Translations under genes and position numbers: made by a program
The notes under the pieces: model-generated
Told to the model about the DNA's origin: nothing
Databases searched by the model: none
The model's input: only the letters and a program-made list of their open reading frames with translations
NCBI RefSeq assembly: GCF_000013725.1
Contig: NC_007955.1
Span: forward strand, 2,201,579 to 2,265,578
Direction: 5' to 3'
Length of the DNA: 64,000 nt
DNA from: Methanococcoides burtonii DSM 6242
GTDB lineage: Archaea; Halobacteriota; Methanosarcinia; Methanosarcinales; Methanosarcinaceae
In this document: in pieces, positions 1 to 64,000 of the stretch
How the letters are laid out: each line of letters starts with the position of its first letter
Position numbering within the stretch: position 1 is the stretch's first letter

Positions 1-21
1 TGCATGCGTAAAAAAGAGCTA

Positions 22-1197
22 TCATAATCCATCGACGAAATTGCCTATCCTATCAAGGGCTTCCTTGATGTCTTCTCTTGATGCTGCATATGCACATCTG
101 AGGAAGCCATCTCCTGTGTCTCCGAAGATATTCCCTGGGATTGTCACTACCTTATACTCATTAAGCAGTCTTTCTGCAAATTCATCGGCTGAAAGTCCTG
201 TGCTGCTTATTGCCGGGAATGCATAGAATGCACCTCTTGGGTTGAAGCAATCAAGTCCTATCTTGTTCAGGCCGCCGACAATTAGCTTTCTGCGGCGATT
301 GTACTCTCTGGCCATCTTCTCCACTTCTTCCTCGCCATTGCGAAGGGCTTCAATAGCTCCTATCTGGGCAGTTATCGGGGCGCAAATCATGGTGTACTGG
401 TGGATAAGCATCATTGCATCAATGATCTCTTTCGGTGCAAGGGCGTATGCCATCCTGAATCCTGTCATTGCATATGCTTTTGAAAATCCATTAAGTAGAA
501 TGGTACGGTCGCGCATGCCTTCAAGTGAGGAGAAGCAGGTATGGGTCCCTTCGTAGGTAAGCCTTTCATACACTTCATCCGATATCATCAGGATGTTGTG
601 TTCCACAATGACATCTGCGATGGCCTCGAGGTCACTTTTGTCCATTGTAGCGCCGGTGGGGTTATTGGGATAATTTATGATGACCGCTTTTGTCTTGTTG
701 GTTATTGCGGCTCTGATCTCATCTGCTGTTATCTTGAAGTCATTCTCTGGCCTGGCACCAAGGGTCACAGGGACTCCGCCTGCAAAGATGATGGCTGGTA
801 CGTAGGCGACATATGAAGGCTGTACGACGATTATCTCGTCTCCGGGGTTGACTATCGCTCTGATCGCAAGGTCGAGTCCTTCGCTGACTCCAGCGGTGAC
901 AAGGATCTCAGTCTCAGGTTCATAGTAAACATTATGTCTTCGGGTATAGTGTTTTGAGAGCTCTTCGCGAAGTTCCATAAGTCCATAGTTGGAAGTGTAG
1001 GATGTTTCTCCATACTCGATAGAGTGTATGCACGCTTCCCTTATGTGCCATGGTGTCACATAATCCGGTTCTCCCACTCCTAGGGTGATCACGTCTTCGC
1101 TATCTGATACTAGGTCAAAGAACTTTCGGATACCTGATGGTGGTACCTTTTGCATTCGGTTTGCTATGAATTGAGAGGGTTTGCATTGTGTTCTCAA
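22..1197 (-). CDS. Class I/II pyridoxal-phosphate aminotransferase
   Basis: This is a fold-type I PLP aminotransferase of 391 residues, a normal length for the aspartate aminotransferase-like group. It would move an amino group between an amino acid and a 2-oxo acid in the cytoplasm. The PLP lysine lies in SKAYAMTGFR near residue 240. NYPNNPTG near residue 175 and SDEVYERL near residue 206 are the cofactor and substrate motifs. The start is a TTG at 1197, preceded at good spacing by GGAGG. The gene lies directly downstream of an Lrp/AsnC regulator on the same strand, 48 bp away, so the two are probably co-transcribed and the regulator may sense an amino acid. The family is certain from sequence; the exact substrate (aspartate, alanine or aromatic amino acid) cannot be read from it. 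Confidence 0.93.
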   Translation of the reverse strand: MRTQCKPSQFIANRMQKVPPSGIRKFFDLVSDSEDVITLGVGEPDYVTPWHIREACIHSIEYGETSYTSNYGLMELREELSKHYTRRHNVYYEPETEILVTAGVSEGLDLAIRAIVNPGDEIIVVQPSYVAYVPAIIFAGGVPVTLGARPENDFKITADEIRAAITNKTKAVIINYPNNPTGATMDKSDLEAIADVIVEHNILMISDEVYERLTYEGTHTCFSSLEGMRDRTILLNGFSKAYAMTGFRMAYALAPKEIIDAMMLIHQYTMICAPITAQIGAIEALRNGEEEVEKMAREYNRRRKLIVGGLNKIGLDCFNPRGAFYAFPAISSTGLSADEFAERLLNEYKVVTIPGNIFGDTGDGFLRCAYAASREDIKEALDRIGNFVDGL

Positions 1198-1245
1198 GAT
1201 CGATTCCTCCGATCAAATTAGAAAAAGCAGATCTGCGAGGATCTC

Positions 1246-1737
1246 TTATGGTGAGACAACGAGCTTTTTCACTTTCTCTGGTTCATCAAGGACCAATCCA
1301 TCTTCCTTATAGGTCTTCAAAACAAAGTGTGTGGAAGTGCTCTGGACCTGTTCCTGTGTCGCTATCTTCTCCGCTACAAAGAAGGCGACCTGTTTCATGG
1401 ATTTGCCTCGCACTGTCATTGCGATGTCATGTTCGCCTGAAAGTAACCTTACTGAACGTACTTCAGGGAACTTATAAAGTCTCTCGGCAATTGCCTGATA
1501 TCCAAGTTTGCGTTCAAGGCTTATCTTAATCTCGATAATAGCATACACATAGTCATCACCTGCCAGGTCCCAATCGATAATGGTCTTGTACTTGCGAATG
1601 ATCTTTGCTTTCTCAAGGTACTCGATCTTTTGCTTGACCTCATCGGCTGTCATGCCTGTAAGGGTTGCTATTTCTACTGGGCTTGTTCTTGCATCATCTG
1701 AAAGGATTTCCAGTATGTTGCGTGTTTGCTCATCCAT
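1246..1737 (-). CDS. Lrp/AsnC-family transcriptional regulator
   Basis: This 163-residue protein has an N-terminal winged helix-turn-helix (residues about 1-60, including SPVEIATLTGMTADEVKQKI) followed by an alpha/beta RAM effector-binding domain (about 70-150). It is a feast/famine-type DNA-binding regulator that normally forms dimers or octamers and responds to amino acids. AAGGTG lies just upstream of the ATG and serves as ribosome binding site. It precedes the aminotransferase gene in the same direction and probably controls that gene and itself. Family assignment is firm; the effector is unknown. Confidence 0.93.
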   Translation of the reverse strand: MDEQTRNILEILSDDARTSPVEIATLTGMTADEVKQKIEYLEKAKIIRKYKTIIDWDLAGDDYVYAIIEIKISLERKLGYQAIAERLYKFPEVRSVRLLSGEHDIAMTVRGKSMKQVAFFVAEKIATQEQVQSTSTHFVLKTYKEDGLVLDEPEKVKKLVVSP

Positions 1738-1768
1738 GCCTTGAACACCTTTGAGTGTATAAAATGAA

Positions 1769-1791
1769 TGATCGGGTAATTTACTCGATCA
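1769..1791 (-). terminator. Hairpin over the S8e stop codon
   Basis: TGATCG at 1769-1774 pairs with CGATCA at 1786-1791, and the interior GTA and TAC can extend the stem. The hairpin overlaps the S8e stop codon and is followed on the minus strand by an A/T-rich stretch. It may end or protect the S8e transcript before the lrp gene. This is inferred from sequence only. Confidence 0.4.
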
Positions 1792-2158
1792 ATATTGCGT
1801 TGACAACTCCATCCTGTCCAGGGCGGCTTGTAACACGTGCATTGCCTGCAGCGGTCTGAATTACTGATCCTTTTGTGATGATATTACGCCTGACGTAGTG
1901 TGCATTTGCTGCGTTGTCAACAACGGTTTCGATAGCAGATACTATTGTCTTTCCATCAGCTGGATTTGTCACGTTTGCAATATTTTCCTGAAGGAGCCTT
2001 ACTTTTCTATTTCCGCCATGGGTTGGAACGTTCTTCCTCTTCGTGTCGTTCACGTGGGTTGCTGCAGGTTCACGGCCAAGTTCGAACTTCCTCTTTCCGC
2101 GTGCAGATTTAAGCTTTGCTCCTGTGTATTTCCTTCTAGATCTTCCCTGGAATTGCAT
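1781..2158 (-). CDS. rps8e: Small ribosomal subunit protein S8e
   Basis: This 125-residue, very basic protein matches archaeal S8e (eS8), a component of the small ribosomal subunit absent from bacteria. The N-terminus [20 protein letters not shown] is the family signature, and the central [11 protein letters not shown] segment is also typical. GAGGACT upstream serves as ribosome binding site. The gene stands alone between rnz, which is divergent, and lrp. An A/T-rich stretch upstream (about 2165-2235) holds TATA-like sequences. Confidence 0.96.
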
Positions 2159-2340
2159 TATTAGTCCTCGTATTTATTATAGTAAGGTAAATTTTTATTA
2201 TTATAATATAGGTTAATAGGATTTCCTTTACTAATAGGATTCTATATGAACTTTTCGAGCCATTGGCTTTGTCCATTCAATTGAGTAGTCCATATAGGTG
2301 TGATAACAGATAAATAATTCTATCGCATTGTATCCTTTAC

Positions 2341-3258
2341 ATGCTCAAAGTTACATTCTTAGGTACGGGTGGTTCCTTGCCGACAACGAACCGCAACCCT
2401 TCAGCGATCATGCTCAACAGAGAAGGGGAACTTATTATGTTTGATTGCGGTGAGGGTGCACAACAGCAGATGATGCGCGCAAAGACTGGAATGATGAACT
2501 TATCCTCTATATTTATAACTCATTTCCATGCAGACCACATACTCGGAATACCCGGTCTGGTTCAGACAATGTCTTTTCAGGGTCGCACCGAACCATTGAC
2601 AATATATGGTCCGGAATGGGTGGAAGAATTCGTGAAAATTCTCTCTGCAATAGGTTACTACAAATTGAAGTTTGAAATAAAGGCAGTAAAGCTTAAAAGT
2701 GGTACCTCGGTAAAGCGAGATGGTTACTCTGTTATTGCTTTAAAGACCGATCATAACATTCCAAGTATTGGTTTTGCTCTTGTTGAAGATGAGCGCCCTG
2801 GAAGATTTGATCGTGATAAGGCCATTGCTCTTGGTGTCCCGGTAGGTCCCCTCTTTTCAAAACTGCACCATGGTGGTTCGGTCGAAGTAGATGGGAATAT
2901 CATCTCAGCCGAGGATGTCGTAGGTGAACCACGCCCTGGCCGAACTGTTGTTTACTCTGGTGATACGCGTCCGTGCCTTGATGTCCTCGAAGCAAGTGTT
3001 GGTGCTGACCTGTTGATACATGACAGCACACTTGCTGACGACATGCTCGATTGGGCAAAAGAGGCCATGCATTCAACAGCAGGTGAAGCTGCTGCTTTGG
3101 CTAAGAAAGCAGGTGTCAAAAAGCTTGTATTAACTCACATAAGTTCAAGATATTCAGACGATGCAACTCTGCTTCTGAACGATGCAAAAGCGATATTCGA
3201 GGACGTAGTGATCGCCGAGGATCTTTTGGTTATCGAGGTTCCCTTTTGTGATGTTTAA
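2341..3258 (+). CDS. rnz: Ribonuclease Z (tRNA 3'-end endonuclease)
   Basis: RNase Z cuts the 3' trailer from precursor tRNAs. The 305-residue protein is a short-form enzyme with a metallo-beta-lactamase fold. FLGTGGSLPT at the N-terminus and the zinc motif THFHADHILG at residues about 60-70 are clear, followed by further metal ligands at SGDTRP (about 217), HDST (about 229) and LTHISSRY (about 264). The exosite insertion lies around residues 150-180. A TATA-like element (GATAAATAATT, about 2305-2316) lies about 30 bp before the ATG, and no Shine-Dalgarno sequence is seen, so the mRNA may be leaderless. Confidence 0.95.
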   Translation: MLKVTFLGTGGSLPTTNRNPSAIMLNREGELIMFDCGEGAQQQMMRAKTGMMNLSSIFITHFHADHILGIPGLVQTMSFQGRTEPLTIYGPEWVEEFVKILSAIGYYKLKFEIKAVKLKSGTSVKRDGYSVIALKTDHNIPSIGFALVEDERPGRFDRDKAIALGVPVGPLFSKLHHGGSVEVDGNIISAEDVVGEPRPGRTVVYSGDTRPCLDVLEASVGADLLIHDSTLADDMLDWAKEAMHSTAGEAAALAKKAGVKKLVLTHISSRYSDDATLLLNDAKAIFEDVVIAEDLLVIEVPFCDV

Positions 3259-3330
3259 CATCTCTGGTCAGGTACCAAACCATTTTAATATGTTGTTCAA
3301 CAATCTTCTATATGTTGGTTGGTGCGGGCT

Positions 3331-4041
3331 ATGTTAGGTGAAGAACATACGTATGAGTCTCCCACGATTGGGGTTACGGTTGAGGGGGCAAACAGGAAAT
3401 CGATTCGAAAACACATCATTGATCCTTATCATATCGATGAATTCAATGATATAATTTCAAAGGTAGCATCTCTGAAAGACAGGGATGTCCAGATATCAAA
3501 AGGTATCAATAAGATCACTACCAAAGTTTGTAATACTGCGGTAAATCTTGCAAAAGAAGAAGGGGATATTCCTTTGAATCGTATCGATCAGGCTATCGCT
3601 TTGAACTTTGCCAGCTCAAAGGACATTGAGCATGATATTAACCGTTTGATATCTGAAAAGATGAATTTTGGGCAGATGTTCCACTATCCTGAAAAATTCC
3701 GTTATGATCATACTCGCAAAAAGGACCTGGTTCCTCGTAAAATACCGGAGAACAAGAAACTTGGCATAAACGTCAATTATGCCATTGAAGCATTCTTTAC
3801 ACAGAAATCTTCTCAAAACAAATGGAACCTTATCATAAATCATGAATGGTTTGAGCTTAGCACAGAACAACGTTTTGAAGTGGCACCGGAAATGCTTCCT
3901 GGTGGTATGGAATATGGGTCAAATGCAGGCGTTGTGAATATTAATAATTTCGTAACTATTCAGCCACCTTTGCGTGCTAAAATCCCCCCACCTCAATTTA
4001 TTTCATCTTCTGACATGGATTTTTACGAAAAAAGTAAGTAG
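3331..4041 (+). CDS. Hypothetical protein next to an IS66 transposase
   Basis: I do not recognise this 236-residue protein. The reading frame also allows a TTG start 12 bp upstream (3319), but the ATG at 3331 seems better. It is charged and soluble, with no signal peptide or membrane segment. A helical middle region (DRDVQISKGINKITTKVC, then LNRIDQAIALNF) precedes a C-terminal part rich in aromatic and proline residues that ends in FYEKSK. The frame ends only 60 bp before the transposase start, so the C-terminus may have been altered by the insertion. A short palindrome, TTGTTCAACAA, lies at 3293-3303 in the promoter region. Confidence 0.55.
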   Translation: MLGEEHTYESPTIGVTVEGANRKSIRKHIIDPYHIDEFNDIISKVASLKDRDVQISKGINKITTKVCNTAVNLAKEEGDIPLNRIDQAIALNFASSKDIEHDINRLISEKMNFGQMFHYPEKFRYDHTRKKDLVPRKIPENKKLGINVNYAIEAFFTQKSSQNKWNLIINHEWFELSTEQRFEVAPEMLPGGMEYGSNAGVVNINNFVTIQPPLRAKIPPPQFISSSDMDFYEKSK

Positions 4042-4100
4042 TAGCATTCTATTTAAGTTCACACCCAAAAAATCAATTGGTTTTGCCAAACAGGAGGTGA

Positions 4101-5582
4101 ATGAACACGAAACGCAAAGAAATCCTAGCAGTTTATGAACAAGGTCCCGAAGCAGTTGTCACTCTTGTCACTACATTGTACGACATCATTGCTGAACAAC
4201 AAAGGATCATAGAACTACAAGCTGCCAGAATAACCGAACTCGAAGAACGAGTTAAAAAATTGGAAGAGCAACTCAAAAAAAACAGCCGAAACAGCAGTAA
4301 ACCACCTTCAACTGATGTTTTTATTAATGAGAAACCAAAAACAAAAAGCAGACGAAAAAAGAGTGGAAAGAAACCAGGTGGTCAGAAAGACCATCCTGGA
4401 ACTACTCTCAGAATGGTAGATGTTCCTGACGAAGTTATAATTCACAAAGTACACAAATGTAGCAATTGTGAAAGATCGCTTGAAGATATAGAAGTTAAAG
4501 ATCATGAAAAAAGGCAAGTATTTGACATACCTCCCATTAAACTTCAAGTAACAGAACATCGTGCTGAAATCAAGTCCTGTCCTCACTGCGGTTGCAAGAA
4601 CAAAGCTACTTTTTCAGAAAAGGTTAAACAACCCACGCAATATGGCTTGCGTCTTGCATCATTAGCAGTCTACTTACATGATTATCAATTACTTCCTTAT
4701 GAACGCAGCTGTGAATTGCTAGCTGATGTTTGTGGATGTGAAATAAGTCCCGCTACTTTGGCCAGGGCAGAAAAGACATGTTTTGAAAAACTTGAAGATT
4801 TCGAACAGCAGATCAAGAACTTCTTAATAGAATCTCCTGTGATAAATTGTGATGAAACTGGTATGAGGATAGAAGGAAAACGACAGTGGTTACATGTTGC
4901 TTCTACAAACAAAATGACATGTTATTATCCTCATCAAAAAAGAGGCTCTGACGCAATGAATGCGATGGGAATCTTACCAAATTTCAATGGTACAGTAGTT
5001 CATGATTTCTGGAAATCATATTACAAATATGATTGTGATCATTCGATCTGTAATGCTCATCTATTGCGAGAATTAACAAGTGTAAGCGAGAACGATAATC
5101 AATTGTGGTCAAAAGCTATGAATATTCTACTTATTGATGTCAAAAAGTCAGTTGACCAGATCCGAGGAATGTCTGGTTGTATGAAACCAGAGAGAATTAA
5201 AGAGTTTGAAGATTGGTACGGCCAGATTATTCATATTGGGATAGAAGAAAATCCTCAACTTCAAGCCAAATCAAAGAAGCGAGGAAGAACTAAACAAACC
5301 ACAGCAAAAAATCTGCTGGATCGGTTTATTGGTTATAAAAATGATATTCTCAGGTTTATGCATGATCTAAAAGTTCCATTTGAGAATAATCTTGCAGAAA
5401 GGGATGTGAGAATGATGAAAGTACAGCAGAAGATATCGGGTACATTCCGAAGTATGCAAGGAGCATTAATTTTCTCGCGGGTAAGAAGTTACATTTCTAC
5501 TGTTAAGAAGAATCAGATTCCTGTGATGGATGCAATTCGAAATGCAATTGCTGGAATGCCATTTATTCCAACAATTGTTTGA
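4101..5582 (+). CDS. IS66-family transposase
   Basis: This 493-residue protein is a complete IS66 (TnpC-like) DDE transposase. It has an N-terminal leucine-rich coiled coil (about 30-65, ARITELEERVKKLEEQLK), a basic proline-rich linker, a zinc-finger region (CSNCERSL near 115 and CPHCGCK near 159) and a catalytic core. The probable catalytic residues are D in NCDETGMR (about 251), D in VVHDFWKSYY (about 300) and E in NNLAERDVRMMK (about 434). AGGAGGTG gives a strong ribosome binding site. No tnpA or tnpB accessory genes are nearby, as is common for archaeal copies. I could not fix the ends of the element: no convincing 8-bp target duplication was found. The frame is intact, so it may be active. 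Confidence 0.93.
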   Translation: MNTKRKEILAVYEQGPEAVVTLVTTLYDIIAEQQRIIELQAARITELEERVKKLEEQLKKNSRNSSKPPSTDVFINEKPKTKSRRKKSGKKPGGQKDHPGTTLRMVDVPDEVIIHKVHKCSNCERSLEDIEVKDHEKRQVFDIPPIKLQVTEHRAEIKSCPHCGCKNKATFSEKVKQPTQYGLRLASLAVYLHDYQLLPYERSCELLADVCGCEISPATLARAEKTCFEKLEDFEQQIKNFLIESPVINCDETGMRIEGKRQWLHVASTNKMTCYYPHQKRGSDAMNAMGILPNFNGTVVHDFWKSYYKYDCDHSICNAHLLRELTSVSENDNQLWSKAMNILLIDVKKSVDQIRGMSGCMKPERIKEFEDWYGQIIHIGIEENPQLQAKSKKRGRTKQTTAKNLLDRFIGYKNDILRFMHDLKVPFENNLAERDVRMMKVQQKISGTFRSMQGALIFSRVRSYISTVKKNQIPVMDAIRNAIAGMPFIPTIV

Positions 5583-5730
5583 GCTTCTAATCTTTTTGTG
5601 TAAAGGTTGGTCATACAGGATTGATTATAGGTAGGCTGAATAGTTACATAATTTCTTTGATATGGATTCACTTCTTCAGGAATAGGATTGCGATCTCAAC
5701 ATCTTCGATCCGGTATGCTTCGATCTGCTA

Positions 5731-5814
5731 ATGAGGCATACTGTCCAAAAAATAAGTAGTGTGGACAAAAATGGTATCACACACATTTACGACATTGAAT
5801 GGATCGATGAATAA
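5731..5814 (+). pseudogene. Possible 3' remnant of a gene behind IS66
   Basis: A short plus-strand frame, open from about 5690 and with an ATG at 5731, ends at 5814 in NGITHIYDIEWIDE. Codon choice looks coding, but there is no start region and no ribosome binding site. It could be the tail of a gene lost when the IS66 element arrived, or a chance frame. Nothing else is visible in the interval 5583-5831. Confidence 0.25.
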
Positions 5815-5831
5815 GATGTGTTCTCATATGT

Positions 5832-6101
5832 TCAAAGTATGGTCCAGTCAATTTCGGTATCATTCTCATCGTAAAGGTGGACTTCAATGGACATCTCTTC
5901 GATATCGTATGGTAACTCCTTCACGCTAAGAAATAGTGAATCTCCTATCTCTTTAGTGAACCCTTCTGCTTTGACCCTGGCAAAATATACACGTCCACCG
6001 GAGTCAATATCTTCGACAACGACACCTTTCCATTGCTTCAGGTTATCAATTATGTTCACGATCTTGCATTCAAACCTGTCAGTTTCCTCTATGTTACTCA
6101 T
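5832..6101 (-). CDS. Small acidic hypothetical protein
   Basis: This 89-residue acidic protein of unknown function has the look of a small beta-barrel: alternating strands such as WKGVVVEDI, GRVYFARVKAEGF and SIEVHLYD. It follows the AMA-like AAA ATPase on the same strand after 40 bp and is probably co-transcribed with it. Its KQWKGVVVE stretch resembles KQWNGLVVN in the N-terminal domain of that ATPase, which may point to a shared fold. That link is inference from a short match. Confidence 0.6.
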   Translation of the reverse strand: MSNIEETDRFECKIVNIIDNLKQWKGVVVEDIDSGGRVYFARVKAEGFTKEIGDSLFLSVKELPYDIEEMSIEVHLYDENDTEIDWTIL

Positions 6102-6141
6102 AATATCACACTTGAGTTATAATGGTTGAAATTTTCATCTT

Positions 6142-7257
6142 TCATATATAAAGTCTATCCAATGCAGCAGTGTCTCCCTTTTTGGTCAGTTTGGAAATGA
6201 CACTATCAAAATAATCATGGCTTATAACTTCTTCATCATTCATTATTGCCTGATGCAATGCAGTTTTAAGCACCTTCTCTACAATATCTCTTCCTGAAAG
6301 CCCCTCTGTGAGCTTTGCTATTTTCTTCATATCTATATCCTTGACAGGTAGGGGGAATGTGTTGATATTCTTCTCGATTATCAAATAACGGTTTTGCTCA
6401 TCAGGAAGTGCAAACTCTATTTCTTCCTCGAATCTGCTCCTTACTGCCGGGTCAAGGCTGTTGGGACGGTTGGTTGCGGCAATGGTGCAAACTCCACGGC
6501 GTTCTACTATCCCATCCATTTCCGTTAGCAATGCATTGACTATCTCTGCGACATCGCCTCTGAGTTCCTGATTTCGCCTGTCCAGTGCTATCGCATCCAG
6601 CTCATCGATAAATATAATGCATGGCTGCATCTCTTCTGCTCTTTCATAAAGTTGATGGATATGTCGGGAACCTTCTCCTACGAACTCCCCTATAAGTTGG
6701 GTTGCTTTGATGGGCAGCAATGGAACTTCTGTTTTATTTGCAAGAGCTTTTGCAAGCATTGTCTTTCCTGTGCCAGATGGTCCAAAGAAAAGTATGTTTC
6801 TGGGAGCCCATTTGCCAAACTTTTCCGGCTCTTCCAAAAACCTCTCGATAAGCTTACATTTCTGCCGTGCTGAGCTCTGGCCTACAACGTCTTCAAAAGT
6901 GACATCTGACTTGAGTCCGGGGATATTCAATACTTTTTCTTCGTCATTGATGACTATGGTAGTCTTTATTCCTATGGATGAGGCAGGTGGTACTACCTCG
7001 ATTATCTTATACGCAAAATCCGGATACATCCGACGGTCGAACAAATATTCTCCCTCATTTACTACTAAACCATTCCACTGTTTCCTTGCATAATGTTCAA
7101 AGACCTCTGCGTTGTCTATCTCCGGATATTCATCAAGCATACTGCTAAGTGGATATCCCTGCGGTTTCAATATGACTAGTTCTGCAGAGTGTTCTGTAGG
7201 GTCTGCATCCTCTTCCCTTTCTCTTTTTTGTGTGGTCTTCTGGTTTGATCTGACCAT
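6142..7257 (-). CDS. AMA-like AAA ATPase with HbYX-type tail
   Basis: A 371-residue single-ring AAA ATPase. Residues about 1-110 form a non-ATPase N-domain (ending near the VVPP segment), and the AAA module follows: VVGQ region near 124, Walker A GPSGTGKT (about 159), Walker [12 protein letters not shown] (about 212), sensor-1 AATNRP (about 258) and an SRF arginine-finger region. The layout fits AMA, a PAN- and Cdc48-related unfoldase known from methanogens and Archaeoglobus. The protein ends in RLYI, so its last three residues, LYI, fit the hydrophobic-Tyr-X motif that docks ATPases on the 20S proteasome. It may therefore act as an alternative proteasome cap. PAN itself is encoded 5.4 kb away. 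The AAA assignment is certain; the AMA subfamily is likely. Confidence 0.85.
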   Translation of the reverse strand: MVRSNQKTTQKREREEDADPTEHSAELVILKPQGYPLSSMLDEYPEIDNAEVFEHYARKQWNGLVVNEGEYLFDRRMYPDFAYKIIEVVPPASSIGIKTTIVINDEEKVLNIPGLKSDVTFEDVVGQSSARQKCKLIERFLEEPEKFGKWAPRNILFFGPSGTGKTMLAKALANKTEVPLLPIKATQLIGEFVGEGSRHIHQLYERAEEMQPCIIFIDELDAIALDRRNQELRGDVAEIVNALLTEMDGIVERRGVCTIAATNRPNSLDPAVRSRFEEEIEFALPDEQNRYLIIEKNINTFPLPVKDIDMKKIAKLTEGLSGRDIVEKVLKTALHQAIMNDEEVISHDYFDSVISKLTKKGDTAALDRLYI

Positions 7258-7597
7258 ATTATCAGCTCTTTTTTATTAATAAAATGTAAGAGATCTATTA
7301 GATTGGGTCGATTTCCGGATGGTCTGTGAATTTTACTGAAGGTCCGTTTCAAATTATTATCTTTAGGAATGCGAACTATACCATCTCAATATATGACTTT
7401 AACGGGATGATTAATATATATTGAGTCGGTAATATATCAAAATATCATTTTATCAAACATAAATCTCAGGTAATTGGATAATTTTGGGCATGATATTTAT
7501 AGCCCCAATATAGATTTATTGGTGAACTTTCTAATTACCGCACATACTATATGTACCGTGGGCAGTTCAACGGAATTAAATCAAAAATATTACTAAG
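7258..7597 (+). other. Divergent intergenic region
   Basis: This 340-bp A/T-rich spacer separates the minus-strand AAA gene from the plus-strand response regulator. It holds several TATA-like stretches (TTAATATATATTGAG near 7412-7426, ATGATATTTATAG near 7489-7501). I see no ORF of coding quality, no RNA gene and no strong hairpin in it. Confidence 0.6.
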
Positions 7598-7606
7598 GTG
7601 GCAAGA

Positions 7607-7978
7607 ATGGCTCAAATATTGGTTGTAGAAGATAATCCTATGAATATGGAATTAACTGTGAATCTTTTAGAATCCTGGGGGTATGAAGTAGGTCAGGCAG
7701 AAGATGGTCCGATAGCTCTTGATAAAGTAAAAGAGGCTAAATATGACCTTATTCTTCTGGACATGCAACTTCCGAGAATGGATGGTCTTGAGGTGCTTTC
7801 TCACTTAAAGGAGGATTCGGAGACTGCAGGTATTCCTGTTGTAGCTCTTACTGCTCATTCAATGGCAGGGGACCAGGATAAATTCCTTGATGCAGGTTGC
7901 ACTGGCTACATTTCCAAACCTATCGATATCCATGAGTTCAAGAAGCGAATTGTGGAATTCCTTGTTGGAATTGCTTAA
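7607..7978 (+). CDS. Single-domain response regulator (CheY/DivK-like)
   Basis: This 123-residue receiver domain has no output domain. It shows the acidic pocket EDN near the N-terminus, the phosphoacceptor aspartate in [13 protein letters not shown] (about residue 52), the conserved threonine in VALTAHS (about 83) and the lysine in YISKPID (about 105). A GTG lies 9 bp upstream in frame, but AAGGTGG sits at proper spacing from the ATG at 7607. The hybrid kinase gene begins 17 bp after its stop, so the two are almost surely one operon and a phosphotransfer pair. Confidence 0.94.
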
Positions 7979-7995
7979 TTAGAGATATTGGTGTA

Positions 7996-9477
7996 ATGAT
8001 GCGTGGCGATTCTGCTACAAAGATACTGGTCGTCGATGACGAACCCCTGAATGTAGAGTTGATGGAGATATATCTCTCTCCGGATTATGAAATAATTTCT
8101 GCATATGGTGGCGTGGAAGGTCTTGAGAAGGTTGCAACTGAAAATGTTGATCTTATACTGCTTGACATAATGATGCCGGATGTTAGTGGTTTTGAAGTGT
8201 GTGAATCATTAAAGGCTGACCCCCGCTATCAATTAATTCCTATCATAATGGTAACAGCACTTTCTGGTAAGGACGATAAGATACGGAGTATTGAGGCAGG
8301 TGCTGATGACTTTCTTTCTAAACCTGTCGATAGATTGGAACTTGCAACACGTGTGCGTTCTCTTTTAAGAATAAGGCAGTTGAATGACAGGTTGGTGCAA
8401 CAAAGGGATCAGGCGCAAAACTATCTTGATGTTGCAGGCGTAATTCTTGTGGTAGTTGACAAATCTCAAAATATCACTCTTATCAACAAAAAAGGCTGCG
8501 ATATCCTTGGTGGTAGTGAAGATGAGATCCTTGGCAAGAATTGGTTTGATACTTTCCTTCCTGAAGGCCATGTTGAAAGTTCAAAGGCTATTTTTTTCAG
8601 TTTGCTCGATGGGGATTCAAATACCTATGAATATACTGAAACGGCTATACGTACTCTTGGCGGGGGAGAGCGTCTTATCAGTTGGCACCATGTCCTTATT
8701 TGGGATGAAGAAGGGAAAAACACATCGATTCTGAGTTCTGGTGAAGATGTTACTGAACGCAGGAGTGCTGAAGCTGCTTTAAAGAGGTATGCGGAGGAAC
8801 TTGAACATTCCAATGAGTTAAAGGATCTCTTTATTGACATTATCAGGCATGATCTTATGAATCCGGCAGGTTCCGTCAAAGGATTTACTGATATACTTTT
8901 AAAAAGGGGTAATTTCGAGGGCGAGAACCTTAAAATGCTCCATGCCATCAAGCGTGCTAATGCCAAGCTCATTGATATGATCGACAGCGCAGCTGCATTT
9001 GCAAAGGTCGAGTCGGTTTCACAAGTGAAGCTAAATACAATGGACCTTGGTGTGGTCTTAAGGAACGTCGTACATTCTCTGGGTCCGCAGTTGAAAGAGG
9101 CTGGAATTGAAGTATCTTTGCCACAGGATGGTGTTTATCCTGCATCAGTAGATTCGATGATAGAGGAGGTGTTCTTTAATCTGCTTTCCAATGCGGTGAA
9201 ATACAGTCCTGAGAATACTCGTATTACTGTGGAAATGGAGGATATTGGGAGTGGGTGGAAGGTAATGGTTCTGGATCAGGGATTCGGCATCTCCGATGAG
9301 GATAAAGCATTGGTCTTCGACCGGTTCAAGCGGTTGGATAAAGGGGGGATTAAAGGTACGGGGCTTGGTCTTGCGATAGTCAAGAGGATAGTTGACCTGC
9401 ATGGTGGTAAAGTAGGATTGAGTGACAATCCGTACGAAAAGGGAAGTATGTTCTGGGTGACCCTTAACAAAGCATGA
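7996..9477 (+). CDS. Hybrid sensor histidine kinase (REC-PAS-HisKA-HATPase)
   Basis: The 493-residue cytoplasmic protein starts with a receiver domain (about 8-125; phosphoacceptor D in [13 protein letters not shown]). A PAS domain follows (about 143-255), then the HisKA dimerisation domain with the phospho-histidine in IIRHDLMNP (about 287) and a HATPase domain (about 380-492; N-box [11 protein letters not shown]-boxes DQGFGIS and GTGLGLAIV). It has no membrane segment, so it probably senses an internal signal or is driven by phosphotransfer. The single-domain regulator gene sits directly upstream in the same operon. Confidence 0.93.
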
Positions 9478-9624
9478 TACTTCCTGGTCATTTTTATCAT
9501 GTACGTTTTTAATATTTAGTTTCTTTTCATTTTCTTTTTTGTATATCGAAGTTGCCGTTTCCAATAACTTTAAGATACATGCATCCAATGAGCTTTTGCT
9601 TTAAATTTATTATGAGGTACTAAT

Positions 9625-10401
9625 ATGAAACTGGATGAGGTCACGATTTCAAGAGCAATTATAGAAGAGTTCTCAAAGGTCTTCCTTGATTACACCGATG
9701 TTGATGTAGCACTTGTGGGCGGCGGCCCTGCTAACCTTGTAGCAGCAAAATATCTCGCAGAAGCAGGCCTGAAGACGGTCATCTACGAGAAGAAACTGGC
9801 TGTTGGCGGTGGCATGTGGGCTGGCGGTATGATGTTCCCGCGTATTGTCGTACAGGAAGATGCACTTCACATCCTTGATGAGTTTGGTATCTCTTACCAT
9901 GAGTACGAAAATGGCTATTATGTCGCAAATTCTATAGAATCTGTTGGTAAGCTCATCAGTGGTGCAACATCTGCAGGTGCTGAGATATTCAACCTTGTAA
10001 ATGTCGAGGATGTTATGATCCGGGAAAACGATGAGATATGTGGTCTTGTTATCAATTGGACTGCTGTTGAGATCGGAAAGTTACATGTTGATCCTCTGGC
10101 AATACGTTCTAAGGTCGTCGTTGATGGCACTGGCCATCCTGCAGTCGTTTGTTCTACTGTCCAGCGCAAAGTTCCCGGAGCAAAGCTTGGTGAGCTTGGT
10201 GTGGTGGGTGAGAAACCAATGTGGGCTGATGTCGGGGAAAAGATGCTCCTTGATACTACTAAGGAAGTATATCCAAACCTTTACGTTGCAGGAATGGCTG
10301 CTAATGCTGTTGCAGGTGCACCTCGTATGGGGCCTGTCTTTGGTGGAATGCTTCTTTCAGGTAAACAGGTGGCAGAACTTATCATCGAAAGACTTGGATA
10401 A
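9625..10401 (+). CDS. thi4: Sulfide-dependent ADP-thiazole synthase (Thi4)
   Basis: Thi4 makes the thiazole moiety of thiamine from NAD, glycine and a sulfur source. The 258-residue protein shows a Rossmann ADP-binding motif (VALVGGGPANLVAAKYLA, about 29-46), the GGGMWAGGMMFP motif (about 62-73) and a C-terminal GAPRMGPVFGGML. At the position where yeast Thi4 has the sulfur-donating cysteine, this protein reads KLHVDP, with histidine. That is the signature of the archaeal, truly catalytic enzyme that uses free sulfide and iron. GAGGTACTAAT precedes the ATG. ThiL, a later thiamine step, lies 20 kb away. Confidence 0.94.
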   Translation: MKLDEVTISRAIIEEFSKVFLDYTDVDVALVGGGPANLVAAKYLAEAGLKTVIYEKKLAVGGGMWAGGMMFPRIVVQEDALHILDEFGISYHEYENGYYVANSIESVGKLISGATSAGAEIFNLVNVEDVMIRENDEICGLVINWTAVEIGKLHVDPLAIRSKVVVDGTGHPAVVCSTVQRKVPGAKLGELGVVGEKPMWADVGEKMLLDTTKEVYPNLYVAGMAANAVAGAPRMGPVFGGMLLSGKQVAELIIERLG

Positions 10402-10456
10402 TCCTTCGATGGCCTATTTGAGCCAAAAAGTTTATCTAATAAAAATACTAGTATAA

Positions 10457-10477
10457 GGTGCTTCGTAGTGAAGCACC
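10457..10477 (+). repeat. Perfect hairpin before tRNA-His
   Basis: GGTGCTTC at 10457-10464 and GAAGCACC at 10470-10477 form a perfect 8-bp stem with a 5-nt loop. It ends 11 bp before the tRNA-His gene and lies downstream of A/T-rich TATA-like sequence. It may be in the 5' leader of the precursor tRNA or may be the end of the thi4 transcript. Confidence 0.5.
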
Positions 10478-10488
10478 ACCTATTTCGT

Positions 10489-10563
10489 GCCGGGGTAGGG
10501 TAGCGGTTATCCTGTAGCCCTGTGGAGGCTACGATTCGAGTTCGACTCTCGGTCCCGGCCCCA
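10489..10563 (+). tRNA. tRNA-His (GTG)
   Basis: The acceptor strands GCCGGGG (10489-10495) and TCCCGGC (10553-10559) pair over seven positions. The anticodon stem TAGCC/GGCTA encloses loop CTGTGGA with anticodon GTG at 10522-10524. The T arm is TCGAG/CTCGG around TTCGACT. C73 and an encoded CCA follow, and C73 is typical of tRNA-His. The base before position 1 is T, so the G-1 identity nucleotide is not encoded. Confidence 0.95.
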
Positions 10564-10756
10564 TTCTTATTCTAATTTCTTTGTTTTATCTGATCCACCT
10601 TGGATGTTATTTGTTTCGTGACGGTAGAACATTTGCAAATATGTGCAAGTTGTAATTGTTACAATATACGGGTATTTGGTCTATCGAAGAAAGAAATATA
10701 TGATAAAACTATGGAAATCACTTTAAAAAAAGAAAATAATGGAATTAGTACATTTT

Positions 10757-11104
10757 TTACATGTCGAATGATCTGTCAAAATCCGGATAAAGTTCGGAGC
10801 TATCCAAAAGTTCCTCAAATACATCATGCCTTGGGCTTACGATCACAACATGTGCAGGAGGGTGTATCTTTCTCAATTTGCTTATTGCAGCGCCAGCATT
10901 CGTATCAAGTTCTACCAAGGCTGCAGAATTGCATTTCGTCTTAAGTGGTACTCCTGATACACTTACAAGAATTTGATCTGCATAGTTTGGTTCGATCCTT
11001 TTTGGGTTCGAGCCAAATTTCATACTCCCATAGTGTTCTAGATCGTGCAAAGCTATTTTGACCTTGTTCGGGTCCTCTGCCCGAATCACAGCAAAAGATT
11101 TCAT
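10757..11104 (-). CDS. DUF356-like methanogen protein
   Basis: This 115-residue protein resembles DUF356, a small family conserved mainly in methanogenic archaea and without known biochemical function. It opens with a ferredoxin-like strand (MKSFAVIRAEDPNKVK) and contains a second alpha/beta unit (ISKLRKIHPPAHVVIVSPRHD). It has no membrane segment and no cysteine motif. It stands alone, with proC downstream on the same strand beyond a promoter-sized gap on the other side. The family name is from memory of the sequence pattern and should be verified. Confidence 0.7.
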   Translation of the reverse strand: MKSFAVIRAEDPNKVKIALHDLEHYGSMKFGSNPKRIEPNYADQILVSVSGVPLKTKCNSAALVELDTNAGAAISKLRKIHPPAHVVIVSPRHDVFEELLDSSELYPDFDRSFDM

Positions 11105-11225
11105 TTTTCATCCCCACATCAAACCGAATTAAAGTTTAATGAACTAAATTATGGTTTCTAATTATATCAATGTTTGGATGCTGCATGCTGTTTTGTTACG
11201 TTTTTCAAAAAAAGGTCCTTGTGGA

Positions 11226-12035
11226 TTACTTCCCCAGTTCCTTTGATCGTTTTGAAGATTCGATGACCGCATTCATAAAAGCAGCTCGTATGCCGCTTTC
11301 TTCAAGCGTATGTATTCCTCGGATGGTTGTTCCTGCAGGGGATGTGACCATGTCCTTAAGTTCTCCAGGGTGCATTCCTGTCTCCAGCACCATTTTTGCA
11401 GCACCAAGAACTGTCTGGGCTGCCAATGTGATCGCATTTGCACGGTCCAGCCCTTCATGTACTGCACCATCAGCCAATGCTTCTATAACTGGGAATATGT
11501 ATGCAGGTCCGCTTCCGGATAGGCCTGTGACCGCATCCATGAGCTTCTCTGGGATCGTTATTGCACTTCCAATAGACTGGAACATCTCAAGTGCGACCTC
11601 CATATCATCCTCAGTAGCATTTTTGCCTGCACAAACGGCAGATGCAGCTTCTGCAACGGTTGCTGCAATGTTTGGCATTACTCGTACGACCCTTGTTCCT
11701 TCATTAAGTTCATCTTCAATTGCTGTTACCGAAACTCCTGCTGCAATAGAGATCACTAGTTTGTCAGCAGTGATGCTGTCCTTGATGGCTACCAGCACGT
11801 CCTTTAGTATCTGCGGTTTGACTGCAAGTACGACAACATCGGAGTCTCCTATGGTCTCAGTGTTATCAGTTGAGACGTTAATACCTAATTCATTGTTGAG
11901 TCTTTCAAGAGCAGGCTTGTAAACATCACTTGCATTCAGAGTTATTTCGCTATGTGCTGCAAGGATCCCTCTTATAAGTGATTCTCCCATTTTGCCTGTG
12001 CCTATGAATCCGATCCTTTTCTCTGTGAGATGCAT
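11226..12035 (-). CDS. proC: Pyrroline-5-carboxylate reductase
   Basis: ProC reduces pyrroline-5-carboxylate to proline with NAD(P)H, the last step of proline synthesis. The 269-residue protein has the N-terminal nucleotide-binding motif GFIGTGKMGESLIRG (about 9-23), VRVMPNIAA (about 117) and the C-terminal signature LSGSGPAYIFPVIEALADGA followed by PGELKDMVTSPAGTTIRG. Its length is typical. The coding sequence is complete, and no gene next to it points to a proline operon. Confidence 0.95.
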   Translation of the reverse strand: MHLTEKRIGFIGTGKMGESLIRGILAAHSEITLNASDVYKPALERLNNELGINVSTDNTETIGDSDVVVLAVKPQILKDVLVAIKDSITADKLVISIAAGVSVTAIEDELNEGTRVVRVMPNIAATVAEAASAVCAGKNATEDDMEVALEMFQSIGSAITIPEKLMDAVTGLSGSGPAYIFPVIEALADGAVHEGLDRANAITLAAQTVLGAAKMVLETGMHPGELKDMVTSPAGTTIRGIHTLEESGIRAAFMNAVIESSKRSKELGK

Positions 12036-12114
12036 TTTAATTCCCCTTTATGTCTCTTGAAATGAGCAATATCCGATAGTATATTTCATCCATGGCTGAT
12101 TGGAGATTGCGTTT

Positions 12115-12609
12115 TTATTTCTTTTTTATTGTAACGATATCCCCGAGAGTTGTACCGTTGTTCAAACGATCATCATTCCAGTCATCTTTGCCAACCCGTT
12201 CCATAAGAATTACATTGAGTGCCTTTTCGATCTTCTTCCTGACAGAATCTTCTGGGGTTATCTCTCCCCTTTCTATCTTTTTGATCAAGGAAGCTTTCTC
12301 TTTGATCTTAATGGCAAGCACTTCTTGTGTCCAACCGCGTTTCTCACGAGCTTCACGCATGACCGTCTCGTATTCATCCACGAGTTCATCATCCAGCTCG
12401 GCAAAAGGATCACGTCTGGAAGTTGTTCTTTTCGGACCATTCCGAATTGGTTTAGGTGATACAGGTGATATCTTTCTGGATACAGGTGAGCGCGCCCTTG
12501 CCGCATTTCCGTATTGTGAACACTTACTGCACACCTTAAGATGGCTTCCGTCAATAGTGACGTCTGTCGGCTTTTCTTTGATCTCTGTACCACATATTTC
12601 ACATTCCAT
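12115..12609 (-). CDS. MBF1-type transcription factor
   Basis: This 164-residue protein joins an N-terminal zinc ribbon (CEICG, then CSKCSQYG) to a basic linker (about 40-75) and a Cro/C1-type helix-turn-helix (about 85-145, RGWTQEVLAIKIKEKASLIKKIERG). This is the architecture of archaeal multiprotein bridging factor 1, thought to bind the ribosome or the basal transcription machinery. An ATG 9 bp upstream (12618) abuts AGGAG directly, whereas the ATG at 12609 has proper spacing, so I chose the latter. It is divergent from pan across a short region with a palindrome. Confidence 0.93.
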   Translation of the reverse strand: MECEICGTEIKEKPTDVTIDGSHLKVCSKCSQYGNAARARSPVSRKISPVSPKPIRNGPKRTTSRRDPFAELDDELVDEYETVMREAREKRGWTQEVLAIKIKEKASLIKKIERGEITPEDSVRKKIEKALNVILMERVGKDDWNDDRLNNGTTLGDIVTIKKK

Positions 12610-12638
12610 CGGTATCATCTCCTAAATCTATTTTAATT

Positions 12639-12655
12639 GCCCTTTACGAAAGGGC
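12639..12655 (+). promoter_or_regulatory. Palindrome in the mbf1-pan divergent promoter
   Basis: GCCCTTT (12639-12645) and AAAGGGC (12649-12655) form a perfect inverted repeat with a 3-bp spacer. It directly abuts CTATATAT (12654-12661), the likely TATA box of pan. It could be an operator for one or both genes, or a short RNA hairpin. Its position argues for DNA-level control. Confidence 0.45.
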
Positions 12656-12690
12656 TATATATCGTATCTACTTAAATATTATTCGGAGCT

Positions 12691-13971
12691 ATGACAGAAA
12701 CGATCGATGATGAGCCAAGAAGCAATAATTATAGCTTCAGTGGCATTGGTAATGGGGAACTTGTTTCAAAAAGCGATGAGGATTTTTCAAAATATCTGCT
12801 GGATAGGATGAAACAGCTTGAATCGCGAAACAATCTCCTGAAAGAGCAATATGACCAGATGGAATCAGATAAGCGTTATATTGAATCACAAAAGCTTAAG
12901 TATGAACGAGAGACGCACCGGCTTCAGTCGGAAATTGAGAGGTTAAAGTCCCCTCCTCTTGTAGTTGCAAGCGTGGTGGATATTTTTGATGACGATAAAG
13001 CTCTGATCAGGAGCAGTACAGGTCCTCAGTTCCTTGTGAATGTTTCCCAGGACTTCGAGGATGATGATCTGCTAGTCCCGGGGGCAAGGGTGGGGCTTAA
13101 TCAGCAGACTCTGGCAGTGGTCGATATTATCCCCGAATCAGATGAACCGCTCATTACGGCTATGGAGGTTATCGATTCACAGGAAGTTGACTATTCGCAG
13201 GTAGGTGGTCTGGACCAACAGATACGGGAGATAAGCGAATCTGTAGAATTGCCGATCACAAAACCGGAAGCTTTTAAGCGCATTGGTATAACCCCTCCTA
13301 AAGGAGTCCTGCTTTTCGGACCGCCTGGTACAGGAAAAACATTGCTTGCCAAAGCGGTGGCTCACAGAACGAATGCTACTTTTATTAGGGTGGTCGGTTC
13401 TGAACTTGTGCAGAAGTATATTGGCGATGGCGCAAAGCTTGTTCGTGATATCTTCGAGATGGCAAGGAAGAAAGCACCTGCAATCATCTTTATCGATGAA
13501 CTGGATGCGATTGCAGCGACACGTCTGGGGGATACGAACGGTGCGGACAGGGAGGTTCAAAGGACCCTTATGCAACTTCTTGCTGAGATGGATGGCTTTG
13601 ACAACAGAGGTGATGTACGCATAATTGCTGCTACCAACAGACCTGACGTTCTCGATCCGGCAATTGTAAGGCCGGGCAGGTTTGACCGTATCATCGAGAT
13701 ACCATTACCTGATCAGGATGGTCGTGAAACGATCTTCCTTATTCATATGGATATGCTAAACATTGGTAGCGATGTAGATGTCAAAAAGCTGGCCTCTCTT
13801 ACAGAAGGGGCAAGTGGTGCTGATATCGGGGCAATAGTCATGGAAGCTGGTATGCTTGCTGTACGCAATGATAGTGATCACATTGGCATGTCTGACCTGC
13901 TTGATGCGGTTACAAAGGTCATGGTCCCCAAAGAGAACAATCTCGATCATTCGGAGAACATGTTCTGGTGA
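12691..13971 (+). CDS. pan: Proteasome-activating nucleotidase PAN
   Basis: PAN is the hexameric AAA unfoldase that feeds substrates into the 20S proteasome. The 426-residue protein has an N-terminal coiled coil (about 40-85), an OB domain (about 90-150) and an AAA module with Walker A GPPGTGKT (about 210), Walker [11 protein letters not shown] (about 269), sensor-1 AATNRPD (about 316) and RPGRFDR. The family normally ends in a hydrophobic-Tyr-X triplet that opens the proteasome gate; here the protein ends NMFW, so Phe replaces Tyr. It is divergent from mbf1 and followed within 10 bp by the decayed DUF99 gene. Confidence 0.95.
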
Positions 13972-13981
13972 CCAAAAGGTC

Positions 13982-14559
13982 GTGTTGGTATTTCATATCA
14001 AGTTTGAGATAAGGATACTTGGTATCGATGACTCAGCATTGATCAGTGATGATATTCTGATAGCGGGAGCTTTCTTCCGTGGCGGGCAATGGCGTGATGC
14101 GTTCCAGCATCCATCGTGACGGTATGGACGCTACGAGAGGATCGCTGAGATGGTGACCTCAAGCAAACACTATGGTCATATAAAAGTGATAATTCTCGAA
14201 GGTGTTACCTATGGTGGTTTCAATCCGGTTGACATCGTCAGGCTGTATGAATGAACTAAAATACCTGTCATCGTCATAATGCGTGAGGTCTCTTACCTTG
14301 AAAAGATCAAGGATGCATTGTCAAATCTGCCTGACCCTGGAGAGATACCTCGGATCATACTTCAGGCTGGTGCAATTACAAGAGTGGTCTCAAAAGATCC
14401 TTCTAGTCCTATATTCATCCAGTGTGCCGGCATCGATACTGAAAAAGCGGTGAGGTCGTACGTTTGTCTTCAACAAGGAGCAATGTTCCGGAACCTCTCA
14501 GGGTGGCACACATGATCGCCACAGGTATAGTCTGTGGCGAATCACGTGGCAAAGCCTGA
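13982..14559 (+). pseudogene. Decayed DUF99 (endonuclease V-like) gene
   Basis: Pieces of one DUF99 protein appear in order across three reading frames. The N-terminus (IRILGIDDSALI, FFRGGQW) runs to a stop near 14117. A segment with SSKHYGHIKVIILEGVTYGG follows, then an in-frame TGA at 14252-14254, then IPVIVIMREVSY to about 14452, and a last piece in another frame ([15 protein letters not shown], then ESRGKA) ending at 14559. At least three frameshifts and one nonsense codon break it. The start was probably a GTG at 13982, just behind pan, so it was likely co-transcribed with pan. DUF99 is an archaeal family related to endonuclease V; function is not established here. Confidence 0.85.
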
Positions 14560-14561
14560 TC

Positions 14562-15908
14562 TTATTTCTGCATGCAATTGTCTGCCAGCTTTACACCTTC
14601 TTCCATAAGGGTCTCAGCTCTGTCCAGTGTCTTTGCTTCTGCAAATATCCTTATGATAGGTTCAGTTCCTGATGGGCGTATAAGCACCCAGCCGTCGTTG
14701 TGCCATATCTTTACACCATCGGTAGTATCTACCTCCAGTTCTCCTCCTACAACACTTTCTTTTATATTCTCCATCGTGGGTTCCAGGTCACTGCAATGAA
14801 CCTTTGTCTTTGAATTGAAATAGGTCGGTACGTTCTCTGCAAGGTGTGAAAGCTTCCTGCCAGATGCCATTATCTCAAGAAGTTTTGCACATGCCATGGC
14901 TCCATCGCGGCAATATTGGTGTTCCGGGAAAATAAGTCCTCCGTTACCCTCTCCTCCGAACACTGCACCTATTTCCATCATCTTTCTTGCGACATTGATG
15001 GAACCGACAGCCGTCCAGTGAAGTTTAACTCCTGCTTCCTCTGCCACATCCAGCATACGCTGTGATGAGCTGACAGGCGTGACCAAGTCTCCTTTCTTGT
15101 CTTCGAGGATGCACTTTGCCATCATTGCCAGAAGGACATCTTCATCGATGAAATTCCCGTTCTCGTCAAAGAACACTGCCCTGTCTGCATCTCCATCCTG
15201 GGCAACACCCATGTCCGCACCCCTGCTTTTCACAATATCAGAAAGCTCGGTCAGAACATCTTCGGTAGGTTCCGGATTGCGCCATGGGAACGTTCCGTCT
15301 ATCTGGGCGTTGAGTGCCATTACCTTACATCCAAGTTTCTGGAGCAGGAAAGGCAACGTCAAAGAGCCGGCACCGCAACCGGTATCCACCACTACCTTGA
15401 AGCGCTTTTCACGTATGCTTTCCGCATCCACGGAATTGATGATGGCATTGATATATTGTTCATTTGCGTTTGTATCTTTGAAGAGGTCGCCCGTCCTTTC
15501 CCAGCTGGCTGCTGCGAAATCCTTTGACATGTATATCTTTTCGACCTCTTTCTCTCCTTCCCTTGAGAACTCGCTTCCGTCTCCGGCAACCAGTTTAATT
15601 CCGTTGTACTCTCTTGGATTGTGTGATGCAGTGACGCCAATACCTGCATCGGCATGTTCTTTTACATAATACTGGATGGCCGGTATCGGTGCTATTCCGA
15701 TATCAATTACAGTAACTCCTGTGGACAATGCACCGGCGATAGCAGCCGATTTTAGCATGTCTCCTGATTTGCGGGTATCTCTTCCGATGACGACTGTACC
15801 CTTTGAACCCATATATGTCCCAAGGCTCTTTGCGACATCTATCGCGAGCTGTGGTGTGATATATTCGTTAGCGATCCCTCTTACTCCATTAGTTCCAAAA
15901 AAACCCAT
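14562..15908 (-). CDS. glmM: Phosphoglucosamine mutase-like phosphohexomutase
   Basis: This 448-residue alpha-D-phosphohexomutase interconverts hexose 6- and 1-phosphates; in archaea this subgroup usually acts on glucosamine phosphate for sugar-nucleotide synthesis. The N-terminal FGTNGVRG, the phosphoserine loop GVTASHNP (about 97-104), the metal-binding DGDADR (about 240-245) and the phosphate-binding RPSGTEP near the C-terminus are all present. An upstream in-frame ATG at 15926 exists, but GAGGAG sits 7 nt before the ATG at 15908, so I start there. Phosphomannomutase activity cannot be excluded from sequence. Confidence 0.9.
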   Translation of the reverse strand: MGFFGTNGVRGIANEYITPQLAIDVAKSLGTYMGSKGTVVIGRDTRKSGDMLKSAAIAGALSTGVTVIDIGIAPIPAIQYYVKEHADAGIGVTASHNPREYNGIKLVAGDGSEFSREGEKEVEKIYMSKDFAAASWERTGDLFKDTNANEQYINAIINSVDAESIREKRFKVVVDTGCGAGSLTLPFLLQKLGCKVMALNAQIDGTFPWRNPEPTEDVLTELSDIVKSRGADMGVAQDGDADRAVFFDENGNFIDEDVLLAMMAKCILEDKKGDLVTPVSSSQRMLDVAEEAGVKLHWTAVGSINVARKMMEIGAVFGGEGNGGLIFPEHQYCRDGAMACAKLLEIMASGRKLSHLAENVPTYFNSKTKVHCSDLEPTMENIKESVVGGELEVDTTDGVKIWHNDGWVLIRPSGTEPIIRIFAEAKTLDRAETLMEEGVKLADNCMQK

Positions 15909-16019
15909 TTTATATCTCCTCTTCAAATATCTGATTAGTATGGTAACTGAATCTATTTTATATTTTTGTGACCTTTTATTTGACCAAGTTTAAATTGTAT
16001 GAGTTCTAATCTATGCATC

Positions 16020-16313
16020 ATGATGATGCGTGAAAAAGGCAAACTGGTCATTTGGCCTGCAAATCTGGACAAGTCCAGGTCACGAAAAGGCGGCAGAATA
16101 ATATCCAGAAAGAGCTCTCTTGAAGCTCCGTTACTCAGGGAATTGACAGCTGCGGCTGAGAAGTTGAACCTGAACCCGGAAGTGGAAGCTGATAAAAAGT
16201 ACCCTCGTACCTGGTGGGAATCAAGCGGTCGTATCCTTGTGGATAATAATGAAGCCAAGACCATGGTCGCAAGAAAGATCGCAAAGACCATCAAGGAAGC
16301 ACGAGGTGGCTGA
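16020..16313 (+). CDS. srp19: Signal recognition particle 19 kDa protein
   Basis: SRP19 binds 7S RNA and helps to load SRP54 for co-translational targeting to the membrane. The protein shows the family core GKLVIWPANLDKSRSRKGGR and the downstream YPRTWWESSGRILV motif, and has a basic C-terminus. Several starts are possible (15999, 16020, 16023, 16026). A TATA-like AGTTTAAATT at 15988-15997 lies about 27 bp before 16020, which suggests a leaderless start there. The sec61-beta gene lies close by on the opposite strand. Confidence 0.93.
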   Translation: MMMREKGKLVIWPANLDKSRSRKGGRIISRKSSLEAPLLRELTAAAEKLNLNPEVEADKKYPRTWWESSGRILVDNNEAKTMVARKIAKTIKEARGG

Positions 16314-16340
16314 TCTTCGGATCATGCCATGTATTTTTGA
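16308..16340 (+). terminator. TTCG-loop hairpin after srp19
   Basis: TGATC (16311-16315) and GATCA (16320-16324) enclose a stable TTCG tetraloop, and flanking GGC and GCC can extend the stem. The hairpin overlaps the srp19 stop codon and is followed by TTTTT near 16333. This is a likely 3' end signal for the plus-strand transcript. Confidence 0.5.
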
Positions 16341-16461
16341 TCTTTAAATCTCGTTGAAAATTATTTTGATTCTATTAAATACGATAGTTTCAACTCTCTA
16401 CTTTAAGCTAGCGAATTAGTAATTATGAAAAATAACGAAGCCACAAAAAGATCTTATCAGG

Positions 16462-16638
16462 TTAGGGCCAGAGGCCAAAACCTGCGCTAAATGCAAGGAT
16501 AACGATGCCGCAAATCGCGCCAAAGATGAAAACGGTCTTTGGTTGTACGTGAATAGCTTTTTTATCCGCATCATAGTACGTCATAAGACCTGCAGATGAC
16601 ATCAATCCACTTCCACTTGATTTCTTCTTTTGTGCCAT
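16462..16638 (-). CDS. secG: Preprotein translocase subunit Sec61-beta (SecG)
   Basis: This 58-residue protein has the pattern of archaeal Sec61-beta: a polar, lysine- and serine-rich N-terminus (MAQKKKSSGSGLMSSAGLM), the YYDADKKAI segment and one C-terminal membrane helix (about 35-55, VFIFGAICGIVILAFSAGF). It is the small accessory subunit of the SecYE translocon in the cytoplasmic membrane. It lies close to srp19, another gene of the same export route, but on the opposite strand. Confidence 0.93.
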   Translation of the reverse strand: MAQKKKSSGSGLMSSAGLMTYYDADKKAIHVQPKTVFIFGAICGIVILAFSAGFGLWP

Positions 16639-16680
16639 AGTTCCTCAATTAGTTCTTTAAATTTTTAAGCCTTGTGCCTG

Positions 16681-17700
16681 TTACATCAATATCTCGTCAA
16701 TAAGAACAGGTGGTTCAAATATGCCCTTTTCAGTAATAAGTGCTGTGATGTTCTCCATGGGGGTTGCATCAAAGGCCGGATTATAAACATCCACATTCTT
16801 AGGTGCTATCTGGACATCACCAATATATCGTAACTCGTCCGCATCTCTCTGTTCTATTGTCACGGTATCTTCCCAGCCATTTGGATCAAAGGTCGAGACC
16901 GGTGCTGCAACATAGAATGGTATCTCATGCTCCTTTGCTACAATGGAATGTGTATAAGTTCCTATCTTATTGAAAACAACGTCCTGTGTTATCCTGTCGG
17001 CACCCACTATCATCTTATCGACCATTCCCTGTCTCATTACATGACCTGACATGGAGTCGGTTATCAGCTTTACCGGAATGTTATCCTGCATAAGTTCCCA
17101 TGTGGTGATACGCCCGCCCTGGTTAAGGGGTCGTGTCTCACAGGCTATGACACTGATCTCTTTTCCTTTTTCAACTGCCGAGCGAATTACTCCAAGGGCA
17201 GTTCCCCAATCAACACAAGCCAGTCTTCCTGCATTACAGTGTGTCATCACAGTGTCACCGTCATCCAGCAACTTTTGTCCATACTTTCCTATGGCCTTGT
17301 TTATCTTCACATCTTCGTCTGCTATCCTGATCGCCTCGAAGATAACGATGTCCTTGATGCTTTCAAGATCGTAGGAATCTTCTGTAGCCTTTAACACCCT
17401 GTTCACTGCCCATGCAAGATTCACTGCTGTCGGGCGTGTGGCGATAAGGGTGGAAGCAGCAACTTTCAGATCATTGAGCAGCTTTTCCATGGAGTTCGCA
17501 CTGCTCAGTGTGACCGCAAGTGCCATTCCAAAACCTCCTGCAGCAGCAAGTGCCGGAGCACCTCTTACTCGAAGGGACCTTATAGCTTCACAAAGGGATG
17601 CAAGGTTCTTACATTCAATAACATTAAGTTCTACTGGCAGGAGTGTCTGATCTATCATCACGACACTTTTGGATTCATCGTTCCAGTCTATTGTTCTCAT
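16681..17700 (-). CDS. mtnA: S-methyl-5-thioribose-1-phosphate isomerase-like protein
   Basis: The 339-residue protein belongs to the MtnA/eIF2B-alpha-like family. It has SLRVRGAPALAAAGGFGMAL near residue 50, the catalytic-cysteine region MTHCNAGRLAC (about 155), CETRPLNQGGRITTWEL (about 190) and the GADRI motif with a catalytic aspartate (about 235). MtnA converts methylthioribose-1-phosphate to the ribulose form in methionine salvage; archaeal relatives can instead isomerise ribose-1,5-bisphosphate. An upstream in-frame GTG at 17709 is possible, but the ATG at 17700 starts the conserved MRTIDW. No other salvage genes are adjacent. Confidence 0.88.
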   Translation of the reverse strand: MRTIDWNDESKSVVMIDQTLLPVELNVIECKNLASLCEAIRSLRVRGAPALAAAGGFGMALAVTLSSANSMEKLLNDLKVAASTLIATRPTAVNLAWAVNRVLKATEDSYDLESIKDIVIFEAIRIADEDVKINKAIGKYGQKLLDDGDTVMTHCNAGRLACVDWGTALGVIRSAVEKGKEISVIACETRPLNQGGRITTWELMQDNIPVKLITDSMSGHVMRQGMVDKMIVGADRITQDVVFNKIGTYTHSIVAKEHEIPFYVAAPVSTFDPNGWEDTVTIEQRDADELRYIGDVQIAPKNVDVYNPAFDATPMENITALITEKGIFEPPVLIDEILM

Positions 17701-17764
17701 GTGGACCACTTCATGCCATACGGAGTTTGCAGTTAAAAAAGTATTTGATGCATTATTTTTCCAT

Positions 17765-19776
17765 TTATTTATGATCTGGCTGAATGTTAAGGGGGATGGT
17801 AAAGCAAAATGTTGTTCCTTTTCCTTCCTCAGAATCTATCCATATCTTTCCTTTGTGCAATTGCACGAAACGCTTTACAATAGTAAGGCCAAGTCCTGTC
17901 CCTTTTTGCTTCTCTGAATGTTCATCATCTAGCTGTACGAAAGGTTGGAATATGTTCGCTTGTTCCTTTTCTGATAGTCCTTTACCTTTGTCAGTAATAT
18001 TGGTCTGTAACTTTCCATCAATGACCTTGATGTCCATAATTATATTTTCGTTCTCAGGACTGAACTTTATGGCATTACTGAGGATATTATACAATATTTG
18101 TTTCAACTTGAGGCGGTCTGCAGTGAATTTTCCAACATTTGCCTCAATATTTACAATAAGTTCATTCTTGTTCTCTGCCAGTATGGGTGCCATTAACATT
18201 TCCACATCTTCGACGGTTGTATATATGTCAACTTCATCCAGCTCTAGTTCAACTTCTCCGTTTTCTATTTTAGAGATGTTTAGTATTTCATTTATAAGGC
18301 TCAACAAATGTTTTCCACTGATCTTCACATTATTTAGATATTTCTTCTGCTTATCATTGAGTGGTCCCAATACTTCGGTTATCATCATCTCTGAAAATCC
18401 GATCGTGGAATTCAATGGTGTCCTTAATTCATGACTAATATTGTGAATGAACTCGCTTTGCGCTGTATTCGCATTCTCAGCTTTTACTTTCGCATCCAAC
18501 AATTCTTGTTCATGCTGCTTATGCTCAGTAATGTCTCTGATCACCGACACTATAGAGGATTTCCCCTCATAGTTAAGGATAGTTGAACTTATCTCTACTG
18601 GAATTATATCATTTTCATTTGATATCAGAGAAATTTCATAACGATGGTCAGCAGGACCTTCACTTTTCCATAGTTTTCTGTTAATATTAGTTAGTTCATT
18701 TTTGTGGTGGTTTTGCACATATTCACTAAAAGGCTGACCGATTATGTCATTAGCATCATATCCGACCATCTTGGCAAACCGTGGGTTTACAAATTTTAAT
18801 TTATCATTTTGTTCGATAACTATCCCATCGTTTCCTTTGTTGATGATCACTGAGTATTTTTCAGATGCGCTTTTTATCATCTCTGTTTTTCTTTTGACTT
18901 TTTCACTGAGGTAATATGTAGATACTAATATCGTTATGAACAAAATGAAAATGGACGCTGTGATAACCTTTACTTTGTATGGGATGACCTCTGTTTTTTT
19001 CCCTTCTAACCATTTTGTAGCTATCGCATTATAATTTGAATTGTCATCCCTCTTCATTTCAGCAAGATTTTTGTCTATAGCCTGAATTAGATCAGTATTA
19101 TTTCCTTTACTTGCAGCAGCATAGAATCGTATCGGGTATGACTCGATAGGCGCTCCGACGATATCAAATTCATTTTCATGGGCTGTCCCCAATGTCTTAG
19201 GAACCACGCTGGCATATGCAATTCCATCTTCAAGGTACTGTAGAGCTTCGGTCGTGGATCTAGTTTCAATATATTCGTAATTTATCTCATACCTTGTTGC
19301 ATACTCATCGAACCAGGCAATAGATATTCCATTTTTGCTACCGGATATGTTCTTTCCATCAAGATCATATGCTGAATGTATCTCTGTGCCTGACCTCACA
19401 TAGGTTTGCACCCAATCAGATACCATATATTCTTCTGAAAGATCATATTTTTCATGTCTTTCTTTGGTATATCCCATAGTTATTATAAGATCGATTTCTC
19501 CATTTTCCAGCATTTCGAGGTTCTCTTGCCATGTAGTGAATCGGTATATTACATCCCACTCTTCGCTATCTCGTTGAATACTTCGTAACAAAAGCCGTTA
19601 ATTTTCCCATTCTCATCCATGAATGCATATGGTTTGAAGTCATTTACACCAACGATAACAGTTCTTTCACTTGCTTGAGTTGGCACAATAAATATCGATA
19701 TTAAAATAATTATAGAAAATATCTTGAACAAATGTCTTGATCTAATATTCAGGAAATCCGGGGTGATATATTTCAT
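17765..19776 (-). pseudogene. Frameshifted periplasmic-binding sensor histidine kinase
   Basis: One gene is split by a frameshift near 19560. The 5' part (19776 to about 19549) has a signal peptide and the start of a family 3 solute-binding domain (ERTVIVGVNDFKPYAFMDE) and runs to NEIAKSGM and a stop. The 3' part continues in another frame at EEWDVIYRFTTWQENLE with the rest of the binding domain, a membrane helix (about 18905-18970), a PAS domain, HisKA (H in [13 protein letters not shown]) and HATPase (GTGLGLTIVKRF). The intact paralogue directly upstream shows the expected continuous domain. Its ATG overlaps the stop of that paralogue (ATGA), so both belong to one operon. It may be a true pseudogene, a programmed frameshift or a sequencing error. 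Confidence 0.85.
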
Positions 19777-21821
19777 CCGTTATCACTTCTCTCTGGTTCC
19801 ATGTTATTTGCAAAATAATGTTGTGGTATGGTGAATATAAATGATGTTTCTTCTCCCAATACCGATTCGATCCATATTTTTCCGTTATGCAAATGAACAT
19901 AATGTTTCACAATAGCAAGCCCAAGGCCAGTTCCTCTGTATTCCTTTGAAATGAATTTCTCTACCTGTACAAAAGGAGTAAATATCTCTTTTTGCATCTC
20001 TTGTGTAATTCCTTTGCCTTTGTTTTTAACACAGATCTGCAAGTTTTTGTCCTTGGTAGTTATATTGATGAATATCTTTTCATTTTTTGGGCTGTGTTTT
20101 ATTGCATTGTCAACGAGGTTTTGTAGGATACTTATTATTTTGATACGATCTGCATATATTTTTTCAATACCATTTTCAATATTAAATATTAGTTCATTTT
20201 TACTAATTTGAACTTTAGTTTTGACAAGTTCATTTACTTCTTTTAGTATTTCCTGAATATCATTTTCACTTGGTCGAAGTTGCATTTTTCCAGCTTCTAT
20301 CTTTGAAATATTCAGTATGTCATTAATTATATTTAGCAAAAGTCTGCCACTTATTAAAATATTATTTGTGTACTTGATCTGTTTTTCGTTAAGATCTCCA
20401 ACACTTTCAGTTAGCAATAGATCTGAATATCCAATTATCGCATTTAATGGAGTCCTCAGGTCATGGCTCATGCTGGCAAGGAATGTATTTTTTGAATGGT
20501 TCGCAACTTCGGCACTTTGTCTTGAGTTGAGCAGATCTTGTTCTTGTTGTTTGCGTTTTGTAATATCCCGCATGATGTACATTACTGCCCTGTTTCCTCT
20601 GTAATGTATCAATGATGAATTTATTTCGACAGGTATGTTTTCACCATTATGTGAGAAAAAATTAGTTTCGTATTGTTGTTCTGTTTCAGATCGACCTTGA
20701 ATTAATTGTTCATACCTTGTAATAACTTCATTTTTGAGGGCATTGTTTATACAATTGTTAAGTAAGGTTTTGATAAGTCTGTCTTTTTCATATCCGAGCA
20801 TTTCTGCAAATTTAAGATTTGCAAACACTATCAGGTAATTTTGAACTATTATTATACCATCATTGCTCTCTTCTACCAGCACTGAATACTTTTCCTCTGC
20901 CTGATTGATCTCATCCGCTCTTTTTTGAATCGTTCTTCGAAGGATTAAATTTACTGCTATAAAAATAACTGTCAATGTGGTGATTGATGCAATAATTATT
21001 ATAATACTATTAGGGATTGCATTTGCTGTAGGTGTTGGGAACCATTTGTCATAAGTAGTATAATAGAAAGAGTCTTCCTCCTCTTTCATAACCTCAAGAT
21101 GTTTGCCAATAGTTACTAGTATCTCTTGGTCATTTCCTTCTAGCGTAGCTGCATATATCTCGATGGGTAACGATTCTATGGGTGCACCTTCAATTCCATG
21201 TTCTTTTGATAAGGCATTACCTGATATTCGTGAGAGTATCACAGCAGTTGCTGTTCCATCGTCTATAGGTTCCAAAGAACTGCTAACTGAATTTGTCTCT
21301 ATTAGTTCATATTCAAGTTCGTATCTTTCAGCATGCTCTTTAAACCACGTTGTGGTCTGATCATCTGTAATACCTGATATTATCGTTCCCTCTAGATCTG
21401 TTATGGAATGTATGCCTGTATTACTTCTTATGAAAAGTTGTGCCCAATCAGTGATGAATGGCTCAGATGCGTAATCGTATTTTTCATCCCTTTCTTCTGT
21501 GTAGATCATTGTTATTATTAGATTGATCTCGCCGCTTTCAAGATTATCGATACATTCTGACCATGTGCTGGGTACATATTCTATTTCCCAACCTTCTTCC
21601 CTGGCTATGTATTCAATAATGTCTACGTTGAATCCTTTTACAAATCCATTATCATCTACGTAGGCGATTGGGGCATATTCCTCGATCCCTATCCTTACTA
21701 TTTCTCCTGTTGCAACGGCAGGCGTGCTAGTTATGGTTATCAGTAATAATGCAAAAATACAAATTGAACATATCTTATACACTCTGATACTATTGTCAAT
21801 GATCCTACCGCGATGTGACAT
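19773..21821 (-). CDS. Periplasmic-binding-domain PAS sensor histidine kinase
   Basis: This intact 682-residue membrane kinase has a signal anchor (about 12-38), an extracellular family 3 solute-binding domain (about 42-265, EIVRIGIEEYAPIAYVDDNG), a membrane helix (about 275-297), a PAS domain (about 312-430), HisKA with the phospho-histidine in ASMSHDLRTPLNA (about 457) and a HATPase domain (about 565-672, [13 protein letters not shown]). It probably senses an extracellular small solute such as an amino acid. It is co-directional with the frameshifted paralogue downstream, which looks like a tandem duplicate. No dedicated response regulator is next to it. Confidence 0.92.
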   Translation of the reverse strand: MSHRGRIIDNSIRVYKICSICIFALLLITITSTPAVATGEIVRIGIEEYAPIAYVDDNGFVKGFNVDIIEYIAREEGWEIEYVPSTWSECIDNLESGEINLIITMIYTEERDEKYDYASEPFITDWAQLFIRSNTGIHSITDLEGTIISGITDDQTTTWFKEHAERYELEYELIETNSVSSSLEPIDDGTATAVILSRISGNALSKEHGIEGAPIESLPIEIYAATLEGNDQEILVTIGKHLEVMKEEEDSFYYTTYDKWFPTPTANAIPNSIIIIIASITTLTVIFIAVNLILRRTIQKRADEINQAEEKYSVLVEESNDGIIIVQNYLIVFANLKFAEMLGYEKDRLIKTLLNNCINNALKNEVITRYEQLIQGRSETEQQYETNFFSHNGENIPVEINSSLIHYRGNRAVMYIMRDITKRKQQEQDLLNSRQSAEVANHSKNTFLASMSHDLRTPLNAIIGYSDLLLTESVGDLNEKQIKYTNNILISGRLLLNIINDILNISKIEAGKMQLRPSENDIQEILKEVNELVKTKVQISKNELIFNIENGIEKIYADRIKIISILQNLVDNAIKHSPKNEKIFINITTKDKNLQICVKNKGKGITQEMQKEIFTPFVQVEKFISKEYRGTGLGLAIVKHYVHLHNGKIWIESVLGEETSFIFTIPQHYFANNMEPERSDNG

Positions 21822-22059
21822 TTTTCTCTATCCTCATTGATCTTAATATCAAACGGATCGGCTATGTTATATGCCTCTCCCAATTACATTGTCACTTATA
21901 TATATGAAATAGTATTATATTATGGATATAAATATTTATCTCTCATGTTCATGTATTGGTTTGGTGTTTTTTATACACTAATGATCGAAATTTTGGTTAT
22001 CAATATCTTTGCTCAATTTCACACTTCATTTATATATCTCAGCTGACCTATTATCTCTG

Positions 22060-23910
22060 ATGACAAAACCTCTGGTAGTTCATGATCCAGTTCATAAGAC
22101 CATCATCCTCTCTGAATTGGAACAGCTTCTTATCGGTACTCCTCAACTTCAAAGGCTTCGTGGCATTCAGCAGCTTGGCCTTGCCGATGTTGTATTTCCG
22201 GGTGCGAACCACTCCCGTTTTGAACATAGTCTTGGAACGATGCATACGGCATCTCTTCTTGGCAGGTCGGTAGGACTCGACAATGAGGATATTATGAAAC
22301 TAAGGCTTGCAGGCCTTCTTCACGATGTAGGTCATTCCGCTTTTTCACATGCTGTTGAAAGTGTATTGAAAAGGGATCCTGCAATACAGCCAAAGATGTG
22401 TGAGAATTGTTTTGTTGATCATGAGGCTTTTACGAAATATATCATATCAGAGGTAATTCCTGAGGACAACATAATTGCGAGATATGTTCGTGATGAATTG
22501 GGGTATGATCCCTTTGAGTTCTTCAATGAGGTGTCGAAGATCGCTACGGGTGATCTGTCCATTGAAAAGCCCTATCTTTCACAATTGATGTCAGGGGATA
22601 TAGATGCTGATCGTATCGATTTTCTACTTCGTGATTCTTACCATACGGGTGTATCCCTCGGGCTTATTGATATCGATCAGATAATGCAAAGTCTGTGTAT
22701 TGTAGACAATAATGTTGTGCTAGGTTCCCTTGGGTCTGGTAGTTTTGATGAGGAACTTACGCTGGCAGCAGCTGAATCGATGTTGATCGCACGTTCTCAC
22801 CATTATACTGCTATCATTCATCATCCACGTACTCAGGCCGTCAGGGTCATGCTTCTTTATGCACTGGAGATGACCCTTAAGCAGCAGAAGGAGCAATTTG
22901 GGGATGAGGCAGTTGGAACCATGGTTGTGGATTTCTTTACTACATATAATGATGCAGATCTGCTGAATTTCATCAATGCGAAGGGGGGTGAGGTGGCAAG
23001 GGGTCTGTTGCAGGATATTCGTAATGGACAGATCTATGTTCCGGTTGCCCGGTCCAATCAAAAGACGCTATCTCCGGGTACAAAGATGGCACTTTCGACC
23101 ATTGCACGCAGTGGCAAGGCTACAAGGATGTTCGAAAATGAGCTGGAAAAGAGGTTGGGGAATGTTCTTGTCGATCTGAGTATCGCAACGGGGGTCCCTA
23201 AAAGCGCCAGAGTGATGGTTGGTGGGTGCGAGAATTTCTTCTACGATGAGTCTGCTCTGGCAAACGGTCTGGTCCGTGCGATATCCCGACAGATGTCACT
23301 GACCGTTTTCACTCATCCTGATGTTGCTATTGCCTCGGAGCTTTCTTCTGCTCAGTTGGGCATGCGTGATATTGTAGATGACCTTTCACCAAAACTGCTT
23401 CACTTCATCAGGGAGGGGCAGTATCTTCCCATAGAGGGTTTGATCCTTCTTCTTTATGCTATTCATGAAATGTTCGAGGAAGTACACGATGGCTTTGTAT
23501 CTATTCCTCGTATAAGGAACATCACCTGGTTGTACAAGAAGGTTGCATTTTTCAAAGAGGACATCAGGTTAAAATACCTGTTCGACTATGAGTTCCACAC
23601 AAGATATGGTTTCCTTTACAGCAACAAGGTCTATGAGGATATTCAGTTACTTGTTGCGATGGGGATCGTGGATGAGGACCTGCGTTATTTTGAGAAGGAT
23701 GGCAGGTTCAGGCAGCGGTATGAATATGTGCTTACAGATGCAGGTGTGCAATATGCAGCAGATCTTGTTGATCCCTATCAACGTGATTATAAAATAATTA
23801 CTTCCGATCTTACAATGAACAAACATTCCATTCCCCGTGATATCGTTACAATGCCATTGGCAAGATTTCAGAGCGATCGGGGAAAGAGAACATCAGGTGC
23901 GAAAAAATGA
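22060..23910 (+). CDS. HD-domain phosphohydrolase (SAMHD1/dGTPase-like)
   Basis: The 616-residue protein has an N-terminal HD domain with the metal ligands spread over NHSRFEHSLGTMH (about 47), LLHDVGHSAFSH (about 87) and DADRIDFLLRDS (about 185). Proteins of this type hydrolyse dNTPs or other nucleotides; this one also carries a long C-terminal region of unknown role. The reading frame extends upstream, but the conserved MTKPLVVHDPVH begins at the ATG at 22060. TTTATATA lies about 25-30 bp before it and no Shine-Dalgarno is seen, so the mRNA is probably leaderless. It overlaps the methyltransferase gene by 4 bp (ATGA), suggesting coupling. Confidence 0.92.
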   Translation: MTKPLVVHDPVHKTIILSELEQLLIGTPQLQRLRGIQQLGLADVVFPGANHSRFEHSLGTMHTASLLGRSVGLDNEDIMKLRLAGLLHDVGHSAFSHAVESVLKRDPAIQPKMCENCFVDHEAFTKYIISEVIPEDNIIARYVRDELGYDPFEFFNEVSKIATGDLSIEKPYLSQLMSGDIDADRIDFLLRDSYHTGVSLGLIDIDQIMQSLCIVDNNVVLGSLGSGSFDEELTLAAAESMLIARSHHYTAIIHHPRTQAVRVMLLYALEMTLKQQKEQFGDEAVGTMVVDFFTTYNDADLLNFINAKGGEVARGLLQDIRNGQIYVPVARSNQKTLSPGTKMALSTIARSGKATRMFENELEKRLGNVLVDLSIATGVPKSARVMVGGCENFFYDESALANGLVRAISRQMSLTVFTHPDVAIASELSSAQLGMRDIVDDLSPKLLHFIREGQYLPIEGLILLLYAIHEMFEEVHDGFVSIPRIRNITWLYKKVAFFKEDIRLKYLFDYEFHTRYGFLYSNKVYEDIQLLVAMGIVDEDLRYFEKDGRFRQRYEYVLTDAGVQYAADLVDPYQRDYKIITSDLTMNKHSIPRDIVTMPLARFQSDRGKRTSGAKK

Positions 23911-24659
23911 AATTAGGCGAGATAGTGCTGTTAAAGACCAGCCATAAGGGTAAGATCAGAGAATTTATTACATCGGTATCTGATGAGAAGTTCCACTCGG
24001 ATTTTGGCATGATAGAAATGTCAGAGTTGCTGGAAAAGAGTGAAGGGGAAACAGTAGTGTCTCATATGGGGCAGACCTTTGTCATCCAGCTTCCCAGGAT
24101 GCCGGATTTCTTCAGGCATGCAAAACGTACTGGAACTCCTATTATGCCCAAGGATATTGGTATGATACTGGGCTATACCGGTCTCAATAAGAACGATACT
24201 GTACTTGATGCCGGCACAGGCTCCGGTATTCTTGCCATGTATCTGGGCTCTATTGCAAAAAGGGTGCTTAGTTTTGAGGTGCGGGATGATTTCGCAGAGG
24301 TTGCTCGTGAAAATATACGCCGTGCAGGTCTCGATAATGTGGAAGTGCGATGCGGTAATATCGTTGATGAAGTTAAGGAACTCGATGAGAAATTCGATAT
24401 TGTGACGCTTGATACCATCGATTCAGCGACAATTGTGCCTTATATTCCTTCAATACTGAATCCCGGTGGTTTTCTTGTCACGTATTCCCCATTTCTCGAA
24501 CAGACGGCACTGATCAGAAAAGCAATAGCTGAAATTGATTTCTTTGAGGTGAGGACCATCGAATGTATCGAACGTGCCATGTCTTTTTCAGACCGTGGCA
24601 CACGTCCTTCAACATCCAGGGTCGGGCATACCGGATATATCACCATTGCCAGATTGTGA
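23907..24659 (+). CDS. trmI: tRNA (adenine-N1) methyltransferase TrmI-like
   Basis: This 250-residue S-adenosylmethionine-dependent enzyme is of the TrmI type, which in archaea methylates adenine 57/58 in the T loop of tRNA. It has a small N-terminal beta domain (about 1-70), then a class I methyltransferase fold with motif I LDAGTGSGILAMYLG (about 98) and motif IV TLDTIDSATIVPYIPSILNPGG (about 170). The start codon overlaps the end of the HD-hydrolase gene. The C-terminus is next to radB, which runs towards it. The family is firm; the exact tRNA position is inferred from the family. Confidence 0.92.
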   Translation: MKLGEIVLLKTSHKGKIREFITSVSDEKFHSDFGMIEMSELLEKSEGETVVSHMGQTFVIQLPRMPDFFRHAKRTGTPIMPKDIGMILGYTGLNKNDTVLDAGTGSGILAMYLGSIAKRVLSFEVRDDFAEVARENIRRAGLDNVEVRCGNIVDEVKELDEKFDIVTLDTIDSATIVPYIPSILNPGGFLVTYSPFLEQTALIRKAIAEIDFFEVRTIECIERAMSFSDRGTRPSTSRVGHTGYITIARL

Positions 24660-24664
24660 GGATA

Positions 24665-25342
24665 TTATCTAACTCCATCTGCGGTTATGGTGAATTCGCA
24701 GGTGGTTCCTTCCGGGCGGGAGCGATGTTTCCATATCTTTGCTCTGCGGCTTCCCGTTCCGGTCTTCTCAAGCTGAATTATTGTTTTCGAGATATGCTCA
24801 AGACTACTACCGCCTATTGGTTTTAATGAATTTGATTTGATGTCTGAATAGACCTGATTGGTTATGACCACCACTATGTCGCGTTTTCGTGCGAGACTGT
24901 GGAGGAATCCTATCTGATTTGAGAGCTCTCTTCTGGTCCTTATGCTTGAATCCTCATCATCAAGTTCGAACCTATAATATGCTGTTGCAGAGTCAACAAT
25001 GATGACACCGACGTTCTCTGTGCTTATCTTTTCGGTTTCCCTGACTGCAGAATACTGCTCTTCGAAGCTATGGGGTTCAAAAATGATTATGTCCTGGGCG
25101 ATCTTTCTTGCGTTCTCGCCGGCTATCTGTTTGAATCGATCTGCAGAGAGGCCTTCAGTATCGATGAATATTGCTTTTTTCCCTTTCTTAACGCATTCGA
25201 TGGCGAGTTGCAGACAAATATTGGTCTTTCCGCTACCTGCTTCTCCGAATATCTGAGTAACAACTCCTGATTCAAAACCGCCTCCCAGAAGTTCATCCAG
25301 GGGCTTGCAGCTTGATAGTAACTGTTCTTTTATTGTCTTCAC
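24665..25342 (-). CDS. radB: RadB recombinase paralogue
   Basis: RadB is the short archaeal relative of RadA and Rad51 that regulates homologous recombination. The 225-residue protein is only the ATPase core, without the N-terminal helix-hairpin-helix domain of RadA. Walker A GEAGSGKTN (about 33) and Walker B VGVIIVDSATAYY (about 112) are clear, with the GGSSLEHISKTIIQLEK segment near the C-terminus. It is convergent with trmI and separated by 5 bp. Confidence 0.94.
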   Translation of the reverse strand: MKTIKEQLLSSCKPLDELLGGGFESGVVTQIFGEAGSGKTNICLQLAIECVKKGKKAIFIDTEGLSADRFKQIAGENARKIAQDIIIFEPHSFEEQYSAVRETEKISTENVGVIIVDSATAYYRFELDDEDSSIRTRRELSNQIGFLHSLARKRDIVVVITNQVYSDIKSNSLKPIGGSSLEHISKTIIQLEKTGTGSRRAKIWKHRSRPEGTTCEFTITADGVR

Positions 25343-25473
25343 CTCGATATGGATTAATTGCTATTGTGGAATTTATGATATACATCTTTTGGCAAAGGGA
25401 TGTTCTCTTATGGTAGTTCTGTTATGTAGATTGTGTACTTCTCTTTAACAAATATGTTTATCTATTCGATATT

Positions 25474-25620
25474 ATGGGTGGTAACAAACGTGGTGCACAA
25501 CCAGATACCAATAACTCCAAAAATCTAATAATAATGATGATATTTCGGGGATTCGTTACCATCTTTGTTATCAGTTATGGCATATTAGTATCCAGTTATG
25601 GGGGTAAAAAGCATTATTAA
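25474..25620 (+). CDS. Possible 48-residue membrane protein
   Basis: A plus-strand frame encodes a polar N-terminus (MGGNKRGAQPDTNNSKN), a single hydrophobic helix (about 18-41) and a basic tail GGKKHY. The composition fits a small membrane peptide. A TATA-like A/T-rich stretch lies about 25 bp upstream, which would suit a leaderless transcript, but there is no ribosome binding site and no recognisable homologue. It may be a chance frame in this 430-bp intergenic region (25343-25771). Confidence 0.3.
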   Translation: MGGNKRGAQPDTNNSKNLIIMMIFRGFVTIFVISYGILVSSYGGKKHY

Positions 25621-25658
25621 GTGAAAGATCCATAATATTAATTTGCTCAAGTAGAGAT

Positions 25659-25689
25659 CATTCCCGCATTATGCGCGGGCTATTGAATG
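25659..25689 (+). repeat. Two-part hairpin before the nrd operon
   Basis: Outer arms CATTC (25659-25663) and GAATG (25685-25689) enclose inner arms CCGC (25664-25667) and GCGG (25675-25678). The element lies about 85 bp before the redoxin start. It may belong to the nrd mRNA leader or end the preceding small transcript. Confidence 0.4.
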
Positions 25690-25771
25690 CGTTTATCATT
25701 TAATGTGCTTATTGGGGATGGGTGTGGAAGGTCTCTCGCTTACGTATTAAAATTTAATGGAAGGAAGATCA

Positions 25772-26023
25772 ATGTCTGATATTATCATTTATACAACGGA
25801 AACCTGCCCGAAATGTGTTCAACTGAAAAAGGTATTGAAGTCCAATGATGTGATTTTCACTGAAGCGGACATGTCAACTCCTGAATCACTTACAGAACTG
25901 CGCTTAAACGGTGTTTTTACTGTGACAGCTCCAGTATTACAGATAGACGATGACTTTCTTACGTATGAAGAGCTATTCAACAGTGATGGTGTCAATCTTG
26001 GATCATTGAAGAGTATTTTATAA
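25772..26023 (+). CDS. Glutaredoxin/NrdH-like redox protein
   Basis: An 83-residue thioredoxin-fold protein with the redox motif CPKC after ETT (about residues 10-13), the usual length for glutaredoxin-like proteins. An in-frame ATG lies 15 bp upstream at 25757, but GGAAGGAAG places the ribosome binding site for the ATG at 25772. It is the first gene of a redoxin-nrdD-nrdG operon, with nrdD 13 bp downstream. The context suggests that it reduces the class III ribonucleotide reductase or keeps its thiols reduced; that role is inferred. Confidence 0.9.
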   Translation: MSDIIIYTTETCPKCVQLKKVLKSNDVIFTEADMSTPESLTELRLNGVFTVTAPVLQIDDDFLTYEELFNSDGVNLGSLKSIL

Positions 26024-26036
26024 GGGATGTGGTCAT

Positions 26037-28424
26037 GTGCAATCGGATACAAAAATAATAGAGGATCCCGATAAGGGATTTGAAAAGGGTGCAGTGCAAC
26101 CTGCACGCGATAAAGGATCATTGGAGGCTTCAATGATGCCGCTGACAGAGCCGCAGTCCTTACAGCAGACACTCGATGGTCAGTTCATTTCGACCATGCC
26201 AAAGGTTCGTACTACCGATGGTCATATGGTGCAGTGGGACCGCAACATTGTGGTCAATCAACTATTAAAAGAGACTACTCTGAGTGAATGGTATCATAAC
26301 ATTTCTTCAATTTCAAAAGATGAGGCACATGATGTCGCAAAGGAAACGGAAAAGCGTATTCGTGGCATGAATATCAAGTTTCTCTCTGGACCTCTTATCA
26401 GGGAACTTGTGAATATGATCCTGCTCGAACGGGGTCATCTTGAATGGCGTAATGTCTCTACAAGGGTAGGCTCCCCTGTTTTTGATGCATGTGAGATCGA
26501 TCAGGGTTCAGGCTTTGAAGCTAACGAGAACGCTAACCTTCAGGAAAATGCGGAAACCGCCCATAAGAAGAAAGCTGACAAGATATCCAAAGAGCAGTAT
26601 CTACTATTGCTGCCTCCAAAGATAGCCGATCTTCACCTTAATGGTGATCTTCACATTCACGATCTTGAGTACTTTGGTACCCGTGCTTTTTGCCAGGATT
26701 GGGACCTGAGATATTTCTTCTATTATGGTCTGATGCCCGATGGATCAGGTGCAAAGGCAAGTGTTGCAGGTCCGGCAATGAAGGCCGAGGTCGCAATGTT
26801 GCATGCTGTCAAGGCTCTGGGAAGTGCCCAAACCAACTTCGCAGGCGGGCAGGGATTCTACAATTTCCTGACCTTCTGCGCTCCGTTCTTCGAGGGCAAG
26901 CCCTACAAGGAGATCGAACAGCTAATGCAGATGTTCGTTTATGAGATGACACAGATGATGGTTGCCCGTGGCGGACAACTTGTGTTCTCATCGGTACAGC
27001 TATCTCCGGGCGTCCCAAAGATGTGGAGGGATAAACCTGTGGTTTACAGAGGTCGCGTCTGGGATGGCACTAATGGTACTGAAAAGCGTGTCTATGGTGA
27101 CTACGAACGTGAGGTCAGGCTTGGTTTCAAGGCAATGATGAACGTCATGCTCGAGGGTGATTACTGGGGTAAACCATTCAACTTCCCGAAACCTGAGATA
27201 TCCATTGAACCGGATTTCATGGAAGAGGATGAGATGTTCAACCGTGCAAATCCAGAGCTTCCAACCTATGATGAACTTTACACCATGACATTCGAACTGA
27301 CCGCAAAGTATGGTACTCCCTACTTTGATAATCAGCTTCCTGAATACCGTGGTGCTGGAGAAGGCATTTCCTGTTATCAGTGCTGTGCTTACCAGTTCTC
27401 AGCAAACGCAGATTCTGATTCAGAATTCGATGAGAAAATGTACTTCAATGAGGGAAAACATTTCTCAATGGGATCCTGGCAGGTAATTTCACTGAACTGT
27501 CCAAGAGCTGCATATCTGGCAGAGAATGATGATGAGAAATTGTTCTCTCACCTTAAACATCTCATGGATGAGGCAATGGAAGTTTTCCAGACAAAGGTCA
27601 AGTGGCTAAAACCTATTATTGAAAATGGCAGGATGCCATTCGCAACACAACAGCCAAAGGACCCTGTTACTGGTAAGAAAGGTGCGATTGCGGTAGATAT
27701 AGATTCACTGGTGTTCACCATTGGTGTTATCGGTATCAATGAAATGGTACAATATCACACCGGTTCACAGATGCATGAATCCAGAGATGCTTTCAAGCTG
27801 GCTATCAGGGCAATGACCGAGATGGATATATATGGCAAGGAACTTTCCCGGAAATTTGGTATGGAGATAGCTCTTGCAAGGACACCTGCCGAGACTACCG
27901 GTCAGAGATTCTCTGTTTCCGATCTGCTTCATGAAGAGTTCAGGGACAAGGTTATCTCAGTCGTCAAGGGTGATGTAAAAGCAGCAGTTGAGGGTATAAA
28001 AAATACCCATGACCTGCCCATATATTATACCAATGGTACTCATGTACCACCAGGAGCTGATGTTTCACTGGTCGACAGGATCAACATCGAACATGTGTTC
28101 TTCCCCATAGTGGACGGCGGAGATATCATGCATATCTGGATGGGTGAAGGTTCGCCGGATGCTAAGGGTCTGAAAGATTTTGCTATGAACCTTGCGAGGA
28201 ACACTCAACTAGGATATTTTGCCTTTACTAAGGATATGAGTGTTTGTATGGATGATTTCCATATGATGGCCGGTCTGAAAGACGCCTGTGAGAACTGTGG
28301 TTCTGATAACATCGAGCAGCTTTCAAGGGTCACTGGGTATATTCAGGCAGTCGGTGGCTGGAATGCTGCAAAGAAGCAGGAGCTGGAAGACAGAAAACGA
28401 TACAATTCAGCCGATATGGTCTGA
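26037..28424 (+). CDS. nrdD: Anaerobic ribonucleoside-triphosphate reductase, large form
   Basis: NrdD is the oxygen-sensitive class III ribonucleotide reductase. The 795-residue protein starts with an ATP-cone-like allosteric domain (about 50-140, VRTTDGHMVQWDRNIVVNQLL), followed by the ten-stranded barrel. Catalytic-cysteine candidates lie in SCYQCCAYQFSANADS (about 445). The C-terminus has a zinc site (ACENCG and an upstream cysteine) and the glycyl-radical loop RVTGYI (about 764). The start is a GTG preceded by a GGGATG-type sequence. The activating enzyme gene follows after 22 bp. A second, shorter nrdD lies at 44333-46147. Confidence 0.95.
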   Translation: MQSDTKIIEDPDKGFEKGAVQPARDKGSLEASMMPLTEPQSLQQTLDGQFISTMPKVRTTDGHMVQWDRNIVVNQLLKETTLSEWYHNISSISKDEAHDVAKETEKRIRGMNIKFLSGPLIRELVNMILLERGHLEWRNVSTRVGSPVFDACEIDQGSGFEANENANLQENAETAHKKKADKISKEQYLLLLPPKIADLHLNGDLHIHDLEYFGTRAFCQDWDLRYFFYYGLMPDGSGAKASVAGPAMKAEVAMLHAVKALGSAQTNFAGGQGFYNFLTFCAPFFEGKPYKEIEQLMQMFVYEMTQMMVARGGQLVFSSVQLSPGVPKMWRDKPVVYRGRVWDGTNGTEKRVYGDYEREVRLGFKAMMNVMLEGDYWGKPFNFPKPEISIEPDFMEEDEMFNRANPELPTYDELYTMTFELTAKYGTPYFDNQLPEYRGAGEGISCYQCCAYQFSANADSDSEFDEKMYFNEGKHFSMGSWQVISLNCPRAAYLAENDDEKLFSHLKHLMDEAMEVFQTKVKWLKPIIENGRMPFATQQPKDPVTGKKGAIAVDIDSLVFTIGVIGINEMVQYHTGSQMHESRDAFKLAIRAMTEMDIYGKELSRKFGMEIALARTPAETTGQRFSVSDLLHEEFRDKVISVVKGDVKAAVEGIKNTHDLPIYYTNGTHVPPGADVSLVDRINIEHVFFPIVDGGDIMHIWMGEGSPDAKGLKDFAMNLARNTQLGYFAFTKDMSVCMDDFHMMAGLKDACENCGSDNIEQLSRVTGYIQAVGGWNAAKKQELEDRKRYNSADMV

Positions 28425-28446
28425 AGTTCAGGGTGTTTGATATTAA

Positions 28447-29232
28447 ATGGATGTAAATTATGGGGATGTCATCCCCATTTCAACCATTGACTGGCATGGA
28501 AAAGCGTCAGTCGTTCTTTTTTTACGTGGCTGCCCTTTCAGGTGTCCTTATTGTCATAACTATGAGATATTGACAGTTCCCGATATGGTCGATGTGAAAG
28601 AGCTTGAGAAAAAGATAGATTCATCTTCACTCTTTGTTAGCAGTGTCGTCTTTTCCGGAGGGGAACCTCTGGCTCAAAAGAATGCTCTTATACATCTTGC
28701 TTCCTATGCAAAGAAAAAGGATCTGCTTGTGGGTATCCATACGAATGGCTATTATCCTGATCTCGTGGAAGAATTGATCGATTCAGGTCTTGTAGACAAG
28801 TTCTTCATTGACGTAAAAGCCCCCCTTGACGATCCGGAAATGTGCGGTAAGGCTATCGGATATGGTGAATATTCTGTTGTTCCCGATCCACCTGATGTTT
28901 TGGAAAATATCAGGAGGGCCATCTCCATAGTTACTGACAAAGGTATGGAATATGAACTTCGTACCACAGCGATACGCGGTTTCATAGGCGAGCCTGAAGA
29001 TATTGCAAAGATCGCAAGTTCGATAGCTCCATATCTGTCTATATCAGGTGCTTCCTATGTGATACAGCAGGGTATTCCTGCAAATGCAATGGATGAAAAT
29101 ATGAGGGATATTGTACCTTTTTCACGCGATGAGATGCTGGAACTTGCAGGGCGCGCCCATGAATTTGTCGATAATGTGTGGATACGTACAAAAGAGAAGG
29201 GTAATGAGAAGGTTAACTTCAAATCAAACTGA
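28447..29232 (+). CDS. nrdG: NrdD-activating radical SAM enzyme
   Basis: NrdG uses S-adenosylmethionine and an iron-sulfur cluster to install the glycyl radical on NrdD. This 261-residue protein carries the radical-SAM cluster motif CPFRCPYCHN (about 30-39) and the GGEPL motif (about 75). It is longer than the roughly 150-residue bacterial NrdG and resembles the archaeal/anaerobic-activase type. It is the last gene of the redoxin-nrdD-nrdG operon. It is the only activase in the window, so it may also serve the second NrdD. Confidence 0.93.
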   Translation: MDVNYGDVIPISTIDWHGKASVVLFLRGCPFRCPYCHNYEILTVPDMVDVKELEKKIDSSSLFVSSVVFSGGEPLAQKNALIHLASYAKKKDLLVGIHTNGYYPDLVEELIDSGLVDKFFIDVKAPLDDPEMCGKAIGYGEYSVVPDPPDVLENIRRAISIVTDKGMEYELRTTAIRGFIGEPEDIAKIASSIAPYLSISGASYVIQQGIPANAMDENMRDIVPFSRDEMLELAGRAHEFVDNVWIRTKEKGNEKVNFKSN

Positions 29233-29298
29233 AGTTTAAGTAAAAACTTTATACGTTCGGGATATCTCTTTGTTTATGAAGTCAGGGGGAATGTATCC

Positions 29299-30150
29299 AT
29301 GAAACGAACACATCTATTCTTTTTTATTCTACTATCTCTTTCGGTCATAGCAGCAGGTTGCACGGGCTATGAGAGTTCCAGTCCACAATCTGTTTCTTTT
29401 AAAAGTGGTATGTTGAATGATATTGAAGAAGTACCTGCTTATGACGGTGTCTCATCATATAATGTGGCTGATGACGGTGCATCTCAAAGTAGTATTACAC
29501 GTAAAGTGATAACTACATCTTCTGTTTCAATTGAAGTAAAGGACACTACTGAAACGCTGGATGGAATAAGTGACATTGCTGATGAGTTCAATGGATATGT
29601 TTCTTCATCTTCTGCTTATACAAGATACGGGGATGATGATGGCATGTATGGTTCTATCACTATACGCGTTCCTTCATCTGAACTTGAAAAAGTGCTTGAT
29701 AGTATAGGTGACCTTGGTAAAGTGACTTCTGAGAGCACAAGTGCTTCTGATGTAACTGAGGAGTATATCGATGTTAATGCACGTCTTTCTAATCTGGAAA
29801 AGCAGGAAAAGCGTCTTGGTGAGATACTTGAGATGTCAACAACTGTGGAAGAAATACTCGATGTTGAAAAAGAGCTCGTACGTGTGCGTGGTGAGATCGA
29901 AAGCCTTACTGGACGGCTCAATTATCTTAATGACAGGATCGATCTTGCAACTATCAATGTAGATGTAAGCGAACCTCGTAATATTACACATTCATGGGGA
30001 TTGCGCGATGCCTTGTCCGATTCAGTACGTGGTTTCATAGGCAGTGTTAATGGTATCATCGTGTTCATCGGAGTTGCTATCCCAATCGTGATATTTGTAA
30101 GTATTGTAGGAGTAATGCTTATTTTAGTTAAGAGAAGGGTCTGGAGATGA
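29299..30150 (+). CDS. DUF4349-type membrane lipoprotein
   Basis: This 283-residue protein has a signal peptide with a lipobox (VIAAGC, cysteine at about residue 21), a DUF4349-like extracellular domain (about 70-230) with a long coiled-coil stretch (LSNLEKQEKRLGEILEMSTTVEEIL and onward, about 158-200), and a C-terminal membrane helix (about 250-275) followed by KRR. It should sit on the outer face of the membrane. Its function is unknown. It is a single gene between nrdG and thiL. Confidence 0.87.
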   Translation: MKRTHLFFFILLSLSVIAAGCTGYESSSPQSVSFKSGMLNDIEEVPAYDGVSSYNVADDGASQSSITRKVITTSSVSIEVKDTTETLDGISDIADEFNGYVSSSSAYTRYGDDDGMYGSITIRVPSSELEKVLDSIGDLGKVTSESTSASDVTEEYIDVNARLSNLEKQEKRLGEILEMSTTVEEILDVEKELVRVRGEIESLTGRLNYLNDRIDLATINVDVSEPRNITHSWGLRDALSDSVRGFIGSVNGIIVFIGVAIPIVIFVSIVGVMLILVKRRVWR

Positions 30151-30199
30151 TCCTCTTTTTAGACATTACTACTAAATATTAAGAATATAGGATAAGTTT

Positions 30200-31195
30200 A
30201 TGGAAAGGTCAGACCTGATATCAGGGATAAACGAACGTGAGCTCATAGGTCATCTATGTTCTGTTTTTTCTACGAGGAAAAGCCCTGCCATCATGGAGGG
30301 TGCAGGTTCAGATGATTGCGCTGTTATCGATATCTCTGATGAGGATTGTCTGGTGATAACGACCGATATGTTGCATCGTAAGACCGATTTTCCCGAGGTC
30401 ATGAGTGCATGGCAGATAGGCTGGATGGCCGCTGCCGTGAACTTAAGTGATGTGGCTTCCATGGGTGCAACTCCGGTGGGTTTTCTTTCCGCCCTTGGTA
30501 TCACGGATGATATGGAACTTGGATTCGCCGAGGACATTGCACGCGGTATGGATGCATGTGCAAGTTTTTGTGATACTTCTGTGATAGGAGGCGATATCGA
30601 CCTTCATGATGAACTTACCATCACAGGTACTGCTCTTGGCAGGGTGAAAAAGGAACATCTTCTGAGAAGAAGAGGGGCCATACCGGGGGATCTTGTCTGT
30701 GTTACCGGAAATGTCGGTTCAGCTGGTGCTGCATTATTGGCTTTGCAGAATGGCTTTGATATAAGTGATGATCTGCTGAATACTTTACTGCAACCTGTTC
30801 CACGTACAAAAGAAGGTCAACTCCTCGCCAGCACCGGTTGTGTGACTTCCATGATGGATACCAGTGATGGTCTGGCTATGTCATTATATGATCTGGCAGA
30901 GACCAATGGCGTCGGTTTCATAATATTTGCAGAGGCTCTACCTATTGATAATGAGGTAATCTCTCTGGTCGGTTATGATGATGCCCTTGAACTTGGGCTC
31001 TACACAGGTGGAGATTTTGAGCTTCTCTTCACTGTTTCCCCCTCAACGATGGACAAGGTCAAATCCGTTTGCTATTTAAATGTTGTAGGTGAAGTTACTG
31101 AAGACACTTTAATATCTATAAAGAAGACTGATGGAATCAATGTTTCGATAAATCGAAAAGGTTATGTACATATGGGGAGATTTGATAACTTATAA
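30200..31195 (+). CDS. thiL: Thiamine-monophosphate kinase
   Basis: ThiL phosphorylates thiamine monophosphate to the active diphosphate. The 331-residue protein belongs to the PurM/ThiL ATP-binding superfamily. It has GSDDCAVID near residue 36, ITTDMLHRKTDF near residue 53, NLSDVASMGATP (about 80), GGDIDLHDELTITGTALG (about 132) and MDTSDGLAMSLYDLAE (about 218). The nucleotide- and magnesium-binding aspartates are in place. It complements Thi4 elsewhere in the window. Confidence 0.94.
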   Translation: MERSDLISGINERELIGHLCSVFSTRKSPAIMEGAGSDDCAVIDISDEDCLVITTDMLHRKTDFPEVMSAWQIGWMAAAVNLSDVASMGATPVGFLSALGITDDMELGFAEDIARGMDACASFCDTSVIGGDIDLHDELTITGTALGRVKKEHLLRRRGAIPGDLVCVTGNVGSAGAALLALQNGFDISDDLLNTLLQPVPRTKEGQLLASTGCVTSMMDTSDGLAMSLYDLAETNGVGFIIFAEALPIDNEVISLVGYDDALELGLYTGGDFELLFTVSPSTMDKVKSVCYLNVVGEVTEDTLISIKKTDGINVSINRKGYVHMGRFDNL

Positions 31196-31221
31196 TCATA
31201 TTATATTCGGAGAAATTAACA

Positions 31222-34200
31222 ATGAATAAACATTTTAAATTTATACTAATAAGCTTGCTCATTCTTGGAATGAGTTGTGGGGTGGCGATGGCTGCTGCTC
31301 CTGTATTATCCGCCGGGATTGTAGCTCCGGGAAGTGGTGATGTCAGCACGCCTTTCGTTTTTACTGTAACTTTTACAGATGCGGATAACGATACAGCAAC
31401 TGCTGTTGATGTAAACATCGATGGTGTGCTCTACAATATGACTGAAACAAACCTTGCAGATATAAATTCCACTGATGGGAAAGGTTATACTCATACTGCA
31501 TCTGGTTTCAGTGTTGCAACACACAATTTTAATTTTTCAGCTTCTGATGGAACAACTCCTGTAGGTCCATCAGGTGCAGGAACTTTCTCGGTTTTAAATT
31601 CAGCTCCTACTATAGCAGGTTCTGTAAATCCTAGTAGTGGAAGTGGTACTGACACTTTCGTTTTCACTGCAACCTTTACAGATGCTGATAATGATCCTGC
31701 AAGTTTTGCCAATGTCTCTATTGATGGCGCGAACTATACTATGACAGCTACAGATGCTGGTGATATAACAACAACCGATGGGAAAACTTACTCTTACAGT
31801 AATTCAGGCTTCAGCACGGCTACTCATAGTTACCAGTTCTTTGCGTCTGATGGGACTGTTGCAGTCGGTCCTTCAAGTGCAGGAACATTTGTTGTTAACA
31901 ATAATCCCACATTGACAGTAGATTCAGTTTCACCAACAAGTGGAACTGTTGCAACCATTTTTACTTTCAATGTCACATATACAGATGGTGACAACGAATT
32001 TCCTTCTCCTATTAATGTCTTTATCAATGGTACGAGCTATGCAATGAATCAGGTTGATGCAAGTGATACTAATGTTACAGATGGTAAGCTTTATTCTTAT
32101 ACTAAAGGAGGCTTCCCTGTTGCAACTCATAATTACCAATTCAAAGCTTCAGATGGAAATGTTTCCGCAAGTGATACGACTCTGACTACATTTTCAGTTG
32201 TTTCCGATATACCAACATTAACTTCTGGATCAGTAACCTCTAATCCTGATTCAACTGTTGGTTCTACTTTCATGTTCAATGTGACATATACTGACAATGT
32301 TGCAACTGATCCAAGTTACATGCAGGTAAATATCACAGGAACTAATTATGGGATGAGCAAACTTGATCCAAGTGATGTTGATGCTACGGATGGTATCAAG
32401 TACACATATACAACAACATCACTGGCGGTAGGGGACCACAATTATTATTTCAAGGCATCAGATAGTTCAAATCCAATAAACACTACGACTTCCTCGGTAA
32501 CTGTCAATACTGCAACATATTTCTCAGGTGACCGTATCTGGGATGAAAATGCTGGTCAGTCCACCAAGTACATTTGGGATGCATTGAGTTATTCCGGCTT
32601 TTTCTATGACCTTGAATCAGGTCTTGGTTCCGAAAAAATGACAATGGATGACATTGACAGGAACATCGGCAAGGGCGACCTTGAATATGAGACCACACCT
32701 ATCGAAACTGACTTTGAGTATGGAGCATGGGGATCTTACGAGGTTATTGGTTTCATGGCAGAGAAGTACTTCGCAGGATATACTGCCAATACTTCTTCAG
32801 ATGTTTCAGATAAAGTTATAAGCCTGATGTCCAAAGGTCACCTGACAAAGGTGCTCATCGATAGCGATGATAAGGAGCGTGTCTATAGTGGTTCAGGTCT
32901 TGTGCTTGAAGAAGGCTATGTACTTAATGTTGTGGAAGTCGATAAGAACGGTGACAAGATATTTGTTTCACTCTCCAAGGACGGGGATGAAGTGGATGAA
33001 ATCGTAGTTTCTTCCGGTGATACCTATGTCTATGAAAAGGATCTCGGTGACGTTGATGATGTGCCTATTATAGCAGTGAACTTCGATGAGATATTTAGTG
33101 GAACTGAGACAAATGCTGTTTTCATTGAAGGAATATTCCAGATCTCTGATAAATACGAGGACATTAACACAGGTGATGAATACGGGGCAATGAAAGTCAA
33201 ATCCATAAGTTCTACTATGATCAGGATGGAGAACGAAGACACTATCAGTCTCGACAAGGGAGATATTGCTGATATTATGGGCAAGCTCAAATTCGTAGTT
33301 GCAGATCACAATGATCTCAGATTTGCACCGTTCGTTGACATGTCCGAACCGGGAACATATGAACTCAGGGGTACTATTGCTGAAGACAAAGGTCTGAAAT
33401 GGACTCCTCTTAACTTTGAAGGGTTCTATTATAATATTGACGAAGGCATTGGCACGGAATCACTGAATCTGACCTATACAGGCAGAACAATTAATGATAA
33501 TGATCTTGTTTACACTACCAGTCCTTCAAGTGTAAGCTTTGAGTATTCCGGATGGGATAATTATACTGTTATAGGTTTCATGGCAGAGAAATACTTTGTT
33601 GGCTTCCCCAACGATCCATTTAATGATGGTGAGGTTTCTGCTCTGAGCCTTATGTCCCAGGGTCAGCTTTCAAAAGTGCTGATCGATGACGATGACAAGA
33701 AATCAATATTTGGCGGTTCATCACTCATTCTTGAAGAAGGATACTCACTTGATGTTGTTGAAGTGAACAAGGATGGTGACAAAGTATTCGTTGAGCTTAG
33801 CAAGGATGGGGATGAAGTGGATGAGCAGGTACTATCCTCAGGTAAGACCTATACCTATAAGAAAGACCTTGGGGAAGTTGATGATGTACCTATTATTTCA
33901 GTAAATTTCAAAGAAATATTCAGCGGAACTGAGACTAATGCTGTTTTTGTTGAAGGTATCTTCCAGATATCTGATAAATATGAGGAACTGAACACTGGTG
34001 ATGACTATGGTAAAATGGAAATAAAAACCATTAGTTCCATAAAGATCGAAATGAAGAACAAGGATTCCATCTCACTCTCAAAAGGGGATGAGGTAGAGAT
34101 CATGGGTGATATCAAGTTCAAGGTAGCTGATTCCAGTTCTAATGTGCGCTACTATCCATTCGTTGAGATAAGCACAGCACCTGCTGATTCACTTGATGTA

Positions 34201-35136
34201 GATGTTGATCCTGAGGTTGTTAGTGAAGGCGATAAGATAACAGTTACTGTGACATCACGTGGTTCTCTTATCAATGGTGTGACAGTGAAGGCAGGAAGTA
34301 TCGTACTAGGTACAACTGACAATGAAGGAGAGGTTGACTACACGTTCCATGCAGATGGGACCTATACTATAACTGCTGAAAAGGACGATTACGTTACTGG
34401 TGAAGCATCTCTTGAAGTCATTTCTCCGGATGACGAGTCGAGGAAGATGAGTATTGAAATTTCACCTGAAGTGATCTATGAAGGCAATCTGGTAACTTTC
34501 ACAGTTGTCAAATCCATTGGAGGAGATGCCCTTGAAGATGTGGATGTGACCATTGATGGAAAATCCATTGGTGAAACTGACAGTGACGGCGTCGTGACCT
34601 ATGTACTGAAAGATATCGGTATGCACAAGATAACTGCCGAGAAGGAAGGTTTCCTTGAAGCAGAAGACAACATTGAGGTCAAGGAGCTTGAAGCAAAGTT
34701 CGAGTTCAGTAACCTTGTGGTCACTCCACTTGAGGTCAAGTCCGGAAAGGACGTGAATGTCATATTGGATGCTGTCAACAACGGTAAAGCAGCAGGTTCT
34801 TACACGGTAGAGCTTGTCGTTAATGACAACACTACCGCTACACAGGAGATCTCGCTTGGTGTTGGTGAATCCACTCAGGTCGAATTCGAGTACACTGCCG
34901 GTGAACCGGGTACTTATCTTGTGAAAGTAGATAGTATGACCGCAACAGTTGAAGTGGTCAATGGTGCAGGCGCAGTTACCTACTTGCTTGGTGGTGTAGC
35001 AATTGCAGTTCTTGGTGGAGCAGTCTATCTGTTTACTGCAGGTGGCTGGACCGTATCGACAGCTGGTGCAAAAGCAGGTGAAGCAGCAGCAACACTTTCT
35101 GAGAAGTTATCCAGCTTGCTTTCAAGGGGCAAGTAA
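31222..35136 (+). CDS. S-layer protein with duplicated Methanosarcina-type domains
   Basis: This 1304-residue surface protein starts with a signal peptide (about 1-25). Four tandem Ig-like repeats of about 100 residues follow (from about residues 26, 127, 228 and 330; each contains a TDADND-like motif and THxYxFxASDG-like end). Two S-layer domains of the family typical of Methanosarcina come next (from about 432 and 714, with repeated GFMAEKYF and SGTETNAVF). Two more Ig/carboxypeptidase-regulatory-like domains (about 989 and 1076), a CARDB-like domain (about 1158-1245) and a C-terminal membrane anchor (about 1252-1275) complete it. Many N-x-S/T sites suit N-glycosylation. It probably forms or decorates the S-layer. 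A terminator follows. Confidence 0.93.
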   Translation: MNKHFKFILISLLILGMSCGVAMAAAPVLSAGIVAPGSGDVSTPFVFTVTFTDADNDTATAVDVNIDGVLYNMTETNLADINSTDGKGYTHTASGFSVATHNFNFSASDGTTPVGPSGAGTFSVLNSAPTIAGSVNPSSGSGTDTFVFTATFTDADNDPASFANVSIDGANYTMTATDAGDITTTDGKTYSYSNSGFSTATHSYQFFASDGTVAVGPSSAGTFVVNNNPTLTVDSVSPTSGTVATIFTFNVTYTDGDNEFPSPINVFINGTSYAMNQVDASDTNVTDGKLYSYTKGGFPVATHNYQFKASDGNVSASDTTLTTFSVVSDIPTLTSGSVTSNPDSTVGSTFMFNVTYTDNVATDPSYMQVNITGTNYGMSKLDPSDVDATDGIKYTYTTTSLAVGDHNYYFKASDSSNPINTTTSSVTVNTATYFSGDRIWDENAGQSTKYIWDALSYSGFFYDLESGLGSEKMTMDDIDRNIGKGDLEYETTPIETDFEYGAWGSYEVIGFMAEKYFAGYTANTSSDVSDKVISLMSKGHLTKVLIDSDDKERVYSGSGLVLEEGYVLNVVEVDKNGDKIFVSLSKDGDEVDEIVVSSGDTYVYEKDLGDVDDVPIIAVNFDEIFSGTETNAVFIEGIFQISDKYEDINTGDEYGAMKVKSISSTMIRMENEDTISLDKGDIADIMGKLKFVVADHNDLRFAPFVDMSEPGTYELRGTIAEDKGLKWTPLNFEGFYYNIDEGIGTESLNLTYTGRTINDNDLVYTTSPSSVSFEYSGWDNYTVIGFMAEKYFVGFPNDPFNDGEVSALSLMSQGQLSKVLIDDDDKKSIFGGSSLILEEGYSLDVVEVNKDGDKVFVELSKDGDEVDEQVLSSGKTYTYKKDLGEVDDVPIISVNFKEIFSGTETNAVFVEGIFQISDKYEELNTGDDYGKMEIKTISSIKIEMKNKDSISLSKGDEVEIMGDIKFKVADSSSNVRYYPFVEISTAPADSLDVDVDPEVVSEGDKITVTVTSRGSLINGVTVKAGSIVLGTTDNEGEVDYTFHADGTYTITAEKDDYVTGEASLEVISPDDESRKMSIEISPEVIYEGNLVTFTVVKSIGGDALEDVDVTIDGKSIGETDSDGVVTYVLKDIGMHKITAEKEGFLEAEDNIEVKELEAKFEFSNLVVTPLEVKSGKDVNVILDAVNNGKAAGSYTVELVVNDNTTATQEISLGVGESTQVEFEYTAGEPGTYLVKVDSMTATVEVVNGAGAVTYLLGGVAIAVLGGAVYLFTAGGWTVSTAGAKAGEAAATLSEKLSSLLSRGK

Positions 35137-35151
35137 GGACACATATCGAAC

Positions 35152-35190
35152 GTTGCCGGCAAAGTGTCGGTAACCTCTTTTTTTTATTTA
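35152..35190 (+). terminator. Terminator after the S-layer gene
   Basis: GTTGCCG (35152-35158) pairs with CGGTAAC (35168-35174), with one G-T wobble, and a run of eight T begins at 35178. This is a clear hairpin plus T-tract 16 bp beyond the stop codon of a gene that is probably highly expressed. Confidence 0.7.
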
Positions 35191-35274
35191 TTAGCTTACC
35201 TGTTCTCACTTATCGATGAGCAAAGCTGATCATATGGTTTCGATACGTTAAAAAAAGTAGAAGTTTAATGGTCT

Positions 35275-35796
35275 TTATTTTATCTTACGTGCTACGGCCT
35301 CAATAGCTTCGATAACACTGTTCTTTGGCATTATTGTCGCAACCGGGATGCGAATGATCTTTTCGACGGTAGGGCTGACTATCGGTGCACAAACAAGTGC
35401 TTTCGCTCCTTCTCTTTCAGCACGCACAGCAGCGATGATGGCCTCTTCCATTGTAGTAGCGGAATATTCTCTGATAGTGCAAAGCGTTCCTCCGATCTTC
35501 CTCTTTGTCTCATTGATATTATCCAACACAGGACGTGCAGCGATAACCGCAATGAAATCTCCTTTGTCAGAACCCTCTATGGTTCGGATGGTTTTAACTA
35601 TCTGACGGAGTGTTCTCATGTTCGGCCCCCTATTTCCTGACATGAGCTTATAAAGTGTGCTTGGTGGAATGTTTGCATACTCCGAGAACTCAATGGCTGT
35701 AAGTTCAAGGTCTTCCTTAATAACTTTCAACAATGTGTGCTGGAATGCTTCATCCGACTCAAAAGCCGCATCTATCACTTTATCTGCAACGCTTAT
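35275..35796 (-). CDS. HTH regulator with C-terminal sensor-like domain
   Basis: An XRE-type helix-turn-helix (about residues 28-85, TAIEFSEYANIPPSTLYKLMSG) is joined to a C-terminal alpha/beta domain (about 95-173, TMEEAIIAAVRAEREGAKALVCAPIVSP), which recalls the PrpR-type sensor fold. The GTG at 35778 has no ribosome binding site near it. An ideal GGAGGAG (35802-35808) instead points to an in-frame ATA at 35796 with 5-nt spacing, giving 173 residues that begin MSVADKVIDAAF. The start is thus probably an ATA. The gene is divergent from the ABC importer and may regulate it. Confidence 0.85.
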   Translation of the reverse strand: MSVADKVIDAAFESDEAFQHTLLKVIKEDLELTAIEFSEYANIPPSTLYKLMSGNRGPNMRTLRQIVKTIRTIEGSDKGDFIAVIAARPVLDNINETKRKIGGTLCTIREYSATTMEEAIIAAVRAEREGAKALVCAPIVSPTVEKIIRIPVATIMPKNSVIEAIEAVARKIK

Positions 35797-35951
35797 ATTA
35801 ACTCCTCCAATTGAGTGTATTTACTCTTTTAGGATATATTAATCTTTGTATTAATACTTCTAGGAAATAATGGTGTTTGATACAACAAGCTATAAATAGA
35901 GTATTCCGATGAAATATCATAAGTAACATATCTATTTATGGAGGGATAAAT

Positions 35952-36947
35952 CTGAAAAAAATCACAGCAATTACATTCATATCTATCATGCTGGTTGCAG
36001 CAGTTTTCCTGTCAGGATGTACTTTTGCACCCGATGATGGAACTTTGACCGAAATAAACATCGGCTATCAGCCAAGCACACACCAGATTTCATATATGAC
36101 AGCCTTTGAGAACGGCTGGTGGGCTGAGGACCTTGCACCATTTGGTATCATGAGCATAAACGAATTTGAGTTCCCAACAGGTACTCCTGAGATGCATTCA
36201 ATGATCGCAGGAAACATTGATGTTGCATACGTTGGCGCAGCACCTGTTATTTCCGCACTCAGTACCGGACTTGATGCAAAGATCGTCGCAGCAGTGAACA
36301 CACAGGGTTCTAATCTTGTGCTCAGAAATGAGTTCAAATATGATGGTCCTGCAGACCTTGAAGGTCTAAAGATAGCAACCTTCCCACCGGGAACCATACA
36401 GGATACCATCTTCAAGGAATGGTTGGTAGATAATGGTCTTGAACCTGGTACAGATGTCGAAGTTGTCGCAATGGGTCCTGGAGACGCAACTGCTGCTCTT
36501 GCAGCAGGTAAAGTAGACGGTGTATTCCTGCCACACCCAGCACCAACGTTCATTGAAGTTGAAGGTTCCGGTCGTTCAGTTGTTGCATCCGGGGAAATAC
36601 TTGCAGACCATGCATGTTGTGTGCTTGTGGTCAGTGGGGATCTTATCAGGAACAACCCTGAACTGGTCGAACAGATCGTAAAGACCCACATCAAGGCTAT
36701 AGAGTATGATAATCTCAACATCGATGATGCAGCGAACACATTTGCTAACAAGCAGGGTGTTGACAATGCAACTGTCCTTCAGTCCCTTGAAAACTGGGAT
36801 GGTGTCTGGTCAGCTGACCCACGTCCGCTTGTGGAGTCCACAGTAGAATACGCAAACTTCCAGTATGAGCTTGGTTATATCAGCAGCCAGCTTACAGAAG
36901 AGGATATCTTTGACGTGAGCTTCTACGAGAAGGTCTCTGAAGAGTGA
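35952..36947 (+). CDS. ABC transporter substrate-binding lipoprotein (SsuA/TauA/NMT1-like)
   Basis: This is a periplasmic-binding lipoprotein of the nitrate/sulfonate/taurine type. An ATG at 35988 would cut the signal peptide. The frame extends upstream through KKITAITFISIMLVAA to a CTG at 35952, which has GGAGGG six bases before it. This gives a proper lipoprotein signal with the lipobox FLSGC (cysteine about residue 20) and 331 residues. The binding-domain features are IGYQPSTHQISYM (about 37), IATFPPGTIQDT (about 140) and AAGKVDGVFLPHPAP (about 182). Permease and ATPase genes follow. The substrate is unknown. Confidence 0.87.
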   Translation: MKKITAITFISIMLVAAVFLSGCTFAPDDGTLTEINIGYQPSTHQISYMTAFENGWWAEDLAPFGIMSINEFEFPTGTPEMHSMIAGNIDVAYVGAAPVISALSTGLDAKIVAAVNTQGSNLVLRNEFKYDGPADLEGLKIATFPPGTIQDTIFKEWLVDNGLEPGTDVEVVAMGPGDATAALAAGKVDGVFLPHPAPTFIEVEGSGRSVVASGEILADHACCVLVVSGDLIRNNPELVEQIVKTHIKAIEYDNLNIDDAANTFANKQGVDNATVLQSLENWDGVWSADPRPLVESTVEYANFQYELGYISSQLTEEDIFDVSFYEKVSEE

Positions 36948-37023
36948 ACAGCAACATACATTAATGAACAGAACATATAACCTCCGAACCTGAGGGATAT
37001 CCCTCAATAATCCGGGAGGTAAC

Positions 37024-37812
37024 ATGAGTAAAGACGGCACAAAAGGACCACGTGAAAGAGGAATTGAACTGTTATCAGTTACAATGGCCATTGTTCTATG
37101 GCAACTAGTAGCAGATCTCGTGGTAAACAACAAGTTTATCCTGCCAAGCTTTACTGATGTTCTGTTCGCTTTTATCAAGATAATTGAAGGGGGTATCCTC
37201 TTTACCGATCTTGCAACAAGTCTGCTTCATTTTGGAATTGGTATCCTTTTTGCATTGTTGGTCGGAATACCCATTGGAGTTGTCATGGGCTGGTTCAAAA
37301 ATGTGAACCATGCACTGGATCCTCTCATTGAGATAATTCGTCCTATCCCACCGCTCGCATGGATCCCATTTGCCATAGTCTGGTTCGGTCTGACCCACAC
37401 TTCCGCAGGGTTCGTGGTCTTTATTGGTGCGGTCTTCCCTGTTATCATAAACACATTCGATGGCTTCAAAAGTGTTCCGAAGTTCTATGTGGAAGCTGCC
37501 AAAGTACTGGGTTGCATGAGCAGTGGATCCCTTATACGCCACGTTGCATTACCTTCTGCAATGCCTTCAATTGCTTCGGGTATCCGCATTTCCATGGGTG
37601 TTGGTTGGATGTGTCTGGTTGCAGCGGAGATGTTCGGTGTTAGTACGACCGGTCTTGGTTATAAGATCTGGTGGCACTACTATCTGCACCAGATGGATTT
37701 CGTTCTTGTTTATATGCTTATACTTGGCTTCCTGGGTCTTTTCATTGATAGACTGTTCAGGTGGTATGTCAATGGACATCTTCTTAAATGGCGTGCAGGA
37801 GTTGTGGTATAA
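37024..37812 (+). CDS. ABC transporter permease (SsuC/TauC-like)
   Basis: The 262-residue integral membrane protein has about six hydrophobic helices and the EAA loop (YVEAAKVLGCMSSGSLIRHVALPSA, about 158) that contacts the ATPase. It belongs to the nitrate/taurine/sulfonate permease group. GGGAGGT precedes the ATG. Its stop overlaps the ATPase start (TAATG), so the three genes form one operon encoding an importer for a small anion or sulfonate-like compound; the substrate is not visible. Confidence 0.93.
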   Translation: MSKDGTKGPRERGIELLSVTMAIVLWQLVADLVVNNKFILPSFTDVLFAFIKIIEGGILFTDLATSLLHFGIGILFALLVGIPIGVVMGWFKNVNHALDPLIEIIRPIPPLAWIPFAIVWFGLTHTSAGFVVFIGAVFPVIINTFDGFKSVPKFYVEAAKVLGCMSSGSLIRHVALPSAMPSIASGIRISMGVGWMCLVAAEMFGVSTTGLGYKIWWHYYLHQMDFVLVYMLILGFLGLFIDRLFRWYVNGHLLKWRAGVVV

Positions 37813-38570
37813 TGGGTGAGGTAAAAGTCTCCGGTATCTCGGTGGCGTTTGAGAAAGAGAAAGGTGAGTCCACCCTTGCACTTGATAATGTTGACCTTGA
37901 AATCAAGGACAAGGAATTTGTCTGCTTCATAGGTCCTTCCGGCTGTGGAAAGACAACACTTCTCAGGACCATCGCAGGACTTGAAAGACTGGATAAGGGA
38001 CAGATAACTCTCGATGGTGAGGACATAACCATTCCGGATTCGACAAGAGGGATGGTATTTCAGGAGTATTCTCTTTTCCCCTGGAGGACTGTCATCCAGA
38101 ACATTACCTTTGGGCCTCAAATGAATGGTATCTCCAAGAACAAAACACTTGAAGTAGCTGAAAAATACTTAAATCTCGTAGGGCTTGAACAATTTCGGAA
38201 CAGTTATCCATATGAACTTTCCGGCGGAATGCGACAGAGGGTGGCCATTGCTCGAGCTCTTGCGAACGAACCCAAGGTCCTTCTAATGGACGAACCGTTC
38301 GGGGCCTTGGATGCACAGACCAGGAATACATTACAAAAAGAGTTGCTTCAGGTTTGGGATAAGTATCAGATAACCATTGTTTTTGTAACTCACAGTGTGG
38401 ATGAAGCGGTCTTCCTTGCAGACAAGATCGTTGTAATGAGTGCAAGACCCGGCAGGGTCAAGAAAGTCATAAATGTTGATCTCCCAAGACCTCGCGAAAG
38501 GACAAGTTCTGAGGCGAATGAGTTACGTAACCAGCTTTTGAAAATGCTAGCCGAAGAAAGGCGTAACTAA
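37812..38570 (+). CDS. ABC transporter ATP-binding protein (SsuB/TauB-like)
   Basis: This 252-residue ATPase energises the importer. Walker A GPSGCGKTT (about 39), the Q-loop (VFQEYSLFPW), the signature LSGGMRQRVAIARAL (about 137), Walker B VLLMDEPFGALD (about 158) and the switch histidine in VFVTHSVDEA (about 193) are all present. The frame is open upstream to 37788, but the ATG at 37812 overlaps the permease stop by one base. It belongs to the nitrate/sulfonate ATPase group. Confidence 0.95.
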   Translation: MGEVKVSGISVAFEKEKGESTLALDNVDLEIKDKEFVCFIGPSGCGKTTLLRTIAGLERLDKGQITLDGEDITIPDSTRGMVFQEYSLFPWRTVIQNITFGPQMNGISKNKTLEVAEKYLNLVGLEQFRNSYPYELSGGMRQRVAIARALANEPKVLLMDEPFGALDAQTRNTLQKELLQVWDKYQITIVFVTHSVDEAVFLADKIVVMSARPGRVKKVINVDLPRPRERTSSEANELRNQLLKMLAEERRN

Positions 38571-38584
38571 CTTAAAAATTTTTT

Positions 38585-39031
38585 TCACATATCGGAACGA
38601 ACGATTAGTTTTGTTCCGGATTCTATTTCTTTTACATCGACCTTTCCTATAAGCTCCAAAGCAGTAGTTGCTTTAACGAAAGATACTTGACATCCTGGTC
38701 TGATGGACATCTCATTTCCACATATTGCCGATCCTCCAACTTTTACGTTGTCAAGCATTGTCAGATCGTTTGCGACATCAATGTTTCCATTTATCTCACA
38801 ACGTGTGCTTATGAGGGCATCACTTGCTTTGATATCACCTTTAACTAAAGATTCTTTTCCAAGTTGTAGTGATCCACTTACTTCCAGATCATTCCAGAAG
38901 TTCGCACCAGGCCCTACTATCATGTTACCATCTATCTTGATGCTATTTTCAAAGAATGCTTTCCTACGGACAATGTAAGTATTTGTATCTGCATGGTATC
39001 TGACAAATTTCTCATCCATCTTTATCCACAT
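38585..39031 (-). CDS. Bactofilin-like beta-helix protein
   Basis: A 148-residue protein made of short repeated turns with hydrophobic/small residues at regular spacing (FFENSIKIDGNMIVGPG, LQLGKESLVKGDIKASD, CEINGNIDVANDLTML, VKVGGSAICGNEMSI), which is the pattern of a right- or left-handed beta-helix as in bactofilins and related polymer-forming proteins. A shorter start at 39019 (MDEKF) is also possible. It lacks signal and membrane segments. It might form filaments or bind the membrane; archaeal members are poorly studied. Confidence 0.7.
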   Translation of the reverse strand: MWIKMDEKFVRYHADTNTYIVRRKAFFENSIKIDGNMIVGPGANFWNDLEVSGSLQLGKESLVKGDIKASDALISTRCEINGNIDVANDLTMLDNVKVGGSAICGNEMSIRPGCQVSFVKATTALELIGKVDVKEIESGTKLIVRSDM

Positions 39032-39138
39032 CCGTGATTTGAAAGGGCGATAGTTCTATCTCGCAGGATATATTCTATCGGTTGTTTTACTTACTGTCTT
39101 TTTATTATATATTCTATTGTTTTTTATCAGCAGTTATT

Positions 39139-39733
39139 TTAATATAATTCTACTATAATTTCATCCAGTCCTCTTTTTGGAACATGATGCCGTCCGTTCT
39201 CATCACGCCAGTATCTGATATCCTTCTCCTTTCCGGTTTCCTCGAGAACAATCTCTTCTGCCGGGATGCCCATTGCCAGTACTAGCATGATCTCGAGTTT
39301 GGGAGGTATATCAAGGTTCTTCTCTCAGCACTTCCCTGTTAACAGAACCAATGACACAGCTTCCAATACCTTTCTCCATGGCCGCAAGGCGAATGTTCTG
39401 CAAAGCAATACCTGCATCATATCTTGCATCGTTTTTTATCCTCGTATCATCTAGCATAATGATGTAAGATGCTGGTCTTTCTCCTTCGGAAGGTCCTTCC
39501 CATTCGCGAAGATAGCCTGCCCATTCAAGTTGTTCGAATATAATTGCGTTTATTCTCAGATTGGATGAAATGGTATATTTCAGTGGCTGGCTGTTGGTAG
39601 CTGAAGCTGAAATTCTTGCAATATTGACAAGTTCTGTTAATGTGTCTTTTGAAATTGTCTCGTTCTGCTTACTTCTATAACATCTGGTTTTGATAACAAG
39701 TTCACTTAGCATTCGTTTACCTTGTATTCTCAT
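39139..39733 (-). pseudogene. Frameshifted nitroreductase-family gene
   Basis: The 5' part encodes the N-terminal two thirds of an FMN-dependent nitroreductase (IKTRCYRSKQ, ARISASATNSQPLKY, DAGIALQNIRLAAMEKGIGSCVIG) and stops at LREEP. After a one-base shift near 39315 the next frame continues LDIPPKLEIMLVLAMGIPAEE, then WRDENGRHHVPKRGLDEI to a stop at 39139. Together they make a normal-length protein of about 197 residues. A single extra base (a C in the sense strand) explains the break. The gene is isolated. Either a recent pseudogene or a sequencing error. Confidence 0.85.
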
Positions 39734-39930
39734 TTATTGGGTGGTCGGAATAATGCTATTTTAAACAATTGATATATTTATCATTAAATGCTAAATCTAT
39801 GTTAAGGTGTGTGTAGGTCTTTTGGATTGTTATCAGATGTTCTAATATATTATATGAATAATATTACATAATGTAGATCTATATTTTGATCTTCTATTGA
39901 CTGTAGTTGTGAATTTTGATAATATAAAGG

Positions 39931-41914
39931 TTGACTATGTCCACGAACAGATCCTTGGTAGCAATGGATCTCATATTGTTCCATATAAGCGCAGATGGGG
40001 TCATATTAAGCTATAACTCTCCTGAAGGAATCCAATTACTCGGAGAGCCCGAATATTTCATGGGTAAGAACATAACTGATATTTTTCCTTCAGACGTTTC
40101 CAAAAAAGCCAAGAGATGCATCAAAGACGCCATGATCGCAGGCGATATGCGCTACATGCAATATCAGATCAAGTCAGGGGATGAATTGCATGATCTTGAA
40201 GCTACATTCGTTCTTGAAAGTAAAGAACGTTTTATTGTGATCATAAAGGATGTAACGGAACAATTGCTAACTCATAATAAACGGTTTGAAAGCGAAAGAA
40301 AGTATCGTCTCCTTGCTGACAATACGATCGATATCATATGGCAAATGGACATGTCTTTGTGTTTTACTTACGTCAATCGTTCAGTGCTCGATGTCACAGG
40401 ATATTCAGTGGATGAAGTGATCGGTTCTAACCTTTCGATGTTCTTTACACCGGAAGAATTTGGCAGAGTTATTAGCCTTATCAATAATGAAAAGTGTAAA
40501 AAAAGCGAAATTCTTTCTTTTGAAACTAATCTTATCTGCAAAGATGGTACTTTGCTTCCAATTGATATTGCCGGTAAGATAGTTTTCAATGAAAAACAGC
40601 TTCCAATCTGTATTCAGGGCAGAACAAGGGATATAAGTGCACATGTTGATGCAAAGAATATTTTACTTGAGAGGGAAATCCGTTTCAAGTCCTTGTTCGA
40701 GAACTCAAATGATGCGGTCTTCATTCACACATTTGATGGTACTATTCTCGATGTGAATAATAAGGCATGCGATACCCTTGGTTATTCTAAGGATTTCCTC
40801 AAAACCAAAAATATTCGGTTCCTACATTCCGATGGTTTTGATCATGAAGTAAAGGAACACATTGATGATGTTATTGAAAACAACTCCTCAAGATTTGAAT
40901 CACATTTCAAAAAAGCTGATGGTAGTATTATTGATGTTGAAGTAAGCGTTTCAGTTATCGATGAAGATAAAAAGATCATTCAGGGAGTTGTCCGTGATAT
41001 CACGGAACGAATAAATGCAGAAAAAGAGCTTCAGGAAAAAGAAAAGCGTTTTGAGACATTGGTTGCGAACATTCCAGGTGTAACATATCGTTGCAAGTAT
41101 GATGCGGATTATACAATGGAGTATATCAGCAAAGAAATAACTGCGATGACTGGTTATCCTGCATCAGATCTAATGGGGAATTCTGTTCGCACTTATTATA
41201 GTCTCATCCATCCAGAAGACGTTGAAATAGTGGCTAATGCGATTGATGCATCCTTTACAAATGACCTCCCTTATTATACGGTCGAATATCGTGTTCTCGA
41301 TTCTCAGGGCAATGTTCACCATGTCTCCGAAAGAGGTAGGTGCATCTTTGAGGGTGGGAAGGTGATGTTCCTTGATGGTATCATCTTTGATATAACTGAC
41401 AAGAAAGAGATGGATCAGAATGTTCGGCTTTTCAAGACCATCGTGAATGGAGCTGGAGATGGTATTTCCATTAAAGATGTCAGCGGTAAGATCCTCTATG
41501 TGAATGAAAATTTTGCACAGATGCACGGCTTTGGTGTTGATGAGCTTGTAGGTTCTCACATTTCTTTACTTCGGATGGATGATGTGGTATGTGAGGCTGA
41601 TCTCCAAAAAGCTTCAAAGGGTCGTGATATGACTGAAGTTATAAGGGTCCGAAAAGATAGCAGTGAATTCCCGGCGCTTATGAATTGCTTTGTGATCACT
41701 GATGATTACAACGAACCGGTATATTTCTCGAATACCGTTATTGACATAACTGAACGTAAAAGATCAGAGCTTATTACCCATCAGGCAATGGAAGTGGCCG
41801 AACATGCAAACCGTACAAAAAGTGAATTTCTTGCTAACATGACCCATGAACTAAGAACACCTCTTAATCCTGTCATCGGTTTTTCGGATGTGCTTTTAAC
41901 TGAGACATTTGGTA
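39931..41914 (+). pseudogene. Multi-PAS sensor histidine kinase, 5' part (IS-interrupted)
   Basis: This part encodes about 661 residues of a cytoplasmic kinase with a first PAS-like domain (about 10-105), four more PAS domains (about 112-230, 248-365, 370-490 and 500-615) and the start of HisKA with the phospho-histidine in [13 protein letters not shown] (about 637). The frame is cut after LLTETFG by the element at 41915-43055 and then runs a short way into it (to 41973). Deleting the element and one copy of the 4-bp repeat joins it exactly in frame to 43060-43634, making an 852-residue protein ETFGNLNDKQTKYL across the joint. Confidence 0.92.
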
Positions 41915-43055
41915 GAGAATTGCGATTAACTGCTGATTTTTTTCAAAGCAAATATTTCCAGCTAAAATTTTGAGCTTTTCTCTCTATTTCCAGCAGTTTG
42001 CTAGTATCTATTTATATACTTTCCAACTTTTTTGAATAGCTACCGCTATTCATCCTAATGATTTTCTTCTTATTGTCCTCAATTGATAGAGATTATAGCT
42101 GAATGCTGTAATCGCCATTTTGACATTTACTCTTGCCAACGTTGTTACTCTTACAAATCCTGACGTAAACACATTTTTGATAACAGCATAAGGTCTTTCT
42201 CCCTTTGCTCTTTTCCTGCTTATTCTTTTGTTTCTCATCTTATCCCTAATACCAATAGGGTGCCCTCGTACTCCCCTTTGCATAGTTGCATCATATCCTT
42301 TTGAAATTGCACCAAAGTAACCTCTATCTCTGTAAACAACTTCGCCTTCTTCAGAAAGATCCACCTGACTATCATGAACTGAGGCAGTAGTTGTCCTATA
42401 TCTCCTTATCAGATCATATTCGGTATCTTCAATGGTATGTAGTTTATATCCAAAATGTGACTTAGATGCCTTTTTTGTCCATGTACCGTCCTTACATCTT
42501 CTGGTCTTTGCTTCATTTCCACGAGGAGTATCAAGATTTGCATGTCCTGGATCAGCATGTATAAATGTTGCATCCTGAATCATACCTTGCTTGATCTTCA
42601 GACCTTTCTTATTAAGTTGTCTTTGCATTTCATTCCAGATTTCATCTTCTTTTCCTGCCTGGGAAATTCGTTCTCTAAATGCCCAAACAGTAGTATGATC
42701 TGGAATTTTTGCAGGAAAGCCCAAGAATTTCCTAAAGGAAATTCTATCAGTAGCTTGTCTTTCAAGTTCAGGGTCAGATAGGCCATGCCATTGTTGCAAT
42801 ACTAACATTTTGAGCATGACGATTTCATCAACGTTTGGTCTGCCACCGAACTCTGTTTTATTGATATACATCTCTGCTATAATTGGACGAAATGGTTTCC
42901 AATCGATGAGAGATTCAATTTCAGAGAGCTTGTCACCGAGATTTTCAAGACGTTTGTACTCTTCTTTAAAAGCAAAGTTTGTTAAGGACATAATACAAAA
43001 TTATTGTAATAGGTTATAAATATTGCTTCTGTTTGAGGGGTTTATCGGAATTCTC
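41915..43055 (-). mobile_element. IS5-type insertion sequence, 1141 bp
   Basis: The element has imperfect terminal inverted repeats: the left end starts GAGAATTGCGATTAACTGC and the right end, read inwards, GAGAATTCCGATAAACCCC. It carries one transposase gene on the minus strand. It is flanked by a GGTA duplication and interrupts a sensor kinase gene. The right 43 bp recur exactly at 63957-63999, the edge of another copy. Near-identity of ends and an intact transposase suggest recent mobility. Confidence 0.92.
42050..42991 (-). CDS. IS5-family transposase
   Basis: The 313-residue DDE transposase has an N-terminal helical domain (about 1-110, VDEIVMLKMLVLQQWHGLSD and DHTTVWAFRERI) and a catalytic core. 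The three acidic residues are the D in MIQDATFIH (about 142), the D in VVYRDRGYFGA (about 223) and the E in KRAKGERPYAVIK (about 267). The gene fills most of the element and is intact. Its start lies 64 bp from the right end. Confidence 0.94.
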   Translation of the reverse strand: MSLTNFAFKEEYKRLENLGDKLSEIESLIDWKPFRPIIAEMYINKTEFGGRPNVDEIVMLKMLVLQQWHGLSDPELERQATDRISFRKFLGFPAKIPDHTTVWAFRERISQAGKEDEIWNEMQRQLNKKGLKIKQGMIQDATFIHADPGHANLDTPRGNEAKTRRCKDGTWTKKASKSHFGYKLHTIEDTEYDLIRRYRTTTASVHDSQVDLSEEGEVVYRDRGYFGAISKGYDATMQRGVRGHPIGIRDKMRNKRISRKRAKGERPYAVIKNVFTSGFVRVTTLARVNVKMAITAFSYNLYQLRTIRRKSLG

Positions 43056-43059
43056 GGTA

Positions 43060-43634
43060 ATTTGAACGACAAGCAGACCAAGTACCTGAAAAACATTTCT
43101 TTCAGTGGAAATCATCTGCTCAATCTGATACAGGATATTTTAGATATTTCTAAAATAGAAGCTGGAAAGCTTGGGTTTACCTATGAGAAGTTCTCTGTTC
43201 CGTCTACTGTCACTGAAGTGGTATTATCGATGTCGGACTTTGCAGCAACAAAAAAGGTTTCTGTAACGGTCAACAATAATGGGGTCTCCCTGATCACTGC
43301 TGACAGGACGAAGTTCAAGCAGATACTGTACAACCTCCTGCATAACTCATTGAAGTTTTCGGCCAAAAATGGTTATGTGAAGATCCACACACAGATAATC
43401 GATGATATGCTGGAACTATGTGTTCGGGATAATGGGGTTGGTATTCCGGAGGACAAGATCGGTCATTTGTTCGATTGTTTCTATCAGGTGGACACTTCAT
43501 CTTCACGCCGTTATGGTGGAGCTGGTCTTGGTCTTACACTTGTCAGGCAGTTCGCTGATATGCATGGTGGGAATGTGCATGTGGAAAGTAAGGAGTCTGT
43601 TGGGACTACTGTCTATGTGCATATCCCAAAGTGA
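43060..43634 (+). pseudogene. Multi-PAS sensor histidine kinase, 3' part
   Basis: This fragment carries the rest of HisKA (NDKQTKYLKNISFSGNHLLNL) and the whole HATPase domain (N-box YNLLHNSLKFS, DNGVGIP, GGAGLGLTLVRQF) of the interrupted kinase. The IS end supplies an open frame with a TTG at 43023 in front of it, so a truncated HATPase-only polypeptide could be made, though I see no good ribosome binding site. Its last bases overlap the 3' end of the convergent gene at 43606. Confidence 0.9.
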
Positions 43635-44310
43635 TGAGCGAAAGTGCTGTTGCAGTAATATCTCCTTCATTCTTTCCCCAGGAACCATTGTTGTTCTGCC
43701 TGGAAATCAGCCAGTTGAGTGATTGCTTAAGTTCTTCTTTCAAACCGACAATAACCAATGCCTGTATTACAAGATTGCTGGTAGAGATGAATTTCCAACC
43801 ACCTTCTTCAGCTCTCTCCGACAATATCCATCTGGCACGTTCTTCTATAAAATCAGTGAAATGCTTATCTTTTGTCAGAGCTTCCTGCTTTGCAAGAGTA
43901 GTGATAATGAGGGATGTAGTGCCTACGTGTTCCCATTTTTCACCATAGTTCTCGACAAGCCATTTGCACCCTTTCGTTTCATGGATCTCCATCTCAGCAA
44001 GGGCGATCAATGCATAGGTTGTGTCGTAAACATCGTTTCCCCATGAACCGTTGTTCTCTCTTTTAGAAAGCAACCATTCCCCGCACTTCTCAAGATCGAA
44101 GTTGGAAGATGCAAGGCTGGAACAAGCTCTCGCAGTCTCTCTTATTGAATTGTCCCAGTTATTTTCACTTTTAAGCTGGATGAGCTTTGTAGGAAAGTCA
44201 TTTTCCACACCCCATAGTTCGTATGCAGTGATGAGGCGTGATAATCCCTTTGCAGTGGTGATCTCCTGTTCTCTTATCCACCCAAATGTATTTTTTATCA
44301 TCTCTTCCAT
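43606..44310 (-). CDS. Prenyltransferase/squalene-oxidase repeat protein
   Basis: The 234-residue protein is built from repeats of the terpene-cyclase alpha/alpha-barrel type (GEWLLSKRENNGSWGNDVYDT near 105, WILSERAEEGGWKF near 160, LNWLISRQNNNGSWGKNEGD near 205). The QxxxGSW-like repeats are the QW motifs of this fold. It lacks the DxDD catalytic motif of squalene-hopene cyclases, so it is probably not a cyclase itself. It has no signal peptide. Its true role is unknown. It follows the second nrdD gene on the same strand, 22 bp away, and may be co-transcribed with it. Confidence 0.83.
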   Translation of the reverse strand: MEEMIKNTFGWIREQEITTAKGLSRLITAYELWGVENDFPTKLIQLKSENNWDNSIRETARACSSLASSNFDLEKCGEWLLSKRENNGSWGNDVYDTTYALIALAEMEIHETKGCKWLVENYGEKWEHVGTTSLIITTLAKQEALTKDKHFTDFIEERARWILSERAEEGGWKFISTSNLVIQALVIVGLKEELKQSLNWLISRQNNNGSWGKNEGDITATALSLITLGYAHRQ

Positions 44311-44332
44311 GCGCTAAAAGATGTCTGCATCG

Positions 44333-46147
44333 TTATTTAGTGTTTTTACTCTGAAGAATATACCTGTGCCTTTCTTCGTACTCTTTCTGTTTTCCCGGAT
44401 TCCATTGTTCTACATGACCAAAATAACCGGTAACTCTTGATACATGATCTACTGCCGGCTCATTGCAAACAGGGCACTTGAGATTCATCCCGCGGGAAAC
44501 ATGTCGGTTTTCACATACTGTAAAATCAGGTGAGAAACAAAAGTAAGCGAGGTCTGTTCCTGATAGCTTTTCGATTAGTTCGCTCATCCCTTCCGGATCA
44601 GGAAAGCTTTCCCCCATCCAAATATGGCTGATAGTGCCTCCGGTAAAATATGGGTGGAAACGGGATTCTATTTTTATCCTTTCGGCAAGGGATATTTTTG
44701 AACTGTAGGGGACATGGGTAGAGTTCGTGTAATAGGCTGCATCGTGGCTGCCCTGGACATGTGCTTTTTCACCATATGCAGACCTGTCAAGGGTGGCAAG
44801 CCGATGTGCAGTGCTTTCAGCAGGTGTTTGCTCGAAAGTATACTCAATTCCGTCCTGTATTGAATATGTTTCTATTTTTCCAAGCATATGGCGGATTATT
44901 TCCATTCCGAGGTCATGTTGCTCTATCATGTCCTGTCCTGTAAGGTTCAAAAGGCACTCATTGAGGCCGACCGTCCCGAAGGTCAGGTGTCGTGAACTAT
45001 GGTCGAAATATGGCAGGTCATTTTCAGTTCTTTGCAATAGCCAGGGCAGGATCTTCCATTCATAAAGCGACCTCCTGACGATCTCCTGCCCTTCGAGCAG
45101 TGCTTTCCTTGTGATCTCCAGTATCTCATCCAATCTTTTAAAAAAGCGATCTCTATTTTCCGCTTCCAGCGCAATTCGCGGTAGGTTGACAGTTACTATC
45201 TTATTGGAACCGCTTCCCATCCCTCCTGCTGTCCACACTCCTCCCGAGTGTCTGGCAAGAAGGCGACAGCACATTGCCTGTGTGGTATTCTCTTCAAGAT
45301 AATCGGTTGTCAGGTTCAGGAAATAAGGGGCTCCTGTGGATGAGGTTGCATACATTGTTCTTTTCCACAGCGTGTCTTCAGTGTCAATGTCCTTTGTTAT
45401 GGCAGTTGTGATAAGTGGGAATGTGAATGGCAGTCCATCAGCATCACCCTTTGCTGCAATATCCATGAATGCGCCGTAGATCGCACGTGCCTCTTTCTCA
45501 AAACAGGAATACGTCTTTTCAATGAACTCTCCTCCGTAAACGGCCAGTTCGTTCGCAAGTGAGGACGGGCAATTGATACGAAGCCCTATATTCGTGAAAG
45601 CACTCTGTGCACCGATACGATTTGATTGGTTCATCTGGAACATGAACCCTTGTACTATCTGGAGCAGTTCTTCTTCATCAATATCGGAATAGTGAAGATG
45701 TGGTGCTAGTAACCAGTTGAACATATCAATGGCCTGCGCTCCTGCAAAAAAATGCTTGGAATGGAGCATGAATGACATTGCGTGATATATGGCTGCATCA
45801 AATCGCTTTGCAGGACTGCTTCTGGAATCCGGGAATTTCAGTCCATCAAGCAGGAAGATCCTTGCATCAATACCATTACAATAAGGTTTGAAAGGATTGC
45901 TCAGGTCATGTATGTGGATATTTCCTTTTGTATGGGCTTTTGCAACTTCTTTTGAGTAGAGGTTCTCAAGAGCATATCTTTTCTTGATCTGTGATGCAAC
46001 GTGCATATCAATAACAGAAGGGCTGAAGCGTGTATTCGCGTTCTCTTTTAACAGCCAGTTCCTATTGTATAATACATCGTCTATCAGTTCATTTGTGTCT
46101 TTAAAATCAAGATGATCTATACTGGCCTCTTCTTTACTCCCACCCAT
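44333..46147 (-). CDS. Second anaerobic ribonucleotide reductase, short form
   Basis: This 604-residue class III reductase lacks the N-terminal ATP-cone present in the first NrdD. The substrate-channel HIHDLSNPFKPYCNG (about 86), a candidate catalytic CC in QAMCCRLLARHSGG (about 287), a CPVC zinc half-site and the glycyl-radical loop RVTGYFG (about 577) are present. A TTG at 46168 is in frame, but a TATA-like TATATAAG lies about 27 bp before the ATG at 46147, so a leaderless start there is likely. No activase gene is adjacent. The two genes are diverged, not a recent duplication. The family is firm. Confidence 0.93.
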   Translation of the reverse strand: MGGSKEEASIDHLDFKDTNELIDDVLYNRNWLLKENANTRFSPSVIDMHVASQIKKRYALENLYSKEVAKAHTKGNIHIHDLSNPFKPYCNGIDARIFLLDGLKFPDSRSSPAKRFDAAIYHAMSFMLHSKHFFAGAQAIDMFNWLLAPHLHYSDIDEEELLQIVQGFMFQMNQSNRIGAQSAFTNIGLRINCPSSLANELAVYGGEFIEKTYSCFEKEARAIYGAFMDIAAKGDADGLPFTFPLITTAITKDIDTEDTLWKRTMYATSSTGAPYFLNLTTDYLEENTTQAMCCRLLARHSGGVWTAGGMGSGSNKIVTVNLPRIALEAENRDRFFKRLDEILEITRKALLEGQEIVRRSLYEWKILPWLLQRTENDLPYFDHSSRHLTFGTVGLNECLLNLTGQDMIEQHDLGMEIIRHMLGKIETYSIQDGIEYTFEQTPAESTAHRLATLDRSAYGEKAHVQGSHDAAYYTNSTHVPYSSKISLAERIKIESRFHPYFTGGTISHIWMGESFPDPEGMSELIEKLSGTDLAYFCFSPDFTVCENRHVSRGMNLKCPVCNEPAVDHVSRVTGYFGHVEQWNPGKQKEYEERHRYILQSKNTK

Positions 46148-46237
46148 GATTAATTGTCTGGAGGTCAAGACTTATATAATTATTCAGATAGGTGGAAATG
46201 GGGAATGATTGGTTGGTAATGAACAAATGAATGAGGG

Positions 46238-46270
46238 AAAAGAAGAAAGAAAGAAAGAAAGAAAGAAAAG
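46238..46270 (+). repeat. AAAG tetranucleotide microsatellite
   Basis: About six head-to-tail AAAG units run through 46241-46266, flanked by partial units. It lies between the mrp terminator hairpin and the second nrdD promoter, about 70 bp upstream of the likely TATA box. Such tracts can vary in length by slippage. Confidence 0.6.
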
Positions 46271-46277
46271 AATTGAT

Positions 46278-46308
46278 GACATGCACTTATTTTACAAAGT
46301 GGCATGTC
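46278..46308 (-). terminator. Terminator after mrp
   Basis: GACATGC (46278-46284) pairs with GCATGTC (46302-46308), and ACTT and AAGT extend the stem past a bulge. On the minus strand the hairpin comes 10 bp after the mrp stop and is followed by the T-rich complement of the AAAG repeat. Confidence 0.6.
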
Positions 46309-46317
46309 CTTTTAATA

Positions 46318-47160
46318 TCATTTAACAAACTCTTCCACAGCATCTACTACCTTATTAAAGCCGATGTACCATTCTGAATCGCGCTTAATATCAATGTGTA
46401 CGTGTCCGTTGTCTCCGGCAGCTGCAACTTCTGTTTCTATGGGTAATGTACCAAGCACTTTTACGTCAAAGTCCTCAGCTGCTTTTGCAACTCCGCCTGA
46501 GCCGAACACATATATCTTCTCATCACAGTGTGGGCAGACGATCCCGCTCATGTTCTCGACCATTCCAATTACCGGTACTTTGATTATTTTTGCGAAATTG
46601 AGTGATTTTCTTACACTGGTAAGGGCCACATCTTGCGGGGTTGTGACAACGATAGCACCGGTAAGGTTACCGATAAGTTGTGAGATGCTCAATGGTTCAT
46701 CCCCTGTTCCAGGGGGGAGATCGATGATAAGGTAGTCGAGCACTCCCCAGTCCACTTCTTCGAGGAACTGCTTGATGGCACTCATCTTTGCAGGTCCTCT
46801 CCAGACTACTGGAGAATCATTGCTGTCAAGAAGAAGTCCTATTGACATTATTTTCAGATTATCATTAACTTTTACGGGAACAATACCTTTTTCATTGACC
46901 ATGGGTTTCTCATTCTCTACGCCGAACATCTTTGGTATGGTCGGTCCGTGAATATCACTGTCAAGAAGGCCGACTGAGTATCCGCGGTCTGCAAGGGCCG
47001 CAGCAAGGTTGGCTGAAACAGTGCTTTTGCCAACACCACCCTTTCCGCTCATAACCATTATCTTATTTTTAATTCCTCTTAGGTTGGTAACGAGCTTTGG
47101 TTCTTCGGGTTTGGTATTTAGTAGACTTTCTGATGATTGTATATTGGATGACATTTTCAT
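46318..47160 (-). CDS. Mrp/NBP35-type iron-sulfur cluster carrier ATPase
   Basis: The 280-residue protein is a Mrp/ApbC P-loop ATPase that binds and transfers [4Fe-4S] clusters. It has the deviant Walker A GKGGVGKSTVSANLA (about 40), VGLLDSDIHGPTIPKMFG (about 62), DLPPGTGDE (about 148) and the cluster-binding CPHC (about 209). It lacks an extra N-terminal ferredoxin-like domain. It follows the DUF134 gene on the same strand after 30 bp and is probably co-transcribed with it, a link that hints at a shared iron-sulfur or metallocofactor role. Confidence 0.93.
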   Translation of the reverse strand: MKMSSNIQSSESLLNTKPEEPKLVTNLRGIKNKIMVMSGKGGVGKSTVSANLAAALADRGYSVGLLDSDIHGPTIPKMFGVENEKPMVNEKGIVPVKVNDNLKIMSIGLLLDSNDSPVVWRGPAKMSAIKQFLEEVDWGVLDYLIIDLPPGTGDEPLSISQLIGNLTGAIVVTTPQDVALTSVRKSLNFAKIIKVPVIGMVENMSGIVCPHCDEKIYVFGSGGVAKAAEDFDVKVLGTLPIETEVAAAGDNGHVHIDIKRDSEWYIGFNKVVDAVEEFVK

Positions 47161-47190
47161 TCTCCTTGTGATAATGTTGTTTCTGTTATG

Positions 47191-47532
47191 TTACTCTGAC
47201 TGTTTCTGGTCATTGATGTTGACATAGTTTCCTCCCTTTATCTCAATAGCTTTACCTGTGGTCAATGCCAGTGCTAGCTTTTTCCTTGCATTTTTCAGGT
47301 CTTCCCAGAATGCACGCCTTGAGATCCCCATTTTTGTTGCTGCTTCCTGTTGTTGCAAGCCTTCAAGATCTACCAGCCTCAGGGCTTCCAGCTCTTCCAA
47401 TGCAAGAGAAACTACCTCCAGTTCAGTAAGTGCTACTCCTCTTGGTTTGAAATAGAGTATATCGGGGTTACATTCCACTCTTCTGGGGTTTCTTGGTCTT
47501 CCTCTGCATGTCATAACATCTTGTATTCCCAT
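47191..47532 (-). CDS. DUF134 (UPF0251) HTH protein
   Basis: A 113-residue protein with the N-terminal [11 protein letters not shown] motif and a sigma-70 region-4-like helix-turn-helix (about 50-90, [37 protein letters not shown]). The DUF134 family is thought to bind DNA and is often linked to genes for metal-cluster proteins. Here it precedes the Mrp-type ATPase gene in the same direction. Function is inferred. Confidence 0.9.
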
Positions 47533-47714
47533 CTTCTAACTTCTATATAATAAATTCCCAAAAGCTTTTTATATTTATTCACATGCGTTTAAAAACATTG
47601 ATATTTGGTCACTTTTCAGAGTTTGAATGAACGTTTTTATCCCGGAGAGGCAAAAGGCTATTATGTATTTTCACAGTTAATATATTAGAACTTTAATTTT
47701 AGGAGATACTGTAC

Positions 47715-48827
47715 ATGGGTAAGGATATGCTGATGTGGGATGAGACTTTGTTCAAGGATGGAAATGTGCTTGAACTTGATTATCTTCCCGACCATTTTTC
47801 ACACCGTGAGTCACAGATGCAGTCACTGATGTACAGTCTGCGTCCAGCTCTTCGTGGTATGCGTCCGATCAATAGTTTGATAAGTGGTCCTCCGGGTACT
47901 GGAAAGACCACAACTGTGCTGAAGGTCTTCGAGGAGATGAAAAAGCATTCGGAAGATATTGTTTTCATCAAAGTGAACTGCCAGATGGATTCTACAAAAT
48001 TTGCTGTCATCACGAGGGTATATCAAGGTCTTTTTAATGTGTCACCTCCGTCTTCTGGTGTTGCTTTCATAAAACTGTTCGAAAAGGTGATGAACTATCT
48101 TATAGAGAAGGAAAAGACGCTTGTGCTTTGTCTTGATGATATCAATTATCTCTATCATGAAGGGCATGCGGATGAGGTCATGTATTCCCTTCTAAGAGCA
48201 CATGAACAATATCCGGGTGCAAAAGTAGGCGTCATTGCAATTGTGAGTGATACGGGAAAGCTCTATCAGTTTGATCCTAAAGTAAATTCCGTTTTTCTTC
48301 CTGAGGAGATCGCTTTTCCCCGGTATAATTTCAGTGAACTTCAGGATATTATCGGAGGCAGGATCGATCTTGCATTCTATCCAAATGTAGTGATGGATGA
48401 TGTGAGGGATGCGATAGTTGAATATGTCGATCTTACAGGGGATCTGCGTGTGGGAATTGATCTTTTGAAGCGTTCCGGTCTGAATGCCGAGAGGCGAGCA
48501 AGCAAAACCATCTTGGTCGAAGATGTGGAAAAGGCCTATGAGACCTCCAGATTGCTGCATCTTCGCAGAAGTGTCCAGTCTCTCACACCGGATGAGAAGC
48601 TATTGCTCTGTTTGATAGCAGAGAACAAGGATGTGCAAACGGGTGATCTTTATATACTTTTTCACGAAAAGACCGATCTAGGATACACACGTTTTTATGA
48701 TATGGTCAATAAGCTTAGTGAAGCAAGGTATGTGGATGCTGATTTTTCCGGTAAGGGTATGCGTGGCAGGACTCGTATAATAAAACCAAGATATCAACCG
48801 GAAGACATCCTAAAATGCCTTGAGTAA
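47715..48827 (+). CDS. Orc1/Cdc6-type replication initiator
   Basis: This 370-residue AAA+ protein is of the archaeal Orc1/Cdc6 family. Walker [13 protein letters not shown] (about 57), Walker B LVLCLDDINYL (about 140), a sensor region (about 175) and a C-terminal winged helix (about 290-365) are visible. It may bind replication origins, or be one of the non-initiator paralogues. I see no origin recognition box repeats in the 180 bp upstream, so an origin here is not supported. AGGAGATACTGTAC precedes the ATG. The modE-like gene follows after 6 bp. Confidence 0.92.
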   Translation: MGKDMLMWDETLFKDGNVLELDYLPDHFSHRESQMQSLMYSLRPALRGMRPINSLISGPPGTGKTTTVLKVFEEMKKHSEDIVFIKVNCQMDSTKFAVITRVYQGLFNVSPPSSGVAFIKLFEKVMNYLIEKEKTLVLCLDDINYLYHEGHADEVMYSLLRAHEQYPGAKVGVIAIVSDTGKLYQFDPKVNSVFLPEEIAFPRYNFSELQDIIGGRIDLAFYPNVVMDDVRDAIVEYVDLTGDLRVGIDLLKRSGLNAERRASKTILVEDVEKAYETSRLLHLRRSVQSLTPDEKLLLCLIAENKDVQTGDLYILFHEKTDLGYTRFYDMVNKLSEARYVDADFSGKGMRGRTRIIKPRYQPEDILKCLE

Positions 48828-48833
48828 AAGGGG

Positions 48834-49421
48834 ATGTTGTTTCTGGAAATGAGAACTAAGGTCTGGTTGACCGAGGATGGAAAACCCATCATTGGTGCCG
48901 GGAAGGTAAAACTCCTAAAAGCTATCGATGAAGAGCGTTCTTTAAGGAAGGCCTGTTCAAAACTTGATATCTCCTACAAACACGCATGGCTGATCCTTAA
49001 AAAAATGAACGAGCGCGTTGGTCATGAAGTGGTGACCACTATAAGGGGTGGAAAAGGTCAAGGAACCTTTCTGACCGATTACGGGAAACAGCTCATTAGT
49101 GAGTATGAGGACAGCAGGTCCTTTGTTGATATTACTTTCGGGGATGAAACCTCTCTGGAGAACATATCTTTCAAATTGTCTGCACACAACAAGTTGTCCG
49201 GAAGGATCGTTGGGATCGACAAAGGGAATATCGTTTCTAAAGTGAAGGTCGAGATAGATCCTGACGTTTTGACCTCTATCATTACTTCCGAGGCTCTGGA
49301 AAGACTCGATGTCCAGGAAGGTGATGAGGTATTTGCAACTATCAAGTCCACGGAAGTAGTTCTTTCAAAAGCAGATGGTAAGGCTGGAATGAAAAATGGA
49401 AAGCTGGATGAGGGTGAGTGA
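48834..49421 (+). CDS. modE: ModE-type molybdate regulator
   Basis: The 195-residue protein has an N-terminal winged HTH of the ModE/LysR-like type (about 15-80, SLRKACSKLDISYKHAWLILKKMNERVG and GGKGQGTFLTDYGKQLI) and one C-terminal MOP/TOBE domain (about 120-185, HNKLSGRIVGIDKGNIVSKVKVEI) that binds oxyanions such as molybdate or tungstate. A start at 48849 (MRTKVW) is also possible. It is 6 bp behind the Orc1/Cdc6 gene and its stop touches the ExoIII gene. Confidence 0.9.
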   Translation: MLFLEMRTKVWLTEDGKPIIGAGKVKLLKAIDEERSLRKACSKLDISYKHAWLILKKMNERVGHEVVTTIRGGKGQGTFLTDYGKQLISEYEDSRSFVDITFGDETSLENISFKLSAHNKLSGRIVGIDKGNIVSKVKVEIDPDVLTSIITSEALERLDVQEGDEVFATIKSTEVVLSKADGKAGMKNGKLDEGE

Positions 49422-49430
49422 ATTACTTCG

Positions 49431-50207
49431 ATAGATATTCTTTCATGGAATGTGAATGGCCTGAGGTCAATGTTAAAGAAAGGTTTTGTCGAATGGATGG
49501 AAGCTACACAACCGGATATTCTCTGTCTTCAGGAGACGAAGGCTACAGAAACACAGCTGCCAAAAGAGCTGAGGCATATTCATGGATATGTACCTTACTT
49601 TTTCTCTGCTGAAAGAAAGGGATATAGTGGTGTTGGGATCTATACTAAGGTCCCGCCGGTCGAGGTCAAGTATGGGCTTGGAGTTCCACGGTTCGACAAG
49701 GAAGGAAGGACTCTCATTGTAGAGTTCGAGGATTTTGCTTTGTTCAATATCTATTTTCCGAATGGAAAGGCTTCAGATGAACGATTGGAATATAAGATGG
49801 ATTTCTATAATGCGTTCATGGAAGTTGCCGATTCGATGAAAGATGCCGGTAAGAACGTAATTATTTGTGGTGATGTGAACACTGCTCACAAAGAGATCGA
49901 TCTCGCACGCCCTAAACAGAACGAGAGGTCATCGGGCTTTCTTCCACAGGAGAGGGAGTGGATCGATACATTCCTGGGTCATGGCTATCTTGATACTTTA
50001 CGTATGTTCGAACCGGAATCTGGAAATTATACCTGGTGGGACATGAAGACTCGGGCAAGGGATAGGAATGTTGGGTGGAGGATCGATTATTTCTTTGCCA
50101 GTGTAAGTCTAAAGGACAGGATAAGGTCTGCTTATATTTTGTCTGATGTGATGGGTTCGGACCACTGTCCAATTGGGATAGAGGTAGAGCTTGGGGATAG
50201 TTCCTGA
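49431..50207 (+). CDS. xth: Exodeoxyribonuclease III / AP endonuclease
   Basis: ExoIII cuts DNA at abasic sites and trims 3' ends. The EEP-fold protein of about 258 residues carries the metal ligand region LCLQETKA (about 34), [15 protein letters not shown] (about 144), the WRIDYFFAS (about 214) and SDHCPI (about 241) motifs. The family N-terminus ILSWNVNG lies upstream of the nearest GTG (49452), so that GTG cannot be the start. Between the modE stop and this motif no ATG, GTG or TTG exists in frame. The best candidate is an ATA at 49431 ([10 protein letters not shown]), or the ATT at 49422. The two genes share a frame across one TGA. Confidence 0.88.
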
Positions 50208-50289
50208 ACTGTTTCCAATTTACGTTTTTTATCTGTTTTTTTTTGCTTTATTGGAACTATAAAGCTACAGCTACTTAGTCAGCTTTGTA

Positions 50290-50329
50290 TTAATAAAAAA
50301 AGTAGGTCAGGGCGTAAAATACGCCCTGA
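50290..50329 (-). terminator. Terminator after the thermosome gene
   Basis: TCAGGGCGTA (50307-50316) and TACGCCCTGA (50320-50329) form a perfect 10-bp stem with an AAA loop. On the minus strand it is followed by a run of T (complement of AAAAAAA near 50294-50300). This is a strong terminator-like signal 22 bp beyond the stop codon. Confidence 0.75.
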
Positions 50330-50350
50330 TATGTTATTGTTTTATTGATC

Positions 50351-51979
50351 TTACATCATTGGAGGCATTCCGCCCATGCCGCCGTCTGGCATTGGTGGTG
50401 CTCTGGATGATGCAATGATATCGTCGATCCTGAGGATCATTACTGCTGCTTCTGTGCCGGAGTTGATCGCCTGGGTCTTTACCCTGAGTGGCTCAACAAC
50501 GCCTGCTTCCCACATGTCAATGACAGTGCCTGTGTAGACGTTAAGACCAGCGGTCTTTATGCCTTTCTCATGGTGTGCACGAAGTTCTACTAGCATGTCT
50601 ATGGGGTCAAGACCTGCGTTTTCTGCAAGCGTTCTTGGAACTACCTCAAGTGCTTCTGCGAATGCTTTGACTGCAAGCTGCTCTCTTCCGCTAAGGGTTG
50701 ATGCATACTCGTTGAGTCTGAGCGCAACCTCTACTTCAGGTGCTCCGCCGCCAGCAACAAGCTCTTCATCTTCGATAGCTACAGCGACTACACGGAGTGC
50801 ATCGTTGAGTGCTCTCTCGATGTTGTCGATAACATGCTCTGTACCGCCGCGAAGGAGAATGGATACTGACTTTGGATTGACACAGCCTGTGATGAAGGTC
50901 ATGCTGTCGCCGCCGATCTTCTTCTCTTCGACAAGTTCTGCTGCACCAAGGTCTTCTGCTGTCATCTCTTCGATGTTGGTGATGAGCTTAGCACTGGTGG
51001 AGCGTACAAGTTTCTCCATGTCGCTCTTCTTGACACGCCTTACTGCAAAGATACCTTCCTTTGCAAGGTAGTGCTGTGCCATATCATCGATACCTTTCTG
51101 GCAGAATACAACGTTTGCACCGGTCTTTGTAATACTGGTGACAAGGCTCTTGAGCATTGATTCTTCCTGGTCGAGGAAGGACTGGAGCTGTTCAGGAGAC
51201 GTGATAGAGATCTCAGCGTCAACCTCTGTTTCCTTGAGCTCGATAGCACTGTTGAGGAGTGCGATCCTTGCGCCTTCTACCTTCTTTGGCATGTTGGTGT
51301 GTACCCTTTCTTTATCAAGGATCATACCTTCGATAAGCTCAGAGTCATCGATACGTCCGCCGACCTTCTTCTCGACCTTGACATTCTCGATATCGACAGT
51401 GTTTCCATTGTCCCTGTCAACGATGCTTATGATAGCGTCAACAGCGATCTTTGAAAGTATGTCCTTTGTTGCTTCTGCGCCCTTTCCGGTCATTGCTGTG
51501 TCGGAAATGCTGATAAGCATGTCCTTGTTGTCGATGGTTACCTTCTTTGCAAGGCTCTTGAGGATCTCTCCTGCCTTTACTGAAGCCATTCTGTAACCAG
51601 CTGCGATGATTGTTGGGTGTATGTCCTGCTCGATCATCTCTTCCGCTTTCTTGAGGAGCTCACCGGTAATGACAGCGGCGGTAGTTGTTCCGTCTCCGAC
51701 TTCATCGTCCTGTGTTTTAGCGACCTCTACGATCATCTTTGCTGCTGGGTGCTCGATATCCATTTCCTTAAGGATAGTTGCGCCATCGTTTGTGATAACT
51801 ACATCTCCAAGGGAGTCAACAAGCATCTTGTCCATACCTTTTGGACCAAGTGTTGTTCTTACTGCCTCAGCGACTGCTTTTGCAGCCATGATGTTGTTGC
51901 TCTGAGCATCTCTGCCTCTTGTTCTCTGGTTACCTTCTCTTAAAATGAAGATAGGTTGTCCTGACATCTGTCCTGCCAT
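50351..51979 (-). CDS. Thermosome (group II chaperonin) subunit
   Basis: This 542-residue chaperonin subunit assembles into double-ring ATP-driven folding chambers. It shows the N-terminal ATP-binding [26 protein letters not shown] (in part), [10 protein letters not shown] (about 98), the GGGAPEVE motif (about 404) and the C-terminal Gly/Met-rich tail [24 protein letters not shown] precedes the ATG. A TATA box lies about 80 bp upstream on the minus strand. Only one subunit gene is in this window; others may exist elsewhere. Confidence 0.96.
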
Positions 51980-52284
51980 GTGTTTTAACCTCCTATATTA
52001 AACATAGATCAATATAATTTCCTGGAATTCAGGTCGTTTTTACATGTTTGTAGTTCTATATAAAGCTTACTGAGGTGTGGGCTATTATATTTTTGAGAAG
52101 CTTCTTTCATATATCATTATCATAGTGTTCACTAACTGTGGCCTTACTACTGCTACTGCTAATGATGCAAAGCAACTGCTACTGGAAATGCAATAATCGG
52201 AATCTTTCCGCTCAAAAAAAGTTTAGTCCCATTAAGGGAGCTATTGTGTAAAGGACTGCAATGCAGCCCTTTAAAATAGTATGA
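51980..52284 (-). promoter_or_regulatory. Thermosome promoter region
   Basis: On the minus strand, CTTTATATAG (complement of 52053-52062) is a near-consensus TATA box, which would place the transcript start about 50 bp before the coding start. The rest of this 305-bp spacer has a short inverted repeat (next entry) and no credible ORF. I could not see a clear heat-shock operator. Confidence 0.6.
52250..52272 (-). terminator. Hairpin after the small basic protein gene
   Basis: AAAGG..CTGCA (52250-52260) pairs with TGCAG..CCTTT (52262-52272), with one opposed mismatch. It lies 13 bp past the stop of the gene at 52285 on the minus strand. No T-run follows, so its role as terminator is uncertain. 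Confidence 0.4.
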
Positions 52285-52458
52285 TCAATTTACAATAGAT
52301 TTTGGTGATCTCTTGAGGAACCTTCTCTTAGCACCGCTGCTGCTGAATCTCTGTGCTGGTCCTGGGTGTGCCTTTGCTCCGAAAGCTCTCTGCACTTTGA
52401 TTATTTTTCCTTTCCTTCCTTTTACCTTAACCCAATTAATGCTGCCTGTTTTACCCAT
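52285..52458 (-). CDS. Small basic protein (DUF5350-like)
   Basis: A 57-residue, highly basic protein with [20 protein letters not shown] at the N-terminus and [14 protein letters not shown] near the end. It is too short for most ORF filters but has a well-placed start and no membrane segment. The pattern resembles a small archaeal family of unknown function (DUF5350), seen in methanogens, and its charge suggests RNA or ribosome binding. The family match is from memory and not verified. Confidence 0.75.
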
Positions 52459-52725
52459 TATCAATCCTCATTATAGTTTTATTATTAATCATATGTTTGA
52501 GGCACTCAGTGCCTCATGATGTCTATTATTGTATTAATGGTCACAAACGTACAAATGTGACCGGTAAACTCAATGCTATAGGTTTCCTTTAGATGTAATG
52601 TTTATAGTTAAACTTTACGGGACTTTTGTATTGTGTTCTGACATCAATTAGTGTCATATTGCCATATATTAGTATTCTATAACAGAATAAACAAATATAT
52701 CTATGTTCCTGTACATCTACATTCC

Positions 52726-53988
52726 ATGACCCTTGAACCGGTTCACATAAAGATCATGTCGGAAATGGCAGATCGCATAGGGATGTCCGCAGAGGATGAT
52801 AGCACTGATGAGTTCCCCGATCTTCTAAATATACTCAATGAACTGGAACACGATGGGAAGCTTATCCTTAGATCCCTTGGGAAAACGTTTCGTTCAAAAG
52901 TGAACATCGACAACATGTCCCTTACAAATGACCCTTTCGATATAACATATTCCTGTGATAGTGGTAGCACTAACCCCATGGCATTTAGAAGCGGGCTTTA
53001 TGTGGACATCTGCCATGGTGGAATTGCATCGACACCTTCTGACCTAGAATTGCATTCCAAACGGACCATCGTAGCGGCAACATATTCACCAAGCCCTCTG
53101 GTGACCATAGACACGACTTCCGGATGGGATACTTTTGATGAGGGGCAGGGACGTTCAAAGATAGTTCGCATAGGAGCAGACCTGCTCAAAACAAGGGTCG
53201 ATCGTATGGTGCATAACGTTGCACTATATCTTTGTGAGTCAGAGCACATTCTCTGGATGATGGAGAGTTTTGACAGCAAAGGCTTCTTCATAATGGATGG
53301 TCCGATATACCCTAAACAGTTAATGTACTGGATGGTGGTGGAATCGAAAGAAGTAAGGATAAAAGAGGACCCTGTCGCAAAGAATATCCTCCAGAACTAC
53401 ATTGATATCATGGACTATCAAATGAAAAAAGGCATGCCTCTCATCGGGTTTGTAAAAAATCCCGAAGACATGCAGATCATGATAACCCTACGGGATAAAA
53501 AAGGAATGAAACACCTTCCCTGGCTAAGGGATTCTCAGTTCTTTAAGAATGTTCTGTCTCTCGGAAATGGGGATAATGGTCGAAATGGTCGTTGGATAAC
53601 CTATACCAACTGGTTCCTGCAACCTAACCAATTCTATGAAGGTATGATAAACAGCACATCTCCGATGTTAGACATTGATCTCCGGCATGATCTTGATCCG
53701 GAGGATTACGCTATAACTTTTTTTATGCTATATGTTCCAATGCTTGATGTCCTTTTCAAAGTAGAGGCTCCCTACGGTTTCACGAAAGATGAATCGGTAC
53801 GTGACCTCATAACCCGTAAAGTTCTTTTTGATATTTCTGTCAATGGCATTCCTCTAACTCTCTCAAAGGTTGATTCCCTTGCGAAGATCGGACGGTCGGA
53901 AAAGGAGTTGATAAAAGGTATGTTCAAAGGGCAACGGTTCGACAATACTTATAATATAGAGAGATGGGGTGACCTAACAGATGAATGA
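52726..53988 (+). CDS. nurA: NurA 5'-3' nuclease
   Basis: NurA pairs with the helicase HerA to resect DNA ends for homologous recombination. The 420-residue protein has the NurA domain, with FRSGLYVDICHGGIAS (about 85), a central MMESFDSKGFFIMDGPIYP region carrying a probable catalytic aspartate (about 190) and a long C-terminal part. The frame is open upstream to 52651, but the ATG at 52726 has AAATATAT about 28 bp before it, which fits a leaderless start. It overlaps herA by 8 bp, so they are translationally coupled. Confidence 0.9.
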   Translation: MTLEPVHIKIMSEMADRIGMSAEDDSTDEFPDLLNILNELEHDGKLILRSLGKTFRSKVNIDNMSLTNDPFDITYSCDSGSTNPMAFRSGLYVDICHGGIASTPSDLELHSKRTIVAATYSPSPLVTIDTTSGWDTFDEGQGRSKIVRIGADLLKTRVDRMVHNVALYLCESEHILWMMESFDSKGFFIMDGPIYPKQLMYWMVVESKEVRIKEDPVAKNILQNYIDIMDYQMKKGMPLIGFVKNPEDMQIMITLRDKKGMKHLPWLRDSQFFKNVLSLGNGDNGRNGRWITYTNWFLQPNQFYEGMINSTSPMLDIDLRHDLDPEDYAITFFMLYVPMLDVLFKVEAPYGFTKDESVRDLITRKVLFDISVNGIPLTLSKVDSLAKIGRSEKELIKGMFKGQRFDNTYNIERWGDLTDE

Positions 53989-55798
53989 TAATTCAGACCT
54001 GCTGGCCTATGCGAAGAACAATAGCATTGGGTCGGATGCAAAGGATGCACCGGAACAGACCGGTAATTTCGACTTCGAGGAATATAGTGTTGAAGTGACG
54101 CATGATGCAAGTGATGTAGATGCTGCTTTTGGTATCGTGACCACCGGGTTCGAACCTCTGGAGGTCACCGAATCAGGTTCAAAGATCGCTGGCTACATCA
54201 CCACTTCCCACAGGAATGTGGTGCGTCTGGGGACATATGTGATCGTTCCCTATGGCGATGAGAATCTTTTTGCAAGGATATGGAAGCTTCAATATCAGCA
54301 GCAGTTCGAAGTCGATGACGCTACCGAGATACATTCACGCCGTATGCTCAAAAGCAATACGACGGCAGAACTGGACTACAAGTTCCTTGCATACCTTGAA
54401 CCCATCTGCATACTATACGAACAGTCTCCGGGAAATGATGATTCATTGACGCGCCGCATGGCAGACCGTATCCCGCGTCCGAACACACCCATTTTGCCTG
54501 TGACGGAAAAACTGAAGATACAGACCGGTCTGAACATTCCAAGGGAAGGTATATTCCTCGGGCACTTGAGTGTCGGTGGTGAGGTCGTGCGAACCCTCGC
54601 TTCCCCTCCTACAGTGCCTTACTATCTTAGGAACGACTACTCAATGGGTGATCCATTGATATTCAGGCATATGCTGGTTTGTGGCAGTACAGGTACCGGA
54701 AAGACATTCCTTACAAAGAACATCCTGCGCCAGTTCATGAGCCCGGATAACCGATATAATGTCCGCGATACCGGTGACGGCAGCAAGAAGAAGCTGCGTC
54801 CATGTGTCGTTATAATGGACCCGCAGGATGAATATTCGCAGTTCCTTGAGGACAATCCGGAAATAAGCTCTTCGGATGAGCACAACATGCACTCGGAGGA
54901 TGTGGAGTTTGGTGGCGTTCCTTCCACAAAGACCTTCGTAGCGAAGGTGGATGGTCATTCATACAATGGCAGGTCCCGTGCACAGCAAGTGGAATTCACC
55001 ATTCCTTTCGAGATGGTGAGGAACAATTCCTGGCTCATAGCTGCTGCCGGACTCACGGAGCTACAGGGCATCGGACTGGAACTGTTGCTTGAGGATTTCT
55101 TTAAAAGACCGCGAGCTCATACCTATGGTGGTTTTATCGACCACATCAGTGATGAGGGTGTCAGAGGCACTTATATCGATAGTGGAAAGGTTCATGAAGC
55201 CTCCTATGATGGTCTTGTCAGGAAGGTGAATAACAATTCGTTCAAAAGGGTGTTCGACCAGCCGGCAACCCCTATAACCGAAATGCTTGCCGATATCTTC
55301 AAAGAAGGGCAGGTATGTGTCTTCCCAACTGAATATATCTCCAGCACGAGAATACGTGATCTCATCACTCTGACACTTATGACCGTAGCTGTGGATAACA
55401 AATTGAATACCTCCGGTGAGACGGTCGTAAAGGAAACTCCTCTTATATTGGTGCTGGATGAGGCTCATCGTTACCTTGCAAGAGGTTCGGGGGAACACTC
55501 AAAGCGCATCATTTCCAAGTTCGCAGATGCTGCTCGTCAGGGACGTAAAGAGGGACTGGGGCTGTTCCTTATCACACAGGATCCTCAGGATATCGATGAT
55601 ACGGTTTTCAAGCAGATCAATTCCAGGGTGATCCTGAACCTTTCAAACGATGCAGCAATAACTGCTATGAAAGTGAAGAAAGAGTATGAGAAACGCATCC
55701 CTTATCTTAAAAAAGGCCAAATGATCATTCAGAGCCCGGACAACAGTGATGTTGTGGAGATAATCGGTCTTTCGACGTGTGTTGTGAAACATGTTTGA
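53981..55798 (+). CDS. herA: HerA DNA-translocating ATPase/helicase
   Basis: The 605-residue hexameric HerA/FtsK-type ATPase drives NurA. It has an N-terminal HAS-barrel-like domain (about 30-150), then Walker A GSTGTGKTFL (about 233), Walker B PLILVLDEAHRYL (about 486), a conserved arginine region FADAARQGRKEGLGLFLITQDP (about 510) and a C-terminal region typical of the family. It overlaps nurA and is followed by a tRNA-Lys gene. The assignment is strong. Confidence 0.95.
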   Translation: MNDNSDLLAYAKNNSIGSDAKDAPEQTGNFDFEEYSVEVTHDASDVDAAFGIVTTGFEPLEVTESGSKIAGYITTSHRNVVRLGTYVIVPYGDENLFARIWKLQYQQQFEVDDATEIHSRRMLKSNTTAELDYKFLAYLEPICILYEQSPGNDDSLTRRMADRIPRPNTPILPVTEKLKIQTGLNIPREGIFLGHLSVGGEVVRTLASPPTVPYYLRNDYSMGDPLIFRHMLVCGSTGTGKTFLTKNILRQFMSPDNRYNVRDTGDGSKKKLRPCVVIMDPQDEYSQFLEDNPEISSSDEHNMHSEDVEFGGVPSTKTFVAKVDGHSYNGRSRAQQVEFTIPFEMVRNNSWLIAAAGLTELQGIGLELLLEDFFKRPRAHTYGGFIDHISDEGVRGTYIDSGKVHEASYDGLVRKVNNNSFKRVFDQPATPITEMLADIFKEGQVCVFPTEYISSTRIRDLITLTLMTVAVDNKLNTSGETVVKETPLILVLDEAHRYLARGSGEHSKRIISKFADAARQGRKEGLGLFLITQDPQDIDDTVFKQINSRVILNLSNDAAITAMKVKKEYEKRIPYLKKGQMIIQSPDNSDVVEIIGLSTCVVKHV

Positions 55799-55872
55799 GG
55801 GGATTTTCCTCCTCATTCCCGATATGTATATATACAGGTAATACGTATGGGGGGACTACTCAATCATTGCGT

Positions 55873-55946
55873 GGGCCGGTAGCTTAGTCAGGCAGAGCGA
55901 TGGACTCTTAATCCATCGGCCGAGGGTTCAAATCCCTTCCGGCCCG
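55873..55946 (+). tRNA. tRNA-Lys (CTT)
   Basis: Acceptor strands GGGCCGG (55873-55879) and CCGGCCC (55939-55945) pair perfectly. The anticodon loop CTCTTAA carries CTT at 55907-55909, and the T arm is GAGGG/CCCTT around TTCAAAT. The discriminator is G at 55946. CCA is not encoded. TATATATAC near 55825-55833 is a likely TATA box. Confidence 0.97.
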
Positions 55947-56124
55947 CTTAATTTATGTGGTTTTCTTTTATCTTTGTTCCATGCATTATAGTTTACATCA
56001 TTTTTCATATCACAATTGCCAATACGTATAGTTTTTACATTTCGTTATGGCATATTATTATAATATATCGTTGTTTATAATAGAACAAAATTCCTTTAAA
56101 TTCTTTTGAACTAAGGTGAGAACA

Positions 56125-56295
56125 ATGCCAAAAGTAAGTGTCGACATTCCCCAGGAGCTGCTTGCTGATCTTAACAAGCACGTTGGTGATGATAAAAAGT
56201 TTGTGAACCAGTCCGATGCCATCCGTACAGCTATAAGGAAGATGCTGGATATGATGGATGATATAGACAGGCGTCACGGCAGAATGGATGATTGA
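56125..56295 (+). CDS. Ribbon-helix-helix (CopG-like) protein
   Basis: A 56-residue protein with the ribbon-helix-helix pattern: a beta strand (PKVSVDIPQELLADL), then a turn and the helix FVNQSDAIRTAIRKML. Such proteins dimerise and bind DNA as small repressors. It starts with an ATG behind AAGGTGAG. It stands alone without a toxin gene nearby, so it is not obviously an antitoxin. The target is unknown. Confidence 0.88.
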   Translation: MPKVSVDIPQELLADLNKHVGDDKKFVNQSDAIRTAIRKMLDMMDDIDRRHGRMDD

Positions 56296-56345
56296 GATAT
56301 TGATAAGGGTCGTTTTTGGGTTTCAAGGTATTGATCAAGGCAGTT

Positions 56346-57119
56346 TCAGAGCTGTTTGAGAAACTCAACACTCTTTCTTGCTTCCTCTAGATCGCTCAGT
56401 TCGGTCACCATTCTTCCTTCATAGTTTTCCAATCCCTTTTTCACATGTTCCCAGTTGACGGTTCCACTTCCTGTGGGCAGATGTTCGTCCCTTTTTCCCA
56501 TGTTATCATGGATATGCACATGAATTATCTCCTTGTTGCATTTTTTAAGGAATCCTTCTACCATTGCAGAGGTGTTGGCATGACCTACGTCCAGTGTCAT
56601 TCCTACATTGTCTCTATCGACATCTGAAAGCATCCTGAGCATTTCATCGGGTTCCCTGCCAAATATCATGGGAAAGTTCGGCATGTTCTCAACAGCTATC
56701 GACATCCCATATTCATCAGCAGTGTCGCAGAGTTCCTGTATGGAGCTTATGTTCATGTCCCACGCTTTCTCAGGTATCTTTCCGCCATAGGGGGACAGAT
56801 ATCCCGGGTGAACTACTGCAAGTTCAACAATGTCTGATGCCACTGAAAGGTAGTGCTTCATCTGCCTGAGCACTTCTCCCTGTATGCCGGGATTAAGCCC
56901 TGCGAGGTTCATGTCAGAGAATGGCAGATGCATCGTGAGGTAGAGGTTGGTGGTCTCGAGGACTTCCTCTATCCTATGCAGGTTCTCACGGTTGATGCAC
57001 TGGCTTCCTTCCTGAACGATCTCCCATCCGGTATATCCGATTTCCTCGAGCTCATAGACCCACTCGAAAGGGTCGCTAAGGACGGAATTAGAGGAAAAGC
57101 TCAGATTCTCGATGTTCAT
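56346..57119 (-). CDS. Sugar-phosphate isomerase/epimerase-like TIM-barrel protein
   Basis: The 257-residue protein has the xylose-isomerase-like TIM-barrel fold: strands with metal-ligand residues in LYLTMHLPFSD (about 78), SIAVENMPNF (about 143), VGMTLDVGHAN (about 174), IHVHIHDN (about 199) and MVTELSDLEEA (about 237). Such proteins bind divalent metals and isomerise sugars or cut DNA (endonuclease IV). Lack of other endo IV signatures favours the isomerase group. It lies 9 bp behind the UPF0201 gene in a three-gene operon. Confidence 0.87.
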   Translation of the reverse strand: MNIENLSFSSNSVLSDPFEWVYELEEIGYTGWEIVQEGSQCINRENLHRIEEVLETTNLYLTMHLPFSDMNLAGLNPGIQGEVLRQMKHYLSVASDIVELAVVHPGYLSPYGGKIPEKAWDMNISSIQELCDTADEYGMSIAVENMPNFPMIFGREPDEMLRMLSDVDRDNVGMTLDVGHANTSAMVEGFLKKCNKEIIHVHIHDNMGKRDEHLPTGSGTVNWEHVKKGLENYEGRMVTELSDLEEARKSVEFLKQL

Positions 57120-57128
57120 GTTAGTACC

Positions 57129-57569
57129 TTATAGCTCCGGCATGTCTGGCTCAAAGAGGGGAACTCCGTCCTCGGTCGGTGGTGTCAGCCACTCCATGAG
57201 AATATCCATTGCTTCTTCATTATCTGCATTTATCTCGATCTGGATGGAACCGAGGGGTTCTTCCTTTGCCGGAAAGTTCAGTCTTCCAATTGTAGCAACT
57301 TGCTTGTTGATCATAAAAAAGGTTTTTTCAGGCTCTCCCCATCGATTCTTCTGTATCTGGGTCCGAGCGGTGTCTATGATCCGCTCCTTTCTAAAAAGAT
57401 CGTGGATATTCTTCAGTGAATTGATATCCCCTTCTCCTTCAAGGAAATTGCCATATTTTCTCTCATGCATCTCGAGCTCTATTTCCGGGAACATGTTCCC
57501 GGTAGCGCTGGCAACTTTTCCCTCATTTTCTGTAGGATTGACAATAACACTGACCCTGACGTTGATCAT
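57129..57569 (-). CDS. UPF0201/DUF54-type RNA-binding protein
   Basis: This 146-residue protein of the archaeal DUF54 group begins with a ferredoxin-like strand (MINVRVSVIVNPTE), has a helical middle (KNIHDLFRKERIIDTARTQI) and ends in PDMPEL. Family members have been linked to RNA binding. Its start overlaps the end of the UPF0200 gene by 4 bp (ATGA), and the two families are often neighbours in archaea. The exact function is not known. Confidence 0.85.
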   Translation of the reverse strand: MINVRVSVIVNPTENEGKVASATGNMFPEIELEMHERKYGNFLEGEGDINSLKNIHDLFRKERIIDTARTQIQKNRWGEPEKTFFMINKQVATIGRLNFPAKEEPLGSIQIEINADNEEAMDILMEWLTPPTEDGVPLFEPDMPEL

Positions 57570-58105
57570 GCTTGCTCCAGTATCATATTTATATTTGCTT
57601 TGAAATTTTCGATAGTACTGATGTTATCAACGGTGATATTGGACACTTTGATAGCTTCTGCCAATCCCCACCCAAGTTCGCGCTCATCCCTTTTCTTCAG
57701 AGCTTCAATGTCGGTCATATCATCGCTTCTTCCACGACTGGCAACCCTTTCAAAACGCAATTCCAGGGGTGCATCGATAAAAACAAGGGTAAAGTTTTCT
57801 CCGAATTGTTCCTTGAAGAAATTCACTTCTGCAATACCTCTTACTCCGTCGACTACAACAAGTTCTTTGTTCAGGCTCTCTATCATTGGAACGCAGCGTT
57901 TGGCAACTGCATCCATTCCTTCCTTTGCTCTAAGGTCGTTCGCAACACCGCCTGTATTACTATCGGTCGGCTCAAGTCCTCTCTTTTTCACTTCTTCGCG
58001 TATGACATTGCCCATGTTAACAACATCGACATTTGAATCGACTATTACTTCGGATGCTACGGATTTTCCTGATGCCGGCATTCCTACAAAAGCTATGATC
58101 TTTAT
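57566..58105 (-). CDS. UPF0200 AAA-type nucleotide kinase-like protein
   Basis: This P-loop protein resembles dephospho-CoA/adenylate kinase-like enzymes (UPF0200). The P-loop is GMPASGKS. The ATG at 58081 lies inside the P-loop motif and would lack strand 1. The frame continues upstream through KIIAFVG to an ATA at 58105 (giving 179 residues), preceded by AGGATG, so ATA is the likely start, with an ATT further up as an alternative. Further features are ELVVVDGVRGIAEV (about 87) and RSDDMTDIEALKKRDERE (about 126). It overlaps the UPF0201 gene by 4 bp. Confidence 0.83.
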   Translation of the reverse strand: MKIIAFVGMPASGKSVASEVIVDSNVDVVNMGNVIREEVKKRGLEPTDSNTGGVANDLRAKEGMDAVAKRCVPMIESLNKELVVVDGVRGIAEVNFFKEQFGENFTLVFIDAPLELRFERVASRGRSDDMTDIEALKKRDERELGWGLAEAIKVSNITVDNISTIENFKANINMILEQA

Positions 58106-58240
58106 TTTAGCACATCCTGCAATGGTTATACCTGTAGTTCTCTTATTATACTACATTTGTATGGATTATAGTATATTAGGGTGAATGGAACTGTCAAGTA
58201 TTTGATTTTATATATTAGTATGTCTTTGTGTGAACTGAAT

Positions 58241-59197
58241 ATGAGACTTGGCAGAGTTGATCTTCCCGGAAATCTTTTGCTTGCACCATTGGCTGAGGTG
58301 ACTAATCTTGCATTCCGTCTCATGTGTAAGAAATATGGTGCATCCCTTTGTTTTACCGAAATGATAAGTTCGGACGCTGTTGTTTATGGAAATGCCAGTT
58401 CCGCTATGCGTGGGATCACCTGTGATGAAGAGCGTCCTTTCGGTTTGCAGTTGTTCGGCAATTCTCCGGAAGTGATCACAGAAGCTGCACTTGTTCTCGA
58501 AGACATGTTCTATCCAGATATGATCGATATTAATCTTGGATGCCCGGCTCCGGTGATCACTAATGCAGGATGTGGTTCTGCACTGCTTGAATCTCCTGAG
58601 CTTGTTAGTGATATATTCTCAACTCTTTGTGAGGGGGTGGATACTCCTGTAACTGCAAAGATACGTGTGCTGGAGAGTCGTGCAGCTACTCTTGATATGG
58701 CACATAGGCTCGAGGATGCGGGGGTTTGTGCTATAACCGTTCACGGAAGGACCTGCGAACAGGGTTATAGTGGGACTGCTGACCATAGTTATGCAAAACT
58801 GATCAAAGAAGAACTTTCCATTCCAGTGATCGTCAATGGCGATATCAGGGATGGTGTGTCTGCTGAAAAGGTTCTGGAATATACTGGGTGTGATGGATTG
58901 ATGATAGGCAGGGCTGCAATGGGTGACCCTCACGTGTTCCATCGTATATCCAGATATTTGGATGATGGTGAGGTAATTGGGTGTGGATGTGAGCAGAAAA
59001 GGGATGACCTTCTGGAATATCTTGATCTTCTGGAGAAATTCGATCTATCCTCACATATTAATTTGAAAGCACATGTACAGTGGTTCACGAGAGGGTTGAA
59101 GGGCAGTCGAAGGATGCGTTCCGATATTGGATATGCGGATTCACGAGACTCTATTGTAGAGTTTGTTAAGAATATGTGTGAAAAAGAATTGGTGTGA
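58241..59197 (+). CDS. dus: tRNA-dihydrouridine synthase
   Basis: The 318-residue flavoprotein reduces uridine in tRNA to dihydrouridine. It has LLAPLAEVTNLAFR (about 14), the TEMISSDAVVYGN strand (about 40), the catalytic-cysteine motif INLGCPAPVITNAGCGSALL (about 92) and the FMN-phosphate site VNGDIRD...GLMIGRAAMGDP (about 200-230). The frame extends to 58181, but TTTATATATT at 58207-58216 lies about 30 bp before the ATG at 58241, which favours that leaderless start over an ATG at 58220. Confidence 0.92.
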   Translation: MRLGRVDLPGNLLLAPLAEVTNLAFRLMCKKYGASLCFTEMISSDAVVYGNASSAMRGITCDEERPFGLQLFGNSPEVITEAALVLEDMFYPDMIDINLGCPAPVITNAGCGSALLESPELVSDIFSTLCEGVDTPVTAKIRVLESRAATLDMAHRLEDAGVCAITVHGRTCEQGYSGTADHSYAKLIKEELSIPVIVNGDIRDGVSAEKVLEYTGCDGLMIGRAAMGDPHVFHRISRYLDDGEVIGCGCEQKRDDLLEYLDLLEKFDLSSHINLKAHVQWFTRGLKGSRRMRSDIGYADSRDSIVEFVKNMCEKELV

Positions 59198-59535
59198 TAT
59201 TTTGGTGTATTTTTATATTATTCCCGTGTATATGCGTGTTATTGTCTAACATGGTCTTTACATTGTGTTTTTGAACAAAAATGGATGTTTTTTCTGAGAA
59301 CTTTGTTCGATCAATTCACCAAAAGACTAAATAAGATTAGGATTGTACACAATTAAACATTGCATTTAGACTGCTATATGTATTTTTGGCAGTCTATGTA
59401 TGTGGAGGAACAGTCAACTCCACGATGGTAACTTTTTTGCCGATTCCTCTTGGCTATTGACCCGTTGCCATCTGAAAAACACTTTGACTGCTAATATCGT
59501 ACAATTATACACGCACTGTCATAGGAGAATAATAC
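59198..59535 (+). promoter_or_regulatory. Structured region upstream of the por operon
   Basis: This 338-bp spacer has no ORF of coding quality. It holds a perfect 8-bp hairpin TAGACTGC (59367-59374) with GCAGTCTA (59389-59396), a second hairpin GTGGAG (59402-59407) with CTCCAC (59418-59423) followed by TTTTTT near 59432-59437, and a repeat of the first arm, GACTGCTA, at 59486-59493. That third arm could compete for pairing with 59389-59394. AGGAG precedes the porC ATG. Together this looks like a regulated leader or a small RNA; that is inference. Confidence 0.5.
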
Positions 59536-60078
59536 ATGAAAGAAATACGAATACACGGTAGGGGTGGACAGGGCTCCGTTACTGCTGCTGAATTGCTTGC
59601 GGTTGCAGCTTTCGCTGATGGAAAGTTCAGCCAGGCTTTTCCAGCATTCGGTGTTGAGCGCCGTGGTGCACCTGTTCAGGCATTCACCAGGATCAATGAC
59701 GACCCAATCAGGCTAAGGGCACAGGTATACGAGCCGGACTATGTTATCGTTCAGGACCCGACCCTTCTTGAAGTGGTCGATGTAGAGAGCGGTGCAAAAG
59801 ATGATGGTGTTATTCTTATTAACAGTGACTTTGAGCCGGAACATTTCGATCTTAACACAAATGCAAAGATCATGACCGTCAACGCTACGAAGATCGCTCT
59901 TGACATCATCGGCAGACCTATTGTTAACACTGTTCTTTTAGGTGCTTTCGCCGGTGCTTCCGGTCTTATCGATCCGGAATCCATCAAGAATGCTGTTAAG
60001 GAGCGTTTCCCGGGTAAAATCGGTGAAAAGAACGCAGAGGCTATCCAGAAAGCTTACGATATGATGACGGAGGCTTAA
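59536..60078 (+). CDS. porC: Pyruvate:ferredoxin oxidoreductase gamma subunit
   Basis: The gamma subunit of the four-subunit enzyme that in methanogens carboxylates acetyl-CoA to pyruvate with reduced ferredoxin. The 180-residue protein starts with the family motif [19 protein letters not shown] and has [19 protein letters not shown] (about 34). GGAGAATAATAC precedes the start. It is the first gene of the porCDAB operon; the delta gene starts 3 bp after its stop. Confidence 0.96.
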
Positions 60079-60081
60079 ATT

Positions 60082-60342
60082 ATGACAATTACACCAGGCG
60101 GCGTTTGTGAACCAGGATCCACTCTTGTCAACAAAACCGGTGGCTGGAGAACATTCAGACCAGTTTTCGATTATGACAAATGCATCAAATGCAAACTCTG
60201 TGAGCTCCTTTGTCCGGACATGTCAGTCGATGCAAGAGATGACGGTTTCTTTGAGTTCAACTACGATTTCTGCAAAGGATGCGGTATTTGTGCGAACGAA
60301 TGTCCAACGGACGCTATTGAGATGGTTCTGGAGGAGAAATAA
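60082..60342 (+). CDS. porD: Pyruvate:ferredoxin oxidoreductase delta subunit
   Basis: This 86-residue ferredoxin-like subunit carries two [4Fe-4S] cluster motifs, CIKCKLCELLCP (about 34) and CKGCGICANECP (about 64), and conducts electrons to external ferredoxin. It lies between the gamma and alpha genes; the alpha start codon follows its stop directly. Confidence 0.97.
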   Translation: MTITPGGVCEPGSTLVNKTGGWRTFRPVFDYDKCIKCKLCELLCPDMSVDARDDGFFEFNYDFCKGCGICANECPTDAIEMVLEEK

Positions 60343-61557
60343 ATGAAACGTGATTTTGAGAATGACAAGAAGAACATGGTTGTTGTTGAAGGATCGTATG
60401 CTGTTGCAGACGCTGTAAAAGCATGCAGACCAAATGTCATTTCAGCATATCCTATTACACCACAGACTCATATTGTAGAGGATCTCTCCCAGTTCATTGC
60501 TGACGGCGAGATACCAAACTGTGAGTACATCAATGTGGAATCCGAGTTCTCCGCAATTTCCGCACTTGTCGGTTCTTCCGCAGCAGGTGCAAGGAGTTAC
60601 TCTGCGACCACATCACAGGGCCTTGAACTTATGCACGAGGTTCTGTTCAACGTCGCAGGTATGCGGTTACCTGTTGTAATGACCGTTGTGAACAGGGCTG
60701 TAAGTGCTCCTATCAACATCTGGAACGACCAACAGGATTCCATTTCCCAGAGGGATACCGGATGGATACAGCTTCACGCAGAGGATACTCAGGAAGCAGC
60801 TGACATGACCGCACAGGCATTCAAGATAGCTGAAGATCCGGATGTACTGCTTCCTGTATTGGCATGTATGGATGGTTTTATCCTGTCACATGTCTATGAA
60901 CCTGTGGTCCTTCTTGACGAAGATCTCGTAGCAGAATATCTGCCACCCTTTGAGCCAAAGTTCAAGCTCGACCCGAAGAACCCTAAGACCTTCGGTGCTT
61001 TTGCAGATCCTAATTCCTACACTGAGTTCAGATACCTGCAGCAGCAGGCAATGAACAAAGCATTGAAGACAATAGGGGATGCTGCAGATGAGTTCTATGA
61101 TCTCTTTGGCAGACATTATGGTGGTCTTATCGACACATACGAGACAGAAGATGCTGATATCATTCTCATGGCAATGGGTTCTATCGTTGGTACCATCAAG
61201 GATGTTGTTGACAAGCTCAGGGCACAGGGTGTCAAAGTAGGCCTCTTAAAGGTACGGTCCTTCCGTCCGTTCCCTGCAGAAGCTATTAAGAACGCTATCA
61301 AAGGTGCTAAAGTAGTTGTTGCGCTTGACAAGAACATTTCTCTTGGTCTTAATGAGGGTGCACTGTTCACCGAGACAAAGGGAAGCTTGTACAACACAAA
61401 TATCAATATTCCTATAATCGGTTTCATGATAGGTCATGGGGGTCGTGATATCCCAATGAGCACCATGGAGTTCATCGTTGACGAAGCAAAGAAAGTAATC
61501 GATTCAGGTATCACTGTCGAAAGCCGGTTCACTGACCTGAAGGAGGAATTGTTATGA
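60343..61557 (+). CDS. porA: Pyruvate:ferredoxin oxidoreductase alpha subunit
   Basis: The 404-residue alpha subunit binds pyruvate/CoA and forms the active site with the beta subunit. It contains [17 protein letters not shown] (about 37), [16 protein letters not shown] (about 87), and the C-terminal domain [15 protein letters not shown] (about 288). It overlaps the beta gene by 4 bp, and all por genes are translated as one unit. Confidence 0.96.
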
Positions 61558-62429
61558 AATCACTCTTAGAATCTGGACATAGGGGATGCGCAGGTTGCTG
61601 TGACGCAATAGCTGCAAAGTTCACTCTCATGGCAGCAGGTGAGGACTGTATCGTTGTAAGTCCTACCGGATGTCTTGAGGTCATGACCACTCCATATCCT
61701 GAATCTTCATGGAATGTCCCATTTATACACTCCCTCTTTGAGAACAATGCAGCAGTCGCTTCAGGCATTGAGGCAGCTCTCAAAGCGAAGGGCGAGTTAG
61801 GCAAGACCAAGATCATTGCAATGGGTGGTGATGGTGCAACCCTTGATATCGGTATACGTTCCATATCCGGTGCATTCGAGCGTGGACATGACTTCACATA
61901 TGTCTGTATCGACAATGAAGCATACATGAACACCGGTGTACAGAGAAGTGGTGCAACACCATTTGCAGCTTCGACCACAACCAGTCCTGCAGGTAAGGTG
62001 TCCTTTGGTAACATTCGTCCAAAGAAGAACATGCCAGCCATCATGGTAGCACATGGTTCTCCATACGTTACAACAACATCCATCGGATATCCAAAGGATA
62101 TGATAAGGAAGGTCAAGAAAGCTGTCGATGTCGAAGGTCCTACCTATGTGCATGCACATTCACCATGTACTACCGGATGGGGATTCGACACCTCCAAGAC
62201 CATAGAGATCGCAAAGCTGGCAGTCGAAACATGTCTCTGGCCACTCTATGAAATGGAAGATGGTGAGCTCACCAAGGCTAAGAAGATCAAGAACCCTAAA
62301 CCAGTCGAGGATTATCTTAAGATGCAGCGCCGTTTCAAACACCTTTTCACAAAGGAAGGTGGAGACGAGATGATCAAGAAGATACAGGCACTCGCTGACG
62401 CTAATATTGAGAAGTTCGGGTTACAGTAA
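61554..62429 (+). CDS. porB: Pyruvate:ferredoxin oxidoreductase beta subunit
   Basis: The 291-residue beta subunit binds thiamine diphosphate and one [4Fe-4S] cluster. Cluster-ligand cysteines lie in [13 protein letters not shown] (about 9) and later in SPTGCLEV and SPCTTGWG; the thiamine-diphosphate motif [21 protein letters not shown] with [10 protein letters not shown] is at about 93-130. The use of thiamine diphosphate ties it to the thiamine genes in the window. A hairpin with T-run follows. Confidence 0.96.
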
Positions 62430-62460
62430 ACCCGTTCCTCTTTTCGTTTTGTTTTCTTAT
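62417..62460 (+). terminator. Terminator after porB
   Basis: CGGGTT (62417-62422) and AACCCG (62429-62434) form a 6-bp stem that contains the porB stop codon. A T-rich tract with several T-runs follows to about 62460. This likely ends the por operon transcript. Confidence 0.6.
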
Positions 62461-62509
62461 TTTTCCTATCGACATTCAGTTCTATCAATTCTCAATAATA
62501 TCAGTAGCT

Positions 62510-63892
62510 TTAGTTCTCTTTTTCTAGACCTTCAAAATATTTCCTTGTTTCATTGACGATCACCTTCCGCAAAGCAAGAAGGGCTATGAGGTTGGGTATC
62601 ACCATCAATGCGTTCACGATATCTGCCAGTATCCAGATGGTCTCAAGGGTAAGGAAGACCCCACCTCCAACTAGCAATATGTAAACTATCTTGTAAGGAA
62701 GTATGCCCTTGACACCAACAAGGAACTCCACACATCTTTCCCCGTAATAGTTCCATCCAAGTATGGTGGTAAATGCAAAGAAGATCAGACCTATGCCTAC
62801 AATATAGGCTCCAACGTTCTCAAGCCCTGTGGAAAATGCGTATGAGGTCATATAGGCACCTTCATATTCACTTGTCCAGGAGCCTGTCATCACAAGCACT
62901 ATTCCTGTCATCGTACAGACGATGATGGTGTCAAAGAATGTTCCTGTCATGGAAATAAGCCCCTGTCTTGCAGGTTCTTTCACCTTTGCTGCTGCGGCTG
63001 CTATGGGTGCACTTCCAAGACCTGATTCATTGGAGAATACCCCTCTTGCAATCCCCATCTGTACCGCAAGTAACATCGAAGCTCCTAAAAAGCCTCCTGT
63101 GGCTGCTGTTTGGGTGAACGCAGATGTTATTATCAGTCTTATGGTGTCAGGGAGCATGTCCAGATTGGTAAAGATGATGAGCAGACAACCAAGAACATAA
63201 GTTATTGCCATGAACGGGACAACTACCTGTGCAACTCTTGCAATGCTCTTTATCCCTCCGATGGTGACCAATGCCACAAGAACTGTAACAACAGCAGCTG
63301 TGTAGATAGGGGGCACATTGAATGTGATCGCAGCTGAATCCGCGATCGCATTTACCTGTGGGAAAATACCTATCCCAAAGAATGCAACTCCTATCCCACT
63401 GAATGCAAAGAAAGCCGCAAGAGGGCGTGCATAGAACTTACCGGCAAGTCCCTTTGTGATGTAGTACATCGGACCACCGGACATCTGTCCGTTCTCATCG
63501 ATATTTCTGTATTTGACAGCCAGCATGGATTCGGCATATTTGGTGGCCATACCAAAAAAAGCTGCCAGCCACATCCAGAACAATGCTCCCGGACCTCCGA
63601 TCTTAATAGCTGTGGCAACTCCCACGATGTTCCCTGTGCCGATAGTAGCAGCAAGTGCGGTCATAAGGGCTGCAAAGCTGCTAATGTCTCCGGTGTACTT
63701 CCTGTCTGATATGTTCGGCTTGACAACATAACGCAGTGCCAATGGTAACTTGAATATCTGTATGAAGCCAAGGCTCAATGTAAGATATATCCCGGTCCCG
63801 ACCAGTAGTGAAAGAAGGGGGATGCCCCATACTATCTCGTCAATGCTTTTCAGAATACCAGTTTCGGCAGCAAAAAGGTTCAGTAAATCCAT
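62510..63892 (-). CDS. Sodium:alanine symporter (AGCS family)
   Basis: The 460-residue membrane protein has about ten to eleven hydrophobic helices and the AGCS signature regions ATIGTGNIVGVATAI (about 90), SGGPMYYITKGLAGKFYAR (about 138) and NESGLGSAPIAAAAA (about 285). It imports alanine or glycine with sodium. Its promoter is compressed: an IS end begins 64 bp upstream of its start codon (63957), so the native promoter may be altered. It is convergent with the por operon. Confidence 0.94.
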   Translation of the reverse strand: MDLLNLFAAETGILKSIDEIVWGIPLLSLLVGTGIYLTLSLGFIQIFKLPLALRYVVKPNISDRKYTGDISSFAALMTALAATIGTGNIVGVATAIKIGGPGALFWMWLAAFFGMATKYAESMLAVKYRNIDENGQMSGGPMYYITKGLAGKFYARPLAAFFAFSGIGVAFFGIGIFPQVNAIADSAAITFNVPPIYTAAVVTVLVALVTIGGIKSIARVAQVVVPFMAITYVLGCLLIIFTNLDMLPDTIRLIITSAFTQTAATGGFLGASMLLAVQMGIARGVFSNESGLGSAPIAAAAAKVKEPARQGLISMTGTFFDTIIVCTMTGIVLVMTGSWTSEYEGAYMTSYAFSTGLENVGAYIVGIGLIFFAFTTILGWNYYGERCVEFLVGVKGILPYKIVYILLVGGGVFLTLETIWILADIVNALMVIPNLIALLALRKVIVNETRKYFEGLEKEN

Positions 63893-63956
63893 AGTTCTTC
63901 TCTATAAGCTCTTAAAGTATATTTATTTCAATGATGTTTTCTGTGGATATATTGAG

Positions 63957-64000
63957 GAGAATTCCGATAAACCCCTCAAACAGAAGCAATATTTATAACA
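63957..64000 (+). mobile_element. Edge of a second IS5-type copy
   Basis: The last 44 bp of the window repeat the right terminal 43 bp of the element at 41915-43055 in reverse orientation without a mismatch, and differ only at the final base. The transposase of this copy would begin about 20 bp past the window edge on the plus strand. The 4 bp before it are TGAG, the possible target duplication; its other copy lies outside. Confidence 0.85.

Follow-up and report, generated by a model that had tools for sequence, protein, structure and literature searches.

The pyruvate:ferredoxin oxidoreductase (por) operon of Methanococcoides burtonii appears, with a probability of roughly 0.6, to combine a dedicated DNA operator at its start site, recognised by a putative regulator, with a structured 5′ untranslated region (UTR) that carries a hairpin close to the start. 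An element of about 22–27 bp over the predicted start would be the operator of this dedicated regulator, which would block or tune initiation at por alone. The transcript would then carry a leader of about 180 nt opening with a hairpin directly after the element, and this start-proximal hairpin probably serves to shield the mRNA or to determine how long it lasts or how well it is translated. Little is known about how methanogens control pyruvate:ferredoxin oxidoreductase, the enzyme that gates the passage between acetyl-CoA and biosynthesis, and a hairpin beside the element raises the question of a link between transcription and the fate of the mRNA.

The window analysed here is a stretch of 64,000 nt from M. 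burtonii DSM 6242, and the studied leader (59340–59535) lies between a dihydrouridine synthase gene and porGDAB. The nearest relatives of this por locus are those of other Methanococcoides (98–99% protein identity). The features of the region are as follows.

58181–59197: dihydrouridine synthase gene, the upstream neighbour of the por leader
59319–59333, + strand: BRE/TATA box CCAAAAGACTAAATA, predicted promoter of the por operon; not part of the original prediction
59342–59368, + strand: near-invariant element ATTGTACACAATTAAACATTGCATTTA, with core ACACAATTAAACATTGCATTTA at 59347–59368, recognised by cross-genus conservation; proposed operator over the predicted start; not part of the original prediction
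59352–59356, + strand: predicted transcription start, approximate, placed 19–22 nt from TATA as in Methanolobus psychrophilus (PMC5378194)
59361–59400, + strand: P1, the start-proximal hairpin, GACTGCT (59369–59375) with GGCAGTC (59388–59394)
59402–59423, + strand: P2, hairpin GTGGAG/CTCCAC, from the inverted repeat and the alignment of relatives
59411–59490, + strand: Pc, possible long-range helix of CAGTCAA (59411–59417) with TTGACTG (59484–59490); not part of the original prediction
59424–59472, + strand: P3, GATGGTAAC/GTTGCCATC with an inner hairpin, from the fold and the alignment
59486–59493, + strand: GACTGCTA, third arm of a proposed switch, overlapping the 3′ arm of Pc
59524–59527, + strand: Shine–Dalgarno-like GGAG, from the sequence
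59536–60078, + strand: porG (gamma subunit), first gene of porGDAB (Pfam POR)
59536–62429, + strand: porGDAB operon (Pfam POR, Fer4, POR_N, TPP_enzyme_C)
60082, 60343 and 61554, + strand: porD, porA and porB, respectively (Pfam)

The element stands out by its conservation. Upstream sequences were extracted for 110 por loci (30 plus the best 80 of 206 listed matches, some genomes appearing twice), and ACACAATTAAACATTGCATTTA was present, with five or fewer mismatches, in the 300 nt preceding por at 65 of these 110 listed loci. The exact 22-mer occurred in 24 of 52 distinct leaders, a set in which identical leaders were merged and L031–L035 were left out as they came from the same genomes as L002–L005 and L011. 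In front of por, the sequence hardly varies in nine of the 14 sampled genera of the Methanosarcinaceae, including Methanococcoides, Methanolobus, Methanohalophilus, Methanomethylovorans and Methanosalsum together with ANME-3-like and further ones, and such a single site, shared across one family, would be a direct handle for finding the por regulator. Among the 110 listed loci it was not found in Methanosarcina, Methanoperedens or ANME-2, nor at a few Methanosarcinaceae loci (L036, where it has decayed, and the second por copies L062 and L063); for three of the 45 loci without it (L037, L059 and L099) the available upstream sequence is no longer than 100 nt, too little to tell. Two strains with two por copies each (L062/L071 and L063/L064) carry the element at one copy per strain.

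Within the window genome (2,575,032 bases) there is exactly one copy of the element, and no second match within three mismatches was found on either strand. Across the family, 74 of 111 Methanosarcinaceae genomes contained it with two or fewer mismatches (a count of sequence matches, adjacency to por having been checked for the 110 listed loci), and none of the family genomes listed had more than one exact 18-mer. All hits in Methanosarcina (g7), g2 and g10 had two mismatches and are probably due to chance, groups g9 and g11 had no hits, and no hit better than two mismatches was found outside the family among the 149 sampled genomes of the order. Over 14 lineage groups, which were assigned by genus and sequence without a tree, 21 of the 22 element columns were 85–100% identical and one was 64% identical, compared with 29–68% for the columns just downstream. 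The element is thus conserved across orthologous promoters beyond its surroundings, as an operator would be. No description of it was found in the open-licence literature on por regulation, methanogen leader RNAs or the letters of the motif.

Some features speak against an operator: a regulon consisting of a single site would be unusual, and the symmetry of the element is weak, consisting by eye of CAAT-N5-ATTG in the core, with an ATTGT-AC-ACAAT dyad seen by eye in Methanococcoides and a few others. The dyad ATTGTACACAAT was considered as a motif of a wider regulon and rejected, since its 21 matches with up to one mismatch in the window genome (including two palindromic places counted on both strands) versus 12 for the reversed control give no clear regulon. 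No regulator gene adjoining por was noticed by gene clustering or by eye; the gene 3′ of porB fell into one shared cluster in seven of 13 stretches, and the members viewed resemble endonuclease III by eye. A 59-aa open reading frame on the + strand at 56116–56295, 3.2 kb upstream of por, resembles a ribbon-helix-helix DNA-binding protein by eye and has no Pfam match at E ≤ 0.001.

The position of the element relative to the promoter bears on whether it acts as DNA or as RNA. The por leader is probably transcribed from the conserved BRE/TATA box and about 180 nt long. Of the 52 distinct leaders, 51 have a CCGAAAGACTAAATA-type sequence with four or fewer substitutions in the 60 nt that precede the element, 41 of these 51 having one substitution at most. 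Exact CCRAAANNNTWWATA occurs only five times in the whole window genome, the por site included, and a control set of CCRAAA-TATA promoters was dropped because five sites were too few. In M. psychrophilus, the distance between promoter and start is about 19–22 nt for 81.6% of primary transcripts (PMC5378194). The spacing between TATA and the element is 7 nt in ANME-3, g12 and g5, 13–16 nt in Methanococcoides, Methanolobus and Methanohalophilus, and 22–23 nt in Methanomethylovorans and Methanosalsum, so that starts 19–22 nt from TATA would shift along the element, from just before it to its middle. In the 7-nt class, transcription would be predicted to begin beyond the 5′ half of the element, whereas in the 22–23-nt class the whole element would follow the predicted start. 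As the predicted start falls at varying places in or beside the element, a DNA operator fits better than an RNA aptamer, which should keep its 5′ half across genera, whereas a start-site operator can tolerate a sliding start.

The element could instead act as RNA, as a 5′ UTR signal made of a conserved single strand and a variable hairpin, to which a protein or small RNA would bind so as to control the stability or translation of por mRNA, a reading that we consider unlikely. It would account for a hairpin that stays beside the element at different distances from TATA, and long 5′ UTRs are common in cold-adapted methanogens (PMC5378194). It would also gain from pairing of the 3′ half of the element with downstream sequence, which is seen in the main Methanolobus group (z −2.9), g5 (−2.0), ANME-3 (−1.6) and two further groups (−1.3 to −1.4). 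However, over all 14 groups this pairing is unclear (mean z −0.58, SE 0.28; the 5′ half gave −0.27, and two control targets gave 0.06 and 0.11), and it was rejected as a family-wide rule. The element is also more invariant than pairing alone requires, and the 7-nt class would place its 5′ half outside the RNA. A further variant, in which the 22-nt sequence is read twice, once as the DNA site of a por-only regulator and then as the 5′ strand of the start-proximal hairpin with a partner strand reinvented in each genus, is a long shot; if true, this dual reading would couple, for a central carbon enzyme, the initiation of transcription to the fate of the mRNA through one element.

The structured leader, the other part of the operator-and-hairpin reading, is most evident just after the element. 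Folding z-scores of minimum free energy (MFE) were calculated for 45-nt segments along the 52 distinct leaders and averaged within the 14 groups. The mean over groups was −1.38, −1.45 and −0.89 at +8, +16 and +24 from the start of the element, and between −0.44 and +0.21 at all other positions. At +16, z was below zero in 12 of 14 groups and below −1 in nine; the hairpin was missing there in Msal_a and g13 (z +0.2), and three further groups were weak (−0.6 to −0.9), namely Methanomethylovorans, whose hairpin is strong at +8 (z −3.6), the second Methanolobus set and Msal_b. By eye, the hairpin sequences appear unrelated between genera, suggesting that a hairpin right after the element is usually kept, in most lineages, while its letters change by genus. 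In Methanolobus, three pairs (four cells) were changed on both sides, numbers reached by five and eight of 500 shuffles, respectively, and the percentage paired was reached by 65 of 500, these counts having been made on structures derived from the same sequences. No compensatory pairs were found in Methanomethylovorans. One Methanomethylovorans-like leader (L036:2356-2420) has a decayed element and retains ten of the 12 hairpin pairs.

It might be argued that the hairpins are incidental to an ordinary promoter and UTR, with the above-chance folding arising from local composition or relatedness. The excess over whole leaders is indeed modest, with z < −2 in 15 of the 52 leaders (mean −1.39) versus five of 42 control upstream regions (mean −0.45; controls taken upstream of open reading frames hand-picked in the window, some probably inside operons, with one at the window end skipped), and z is around 0 or positive for several leaders of other genera. 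However, the structure peak is tied to one position and is seen again in sequences that are unlike each other, compensatory changes occur in two genera, and the conservation of the element would be left unexplained, all of which makes this account very improbable.

The original prediction had described the leader as a set of competing hairpins with the layout of an attenuator or riboswitch, on an enzyme that needs thiamine diphosphate. The inverted repeats it named are present: the stem arms TAGACTGC (59367–59374) and GCAGTCTA (59389–59396), the repeated arm GACTGCTA (59486–59493) and the second repeat, GTGGAG (59402–59407) with CTCCAC (59418–59423). Folding is also stronger than expected by chance, with an MFE of −49.9 kcal/mol and z −3.33 for 59340–59535 and z −4.44 for the sub-region 59363–59499 (0 of 200 shuffles as good in either case). 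P1 has a pair probability of 0.97 in the window and is extended at its base by TGCATT (59361–59366) pairing with 59395–59400, with one mismatch in the window. Together with the predicted upstream promoter, this supports a long, probably transcribed and structured leader, and because the stems come after the predicted promoter, a transcript start downstream of 59440, named beforehand as counter-evidence, is not indicated. On the minus strand, the P1 loop (59374–59389) reads CCAAAAATACATATAG (CCAAAAATATATATCG in several relatives), which resembles a BRE/TATA sequence pointing away from por and is a possible antisense start.

The terminator and the conserved switch fared less well than the repeats and the folding. 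TTTTTT had been taken as the tail of a GTGGAG/CTCCAC terminator, but the run (59433–59438) begins 9 nt past that stem and lies inside P3, between its arms at 59424–59432 and 59464–59472, and therefore does not form a hairpin-plus-U-tail terminator. A scan for sigma-70-type promoters and terminators gave no terminator-like sites in 59000–60200 and was set aside as unsuited to archaea. The layout is also poorly conserved: P2 (alignment columns 56–61/72–77, invariant) is present in five of the 52 distinct leaders, all close relatives within Methanococcoides (group A below) and including the window, and a T6 run beyond the first 40 nt in four, all close relatives; the corresponding run is T5 in L004 (group A) and L011 (group B). 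As for a riboswitch, no Rfam match above gathering was found in the window except two tRNAs, and a search of 59200–59560 gave four hits at E 0.66–2.2, none of them a riboswitch and none to the TPP class at E ≤ 5, so that a TPP or other Rfam-class riboswitch was rejected. Past the element, the leader (29–68% identical per column) is unalignable between genera and shows no aptamer conserved in sequence and structure across the relatives.

Comparison within Methanococcoides informs on the individual helices. Each of 11 genomes of the genus had one leader match and no second copy. Group A comprises the leader of the window and four others that are 93–97% identical to it over 261 nt; the six of group B (L006–L011) are 72–75% identical to the window leader, with partial matches that cover only the first 41–51 nt. 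P1 occurs in both groups, with one mismatch in L003, L006 and L008 and the end pair lost in the other four group B leaders. The groups differ in P2 and P3, and in P3 three pairs show consistent one-sided changes in the alignment of relatives. At the place homologous to Pc, group B has a helix with other letters: both sides differ between all group A and all group B leaders at positions 4 and 5 of seven, position 3 is changed on both sides in L009 only and broken in L007 and L010, and position 7 is paired in the window and unpaired in the other four group A leaders. The Pc arms of the relatives were located by motif and the comparison therefore leans towards pairing. Pc could form a pseudoknot with P2; with pseudoknots excluded, it has a pair probability of 0.002 in the window, and a fold containing it lies 3.4 kcal/mol above the best. 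In group B, four pairs of its own RNAalifold structure, derived from these same leaders, were changed on both sides (reached by 36 of 500 shuffles) with six both-sided cells (reached by none of 500), while group A alone had no compensatory pairs. The leader is structured, as judged by its folding and pairing, and the evidence falls short of a conserved switch.

In the proposed switch, GACTGCTA at 59486 would compete with TAGACTGC at 59367 for GCAGTC at 59389. An 8-bp hairpin with a loop of 3–20 nt is expected in 5.0% of 20,000 dinucleotide shuffles, and such a hairpin together with a third arm of 6 nt or more in 0.31%, which makes the arrangement rare. The competing GCAGTC–GACTGC pairing lies just 1.9 kcal/mol above the best fold in the window (pair probability 0.03), belongs to the best fold of L003, where P1 has its mismatch, and can form with 7–9 bp including wobbles in all five group A leaders and with 8 bp in L006 and L008. 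However, group A is so nearly identical that it offers little information on this pairing, the other four of the six group B leaders reach only 6 bp, at least half of them wobbles, and the scarcity of P2 and T6 runs and the lack of a terminator-like site or Rfam riboswitch match also weigh against a switch. We regard it as highly doubtful, and it is not needed to explain the por leader. The eye-catching competing hairpins are the less conserved part, while the 22-nt element in front of them is what is conserved across genera.

Several known systems resemble the proposed operator or leader in part. Archaeal repressor operators placed on TATA or shortly after it, such as the NrpR sites in Methanosarcina, share with the por element a conserved sequence that spans the start region in orthologous promoters; the por element differs in sequence, in its weak dyad and in being a single site in the window genome. 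Within the same family, the transcriptional regulator Mbar_A2165 is said, in 2015 work by Lopez Munoz, to act on por in Methanosarcina barkeri. A review describes M. barkeri with upregulated por as growing on pyruvate (PMC9797515). The Methanosarcina por promoters among the listed loci lack the element, however, so the site of Mbar_A2165 may not be the same. The motif of TrmB, TACT-N7-8-GAGTA, is absent from the por element, and TrmB has many targets. In Haloarcula hispanica, a distant lineage, TrmB binds the porA/B promoter, tying it to central carbon metabolism, and the pyruvate oxidation genes are reported as not differentially expressed in a TrmB mutant (PMC10817205). The likeness is thus a transcription factor at a por promoter, known in that species and proposed here.

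The leader also invites comparison with the long 5′ UTRs of cold-adapted methanogens, which are 20–150 nt for most mRNAs and are discussed in terms of cold stability (PMC5378194). At a predicted length of about 180 nt the por leader is similarly long, but differs in being tied to a conserved start-site element and to one operon. Similarly, Por shares with systems under TPP riboswitches the use of thiamine diphosphate (Pfam TPP domains), but the por leader has no Rfam match and no aptamer sequence conserved across genera.

Other lineages have por promoter blocks of their own. In Methanosarcina (L077, L085, L086, L095, L096, L098, L103, L106, L107 and L109; 300 nt upstream), a block around GCAGTGTGCC...CTTGCCAAACAGACTGCCGAGAACAGC or close variants contains TGCC-type direct repeats by eye, and is a putative target of the M. 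barkeri regulator. The Methanoperedens-type promoters (L080, L083, L084, L088, L092, L100, L104, L105, L108 and L110) share a different block, GCAATTGT...CATTCATCACGATTGATTATT with variants, which by eye lies directly 3′ of a TATA-like sequence.
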